Source of the DNA: a virus
Virus record (IMG/VR): IMGVR_UViG_3300032241_001337
Span: 1-25,099 of that record
Length of the DNA: 25,099 nt
Reading direction: 5' to 3' (one strand)
Shown here: positions 1-25,099 of the stretch, piece after piece
How positions within the stretch are numbered: position 1 is the first letter of the stretch
How the letters are laid out: each line of letters begins with the position of its first letter
Notes under the pieces: model-generated
What the model saw: the letters and a program-made list of their open reading frames with translations, nothing else
What the model was told of the DNA's origin: nothing
Database searches by the model: none
Translations under genes and position numbers: made by a program

Positions 1-1
1 T

Positions 2-325
2 AAAGTTGCTGGTTATCAAAACTATGACAAATCTGAATTCGCTTCGGCATCAGCATTGCTTGATGATGACGATGAGTTGGAAAAGATTTGGAAGTCAGAA
101 CACTCTCTTGCAGAGTTGGTTGCTGAGAAAGAATTCAAGTCTTATGATGACTTGAAGACACGCCTTGAAAAGGTTCTAGGTTTGAATGGTGATACACCAA
201 TGCCTAAGACCACAGTAGAGACATTGAAGTCTGCACCTAAGAAACCTGTTCAGGAAGAACCTGAATTGGCAGTAGAAAGTGAAGATGACGACTTGGCTTA
301 CTTTAGCAAGTTAGCCGAAGACTAA
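2..325 (+). CDS. gp32: Single-stranded DNA-binding protein gp32, C-terminal part (5' truncated by window edge)
   Basis: The frame is open from base 2 and ends with TAA at 323-325, so 107 C-terminal residues are visible and the start lies outside the window. The opening VAGYQNYDKSEF aligns with the T4 gp32 stretch VSGFSNYDESKF, and EFKSYDDLKTRLEKVLG aligns with its KFKSFEELNTKFGQVMG. This is the end of the OB-fold core. It is followed by a Pro/Lys linker and a strongly acidic tail ending in EDDDLAYFSKLAED. In the T4 family this acidic tail recruits replication and recombination partners and controls access of the core to ssDNA. A TTG at 56 could be read as a start, but homology continues upstream of it, so it is internal. 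The gene is convergent with the minus-strand operon and is followed 22 bases later by a terminator. The alignment is from memory. Confidence 0.88.
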   Translation, partial: KVAGYQNYDKSEFASASALLDDDDELEKIWKSEHSLAELVAEKEFKSYDDLKTRLEKVLGLNGDTPMPKTTVETLKSAPKKPVQEEPELAVESEDDDLAYFSKLAED

Positions 326-347
326 ACCCTCTCGAATTCGATAGGTT

Positions 348-374
348 AAGACCCCGCCTAGTGCGGGGTTTTTT
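348..374 (+). terminator. Rho-independent terminator of gp32
   Basis: The arms ACCCCGC (351-357) and GCGGGGT (363-369) pair perfectly around a 5-base loop. The stem can extend by A-T and G-T pairs to 348/372, and a run of T follows (369-374). The orientation with a T-tract serves + strand transcription from gp32. The reverse direction has no T-tract after the stem, so it is a weaker terminator for the minus operon, although the hairpin sits right at the stop codon of that operon's last gene (373-375). Confidence 0.9.
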
Positions 375-1962
375 ACGTGTATCTCAGATTAGACTTGACA
401 ATCTTCATCCAGGTAGGATCGTCCGTTCTGGTTTGAACTGAGCTGACAACATTGATATTTGGTTCACTGGAACCACTGGAACCAACCACATTGGTTTGTT
501 TTATGAAAGTTGGTTCTGTGTTTGTCGGTCCATTTTTCAAGTCTTTATTCTCAACGGATAACTTGTTGAGAACATCAGCGGTTTTATTCAATTGTTCACC
601 AACATTTTCATCAATTTCTTTTGCCAATGATTTGGCTTCGTCTTTGATGGAACTCAGATTATCACCAGTACTTTCTCTTAATTTTTTAAGGGTTTCATTA
701 TTCTCAAATTTTCCCATCAATTCTTTGGATATATCAGAAGCAGATTGACCATAATCACCTTGCATCTTAGAGATAACACCAACAATCCCACGATTCACCG
801 ATTCACCAGTTTTAATATCTCTAATACCAGGTAAAGAAACACCATTTAATGGATTTCTAAAGGAATCGTTATAATCCAGTTCATATCCTAGAGCACCAAG
901 TCGTTTACTCAAATCCTTTTGATGTTCGGATTCAGAAGCTTTGCCGGCAGCATATTCAGCATCATGTTGTTTCACCACTTCATCATATTTTCTATCCTTT
1001 AATGCACGGTTATAATCTCCTGTGGTTGCTGCATAATCTTCAATTTGTTGTTTTTTAACAGCCAATTCATGTGATTTATTATAATGTTGTAAGGCTTCTT
1101 TACCAATAAGACCTTCTGTAATAGTATCAGAAACCGTTTCAGTGGTTTTTTCGGTAGCAATAACTCCAGCGGCCACGGCAGCAATTTTTAATCCCTTCAC
1201 TAAAAATCCACCACCAGGAATAAGTTCCAACAAACCAGCCAACAAATCAACTACAGCCGTACCAAGTTTATTCACGGAGAAAGAAACCAATCTTGTTAAG
1301 GTTGATGTTGCTGCACCTAAAATCTTTTCAAACAGGAACGATGTAACCACAGACATTGCTTCTTTGACTATACCATAAACCAATCCAGCAACACCTTTTG
1401 TTACTTTATAGATTGATGAGACTATAAATTTGGATACCGACCAAACAGTTTTAAGTATTCCACTGAAAAGACTCTTAACACCTTGAAGCATATTACCTAG
1501 TATTTTTGTGATAAAAGAAGAAGTGTCTTTCTTTTCTTTCTTTTTCTCAACAGGTTTGGATCCATCAGTCAACTTATGAATAACATCAAACAACTCTTTG
1601 TCTCTGCTTGACTGTTTTTCTCGTCTTTCATTTTCAAAATCTTTTTGTAGTTCATATCTTTTAACATCTTCTTCATGTTCAGATTTCATGAGGTTATAAA
1701 TTTTCGCAAAGATGTTAGCCAGACCTTCACCAGACTTCAATTTTTGATTCTGTCCTTCTGAAACCTTGGTGAAAAAAGCATCACTTATGTTCTTTTTTCT
1801 TTCTGCACGAACAGTAGTTTTGGATTTACTTTTCTTCATGCCAGAAGTTTGTTCATTATTGGCATCAGAAACCTTACCAGTTATGGCTTTACCAAAAGAA
1901 CTATCTAAGAAAGTGTTTCTTAGACTTGTTAAGTTTTCAATTAGTGTATCTGATAACTGCAT
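373..1962 (-). CDS. Hydrophobic virion protein, candidate tail tape-measure protein
   Basis: This 529-residue protein is the last gene of the minus operon. Its ATG lies one base after the stop of the upstream gene. The N-terminus is Lys-rich. Residues about 73-132 form a charged helical module that recurs in the upstream protein (KLKSGEGLANIFAKI here, KLKKGDSAANIAAKI there). Residues about 150-272 are a long run of hydrophobic, Gly/Ala/Val-rich helices that could span membranes. The rest is charged helix-forming sequence ending in a Gly/Ser/Asn linker and DDPTWMKIVKSNLRYT. A long helical protein with a central hydrophobic patch, encoded after the gp26/gp51 assembly genes, fits the position of the T4 tape measure gp29 (about 590 aa) and the hydrophobic segments tape measures use at the host membrane. 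No gp29 sequence identity was recognised, so the function is inferred from composition and context. It could also be a hub accessory or injected protein. Confidence 0.55.
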   Translation of the reverse strand: MQLSDTLIENLTSLRNTFLDSSFGKAITGKVSDANNEQTSGMKKSKSKTTVRAERKKNISDAFFTKVSEGQNQKLKSGEGLANIFAKIYNLMKSEHEEDVKRYELQKDFENERREKQSSRDKELFDVIHKLTDGSKPVEKKKEKKDTSSFITKILGNMLQGVKSLFSGILKTVWSVSKFIVSSIYKVTKGVAGLVYGIVKEAMSVVTSFLFEKILGAATSTLTRLVSFSVNKLGTAVVDLLAGLLELIPGGGFLVKGLKIAAVAAGVIATEKTTETVSDTITEGLIGKEALQHYNKSHELAVKKQQIEDYAATTGDYNRALKDRKYDEVVKQHDAEYAAGKASESEHQKDLSKRLGALGYELDYNDSFRNPLNGVSLPGIRDIKTGESVNRGIVGVISKMQGDYGQSASDISKELMGKFENNETLKKLRESTGDNLSSIKDEAKSLAKEIDENVGEQLNKTADVLNKLSVENKDLKNGPTNTEPTFIKQTNVVGSSGSSEPNINVVSSVQTRTDDPTWMKIVKSNLRYT

Positions 1963-1963
1963 T

Positions 1964-3379
1964 TTAGTTGTACCTGTTATAGTTTAGAAAATCATCCAGT
2001 ATTGGTGGCATAAGGTTTGGTTTATTTTCATATAGTTGTTTTGCACCATCTACGGCTGATTTTACGATTGTTTCTTTTTCCAATACAATTGTTTTTGTTT
2101 TTGAAGCAATATCAGCCAATTCCAATTTTTTGGATGATTCTACCAAATCTTGACCAATTGAAGAAGATATTTCTTCCTGTCGTATTAAAGCTTTGTTTGT
2201 TCCAACAGCATCATAGTAACTTTGTCCTGGTTTCAAATCCCTCTTACCAAATTTATCCTCGACATGCATACTTTCTGGAACAGGAACAGAAGCAAAAGTC
2301 TTAGCAACATTAGTTTGATATTGATTTTGTGTGATTTCACCACGAGAAAGTTTTGAAGAACCTGCCTCTTGCAATAGGTCTTCTGCAAATTTATCTTGAA
2401 CTTCTGATGTGAATTTTGTTGTCTTTATGTCAAGGCCTTCTTTTGCACTTAATCGTTTTAATGTACCTTCAATGATCTGATAACCACCTGCAGCAGTGGA
2501 AGGAAACTTACCACTCGCTTTCATTTTCTCTTGCAGTTGAATGACCTGTTCAATGGTCATGTCAGTCAATTTAATGCCTTTAAATTCATCAGGTAAATTC
2601 TTATCTCCACCAATAGCGGAGACCAATCTGTTATAATCGTTACCAGATTCTCTTTTTCTAATCAAGTCTCTTAAAGATTTTTGATCCAATAATGTATTGT
2701 TAGTAAAAGATTCTTCTGGATTTTGCAATAGACCTTTGATTCTTTTGTTTAAATCAATCATTTCATCTTGCATTTTACCAAAGGAAGCATGTGCATCTTC
2801 AGCAAATAGAAGTAGACCCAAACCACCAGCAATCATCAATCCATATTTCAATAGATTGCCACCACCCTTTGGTTCTTCTTCCTTTTTTTGTTCTGGAATT
2901 CTCTTATGAAGTTTCTTTAGATTTTCTTTGTACTTCAGGTCTTCTTGTTCTTCTTTGGCCTTATGGAAATTTCTGGCTAATTCCATCATTTTACTTTTAT
3001 CATCATGTGATTTCTTCATGAATAGTAAAATCTTAGCAGCAATGTTTGCGGCTGAATCGCCCTTTTTCAATTTACCACCACGAACAGAAACGGTGTTGAA
3101 CACCGATTCTTTTGGTACCATATCTTTTTGTTCTTTGGTTGCCTTCTGACTTAACTTCTTGACAACCTTTTTTGATTCTTCCGTCTTTGATTTGCGTGTA
3201 GTCTTGATGCCAAAGACATTCTTTAGAACGATAGGATCCATTAAGTCTTTATATTCTAAAGCCTTTTGTTTGAATTCCTCTGAAACTTCTTTACGAAAGT
3301 GTCTTTTGATTTTTTCTTCAACAGACAACTTTTGTTTTTCAAGCTTTTCAATCTTTTCTTTAGCGCTTAGTTCTTTCAT
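1964..3379 (-). CDS. Virion protein with transmembrane segment and lambda-R-like (GH104-type) muralytic domain
   Basis: This is a 471-residue protein. Residues 1-165 are highly charged helices, and about 103-162 form the module shared with the downstream protein. Residues 176-193 are a single hydrophobic segment (LKYGLMIAGGLGLLLF). Residues about 234-370 resemble the lambda endolysin R fold. An acidic residue in RESGNDYN (E244) sits where lambda R has its catalytic glutamate, STAAGGYQII (294-303) matches the lambda STGAGRYQLL signature, and SEVQDKFAEDLL plus the region before ASVPVP follow in the same order. Lambda R is a transglycosylase cleaving the MurNAc-GlcNAc bond. The rest (371-471) is helical. 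A tail-associated peptidoglycan-opening role, possibly within a tape measure, is inferred. The start overlaps the stop of the gp51-like frame (ATGA). One signature position is Gly (AAGGY) where lambda has Arg (GAGRY), so activity is not assured. Confidence 0.65.
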   Translation of the reverse strand: MKELSAKEKIEKLEKQKLSVEEKIKRHFRKEVSEEFKQKALEYKDLMDPIVLKNVFGIKTTRKSKTEESKKVVKKLSQKATKEQKDMVPKESVFNTVSVRGGKLKKGDSAANIAAKILLFMKKSHDDKSKMMELARNFHKAKEEQEDLKYKENLKKLHKRIPEQKKEEEPKGGGNLLKYGLMIAGGLGLLLFAEDAHASFGKMQDEMIDLNKRIKGLLQNPEESFTNNTLLDQKSLRDLIRKRESGNDYNRLVSAIGGDKNLPDEFKGIKLTDMTIEQVIQLQEKMKASGKFPSTAAGGYQIIEGTLKRLSAKEGLDIKTTKFTSEVQDKFAEDLLQEAGSSKLSRGEITQNQYQTNVAKTFASVPVPESMHVEDKFGKRDLKPGQSYYDAVGTNKALIRQEEISSSIGQDLVESSKKLELADIASKTKTIVLEKETIVKSAVDGAKQLYENKPNLMPPILDDFLNYNRYN

Positions 3380-3513
3380 CTACGTTCTGCATTTCTTTGT
3401 TTTAGTTTTTCATTTTCTTCTTCAATGTACCTAACCAGCATATTAACGTAAATTTCACGCTCCCAAGGCAACATACCTTCAAGTTCCGACAAACTATATT
3501 TGTGGTGCTGCAT
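3376..3513 (-). CDS. gp51: gp51-like baseplate hub assembly protein (small frame, probably expressed by -1 frameshift from gp26)
   Basis: Between gp26 and the muralytic gene the minus strand has an open frame whose only ATG (3511-3513) gives 45 residues: MQHHKYSLSELEGMLPWERE, then IYVNMLVRYIEEENEKLKQR and NAERR. The PWEREIYV core followed by an acidic/Gln-rich helix resembles the gp51 hub-assembly factors of T4-like phages, and the position directly after gp26 matches T4 gene order (26, 51). No Shine-Dalgarno precedes this ATG. The in-frame residues upstream (LKNYYTTNFAL) look protein-like, and the frame stays open back into the end of gp26. This suggests the real product starts earlier, most simply as a frameshift extension of gp26. 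The TGA overlaps the next start (ATGA), which suggests translational coupling. The frame is real with good probability; the exact start is uncertain. Confidence 0.6.
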   Translation of the reverse strand: MQHHKYSLSELEGMLPWEREIYVNMLVRYIEEENEKLKQRNAERR

Positions 3514-3563
3514 CAATGCAAAGTTTGTCGTATAGTAATTTTTTAATGTATCATGACGAAAGA

Positions 3564-4286
3564 TTAACCGAAAAAATTTTCGAGGCCCTCCGCCTCAATC
3601 AAGTGTTTGAAACCACACTTGTCACAAACACATTCAATCTTCTTATTTAATTTAGGAAGATTGTTGAAGAAGTTTTCAATACGTGAGAATTGGTCAGTAT
3701 TTAAAGATTCAACAAAGTCAACCAACTCTTGTTTAGGAGTTTCTTTGGCATAGTAGAACTGTTCACCATCAAAGATGTAATCAATACTCTCAATAATCAT
3801 ATTGAAAGCCATGTCTGATGCATTTTCATAAGTGGAAGTTTTTTCCAGAATAGAAAACTGTGGATACTTCAACTTAATAACAATCTTATCGGTCAGGTTG
3901 ATTTCTTCTTTGTTCTCAGTTTCTTCAACCTTGATATCCAAAAGGTTGATACTGACATTCATAGAATTGTTACAGATTTTGTTATCAACTTCATTCTCAC
4001 AACGATATTTGTTCTCAACAACTTCACCGACAGACCGTGCTCTGAGTTGAATGAAATAGTATTCAACATCCAGTATAGGTAAAGCATCAACATCAACACC
4101 TTCAGTCAAGGTACAGTTGTGTAAAACTTGCTTGATGTTCTTTTCGATGGTGTCTTTGTCGTCCGATTCCATTGCCATCATTAAGTTTCTTTGTTCTTTC
4201 ACTAAGAAAGGACGGAAACGAATGAGTTTCTTAGACAAAGGTAAAGTCAATTCATAGATTGGCGCATCAATTTTTGGTAAAGCCAT
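3564..4286 (-). CDS. gp26: Baseplate hub assembly protein gp26 (T4_baseplate family)
   Basis: The 240-residue product matches the T4 gp26 family (Pfam T4_baseplate). It opens with the typical MALPKIDAPIYELTLPLS and RFRPFLVKEQRNLMMAMES, and LRARSVGEVV (81-90) and DYIFDGEQFYYA (169-180) are further family landmarks. Two Cys clusters, C96/C105 and C219/C221/C224 (CVCDKC), look like a zinc-binding site, as in many non-enteric homologues. In T4, gp26 takes part in assembling the central hub and is not abundant in the virion. The start is decided by the best Shine-Dalgarno in the window (AAGGAG, 4292-4297), five bases before ATG. The C-terminus, EGLENFFG, sits on the slippery heptamer that joins the gp51-like frame, so two products may be made, as with lambda gpG and gpGT. 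The gene follows the gp19-like gene by 18 bases. Confidence 0.85.
   Translation of the reverse strand: MALPKIDAPIYELTLPLSKKLIRFRPFLVKEQRNLMMAMESDDKDTIEKNIKQVLHNCTLTEGVDVDALPILDVEYYFIQLRARSVGEVVENKYRCENEVDNKICNNSMNVSINLLDIKVEETENKEEINLTDKIVIKLKYPQFSILEKTSTYENASDMAFNMIIESIDYIFDGEQFYYAKETPKQELVDFVESLNTDQFSRIENFFNNLPKLNKKIECVCDKCGFKHLIEAEGLENFFG
3573..3579 (-). promoter_or_regulatory. Putative -1 programmed ribosomal frameshift heptamer at the end of gp26
   Basis: Read on the minus strand, gp26 ends GAA AAT TTT TTC GGT TAA. The heptamer A AAT TTT fits the canonical X XXY YYZ pattern and lies over residues N237-F238. Slipping back one base after TTT gives TTT CGG TTA ATC and so on, in the frame of the gp51-like sequence, with no stop until TGA at 3376-3378. 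The predicted fusion is 303 residues (238 from gp26 plus 65). No strong downstream hairpin was found; the best candidate is a weak TCGT/ACGA pairing with a long AT-rich loop. Confidence 0.55.
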
Positions 4287-4290
4287 TATA

Positions 4291-4297
4291 TCTCCTT
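4291..4297 (-). promoter_or_regulatory. Strong ribosome binding site of gp26
   Basis: The minus strand reads AAGGAGA followed by TATA and ATG. It is the closest match to the anti-Shine-Dalgarno sequence in the window and has ideal spacing. Most other genes here start with weak sites or overlaps. High initiation on gp26 would suit a frameshifting arrangement in which the fusion is the minor product. Confidence 0.75.
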
Positions 4298-4304
4298 CAA
4301 ATCA

Positions 4305-4943
4305 TTAAAATAAGCTTTTCACGGTGTTAATTGCACTGTTAGTTAAATTAGTCAAACCACCATTAGAATTCAAAACATTTGAAATACCAGCCTGTAGTAG
4401 GCTGGAACCAAGTGCTTGGAATGAATTGTTTTGCCAATATCTGTATGCAAAAACAACGGTTAACTTGTGGTAACCATCATTAGACCAGTCTAGGTCTAGT
4501 TGATTGACAGCAATAGGAAAGGCATCAATCAAGTTGACAGAATAAACCAAATTATTCTCCAAGTCGTATTGATTGACTTGTAAAGTGGAAATGTAATCAT
4601 TACGGAAGTTAAAGTCGAATGTGATAGTTGGGTTAATGTATTCCATCCAAGCATCAAAGAAAATCTTTTCAGACATATCATCCGAAACAATAAAGGTCAT
4701 TTCAGACTCATTATAGTTGGACTGATATGCATGTTTTTCAATAGGGTTTGAACCAAACTTTTGGTCTGCGGTTGCAAATGTTCTACTTGGCAACTGTGCA
4801 TTTTCACATCTTAGTGATAAGTTACGGCTTGTTGACAAGTATTGAATCAATGGTATTGGTGCAGGAATAGTAACATCAAACCTATTTGGTCGTGCTACGT
4901 CTTTCTTGAACGAACTAACAAAATCGTTAATGTTTGATGGCAT
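4305..4943 (-). CDS. gp19: Tail tube protein, T4 gp19 family
   Basis: This 212-residue protein carries gp19-family landmarks. ARPNRFDVTIP (17-27) corresponds to T4 FARPNLFQVEI. LSLRCENAQLPSRTF is the first beta-strand pair. EMTFIVSDDMSEKIFFDAWM corresponds to the WTVTVMNDEAHDARQKFVDW region. NQLDLDWSNDGYHKLTVVFAYRYW matches T4 LQLDWDSNNEIQTFEVTLALDYW. Such proteins form hexameric rings of the tail tube. The C-terminal 40 residues are a Ser/Asn/Leu-rich extension absent from T4 gp19. Because gp48 and gp54 share this fold and the gene sits among hub-assembly genes, it might be a baseplate-proximal tube initiator rather than the main tube subunit. No sheath gene is in the window to settle this. 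The start is two bases after the preceding stop, with GAAGAA as a weak ribosome site. Confidence 0.78.
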   Translation of the reverse strand: MPSNINDFVSSFKKDVARPNRFDVTIPAPIPLIQYLSTSRNLSLRCENAQLPSRTFATADQKFGSNPIEKHAYQSNYNESEMTFIVSDDMSEKIFFDAWMEYINPTITFDFNFRNDYISTLQVNQYDLENNLVYSVNLIDAFPIAVNQLDLDWSNDGYHKLTVVFAYRYWQNNSFQALGSSLLQAGISNVLNSNGGLTNLTNSAINTVKSLF

Positions 4944-4945
4944 TT

Positions 4946-5575
4946 TTATTCTTCTGTGTTAAAATGATTCATGTGGTCTTTCCACTCTTGTACCGAATCT
5001 CTCCAGACTTCTTGTGGTTTGGCACCTCTAAATTGTTGTATAGGTAGCAATGTTGCAACATCCCATTCATTAGGTTGAATCATCAACAATCTAGAACGAA
5101 TGTGGCTATGTAAATATCTTTTCAAACATGGCTTAAATTCAGCATACTTTTTCGTGGCATTCAATATATCATAAGAAATTCTCATTCTTTTGATATCATT
5201 ATCTGGTGTCAACTGTGCAAATCTCATCAATTTGGTCATAAAAGCAATACGCCATTTGACAGGAAGATAGTGTATGTTTAATCCCAAGAAGCCATCATTG
5301 TATCTTTCTAGCACCAAAACCATTGGAAATCTGTCCCAATATGGCAAATCTGCCTTAGTTTTAGCATCATAGTAAAAGCAATACATCATTCCCAGTCTAA
5401 ACTGGTTCATCTGCCTAAACTTTTCACGGTTTATAGTAGATGGTATTTGAGAAATCTGACCTTTTTTCAGTTCAGATATCTTTCCTTGCAACCATACGGT
5501 AGCATCTTTGGACATAGTTTTATGACCAAGAGCCGTCTTTTGTTCTGCAAGTGAGGTTAATTTAGATGTTGCCAT
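4946..5575 (-). CDS. gp2: Probable DNA end protector protein, gp2-like
   Basis: This 209-residue soluble protein has no signal peptide or membrane segment. Conserved-looking blocks are QFRLGMMYCFYYDAKTKADL, PYWDRFPMVLVLERYNDGFL, GLNIHYLPVKWRIAFMTKLM, RISYDILNATKKYAEFKPCL and KRYLHSHIRSRLLMI. The pattern recalls the family annotated in T4-like cyanophages as gp2, which in T4 protects packaged DNA ends from RecBCD and is needed for head completion. Adjacency to gp4 (genes 2 and 4 are neighbours in T4) supports this, and the basic C-terminal half fits nucleic-acid contact. The family name comes from memory of the pattern, not from an alignment, so it is tentative. The start ATG follows AGAAG and lies 11 bases after the gp4 stop. 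Confidence 0.5.
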   Translation of the reverse strand: MATSKLTSLAEQKTALGHKTMSKDATVWLQGKISELKKGQISQIPSTINREKFRQMNQFRLGMMYCFYYDAKTKADLPYWDRFPMVLVLERYNDGFLGLNIHYLPVKWRIAFMTKLMRFAQLTPDNDIKRMRISYDILNATKKYAEFKPCLKRYLHSHIRSRLLMIQPNEWDVATLLPIQQFRGAKPQEVWRDSVQEWKDHMNHFNTEE

Positions 5576-5586
5576 CTTCTATTTAG

Positions 5587-6021
5587 TTAGAGACCTAGAT
5601 GGTCTTCAGTGAAGATTTTGAACTCCCAACCACGGTCAAGACAATACTCATTTGCGGCTTTCCACTTTGCTTGATTCACACCATAAGTTACCACTTCTTG
5701 AATGTATTGCTTGGTCACCCTTTTCTTTTTCTCTGGTTCCATGGTCTGCTTCTTGGGTTTGACCTCAATCATCAGAGTTTTCAACTTACCATCTTTGGTT
5801 CTAACCTTGACCAGGAAGTCAGGAAAGTATCGGTGGTACTTTCCATCCACAGGAGATACATAAGGTATGATTAGTTCTTCGGATGCCCATGATATCACAT
5901 CAGGGTTTTTGTCCAGCCAGGTCATGACCTTGGCTTCCCACGTTGAGCGGTAAATGATGTTTTTATAGTCACCCACATACTTTTGTGGATTCTTAGGTGT
6001 AAATCTTCCAGAATAAGCCAT
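5587..6021 (-). CDS. gp4: Head completion protein gp4 (TnsA-like nuclease fold)
   Basis: This 144-residue protein is the first gene of the minus operon. It matches T4 gp4 (also called gp50/gp65): GRFTPKNPQKYVGDYKNIIY, RSTWEAKVMTWLDKNPDVIS, WASEELIIPYVSPVDGKYHR, YFPDFLVKVR, and later MIEVKPK. The residues E29, D68, E86 and K88 follow the acidic E...D...ExK order of PD-(D/E)xK/TnsA-like nucleases. In T4, gp4 acts late in head maturation, when filled heads become competent to join tails. The full family length is present and the putative active-site residues are intact. The start ATG is at 6019-6021, with GGAAGGA on the minus strand about 13 bases upstream, slightly far for a ribosome site. Its divergent partner gp48 starts 30 bases away. 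Confidence 0.88.
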   Translation of the reverse strand: MAYSGRFTPKNPQKYVGDYKNIIYRSTWEAKVMTWLDKNPDVISWASEELIIPYVSPVDGKYHRYFPDFLVKVRTKDGKLKTLMIEVKPKKQTMEPEKKKRVTKQYIQEVVTYGVNQAKWKAANEYCLDRGWEFKIFTEDHLGL

Positions 6022-6026
6022 AAATA
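6019..6026 (+). promoter_or_regulatory. Late-promoter-like octamer upstream of gp48
   Basis: CATAAATA differs at one position from the T4 late promoter TATAAATA. Its spacing would start transcription about 20 bases before the gp48 ATG. It lies in the only gap (30 bp) between the two divergent operons and overlaps the gp4 start codon. No comparably good late motif was found on the minus strand for the opposite operon. Confidence 0.4.
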
Positions 6027-6051
6027 GTATATATTCCTTCCAAACAAGAAC

Positions 6052-7185
6052 ATGGCAATAATTTCAATTCCAACATCAATCGGTGGTGTGTCACTACCAG
6101 GACAAGTAGGCCAATTGGCCTCAGGTCCTCTAGCCGCATTATTTGGTAGTTCAAAATCCACAACTATATTGAACTATCCAACCGAATTGTCTACCGATGC
6201 AACAAAGTCACACTATGTTCAATTTACCATCAAAGACATTGTTCCAGGTGGTTGGGAAAAAGGAACACCAGAGACAAACATAACTGCGCCAGGAGCTGGC
6301 AACTTAGTACAATCGGCCGGACAAAATTTACAAAATGTTGCACAGGGAGCAGCATCTTCAGCAGTACAATCTGCGGGTAATTTGCTTGGTTCTGTAACAA
6401 ATTTAGCAGCCACAGCATTAGATACAGGATTAAAGGTTAAACCAACAGTACAAAACAATGGTGCATATATCTCTCTGTACATGCCAGACACATTACAAGC
6501 AAACTATGATGCACATTATCAAAGAATTGACTTGAGAAATGAATTGGGTCCAATTATCAACAATATCAGAGGCATCGGTGAATTGGCAGACAATGGTTTA
6601 TTAAGTTCAAAAAGTTTCAAAGATGTTGTCGGTTCTTTCTCATCAGACCCATATGGTATAGATAAACTATCACAATTGGTTTCAAAGGGACTACTTGGTT
6701 CTAAAGATTTGGGTAACGTTTTGTTACAAGGTCAAGGTTATGCTGTAAACCCACAAATGCAAATGATTTATCAAGGTTTAGACATGAGAACGTTCCAATT
6801 GGAATTCTTGTTTACACCAAAATCACAGGCAGAAGCACTTAACGTCAATGAAATCATCTATCAATTCAAACGTGCGGCATCTCCAACATTGGCCAAGGCA
6901 ACAGAATCGGCCACACAAAACATGTATTTGATTCCACCTTCAATCTTCAATGTGAATTTCTTTGTCAAAGGTGTTGAGAACAAATATCTACCAAGATATG
7001 GTGATTGTGTATTGGAAAATATCAGTGTTGACTTTGCTCCTAATGGTTGGGCTGCACATGCAAATGGTGGTGCACCAGTTCAAACAAGAATGTCATTGCA
7101 ATTTAGAGAAATTGAAGTTGTTGATAGAGCAAGACTTGATGAAGGTTTTAAAAATAGTGCTGCAACACAAACAGGCCTAAGATAA
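6052..7185 (+). CDS. gp48: Baseplate tail-tube cap / junction protein gp48
   Basis: This 377-residue protein begins MAIISIPTSIGGVSLPG, followed by GPLAALFG and LNYPTELSTDATKSHYVQFT, the typical N-terminus of gp48-type proteins in T4-like cyanophages. Residues about 80-125 are an Ala/Gln/Asn-rich helical insertion. The C-terminal half is a tube-like beta domain: MRTFQLEFLFTPKSQAEALN, YLPRYGDCVLENISVDFAPN, then GWAAHANGGAPVQTRMSLQF. In T4, gp48 with gp54 caps the hub and is the platform from which the gp19 tube polymerises. It is the first gene of the long rightward operon. Its stop overlaps the next start (TAATG). gp54 was not found separately, so this protein or the gp19-like one may fill that role. 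Confidence 0.75.
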   Translation: MAIISIPTSIGGVSLPGQVGQLASGPLAALFGSSKSTTILNYPTELSTDATKSHYVQFTIKDIVPGGWEKGTPETNITAPGAGNLVQSAGQNLQNVAQGAASSAVQSAGNLLGSVTNLAATALDTGLKVKPTVQNNGAYISLYMPDTLQANYDAHYQRIDLRNELGPIINNIRGIGELADNGLLSSKSFKDVVGSFSSDPYGIDKLSQLVSKGLLGSKDLGNVLLQGQGYAVNPQMQMIYQGLDMRTFQLEFLFTPKSQAEALNVNEIIYQFKRAASPTLAKATESATQNMYLIPPSIFNVNFFVKGVENKYLPRYGDCVLENISVDFAPNGWAAHANGGAPVQTRMSLQFREIEVVDRARLDEGFKNSAATQTGLR

Positions 7186-7859
7186 TGCAATACTTTCAAA
7201 CTTTACCGACCCTAATTTCAGACGACTATTCTGGCAATCAGATAGTCTTGACTAACCTTATGGTTAGAGCAGAAGTAATTCCCAACCTACTGAAAAATCC
7301 ATTAATCTTTTATTCTTATGACATACAAGAAAGTGATACACCAGAAATAATTGCCTCAAAGTATTACGGTGACCCCTATCGTTACTGGTTGGTCTTGTTT
7401 GCAAACCAAATCTTTGATGCACAATGGCAATGGCCAATGAAACCAAACTTGTTCAATGACTATATCATTGACAAATATCAAGGTGCAGCCAACACATATT
7501 ATTCCTTGCCAGCAAACACAAATGCAAATGCTGCACAGATTCTTGCTTATACACAAGGCACAATACAAAGTTATAACAAAACTATAACAACAACAGACAG
7601 CACTTCAGGTTCATCAAATACAATAATCCAAATCGTGGACCAAGGTCATTATAACAATTTGGTGCCTTATACCACAACACAAACATTCAACACTGGTTAT
7701 GCAAATGGATCAAGTGTTACTGTAACGGTAAGTAAGTATACACAATCAATTTATGATTATGAAGTTCAACAGAACGAAAACAATAGAACAATCTATTTGA
7801 TTAACTCGAATTATGTTTCTCTGGTCGAGACACAGTTTAAATCTTTAATGGGTACATAA
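7185..7859 (+). CDS. gp53: Baseplate wedge protein gp53
   Basis: This 224-residue protein has the gp53 pattern. It begins MQYFQTLPTLI, then a LysM-like stretch at residues 44-74 (SYDIQESDTPEIIASKYYGD then PYRYWLVLFAN), corresponding to the T4 gp53 region in which a small YG(D/N)P..YW motif packs against the wedge. It continues with a WQWPM segment and a Thr/Ser-rich beta region (about 115-185) without a T4 equivalent. In T4, gp53 is added last to the wedge and helps clamp six wedges round the hub. The start overlaps the gp48 stop (TAATG), and the gene ends directly against gp27. Confidence 0.82.
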   Translation: MQYFQTLPTLISDDYSGNQIVLTNLMVRAEVIPNLLKNPLIFYSYDIQESDTPEIIASKYYGDPYRYWLVLFANQIFDAQWQWPMKPNLFNDYIIDKYQGAANTYYSLPANTNANAAQILAYTQGTIQSYNKTITTTDSTSGSSNTIIQIVDQGHYNNLVPYTTTQTFNTGYANGSSVTVTVSKYTQSIYDYEVQQNENNRTIYLINSNYVSLVETQFKSLMGT

Positions 7860-9239
7860 TTGGCTAACTCTAACACTCCATTAGGTCCAGGTTTAATTTA
7901 TAGTAAGGACTTTAGACTATTAGACTTGACGGTACTTTCTTCTGTTACCGCACTGGACATAAAAGATATTCTAGTTGAACTGTCTTATAATGAAGATATG
8001 TTCAGTCCTACTGCGTCCGGTTATGTAATGGTTGTCGATTCTTCTGGTTACATCGAGAAGATGCAAATGGCCGGCAATGAATTTTTAAGAATGAAAGTTG
8101 GTAAATTGGATGATATGACACATATCATTGATAAGGTGTTTCGTATTTTCAAAGTTACAAAAAGAACACCTGAGAATGAAGGTAACACAGAAACATATTG
8201 TTTGTATTTCTGTTCGGAAGAATTGATATTGTCAGAACAATACAAGATTAGTAAATCTTTCAAGGCAATGGATATCACAGGGATTGTTAAGACCATTCTG
8301 TCCGACAAGAACTATGGACTCAGTGTTCAACCAAAGAATATGCAAGCATCCAACTTTGATGCAACATATGGACAATACGACTTCATCATACCAAATCTAA
8401 AACCATTTGATGCCATCAATTGGTTGGCAACATATGCACGACCAGCAGGCACACAAAAAACTGCTGACATGGTTTTCTTTGAGAACAAGTATGGATATAA
8501 CTTTAAATCATTGCAAAATCTGTTTCAGACACAAACTTACAACAGTTATTCATACTCAGCAAAGAACGTAAACCGTAACATCCAACAACTGAATGACCGT
8601 GTCTATGACGTTTCAACCTATGAAATCATTGATTCATTTGATACACTTTCAGCAATACATTCAGGTATGTTTGCCAGTCGTTTGGTGTCAGTTGACCCAT
8701 TATTGAGAAGATACAAAATAACTGATTACAGTTATGATAAGGACTTGGCTGGTGCACCAAAATTGAATAGTGCCAAAATCACCAACGATTTTCAGAATAG
8801 AAATGGTGATAAGATAAGTGATACGGCACAGGCATCATATAAGTTGGTGTTCTCAAACTTTAGTCAGAACCAATCGAGTTACATCAATGAAAGACCCGGA
8901 TCGGTTGCTCATGATATCTATGCTGAAACTTACATTCCATTTAGATCAGCAATCATGCCTTTGTTGAATTACACAAGAATAAAGATATCGGTTCCTGGTG
9001 ATCCAGCATTAACTGTTGGTCGTTCCATCAATTTTGAATTGGTTTCTAAAGACCCGAATCAAAAGGCACTGGATCCATATTATTCTGGTGTATACTTAAT
9101 CACAGCAGTTAGACACATGATAACATTACATGACTACAAGACCGTGATGGAATTAGCTAAAGAAAGTATGACTAAACAATTATCTAGTGTGCCAAACAAT
9201 CTTCCAATTTGGCAGAACACGGTGAAGGGAATAACTTAA
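7860..9239 (+). CDS. gp27: Baseplate central hub protein gp27
   Basis: This 459-residue protein (T4 gp27 is 391) has hub-type landmarks: SSVTALDIKDILVELSYNED and MFSPTASGYVMVVDSSGYIE near the N-terminus, GQYDFIIPNLKPFDAINWLA (about 179-198) and YSGVYLITAVRHMI near the C-terminus. In T4, the gp27 trimer is a cylinder joining tube to spike and switching sixfold to threefold symmetry. The start is TTG at 7860-7862, directly after the gp53 stop (TAA TTG). The next in-frame ATG is residue 47, which would remove conserved-looking sequence, so TTG is chosen despite no clear Shine-Dalgarno. The stop overlaps the next gene's ATG (TAATG), and the following OB-fold protein is its expected binding partner. 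Confidence 0.82.
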   Translation: MANSNTPLGPGLIYSKDFRLLDLTVLSSVTALDIKDILVELSYNEDMFSPTASGYVMVVDSSGYIEKMQMAGNEFLRMKVGKLDDMTHIIDKVFRIFKVTKRTPENEGNTETYCLYFCSEELILSEQYKISKSFKAMDITGIVKTILSDKNYGLSVQPKNMQASNFDATYGQYDFIIPNLKPFDAINWLATYARPAGTQKTADMVFFENKYGYNFKSLQNLFQTQTYNSYSYSAKNVNRNIQQLNDRVYDVSTYEIIDSFDTLSAIHSGMFASRLVSVDPLLRRYKITDYSYDKDLAGAPKLNSAKITNDFQNRNGDKISDTAQASYKLVFSNFSQNQSSYINERPGSVAHDIYAETYIPFRSAIMPLLNYTRIKISVPGDPALTVGRSINFELVSKDPNQKALDPYYSGVYLITAVRHMITLHDYKTVMELAKESMTKQLSSVPNNLPIWQNTVKGIT

Positions 9240-10129
9240 TGTCTAAAGCAGTATTTAATTTTGCAGGACTTAATGGTTTTGTGTGGTGGGTTGGTGTTGT
9301 TGAAGGTAGAGATGACCCACTAAAAGTCGGTCGTTGCCAAGTTAGAATCTTTGGTTGGCACACAGATAACAAACAAATGATACCAACCGAAGACTTGCCT
9401 TGGTGTATGCCATTGTATCCTTTGAATCGTTCTAGAGACTTTTCAACACCAAAAGAAGGTGACTACATTGTTGGTTTCTTCTTCGATGGTGAATCTGGTC
9501 AGTTCCCAATTATGATGGGAGTATTGCCTGGCATTCAATCTGGTGTTCCATCTGGAGATTCTGGTTTCCAAGACCCAAGAACGCCTGAAGAAATTGCTGC
9601 CGCACCACAAGTTCCATCTGGACAAGTACAATACACACCAGGTCAACCGACAATTGCTCCATTGGCAAGAGGTAATATTGCCAACTCAGCAATTTCTGCA
9701 ACCAATTCAGCAAGAAGTGCCGTCAAAGATATCACAACACCAATCAAAGCATCTTTGGCGGCCGCAAAACTACAAGCCTTGGCATTTGTACAAGAGATTC
9801 GTGCAGCCAAAGATGCAATTATTGCTTCATTCATACCACCAGGATCAGGACCAGTTCTGACGGTGCAAACAGATGTATCCCAAGCATTGAATCAAGTCAA
9901 AGCATACAAACAAGAGGCTCAAGCCGCTATTGATGCAGCAAAAGAAGTTCAGTCCGCCGTTGCTGAGGTAGAAGCATCATTATCATACATTGAAAGTTTG
10001 CCAGCAACCGCTGTGGCAGAAATAAATAGTGAAGTGAATTTACCAGGACAAACTGGCGGTTTGTTCAACAGTATCACATCTTCAGCAAAAAATGCAGTCA
10101 ACCAACTAGAAAATTCCATTAAATTATGA
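9239..10129 (+). CDS. gp5: gp5-type OB-fold hub protein lacking the lysozyme domain
   Basis: This 296-residue protein starts at the ATG overlapping the gp27 stop (TAATG), with GAAGGGA ten or so bases upstream. An ATG ten codons earlier lies inside gp27 and is less likely. Residues about 10-98 form the Gp5 OB-fold: GFVWWVGVVEGRDDPLKVGR, CQVRIFGWHTD, PWCMPLYPLN, then GDYIVGFFFDGESGQFPIMM and GVLPG. In T4 this domain joins the gp27 cylinder to the spike. Residues 99-145 are a Pro/Gln linker and 146-296 an Ala-rich helical region. The T4 lysozyme domain is absent and the beta-helix is a separate next gene, overlapping by ATGA. The role is therefore hub adaptor only; muralytic activity must come from elsewhere, plausibly the protein at 1964-3379. 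Confidence 0.82.
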   Translation: MSKAVFNFAGLNGFVWWVGVVEGRDDPLKVGRCQVRIFGWHTDNKQMIPTEDLPWCMPLYPLNRSRDFSTPKEGDYIVGFFFDGESGQFPIMMGVLPGIQSGVPSGDSGFQDPRTPEEIAAAPQVPSGQVQYTPGQPTIAPLARGNIANSAISATNSARSAVKDITTPIKASLAAAKLQALAFVQEIRAAKDAIIASFIPPGSGPVLTVQTDVSQALNQVKAYKQEAQAAIDAAKEVQSAVAEVEASLSYIESLPATAVAEINSEVNLPGQTGGLFNSITSSAKNAVNQLENSIKL

Positions 10130-10830
10130 GTAACAGCACATCAGATTTACCACCATCAGTAGCTTGGATTGAACCTAGGTCCGACTATCAAGCGAAATAT
10201 CCATATAATAATCTAACCCAAACCGAATCTGGTCACTTGTTTGAGATGGACGATACTCCAGGTGCGGAAAGAGTTAGACTACAACATAGAACAGGAACTT
10301 TTACAGAAGTCCAAGCCGATGGCACACAGATTCATAAGGTCATTGGTACAAACTATGAGATTATTGCACAAGACAACAATGTTCTAATCAAAGGAACATG
10401 TAATATCACCATTGTTGGTGATTCTATCATGCATGTTCAAGGTGATGCCACATTACAAGTCGATGGAAATGTATATGAAAGTATCAATGGCAGTGTAAAT
10501 CAACAGGTTGCAGGTGATTTGACTTCCACAATTACAGGAAATGCCATCATTGCTTCAAAAAATCAAGTTCAAATACAGGCCGATGTGTTGGTGAATGGTG
10601 ATTTGAGTGTCACAGGTGACGTTACAACAAGTGGTAGTTTAAATGCCACAACCAATGTCACAGCTGGTTCACAAGTATATGCCCCATTGGTTATGGACGG
10701 TCCTGGTCAAATTACCGATAGTATTCTGTATCTACGTGGTCTATACAACACACACACACATCCATTCATTGCCAAGGCAGGTTCAGATTTATTGGTTACT
10801 TTGCCAACAACTTCAATAGACGCCCCATAA
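10126..10830 (+). CDS. Baseplate central spike (beta-helix needle, gp5 C-terminal-like)
   Basis: This is a 234-residue protein. Residues 47-80 carry the ERVRLQHRTGTF and TQIHKVIGTNYEII pattern typical of the start of VgrG/gp5 spikes. Residues about 80-165 have short repeating beta-strands (GTCNITIVGD, GDATLQVDGNVYESINGS, QQVAGDLTSTITGNA), as expected for an intertwined trimeric beta-helix. The C-terminus has LRGLYNTHTHPF, an HxH motif (H210, H212). In P2 gpV-type spikes such a motif from three chains binds an iron ion at the tip. The protein corresponds to the T4 gp5 C-terminal needle encoded as its own gene. It should pierce the outer membrane as the lead of the tail. It overlaps the OB-fold gene by ATGA. 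Confidence 0.8.
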   Translation: MSNSTSDLPPSVAWIEPRSDYQAKYPYNNLTQTESGHLFEMDDTPGAERVRLQHRTGTFTEVQADGTQIHKVIGTNYEIIAQDNNVLIKGTCNITIVGDSIMHVQGDATLQVDGNVYESINGSVNQQVAGDLTSTITGNAIIASKNQVQIQADVLVNGDLSVTGDVTTSGSLNATTNVTAGSQVYAPLVMDGPGQITDSILYLRGLYNTHTHPFIAKAGSDLLVTLPTTSIDAP

Positions 10831-10834
10831 ACAC

Positions 10835-10842
10835 AATAAATA
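10835..10842 (+). promoter_or_regulatory. Late-promoter-like octamer upstream of gp25
   Basis: AATAAATA lies in the 16-base gap between the spike stop and the gp25 ATG, one mismatch from the T4 late motif TATAAATA. The gp25 start has only AAAAG as ribosome site. The leader would be very short, so this may instead be an AT-rich initiation region. Confidence 0.25.
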
Positions 10843-10846
10843 AAAG

Positions 10847-11239
10847 ATGGCAAAATTATCTAAAATATACGCAGATTTGGATTTAACTTTCAACCGTGCC
10901 CCAGGCACTGGTGATATTGCTATGCGTTATGATGACCAAGCTGTCATTTCTTCCATAAGAAATTTGTTACTCACCAACTACTATGAGAGACCTTTTCAAC
11001 CAGATTTAGGTTCAAACATTGATGCGGTTCTATTTGAACCTGCCACAGATTTGACAGCCAACATCTTGGAGAATGAAATTTCAACAACCATAAAGAATTA
11101 TGAACCAAGAGCAACAATAAGTACGTTACAGGTGACATTGAATCCGGATCAAAATTCTTTTTATGTTTATATGGAAGTCTATATTGGTAATAATACAACA
11201 CCCACAGCAGTTAACCTAATTCTTCAGAGGTCCAGATAA
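10847..11239 (+). CDS. gp25: Baseplate wedge protein gp25
   Basis: This 130-residue protein is a clear GPW/gp25 family member of normal length (T4 gp25 is 132). Landmarks are AISSIRNLLLTNYYERPF-type sequence (residues 32-50), PDLGSNIDAVLFEP (52-65), and the EPR motif at 86-88 in NYEPRATI, which is conserved in gp25 and type VI secretion TssE proteins. In T4, gp25 joins gp6 and gp53 in the inner wedge and starts sheath polymerisation. It overlaps the gp6 start (TAATG), consistent with coupled synthesis of these partners. Confidence 0.92.
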   Translation: MAKLSKIYADLDLTFNRAPGTGDIAMRYDDQAVISSIRNLLLTNYYERPFQPDLGSNIDAVLFEPATDLTANILENEISTTIKNYEPRATISTLQVTLNPDQNSFYVYMEVYIGNNTTPTAVNLILQRSR

Positions 11240-13308
11240 TGGCATCTAATACAAATATTCAAGTCGCCAACCTAGATTTTGCCGACATTAAACAAAATTT
11301 TATTAACTATTTACAATCACAAGATACCTTTAAAGGTTATAACTTTTCAGGTTCGGCTTTGTCTACTCTGTTGGATGTTTTGGCATACAATACACAATAC
11401 AATGCATACTATTTGAACATGGTTGCAAATGAAATGTTTTTAGACTCAGCCCTGCAACGTTCTTCTGTTGTATCTCATGCAAAGTTAATGAACTATGTGC
11501 CACAATCTGCGGTAGGTGCAGTTGCTTTGATTAACGTATCTTTTTATGGTGCAAATACAAGTAACTTCACTGTTCCAAAATACACCAACTTCATGTCTGA
11601 ATCAATCAATGGTGTAAACTACAACTATGTTACCACAGACTATGCAACAGTTTCAGTCGCAAACAACGTGGCCTTCTTTCCTGCATTAGAAATTAAACAA
11701 GGCATTGTTGTTTCATACAACTTTACAGCAGATTCTTCATCAAACCCACAATCTTTGTTTGAGATTCCAGACCCAAACATCGATACGTCTACAATGACGG
11801 TCACCGTACAACAATCATCATCAAATAACTCTTATCAAGTTTACAATCCAACAACTGATTACTTGTCAATACAACCAACAGACACAGTTTATTTCTTACA
11901 AGAAGCTGTGAATGGCAACTATCAAATCTATTTTGGTGATGGTGTTATTGGACAACAACTAACCGATGGAAATATTGTCACAGTTACATATATTTCTACC
12001 TCCGGTACAGCTGGTGGTTTGGCAAACAACTTTGTTTTGATGGACAATTTAGGAAGTTACACAGTTTCTGTTGTTCCTTATTTGGCCGCAACACAAGGAC
12101 AAGACAGAGAAACTATTCAGTCTATCAAGTTCCAAGCACCTAAAGCATTCTCCGCACAGGGTCGTGCTGTAAGTAAAAACGACTACATTACAGCAATTCA
12201 ACAAAACAATCTTGGTATTCCGTTTGATGCAGTTTCCGTATGGGGCGGCGAAGAAAACATTCCACCAATTTACGGTCAAGTTTTCATTTCATTGAAACCA
12301 AAAGGTGGATATGATTTGACTGCAACACAAAAACAATTAATAAAAGAACAAGTTATCAAACCAATTTCTGTTCTTACCGTTGAACCAGTCATTGTTGACC
12401 CAGATTACACTTACTTGCAAGTGTATGCAAACGTGGTTTATCAACAATCACAAACAGCATTGACACCAACTGCAATGCAAACTGGTATTCAAAATGCAAT
12501 TTATGGGTATTCAGCAAACAATTTGAATACATTTAATTCTTCATTCAACTCATACTTATTTTTGCAATCAATCAACAATTTTAATCCATCTATCATAAGT
12601 TCTGATTATTCTATAAACACACAGAAGAAATTCTATCCAATAATTGGTGGTGCACAAACATATACTTTAAACTATAATACACCATTGCAAAGAGGTGTTT
12701 ATGGTAGTGGAATTTCTAGTTCACCTGCCATTCAAGTTATCAATCCAGCAAACACACAATTGGTTTTAGATGGTGTTTACATTGAAGAAGTTCCAACAAC
12801 CACAAGTTCTGTTGATTCTATTTCAATTATTACAACTGGTTATAATTACACACAAACACCAACAATTTTGATTCAAGGTGATGGTTACGGTGCAAATGCA
12901 TATGCAACACTTGTCAATGGTGCATTGTCTAGTATAACCGTAGCAAACTCAGGTATTGGTTACACTTCTGCTGTGGCCACAGTTGTTCCTGCTATAGGTG
13001 ATACAACTGGTGCCGGCGCAGCATTACTTGTTAACCTAGCAGGTCGTTACGGTTCTTTAAGAACATATTACAATAGTCCAACAGCAGGTAAAGTTGTTGT
13101 TAATCCAAACGCTGGAACAATTGATTATACAAATGGTATACTCACATTGAACGGTTTAAATATTGTTGGAATTGATAATCCATTAGGTGAACTGACAGTC
13201 AGTACTAAACCATTGACTACTTTGATATCATCAACATATAACCGAATCATTACTATAGATACCTTAGATCCATCAGCAATCAATGTAACAGTTACACCGA
13301 AGACTTAA
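11239..13308 (+). CDS. gp6: Baseplate wedge protein gp6 (Baseplate J family)
   Basis: This 689-residue protein is close to T4 gp6 (660). The N-terminus reads LDFADIKQNFINYLQSQDTF, KGYNFSGSALSTLLDVLAYN, TQYNAYYLNMVANEMFLDSA, the hallmark of gp6 in T4-like phages. The central part has FGDGVIGQQLTDGNIVTVTY and FSAQGRAVSKNDYITAI, as in baseplate J proteins. In T4, gp6 dimers link six wedges into the inner ring. Residues about 525-600 form an inserted Gly-rich beta module (SIITTGYNYTQTPTILIQGD then GYGANAYATLVNGALSSITV) that also occurs in two downstream genes and is not part of T4 gp6. It is followed four bases later by the next gene. Confidence 0.9.
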   Translation: MASNTNIQVANLDFADIKQNFINYLQSQDTFKGYNFSGSALSTLLDVLAYNTQYNAYYLNMVANEMFLDSALQRSSVVSHAKLMNYVPQSAVGAVALINVSFYGANTSNFTVPKYTNFMSESINGVNYNYVTTDYATVSVANNVAFFPALEIKQGIVVSYNFTADSSSNPQSLFEIPDPNIDTSTMTVTVQQSSSNNSYQVYNPTTDYLSIQPTDTVYFLQEAVNGNYQIYFGDGVIGQQLTDGNIVTVTYISTSGTAGGLANNFVLMDNLGSYTVSVVPYLAATQGQDRETIQSIKFQAPKAFSAQGRAVSKNDYITAIQQNNLGIPFDAVSVWGGEENIPPIYGQVFISLKPKGGYDLTATQKQLIKEQVIKPISVLTVEPVIVDPDYTYLQVYANVVYQQSQTALTPTAMQTGIQNAIYGYSANNLNTFNSSFNSYLFLQSINNFNPSIISSDYSINTQKKFYPIIGGAQTYTLNYNTPLQRGVYGSGISSSPAIQVINPANTQLVLDGVYIEEVPTTTSSVDSISIITTGYNYTQTPTILIQGDGYGANAYATLVNGALSSITVANSGIGYTSAVATVVPAIGDTTGAGAALLVNLAGRYGSLRTYYNSPTAGKVVVNPNAGTIDYTNGILTLNGLNIVGIDNPLGELTVSTKPLTTLISSTYNRIITIDTLDPSAINVTVTPKT

Positions 13309-13312
13309 TTAA

Positions 13313-16300
13313 ATGATTCAGTCAAATCAAAAACAATCTTTACTGGTTCCGTACGAACTCCCTAAGTTTATTAGTGAGGATCCAAACTACGCCAATTTTA
13401 CTCTATTCTTAAAAGCCTACTATGAATGGATGGAACAACAAAATAATGTTCTAGACTATACTAAAAGTCTTTTGGAATACATGGATGTGGATACAACCAC
13501 ACAAGAGTTTCTAAATTACTTTATCAATGATTTTATGTCCTATTTTCCACAGGACATACTATCAGACCCAAGAAAAGTTATCAAAATAGCAAAGCAATTG
13601 TACCAATCTAAAGGTACACCTGCATCATATCAATTTCTATTCCGAGTATTGTATAACACTGATGTAGATTTCTTTTATACGCAAGATGCAGTACTCAAGG
13701 CCTCAGGCGGTAAATGGTATGTTCCAAGAAGTCTTAAACTGGCAACAAGCGATCCTAATTTTCTAAACATTCAGAACTTAAGAGTGTTTGGTAACTTCTC
13801 CAAATCAATTGCCACAGTTGAGGCTGCGACATATGATGGTACAAAGACTGAAGTTTTCATCTCAAACATTGAACGACTATTTCAATCTGGTGAAACCATC
13901 ACCGTTGTAGACAATAGAAACCAACCTGTATATTTTAAAGACGGTCAAATATCAACGGCAAACACAGTCGGTTCAGAAACATTGACAGCATTGATTGTTG
14001 GTCAGATTAGTCAAGTTTTAATTAATCCTAAAAATAGAGGTTTATATTATTCTGCTGGAGATCCAGTTGTTTTTGATGGTGGTTTAAATGTAAACACACC
14101 TAATCCAGTAGGTGCCTCGGCACAGGTTGGTTCGGTGACTGTTGGTTCCATTCAATCTATTGCAATTCAAAATGGTGGTTACGGGTACACATATTCGACT
14201 GCTGCGACTTCACCAGGAAATGCAAATACTGAAGTCGCATTTACAAATATTGGTGGCACTTCACCAAAAGCACCTGTTGCTGTTGTTGGTGGTGTAGACA
14301 CAACTCAACAAGCTAATGCAACATTCATTCCAATTGATAGTTTGTTATTAAAAGAACATATCGTTCTAGGTAATAGTAATTATTATTTTGCAGCAGGTAA
14401 TTATTTAACTGTTCCACAACCAATTCAATTTGCAAACAATGAGTTTGTATATCAAGGTACATCAAACGCAACAAGCACATTCAATGGCCAAGTAACTAAC
14501 ATGGATCCTGCCAATAACGTATTGTTGTTGGTGCAACACACAAGAGGAACAATAAACAATACTGCTCCATTGATTGGTGTTAATACTGGTGCTGTTCGTT
14601 ACTTGTTGGCGTATGAAGGTGAAGGTACAAACAATGTTCGTATTCAATATGCTAACGGACAATTCTATATTGGTGAAGGTGTCTATCAAGGTTCAAATCT
14701 AGCAAATAGCACATTCTCCGCTTCTATTTTGAGCATCAACACAAATGCTGGTGCAGGTAACAATATATTGCAATTGACAAATCTTGTTGGTACCATGAAT
14801 GTGGGTCAACCACTACATGGTTACTCTTCTGGTGTAAATGCGAATACTTATTTGTTCACTACAGCAAATGCCAATACAACAATGGCACAAGCTTTTAGTT
14901 TTACAAACTTTCCGACATATCCAATTACATCTATCATTGTTGAAAACCAGGGCGGTGGCCTAACGCAAGCGCCTACGGTCGAAGTTGAATCATTATACAC
15001 AGAAGATGAATATAGTCAATCTAATTTGGCTAATTTGGGTATTTTGGCACCAATTCAAATTATTAATGCAGGTTCTGGTTATCAAGTAAACGATCAAATC
15101 TTACTATTGGGTGGTTCTGGCCAAGGTGCAAACGCAATTGTCACAAGTTGTAATGGTAGTACTGGTGCAATCACAAGTATTCAATATGTTCCACAGCAAG
15201 CAGGAAATCCATATCCTTTAGGTGGTATGGGTTACTTTAATGGTTTGCCTGATGTTGTTGTTAAAAGATTGGCCACAGGTAATGTAACAGTAAGTAATAC
15301 AAGCAATACAGTTGTTGGTAATGGTACAAACTTCTTGACACAAATGACAACAGGTGCATTGTTAACCACGAACACAAATATTGTTCTTGGTACTGTACAG
15401 TCAATTATTAATGCAAACACATTATTGTTGACATCAAATGCTGCAACAAGCAATGTTGCTACTAATTTTTATCTTGGTTCTTCTGTGCTTGCAGTTCCAG
15501 GTTATCTTGGTTCTGGTGCAACATTTGTTTCTATTGCTAACCGTATTGGTGAAGTTACAAGTTTTAATATTACAGACAACGGCCAAGATTATATTTCTGC
15601 ACCAAAAGTATCTCTAACAGTACAAGACTTAATTGTTTCTAATGTTTCACAAGTATTCTTACCGAGTGCAGGACAAACAATATATCAAGGTGCAAACACA
15701 AACGTGGCTTCATTCTTGGCCACAGTCGATTCAATTTTTGTTTTAGAGAATGCTTATCCAACAAGTAATACAGTTTATCAATTAAGAGTTTACAATTATA
15801 CTTCAAAACCAAATTTTGATCTTCCATTGAAGATAGACACACTTGGGGCAAATTATAGATTAGTTGCCAACTATACTAATATACACAACACATCATTTGT
15901 GAATACTGGCGAAGATTCTCGTTTTGATTCAGCAAACGGTATCATGATATATGGTGATGGTCACGCCAAGGCAAATGCAACATTCTTGAATGGTCTTGTA
16001 ATTGGCAATGGACAGTACTTAGATAACTCTGGACAACCAAGTGGTTTTGATGTATTACAAAGTACCGATTATAACAACTTCACATACGAGATTACACTTG
16101 AAAAAGAAATTGCCAAGTATCGTGATGTGTTGTTGAACTTGTTGCATCCATCAGGTATGCAAGTTCTTGGTCGTTATTCAATGAAATCAAACGGTCACTT
16201 GAATTTTGGAATTGTGGATGCATTGCAGGGTGGTTTGCCAATGGATTACTATGCAAACACAGGAACCATAGCAACAATGGTTGGCGGTACCGCAAACACA

Positions 16301-16906
16301 CCAAGTAATAACATTATTCAATTTGGTAATCTCTACGGTGCCAACTTGGCCAATATTTTTGTTGCAAACAGTTCAACCATCAACTTTGAATATGGTCCAA
16401 ATTATGATGATTGTATTTCATCGTTAGTTGTTGCGGTTGACGGAACAAGCATTACAATACAAGATAACGTATGGACTTATTTTGCAAATGTTGCAACTTC
16501 TACCGGATATAACGGTAACAATTATACACTAAATATAACGACCTTAACCGGTTCTTATGATATTGTTAACAACGGAAATTACAGCAATACAGCATATCCA
16601 ATGATGGATGTGATTCGTGTTGGTGACGTTGTTTATGTTAATAATTCCAATGCAATAGTTACCACCGTAAATTATAATTATGCATACGATAACAATGGAA
16701 ACTTAGTATCATATGGTACGGTTAATCTGAATTCTGGTTTGGCCAACGGTGCAAACGGATTAGTATCTATCAGTAGAACAATGACTTCACTATATGAAGA
16801 CATTCAAGTATTTGGACCAGTTGGAACACAATATTTTGTACAACTAATAACTCAAGACGGAAAAACATTAACTGACCAACAAGGCAACGAACTTCTAATA
16901 GGATAA
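13313..16906 (+). CDS. Large baseplate wedge-type structural protein (gp7 position)
   Basis: This 1197-residue protein opens with a conserved-looking helical domain (residues about 10-140): LPKFISEDPNYANFTLFLKA, YYEWMEQQNNVLDYTKSLLE, IAKQLYQSKGTPASYQFLFR, VLYNTDVDFFYTQ, then GGKWYVPRSLKL. This domain is common in large baseplate proteins of marine T4-like phages. The remainder is beta-rich, with Gly-Tyr-rich modules (around residues 280, 540, 580-650 and 745) and three copies of a YQG-type module. Residues about 920-980 return to a distinctive sequence (ITLEKEIAKYRDVLLNLLHP, SGMQVLGRYSMKSNG). The size and position after gp6 resemble T4 gp7 (1032 aa), a wedge scaffold, but I saw no direct gp7 similarity. 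It may equally be called a virion structural protein. GAAG in the end of gp6 is the only ribosome-site candidate. Confidence 0.65.
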   Translation: MIQSNQKQSLLVPYELPKFISEDPNYANFTLFLKAYYEWMEQQNNVLDYTKSLLEYMDVDTTTQEFLNYFINDFMSYFPQDILSDPRKVIKIAKQLYQSKGTPASYQFLFRVLYNTDVDFFYTQDAVLKASGGKWYVPRSLKLATSDPNFLNIQNLRVFGNFSKSIATVEAATYDGTKTEVFISNIERLFQSGETITVVDNRNQPVYFKDGQISTANTVGSETLTALIVGQISQVLINPKNRGLYYSAGDPVVFDGGLNVNTPNPVGASAQVGSVTVGSIQSIAIQNGGYGYTYSTAATSPGNANTEVAFTNIGGTSPKAPVAVVGGVDTTQQANATFIPIDSLLLKEHIVLGNSNYYFAAGNYLTVPQPIQFANNEFVYQGTSNATSTFNGQVTNMDPANNVLLLVQHTRGTINNTAPLIGVNTGAVRYLLAYEGEGTNNVRIQYANGQFYIGEGVYQGSNLANSTFSASILSINTNAGAGNNILQLTNLVGTMNVGQPLHGYSSGVNANTYLFTTANANTTMAQAFSFTNFPTYPITSIIVENQGGGLTQAPTVEVESLYTEDEYSQSNLANLGILAPIQIINAGSGYQVNDQILLLGGSGQGANAIVTSCNGSTGAITSIQYVPQQAGNPYPLGGMGYFNGLPDVVVKRLATGNVTVSNTSNTVVGNGTNFLTQMTTGALLTTNTNIVLGTVQSIINANTLLLTSNAATSNVATNFYLGSSVLAVPGYLGSGATFVSIANRIGEVTSFNITDNGQDYISAPKVSLTVQDLIVSNVSQVFLPSAGQTIYQGANTNVASFLATVDSIFVLENAYPTSNTVYQLRVYNYTSKPNFDLPLKIDTLGANYRLVANYTNIHNTSFVNTGEDSRFDSANGIMIYGDGHAKANATFLNGLVIGNGQYLDNSGQPSGFDVLQSTDYNNFTYEITLEKEIAKYRDVLLNLLHPSGMQVLGRYSMKSNGHLNFGIVDALQGGLPMDYYANTGTIATMVGGTANTPSNNIIQFGNLYGANLANIFVANSSTINFEYGPNYDDCISSLVVAVDGTSITIQDNVWTYFANVATSTGYNGNNYTLNITTLTGSYDIVNNGNYSNTAYPMMDVIRVGDVVYVNNSNAIVTTVNYNYAYDNNGNLVSYGTVNLNSGLANGANGLVSISRTMTSLYEDIQVFGPVGTQYFVQLITQDGKTLTDQQGNELLIG

Positions 16907-16909
16907 AAG

Positions 16910-18646
16910 ATGTCATTAATAAAAATTACGCAGCTGCCGGTATTCAATAATATCAATGCTAACACTCAGTTAACCACATTCGTTGGTGTTGATAATCCAA
17001 CAGATACAACATTTCAAATGTCTGCACACACCTTGGCACAAGGTCTGTATTCAAATGAAACTTTGAATGTGGGTAACAATTCAAATACACTACCAAACAC
17101 CATTGCTCAGTTTGCTTTAAGTGGCAATTCATACATCCAAACAAACTTGGTCAACACTAATGACAATGGTTCGGCCGACATTGTTGTCACCGCTAATGCT
17201 GGTTCTGGTGGTACCGACTCCGCATATTTTATTGACATGGGGTTTGTCAATAAGAATTACCAGCCAGGTTTAGAATTCAATAACATTGGTACCGCAGTAT
17301 CACCATTAGATGGTTATATTTACGCACAAGGTTCAACCGGAAGTTCGATTGGTGGTAATTTGATTGTTGGTTCGACCACATCAAATGGTTTAGTAAAAAT
17401 TATTGCTGGTGGCGGCACTTCAACAAACATTGTTGCGTTTTTCACAAAAACAGGTTTAACACTAAACACACAATCCTATTTGACTTTTGCTGATGGTTCA
17501 ACACAAACAACTGCTGGTGCTCCATATGCATATGCAAATGCTGCTTTTGCGGCAGCCAATTCAGCAATTGCAACTAATGTAATACAAACAGCCATAGATA
17601 TTACACAGAATACAAATACATCCGCAGCATTTACACAAGCAAATTCTGGATTCACTCAAGCAAATTCGGCTTTTGCAAAGGCTAACAACGCACTTGCAAA
17701 TACAACAGGAACATTTGCAGGCGACCTAACACTCACAGGTAACTTAACTGCACAAAGCATTCAGTCTACAACCGGTGCAATTACTACAGGTAACTTGATT
17801 GTATCTGGAACAGCAAACATGTCCGGAACATTGAATGTTACTGGTATTGTTAACATGAATGCTGAGGTTGTTTTGACTAACACAAGTTTCTCTGCAACAC
17901 AAGCGGCACTTACAATCACAGCAACACCAAACGTAGCAGTACCATCACAAGATGGTTACATGATTCACATCTCAGGTAAACAAAACGTTTCTTCTCGTAT
18001 TGTTACAGATTCTTATGGTGCAAACACTTATGTTGTTTATGCTGGTCGTTCTGCTAGAGGCAACGTGGCTTATCCATCAGCAGTGCAAGCAGGTGATGTT
18101 CTGTCACGTTTTTCTGGTAATGGTTATGGTACAACAAAATATCAACCACTTGGAACAGGTCGTATTGATTTTGTTGCAACTGAAAACTATACCGATACAA
18201 CTACAGGTTCACAAATTCAATTCTGGAATTGTCCTGTTGGAACAAACACGGTGACACAGATTGCAACATTTAACGGTGTTGATGTAACATTCACAGGTGA
18301 AGTTAATCCACAAAAAGGTTTTGTATTAACACCAAATGTACTGCCTGGTATTGTAACATCACTAGCAATTGATATTGCAAACAACTCATTGTATTATTTC
18401 AAAACCAACAACACAACAACAATTTCTTTATCTGATTTTAAAGCAGGTAAGATTGTTGAAGTTTGGATAACAAACACAGATACTGGACCAGGTTCTAACC
18501 ACACAATCACACACGGTTGTTTGGCAAATAATTCAACAATTGGTGCCACCTCATTCACTCTAACATCATTACATTCCGCATACATAAAGTATTTCAGTAT
18601 TGATGGTGACCAAGCAAATGTATTCTGTCAAGTGTCCTACAGTTAA
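16910..18646 (+). CDS. Fibre-like baseplate/tail protein
   Basis: This 578-residue protein begins MSLIKITQLPVFNNINANTQ, a start seen in short tail-fibre and wedge-attached proteins. Residues about 30-200 are beta-rich. Residues about 205-262 hold Ala/Asn repeats including three 7-residue units (AFTQANS, GFTQANS, AFAKANN), as expected for a trimeric coiled-coil shaft. Residues about 265-325 have strand repeats (LTLTGNLTAQ, GNLIVSGTANMSGTLNVTGI). The C-terminal region (330-578) is a beta-rich domain with ISGKQNVSSRIVTDSYGANT and HTITHGCLANNS. A host-contact or structural fibre role fits these features and the position between wedge genes, but no specific family was recognised. AGGA six bases before the ATG is a good ribosome site. 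Confidence 0.6.
   Translation: MSLIKITQLPVFNNINANTQLTTFVGVDNPTDTTFQMSAHTLAQGLYSNETLNVGNNSNTLPNTIAQFALSGNSYIQTNLVNTNDNGSADIVVTANAGSGGTDSAYFIDMGFVNKNYQPGLEFNNIGTAVSPLDGYIYAQGSTGSSIGGNLIVGSTTSNGLVKIIAGGGTSTNIVAFFTKTGLTLNTQSYLTFADGSTQTTAGAPYAYANAAFAAANSAIATNVIQTAIDITQNTNTSAAFTQANSGFTQANSAFAKANNALANTTGTFAGDLTLTGNLTAQSIQSTTGAITTGNLIVSGTANMSGTLNVTGIVNMNAEVVLTNTSFSATQAALTITATPNVAVPSQDGYMIHISGKQNVSSRIVTDSYGANTYVVYAGRSARGNVAYPSAVQAGDVLSRFSGNGYGTTKYQPLGTGRIDFVATENYTDTTTGSQIQFWNCPVGTNTVTQIATFNGVDVTFTGEVNPQKGFVLTPNVLPGIVTSLAIDIANNSLYYFKTNNTTTISLSDFKAGKIVEVWITNTDTGPGSNHTITHGCLANNSTIGATSFTLTSLHSAYIKYFSIDGDQANVFCQVSYS
17627..17689 (+). repeat. Three imperfect 21-bp tandem repeats encoding heptads
   Basis: Three in-frame units encode AFTQANS, GFTQANS and AFAKANN. 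A related Ala-rich stretch (YANAAFAAANSA) lies about 100 bases upstream. The DNA copies differ at many third positions, so the protein repeat is kept while the DNA repeat has decayed. Confidence 0.75.
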
Positions 18647-18652
18647 TAAATA
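18645..18652 (+). promoter_or_regulatory. Late-promoter-like octamer upstream of gp8
   Basis: AATAAATA overlaps the stop codon of the fibre-like gene and lies just before the gp8 ATG, the same layout as before gp25. No Shine-Dalgarno is visible before this ATG. The match is one base from the T4 late motif. Similar matches also occur inside coding regions, so confidence is low. Confidence 0.25.
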
Positions 18653-18656
18653 AATC

Positions 18657-20090
18657 ATGGCAAATTCAAACAATCTAAATTTAGTTACATATAACGCAGC
18701 AGTTTCACAACTGGAACTTGAGTATTATATTCCTGTTGCATCCATCCTGGGAAATCCTGTTGGTTCAATCTATGCGTTCTTAGGACAAGAAGATCCTTGG
18801 CCAACACAGAACGGTGTTGAAACGCCAATACAACCAACCGAAGACACATATTACTTTAAAAAAGTTTTTAAGAATATGTTTGCATTGAAGAACTTGAATA
18901 GTAGTAATTTGAGTCCTGTTATTCAAAGAATCAACTGGTCACCAAACACAGTCTACACCGCATATTCGGATACTCTAGACTTACAAGCAAAAGATGAAAA
19001 TGGTTTTTTAATTTACCAATACTATGTTAAAAACCGTTACGACCAAGTTTTTAAATGTTTATGGAACAATAATGGTGGCCCGTCCACATATGAACCATAT
19101 TTTGAACCAGGTTCTTATGGAACAAATAACATTTATCAGAATGAAGACCTGTATAAATGGAAATACATGTATACAATCGATACAGGTAGCAAAAAAACAT
19201 TTATGGATTCTAGTTGGATGCCAGTTCCAATTGGTGCAAATACACCTCAACCATACTTAACAACTGCTGGTTGGGGAAGTGTTGATGTTATTAATGTAAC
19301 AAATGGTGGCCAAGGTTATGATGCGGTTAATAATTTTATCACTGTCACAGTAACTGGTGATGGTGTTGGTGCTAACGGTTCAATTACTCCTGCACAAGTT
19401 GTTAATGGTTCAATTATTGATGTTGTTGTTCCTCAAGGACAAGCTGGGCACAATTATACATATGCGAATGTTACAATTAGTGCATACACATCATCAAACC
19501 AAAGATATCTTGCACCTATAACAACACAAGCAACAGCTATTGCACCAACATCACCAGTTGGTGGACATGCATATGACGTTATCTCCGAATTAGGTTGTAA
19601 CCATATTATGTTGTCTGTTGATTTCAACGGAACAGAAAATGGAGTTTTGCCAACTGACGGTGTAACTTATCGTCAAGTTGGACTGTTATTTAATCCACAA
19701 ACATACGGAGCCAGTGGACCACAATTGGCCAATGGTGCAATTTATAATGTTGCAACTCAAGTATTGTGCGCTGGTGGTGTAGGATCATTTGCGGCTGATG
19801 AAGTTGTTAATCAATATGATACAAGCATACCACCAAATTTATTGTTTTCTGGAACAGTTTTATCATTTAACACATCAACCAACCTATTACAGTTGATAAA
19901 TACAAATGGTAATTTTGTTCTTGGCCAAGCTATCACAGGTGCCACATCAGGATGTTCAAGAACAGTATTAACGATTACAGAACCATCAGTTATTCCATTC
20001 TCCGGATACTTGGCATACATAGAAAATCGCCAAGGTGTTCAAAGAAGTGACGATGGTATCGAGCAGTTCCATTTTGTCCTCGGCTATTAA
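18657..20090 (+). CDS. gp8: Baseplate wedge protein gp8
   Basis: This 477-residue protein (T4 gp8 is 334) has the gp8 N-terminal pattern. GNPVGSIYAFLGQEDPWP (residues 32-49) corresponds to T4 FITFGRSEPW. There are also VIQRINWSPNTVYTAYSD (the RRDW...Y region), the YVKNRYDQVFKCLWNNNGGP block, and DLYKWKYMYTIDTGSKKTFM, which corresponds to GYVWEYLFEIP. In T4, gp8 dimers link gp7 and gp10 in the wedge. The additional length comes from a Gly-Tyr-rich beta module (about 210-280: INVTNGGQGYD, GDGVGANGSI) and a later FSGTVLSFNTSTNLLQL segment that resemble modules in the two genes upstream. The C-terminus, YIENRQGVQRSDDGIEQFHF, is typical of the family in marine phages. Confidence 0.8.
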   Translation: MANSNNLNLVTYNAAVSQLELEYYIPVASILGNPVGSIYAFLGQEDPWPTQNGVETPIQPTEDTYYFKKVFKNMFALKNLNSSNLSPVIQRINWSPNTVYTAYSDTLDLQAKDENGFLIYQYYVKNRYDQVFKCLWNNNGGPSTYEPYFEPGSYGTNNIYQNEDLYKWKYMYTIDTGSKKTFMDSSWMPVPIGANTPQPYLTTAGWGSVDVINVTNGGQGYDAVNNFITVTVTGDGVGANGSITPAQVVNGSIIDVVVPQGQAGHNYTYANVTISAYTSSNQRYLAPITTQATAIAPTSPVGGHAYDVISELGCNHIMLSVDFNGTENGVLPTDGVTYRQVGLLFNPQTYGASGPQLANGAIYNVATQVLCAGGVGSFAADEVVNQYDTSIPPNLLFSGTVLSFNTSTNLLQLINTNGNFVLGQAITGATSGCSRTVLTITEPSVIPFSGYLAYIENRQGVQRSDDGIEQFHFVLGY

Positions 20091-20104
20091 AAAAGGTTAA
20101 TTAA

Positions 20105-23100
20105 ATGTCTCTAAATTTTGATACATATCCATATTACGATGACTTTGACCCACAAAAGAATTTTCATCGTATTCTTTTTAAGCCAGGTTACGCAGTTCAG
20201 GCAAGAGAACTGACACAATCTCAGACAATTCTGCAAAATCAGATTTCTGAATTTGCCTCTGCAATCTATTCTCAAAATACTCCTGTATCTGGTGGACAGG
20301 TTACGACTAACTTGAGTTGTTATTATCTGAAGTTGAATCCAACATTCAACGGTGCTTCTGTTACTGCTGCGAATTTTGCAAACCAGGTTATTTTTGATGC
20401 AGAAACAGGAACAATTCTTGCTCGTGTCATTGCTACTGCTGAAACAACATCAAGTGGTACCTCGGCCGGTGATCCACCTACATTGATTGTTACATATCTA
20501 TCTGGTGGACAATTTACGGACGGATTAACAATTCAGACAACAGGTGAAACAACATATTACGCATCTATTGCCGCATCGGTGCCTGCCGCAGGCAACTATT
20601 CAACTGGTCTTTCTTCTACCGCATCGATTGCCAATGGTGTTTTCTATATTGTTAATGGTTATAACGTATCTCAAACAAATAACCAGACATATTCAATAGG
20701 TAATTTTGTTGATGTTGCAAATCAAACAATTATTCTAGACAAATATGACAACACGCCTTCGTATCGTATTGGTCTACAGTTGACAGAAACAATTTACGAT
20801 TATGTAAATGATGCATCTCTGTTGGATCCTGCTATTGGTGCATCTAACTTCCAAGCACCAGGTGCTGACCGTTATGTTCTTTCTTTGTCTTTGGTTAACT
20901 TACCATTGACATTGGGTAATGACCAAAACTTTATTGAATTGGTTCGTATTGTTAATGGTCAAATCATTAATCAAGTTGATGGTACAGTTTATTCAACCAT
21001 TGATGATTATTTTGCAAAACGTGACTATGAAACCAATGGTGACTATATTGTTAATGATTTTAGTCTAACACCATCTGCAAACTCATTAGGTGTTAGTGCA
21101 AATTATGATTTAACAATAGGTAAAGGTGTTGCATATGTTCACGGTTACCGTATTGAGAATCAATCTCAAAAAATTCTAACAAACCAAAGAGCAAGACAAA
21201 CAAACACGATTATTGAAGATGCTATCTATGTTGATTATGCAAATTATATTACAATTGATACCGCAGGCGGTATTTTTGACATTGGCCAAGTTCCACAAGT
21301 AACATTCCATTGCGTTGGTGCAGCAGGCATTTCTTCTCCAACAAACGGAGCTTCTGCTAATTCTAACACATACAACTCAACCGTTGTTGGTACTGGCTTT
21401 TTGAGAAACCTACAATACGTTTCAGGTTCTGGTGCTAATACCAAGGCTTATGTCTATAATGCATACATTTCAGACTTCAGTGCAAACACTTTATCTGGAG
21501 TAGCCACAAATTCTAGTACAGCAACAACTCTAGTAATCAACGATGCAGCAGACACATTCTCCACTACTGCAAATGCTTACTATGGTGTATCAATAACTGC
21601 AACAACTGGTGCAATTGTTGACGTAAGAACAGTTACTGGATATTCCGTATCTGGTGCAACAAAAACATTTACTGTTTCTTCTGCAACACCGTTCACTGTA
21701 ACACCAACAACATCAACATCTGTTACATTGAACTACAATACAACCGACATTTCTTCTATTGTTATTGCAAATTCAAATTACTATTTGACCGCCAATGCAA
21801 ACATCAATATCAACGGAAGAACACAAGGACTTCCAACTGGTGGAACCGTAGTGAACGGATTTGGTTCACCAGAATTAATTTTCCCACTAGGTTATTCACA
21901 TGTCGCTAACGTATCTGGAACAAGTTACTATTCAACCAGAGTTTACCGCAACAAAACATTTACTGGCAACACACTAACACTAAGTGCAACATCTGGAAAC
22001 AGCGGAAGTCCATTGAGATTTGAAGGTCCAACCTCAACTCAAACAGGAACAGTCAATCAACAGAATTTTATTGTTATCAATACTGCTACAGGCAATATTA
22101 TTGACTTCACTTCTTCTGGTAACACCATTACAATTTCATCAGACCATACTGCTGCGACTTTAACCACAAGCGGATATCCAACCGGTATGACTGTTGATGT
22201 TATTGCACAAGTTCAAGTATCTTCTGGTGATTCATCAAACTTTGTATTGAAATCTAAAAACTTGGTTTCAGGCAATACTTTGTATGGTAGTTCTTCAATG
22301 ACTACTGTAACATCTACCGCATCAGTAGATTTAACAAAAGGTCAAACATTAATTGGTAAAGCTGCCGTTGCGTATGGTTCAAAAATGTCATTGTATGTAA
22401 ATGACATTAAGAAAATTGCCAAAGTTTATGATACAGGTACAACAGGTGCTTCTATCAGCGGTGTTGCATTGTCATCGTTTACCGATGTTACAAATTACTA
22501 CACATTAGACAACGGCCAAAGAGATAACTTCTATGATTTTGGTTCTGTTTCATTGATTCCTGGTGCACCACTTCCATCTGGAAACATTTTGGTTGTGTAT
22601 AATTACTATTCACACACTCAGGCATCATCTGGTGACGGATACTTCAGTATTCAATCTTACCAATCTTCCAACTCAACATATGGTGGCGTATCTACTTCAC
22701 CTGAATCTTATGCTCAGATTCCAGTATACACAGCAAAAGATGGTAATGTTTATAGATTGTCTGATTGTATTGATTTTAGACCTGCTCGTCAAAATGGTCA
22801 AACAGCCTATATCTGGGAATACTCATCTGGATCACAACCAACCGGAACAAGTGATATCGGTGTTTTGATTCCACAAAACTTGACCAACTTTCAGTCAAAC
22901 TATGGTTACTATTTGGGCCGTCAAGATAGACTAGTTCTAACAAAAGACAAGAGTTTCCAAATCATTCAAGGCAACCCAGCAGTCAATCCAACATTACCTT
23001 CACAACCAACAGGATCGTTGTTATTGGCTAACTTGTTGCATGATCCATACACCGCATATGTTCCTGGTGAAGGACCTGCTGGTGCTGTATCCAATCTGTC

Positions 23101-25024
23101 CATCAACAAGGTTTTACACAAACGTTGGGCTAAGACTGACATTACAGACCTAGAAACACGTATCAACAATTTGGAATACTACACAACATTAAGTCAACTT
23201 GAAGCAGCTGCAGCTTCAACACAAGTTACAAACTTGAATGGTGTTACTAGACCAAATTATGGTATTTTGGTTGATTCTTTCAATTCATATTCTACTGCTG
23301 ATACGAACAATCCGGATTATTTGGCAAACATCAACGTAAGAACAAATACATTAACACCTTTGGCAATCGTTGATAACTTCCAATTACAAAATCCAGTGGC
23401 CGTTGCAACAGTTGGTACACTAGCAAATACAAACACCTATAATATTAATAATGTTGGTTCACAAACTTATGTGTTCACATTACCATATACAACAGCAAAT
23501 ATTGCTACTCAACCATTAGCAAGTAGTGCGGTTTCTGTTAATCCGTTCTCTGTTGTTATTCAACAAGGCCTTGCACACTTGACACCTCCAATGGATAATT
23601 GGGTTGACAACACACAAGCACCTGCATTGTTAGTTACAGACCCATCGATGCAAGTATATCAAGCAACCGGTGGTGTTAATTTGACCAACTCAGGTGACTT
23701 TGCAACAATTCCTGGTACATCAAGTGTTACTTCAAGTTCAGTTAGTGTTGTGAACCATGGTTCTATCACAAATAGTCCTTATGGTGCAACTATTGGATAC
23801 ACAGCAACAACAACACAAACATACGCAAGTCAAATTCAAAATACTTCTGCATCACCATACAATCCAGTTTCTTCCACTTTTGGAACTAATAATGGTTATT
23901 TGACAAACATCAACATTCTGCCATATATCAGACCACAACAAATTATTGTTCAGGCTTCTGGATTGTTGGTCAATACACCTTTGTCAACATGGTTTGATGG
24001 TGTAAATATTGACAAATACATGACTGCACCAAACACAATTGAATTGACTGGCATATCTGGAACATTTAATCCTGGTGATATTGTTGGTTTTAATTTAACT
24101 GTTAGTGGAACAACATCATTCTATCCAGTTGCTCGTGTAATTTCTGTTTACAATTATCCAAATGGCACACAAACAAGATTATATGTTGCCGATTTGATTG
24201 GTTTCCCAGGAACAATTGGAACAGCAAAATTACAAAATGCATTCTTTGATGTGAATGGTAAATATGTAAATTCTACTGCATCTGGAACAGTTTCTTCAAA
24301 TAGTGTTATTTCTATAAATGCACAAGGACAAATTGGCGGTGTTGGTGGTGGTTATACAGTTTCTTCTAACGGTGCATCATATTCTGGTAATTTGGTTATT
24401 GCACCGACAAACTCCGCATATTGTTCATTCTTGAATCAGTATGGTGTTTGGGGTGATTCTAACCAAAGTTCAACTTATACTGCAAACTTGGCATTCCAAT
24501 CAACCACATCTGGAACATACACATTTACGGCTTCAGCAGATAACAATGCACAATTTTATTTGAATGGTACTTTGTTATTCCAAGTTGGTTCGGGTTCAGG
24601 TGATGGAAACAGAGCTAACTATTCACAAACAACCACATTTACATCATCTTTAACATCAAATACAACTTATGCCGTTAGTTGGACTGCATTCAATACAGGT
24701 GGTCCTGCTGCGGTTGGATTGTTAATTACTGATCCAGCTGGAAATAATGTATTTGATTCAAGAAATCCACCAACATTGACCTATAACAATCCAGGTCAAG
24801 AAATTCCTATGCCCGGTGGTGGTGTTTGGTTTACCGGTGTCACACAAGTTAACCTTGGACCAAGTGCTTCTAATGTCGCAAATTATTACGTTGGTTCAAA
24901 AATAACAATCAACTCGCAACAAGTTTATCAACAAGCAGTTGCATCAACATATACACCACCAACACCGGCACCATCAGGTGGCGGTGGTTCTGGTGGTTGG
25001 TGGAGTTGGTCAGATTGGTTTTGA
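20105..25024 (+). CDS. Giant DUF4815-type virion structural protein with lectin-like C-terminal domain
   Basis: This 1639-residue protein begins SLNFDTYPYYDDFDPQKNFH then RILFKPGYAVQARELTQSQT and ILQNQISEFASAIY, the hallmark of the DUF4815 family of T4-like phage structural proteins. Central beta-rich sequence includes FDFG/NYYSHT elements and a conserved block (YRLSDCIDFRPARQNGQTAY; LLLANLLHDPYTAYVPGEGP; ITDLETRINNLEYYTTLSQL). The segment ILPYIRPQQIIVQASGLLVN then TPLSTWFDGVNIDKYM is another family landmark. Residues about 1427-1560 resemble a PA14-like or related carbohydrate-binding beta fold (SGTYTFTASADNNAQFYLNG). The end is Pro/Gly-rich and closes GGWWSWSDWF. The likely place is the outer baseplate, possibly contacting host glycans. 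AAAAAGG about eight bases upstream of ATG is its ribosome site. Confidence 0.75.
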   Translation: MSLNFDTYPYYDDFDPQKNFHRILFKPGYAVQARELTQSQTILQNQISEFASAIYSQNTPVSGGQVTTNLSCYYLKLNPTFNGASVTAANFANQVIFDAETGTILARVIATAETTSSGTSAGDPPTLIVTYLSGGQFTDGLTIQTTGETTYYASIAASVPAAGNYSTGLSSTASIANGVFYIVNGYNVSQTNNQTYSIGNFVDVANQTIILDKYDNTPSYRIGLQLTETIYDYVNDASLLDPAIGASNFQAPGADRYVLSLSLVNLPLTLGNDQNFIELVRIVNGQIINQVDGTVYSTIDDYFAKRDYETNGDYIVNDFSLTPSANSLGVSANYDLTIGKGVAYVHGYRIENQSQKILTNQRARQTNTIIEDAIYVDYANYITIDTAGGIFDIGQVPQVTFHCVGAAGISSPTNGASANSNTYNSTVVGTGFLRNLQYVSGSGANTKAYVYNAYISDFSANTLSGVATNSSTATTLVINDAADTFSTTANAYYGVSITATTGAIVDVRTVTGYSVSGATKTFTVSSATPFTVTPTTSTSVTLNYNTTDISSIVIANSNYYLTANANININGRTQGLPTGGTVVNGFGSPELIFPLGYSHVANVSGTSYYSTRVYRNKTFTGNTLTLSATSGNSGSPLRFEGPTSTQTGTVNQQNFIVINTATGNIIDFTSSGNTITISSDHTAATLTTSGYPTGMTVDVIAQVQVSSGDSSNFVLKSKNLVSGNTLYGSSSMTTVTSTASVDLTKGQTLIGKAAVAYGSKMSLYVNDIKKIAKVYDTGTTGASISGVALSSFTDVTNYYTLDNGQRDNFYDFGSVSLIPGAPLPSGNILVVYNYYSHTQASSGDGYFSIQSYQSSNSTYGGVSTSPESYAQIPVYTAKDGNVYRLSDCIDFRPARQNGQTAYIWEYSSGSQPTGTSDIGVLIPQNLTNFQSNYGYYLGRQDRLVLTKDKSFQIIQGNPAVNPTLPSQPTGSLLLANLLHDPYTAYVPGEGPAGAVSNLSINKVLHKRWAKTDITDLETRINNLEYYTTLSQLEAAAASTQVTNLNGVTRPNYGILVDSFNSYSTADTNNPDYLANINVRTNTLTPLAIVDNFQLQNPVAVATVGTLANTNTYNINNVGSQTYVFTLPYTTANIATQPLASSAVSVNPFSVVIQQGLAHLTPPMDNWVDNTQAPALLVTDPSMQVYQATGGVNLTNSGDFATIPGTSSVTSSSVSVVNHGSITNSPYGATIGYTATTTQTYASQIQNTSASPYNPVSSTFGTNNGYLTNINILPYIRPQQIIVQASGLLVNTPLSTWFDGVNIDKYMTAPNTIELTGISGTFNPGDIVGFNLTVSGTTSFYPVARVISVYNYPNGTQTRLYVADLIGFPGTIGTAKLQNAFFDVNGKYVNSTASGTVSSNSVISINAQGQIGGVGGGYTVSSNGASYSGNLVIAPTNSAYCSFLNQYGVWGDSNQSSTYTANLAFQSTTSGTYTFTASADNNAQFYLNGTLLFQVGSGSGDGNRANYSQTTTFTSSLTSNTTYAVSWTAFNTGGPAAVGLLITDPAGNNVFDSRNPPTLTYNNPGQEIPMPGGGVWFTGVTQVNLGPSASNVANYYVGSKITINSQQVYQQAVASTYTPPTPAPSGGGGSGGWWSWSDWF

Positions 25025-25060
25025 TAATCAACAGGGTGAATAATTATCGTAAGGTTATAA

Positions 25061-25068
25061 ACTAAATA
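25061..25068 (+). promoter_or_regulatory. Possible late promoter for the gene beyond the window
   Basis: ACTAAATA lies in the 75-base non-coding end of the window (25025-25099), two changes from TATAAATA. A similar CTAAATA occurs on the minus strand just before the start of the gp2-like gene. No start codon with a ribosome site follows within the window. Nothing else was recognised in this stretch. Confidence 0.25.
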
Positions 25069-25099
25069 CCAAAAGATTTAGAGAAACATCGGAACATTA

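Follow-up and report, generated by a model that had tools for sequence, protein, structure and literature searches.

A near-fixed U UUU UUC heptamer and a selected −1 frame suggest that gp26 and gp51 form a frameshifted tail assembly chaperone gene in a T4-like phage

How the gp51-like domain of this phage is translated is the question raised by the locus. In the window, that is, the whole analysed stretch of 25,099 nucleotides of viral DNA, a gp26 gene on the minus strand ends just in front of an open −1 frame that encodes a gp51-like sequence. We consider it highly probable (about 0.93) that gp26 and the gp51 frame are one gene, decoded in two ways by a −1 slip on U UUU UUC to give a short and a long chaperone. 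The features concerned are listed in Table 1.

Table 1. Features of the gp26/gp51 locus in the window
Feature	Coordinates	Strand	Basis or remark
529-aa ORF with hydrophobic segments, possible second tape-measure-type gene	373..1962	−	Weak; by position
471-aa ORF, tape-measure-like position	1964..3379	−	ATG overlaps the −1 stop (ATGA), no clear Shine-Dalgarno (SD) sequence
−1 frame gp51 domain, proposed C-terminal domain of the long chaperone	3376..3570	−	64 residues after Phe-Phe, then TGA at 3378–3376
gp26, 240 aa, proposed short tail assembly chaperone (TAC-N)	3564..4286	−	PF12322 T4_baseplate, E 2e-59; phrog_150 baseplate hub, E 3e-64
Slip heptamer T TTT TTC (U UUU UUC)	3570..3576	−	T TTT TTN in frame in 121/121 loci
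SD-like GGAGGG, candidate frameshift stimulator	3586..3591	−	9 nt 5′ of the slip heptamer
SD sequence AAGGAG of gp26	4292..4297	−	Sequence, before the gp26 ATG
Tail tube-like protein (gp54/gp19 type), directly upstream of gp26	4305..4943	−	phrog_45 tail tube, E 3e-38

The order on the minus strand is the tube-like gene, gp26, the −1 gp51 frame, and the two long ORFs. The 3′ end of gp26 reads GAA AAT TTT TTC GGT TAA, with the stop at 3566–3564. The −1 frame continues for 65 codons without a stop, and its first ATG, at 3513, has no SD sequence. These elements and their coordinates are all as the first-pass annotation had described them, and the 303-residue fusion that it had predicted is likewise obtained, as gp26 through Phe-Phe (239 residues) followed by 64 residues. 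The product of the −1 frame (FRLIFRHD...NAERR) matches phrog_634, named baseplate hub assembly catalyst (gp51), with an E value of 5e-28; by this match and the PF12322/phrog_150 assignment of gp26, the two parts belong to the T4-like gp26/gp51 family. That a long −1 frame stays open beyond the end of a gene was not accepted as evidence by itself: such frames are not rare in this window, where several genes have one owing to an overlapping next gene in the same frame. The case rests on homology and the slip site, not on the length of the open frame.

Using the −1 domain alone as a tblastn query, we found matches in 530 phage records, mostly of cyanophages and marine phages, and in nearly all of the matches listed the alignment begins at query residue 1, the position of the slip. 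Loci were then drawn from viral contigs and named phages; 121 of them are non-redundant and have both parts, and the gp51 domain sits in the −1 frame in every one. The pair is located between a tail tube gene and a tape-measure gene, with the tube-like gene upstream and a tape-measure-family match at the downstream position in relatives, where the next long ORF either matches such families or carries that annotation. For the window, tape-measure identity is assigned from position and has weak support from profiles. The 471-aa ORF is similar to phrog_34252 (endolysin, E 6e-6) and phrog_6126 (virion structural protein, E 1e-7), which suggests that a cell-wall-degrading domain may lie within a tape-measure-type protein.

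The codons at the end of gp26 should be noted, since they reveal which sequence is conserved. The first-pass annotation had asked whether a slippery heptamer is kept among relatives, and an in-frame T TTT TTN is present at all 121 loci, as TTTTTTC in 97, TTTTTTT in 19, and TTTTTTA in 5. It is separated from the gp26 stop by 0 to 8 codons, exactly one codon in 102/121. Elsewhere in gp26 of the same loci, nnT TTT TTN occurs in frame only 26 times in 27,926 codons, where codon shuffling expects 37, so its presence at the gene end is well beyond chance. Before Phe-Phe, the codon varies in meaning (Asn, Ser, Asp, Ala, or Phe) but ends in T at every locus. TTT is the only codon used for the first Phe of the slip site, although TTC accounts for 27% of Phe codons elsewhere. 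For the second Phe, TTC is used in 97/116 cases, against 350/1310 (27%) elsewhere (Fisher p 4e-34; the loci are related, and this and the other p-values given here therefore overstate the independence of the data). When the second position is Leu, the codon is TTA, which keeps U UUU UUA. These choices indicate that the nucleotide slip site itself is conserved, not only the amino acids.

Selection on the −1 frame is seen from the slip site onwards. Between the slip and the equivalent of the first ATG, a stretch of 19 codons, pN/pS for the −1, 0, and +1 frames is 0.30, 0.99, and 1.66, respectively; in the 24 codons that follow, it is 0.19, 1.06, and 4.01. Protein-level selection on the −1 frame thus acts already ahead of the first ATG and extends back to the slip site. 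Codon-level constraint in the segment preceding position 3513, on which the earlier proposal had been made to depend, is therefore present.

Three other explanations should be weighed against a slip on U UUU UUC. The slip site named by the first-pass annotation was A AAT TTT, which is indeed readable in frame in the window, and both of its codons can re-pair; it would yield the same peptide, ENFFRLIFR, as T TTT TTC. However, it is found in only 27/121 relatives, and the codon before TTT varies (AGT, AAT, GAT, TCT, GCT) with only its final T kept, so that A AAT TTT was rejected as the conserved slip site and is very unlikely to be the functional one. The heptamer that is conserved is T TTT TTC. 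The same fused protein would also arise by transcriptional slippage on the T/A run, which would produce a mixed mRNA population. RNA polymerase is generally known to slip on A/T runs, and six Ts do stand in a row here, but the run is no longer than six bases and its seventh base is C in 97/121 loci, indicating that a longer homopolymer is not favored; the SD-like element upstream also suits a ribosomal mechanism. Of the explanations considered, this one is given the smallest chance.

The remaining alternative is that gp51 is a separate small protein made without any frameshift, from an internal −1 start such as the ATG at 3513 or by reinitiation after the gp26 stop. GenBank records do annotate short gp51 ORFs from internal ATGs, and TAATG or TGATG is found at the gp26 stop in some relatives. 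Contrarily, conservation of the −1 frame is already evident at the slip site, ahead of any start, and a start with an SD-like 4-mer occurs within the first 25 −1 codons in only 2/120 loci (absent in 118/120), compared with approximately 78% of gp26 starts. No separate gp51 with its own ribosome site, which would have spoken against the earlier proposal, was thus found beyond these two loci. In the window, no ATG is present near the gp26 stop, and a separate start would leave the fixed T TTT TTN codon choice unexplained. A separately initiated gp51 was rejected for the window on the absence of an SD sequence and the constraint on the −1 frame, and its overall probability is put at only a few percent, a little below that of a slip on A AAT TTT. 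Where an ATG overlaps the gp26 stop (e.g., Mendera and EniLVp02), reinitiation could add to expression.

In the favored reading, slippage on U UUU UUC, most ribosomes would read gp26 to its stop to produce TAC-N. At UUU UUC, a minority would have both tRNA-Phe slip back by one base on U UUU UUC (3576–3570); having missed the gp26 stop, these ribosomes would add 64 residues to give the long form, TAC-NC, of 303 aa. If the analogy with lambda gpG/gpGT holds, the tape-measure protein would be coated by the short form, and tail tube subunits would be brought in by the long form.

The SD-like GGAGGG upstream of the heptamer probably stimulates the slip, judging from codon usage. The Glu codon of a conserved Glu-Gly pair approximately four codons before the slip site is GAG in 49/84 loci, compared with 569/2733 (21%) of the Glu codons elsewhere in gp26 (Fisher p 2e-13), and other Glu-Gly pairs use GAG in 20% (p 5e-7 against the slip-proximal pair). 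This choice of GAG places GGAGG/GAGGG 9 nt away from the heptamer, which is what would be expected if an SD-like element stimulated −1 slippage; dnaX invites comparison. A conserved stem-loop or pseudoknot downstream of the slip site is not supported, the mean z score being −0.90 downstream and −0.16 to −0.60 in controls, and the fold of the 80 nt downstream in the window itself is weak.

The start of the next gene should also be noted. In the window, the start of the 471-aa ORF overlaps the −1 stop at 3376–3379, and among the relatives a long ORF begins −14 to +25 nt from the −1 stop in 108/121 loci, compared with 19% of random positions. SD-like 4-mers are found at 36% of these downstream starts, between the values for gp26 starts (78%) and random positions (11%). 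Because the −1 stop overlaps or abuts the next ATG, ribosomes finishing the long chaperone could reinitiate there. The frameshift might then also set the output of the tape-measure protein, with long-chaperone ribosomes reinitiating at a fixed ratio and the SD-like element tuning the slip rate, an extension that we regard as rather doubtful, at perhaps one chance in four.

The AlphaFold2 model of gp26 is confident (pLDDT 87.5, pTM 0.81), and the viral models that it matches carry the names baseplate hub, baseplate hub assembly chaperone, and T4-type gp51. Among solved structures, a Foldseek search of the PDB placed the HK97 tail assembly chaperone (2ob9) among the highest-probability matches, but at a probability of only 0.21/0.16 (E 5–6) and with a TM score of 0.40–0.42 by target length; the other match with a probability near 0.2 is the uncharacterized 3fgx. 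The likeness of the gp26 model to 2ob9 is suggestive only. In sequence searches of solved structures, gp26 had no match, and the matches of the −1 domain did not rise above chance level. This domain is predicted to form three helices (pLDDT 80), and a fold search with it gave no significant match.

T4-type phages carry the same two parts in a different arrangement. In Moon and kv_tblp5, gp26 ends in ...FFKLI* or ...FFKVIQ* and is followed by no −1 domain; its heptamer is broken because Phe-Phe is written TTC TTT. In these phages, one undivided ORF on the opposite strand encodes gp51. Citrobacter phage Moon gp51 (250 aa) matches phrog_150 over residues 3–249 (E 6e-82); its N-terminal part matches the gp26 profile (E 3e-4), and residues 200–244 match the −1 domain profile (E 1.5e-7). 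Since Moon gp51 matches both parts, the fused form exists in nature as one gene. The proposal that gp26 and the fusion are a lambda G/GT-like pair upstream of tape-measure-like genes is therefore supported, the heptamer and the selection on the −1 frame being conserved and T4-type gp51 fusing the same parts. As a separate observation, GenBank gives the role of tape measure chaperone in Moon (locus L004, 554–2192) to a joined CDS, labelled GT-like, that spans gp27 and gp28; the homology found here points instead to gp26 and gp51 as the chaperones of Moon.

In Ackermannviridae and Vibrio phage K469, a gp51-like domain also follows gp26 in the −1 frame, without T TTT TTN. Their slip region is G/A/C-TTTTY (e.g., ATT TTC, GTT TTT, and CTT TTT), and in several of these loci an ATG overlaps the gp26 stop (TAATG). 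Loci lacking T TTT TTN are L176–L180 (phiMAM1, VAP7, Vibrio 1.255.O, ECML-4, and KWBSE43-6), L169, and L170. In many phage records, gp51 is given a too-late start, is called a hypothetical protein, or is omitted. In GU071105 (Syn1), KC465899 (HTVC008M), and KJ019035 (ACG-2014d), its start is too late or the gene is missing, since the frameshift was not considered in the public records. The frameshifted pair and the two separate genes offer a natural comparison for the ratio of chaperone isoforms in long-tailed phages.

Vladimirov, Gautam and Davidson are said to have found frameshifting conserved in several T4-like groups, with T4 using genes 26 and 51. The first-pass annotation knew of no such description for gp26/gp51; it is in fact already published for T4-like phages, as passages of two later papers indicate. 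One describes T4-like phages with separate genes for the short and the fused long chaperone (PMC10885494, citing Vladimirov, Gautam and Davidson, Virology 2022), and the other describes poly-T frameshift signals in T4-like TAC-N genes (PMC12846349, crediting the same work). The present finding is therefore well supported and not new in kind. What is added here is the exact heptamer, the upstream SD-like element, and the adjacency of the −1 stop to the start of the next gene. An earlier review had regarded the lambda-type frameshift as widely conserved "except T4" (PMC5009743, 2016). Sullivan (2010; PMC3037559) described cyanophage gp51 as lacking about 200 N-terminal residues; the proposed decoding explains why it looks like a truncated T4 gp51, the missing 200 residues being gp26, joined by the frameshift.

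As far as those passages describe it, the T4-like system of Vladimirov (2022) has the same genes, gp26 and gp51, and the same assignment of short and long chaperones as proposed here. By the same passages, the long form is the separate gene 51 in T4-type phages, whereas the window falls among the frameshifting members. Vandenendeviridae and Andersonviridae (phage Adele; PMC12846349) share with the window a conserved slip motif at the TAC-N end and an open −1 frame, but they are different phage families and have GTTTTT rather than U UUU UUC. Lambda gpG/gpGT (Levin 1993; Xu 2004) differs from the window in its heptamer and shows no sequence homology detectable in this analysis. In both systems, nevertheless, the gene between the tube gene and the tape measure has a −1 slip close to its 3′ end, and both have short and long isoforms; for the window, slip and isoforms are proposed from sequence.
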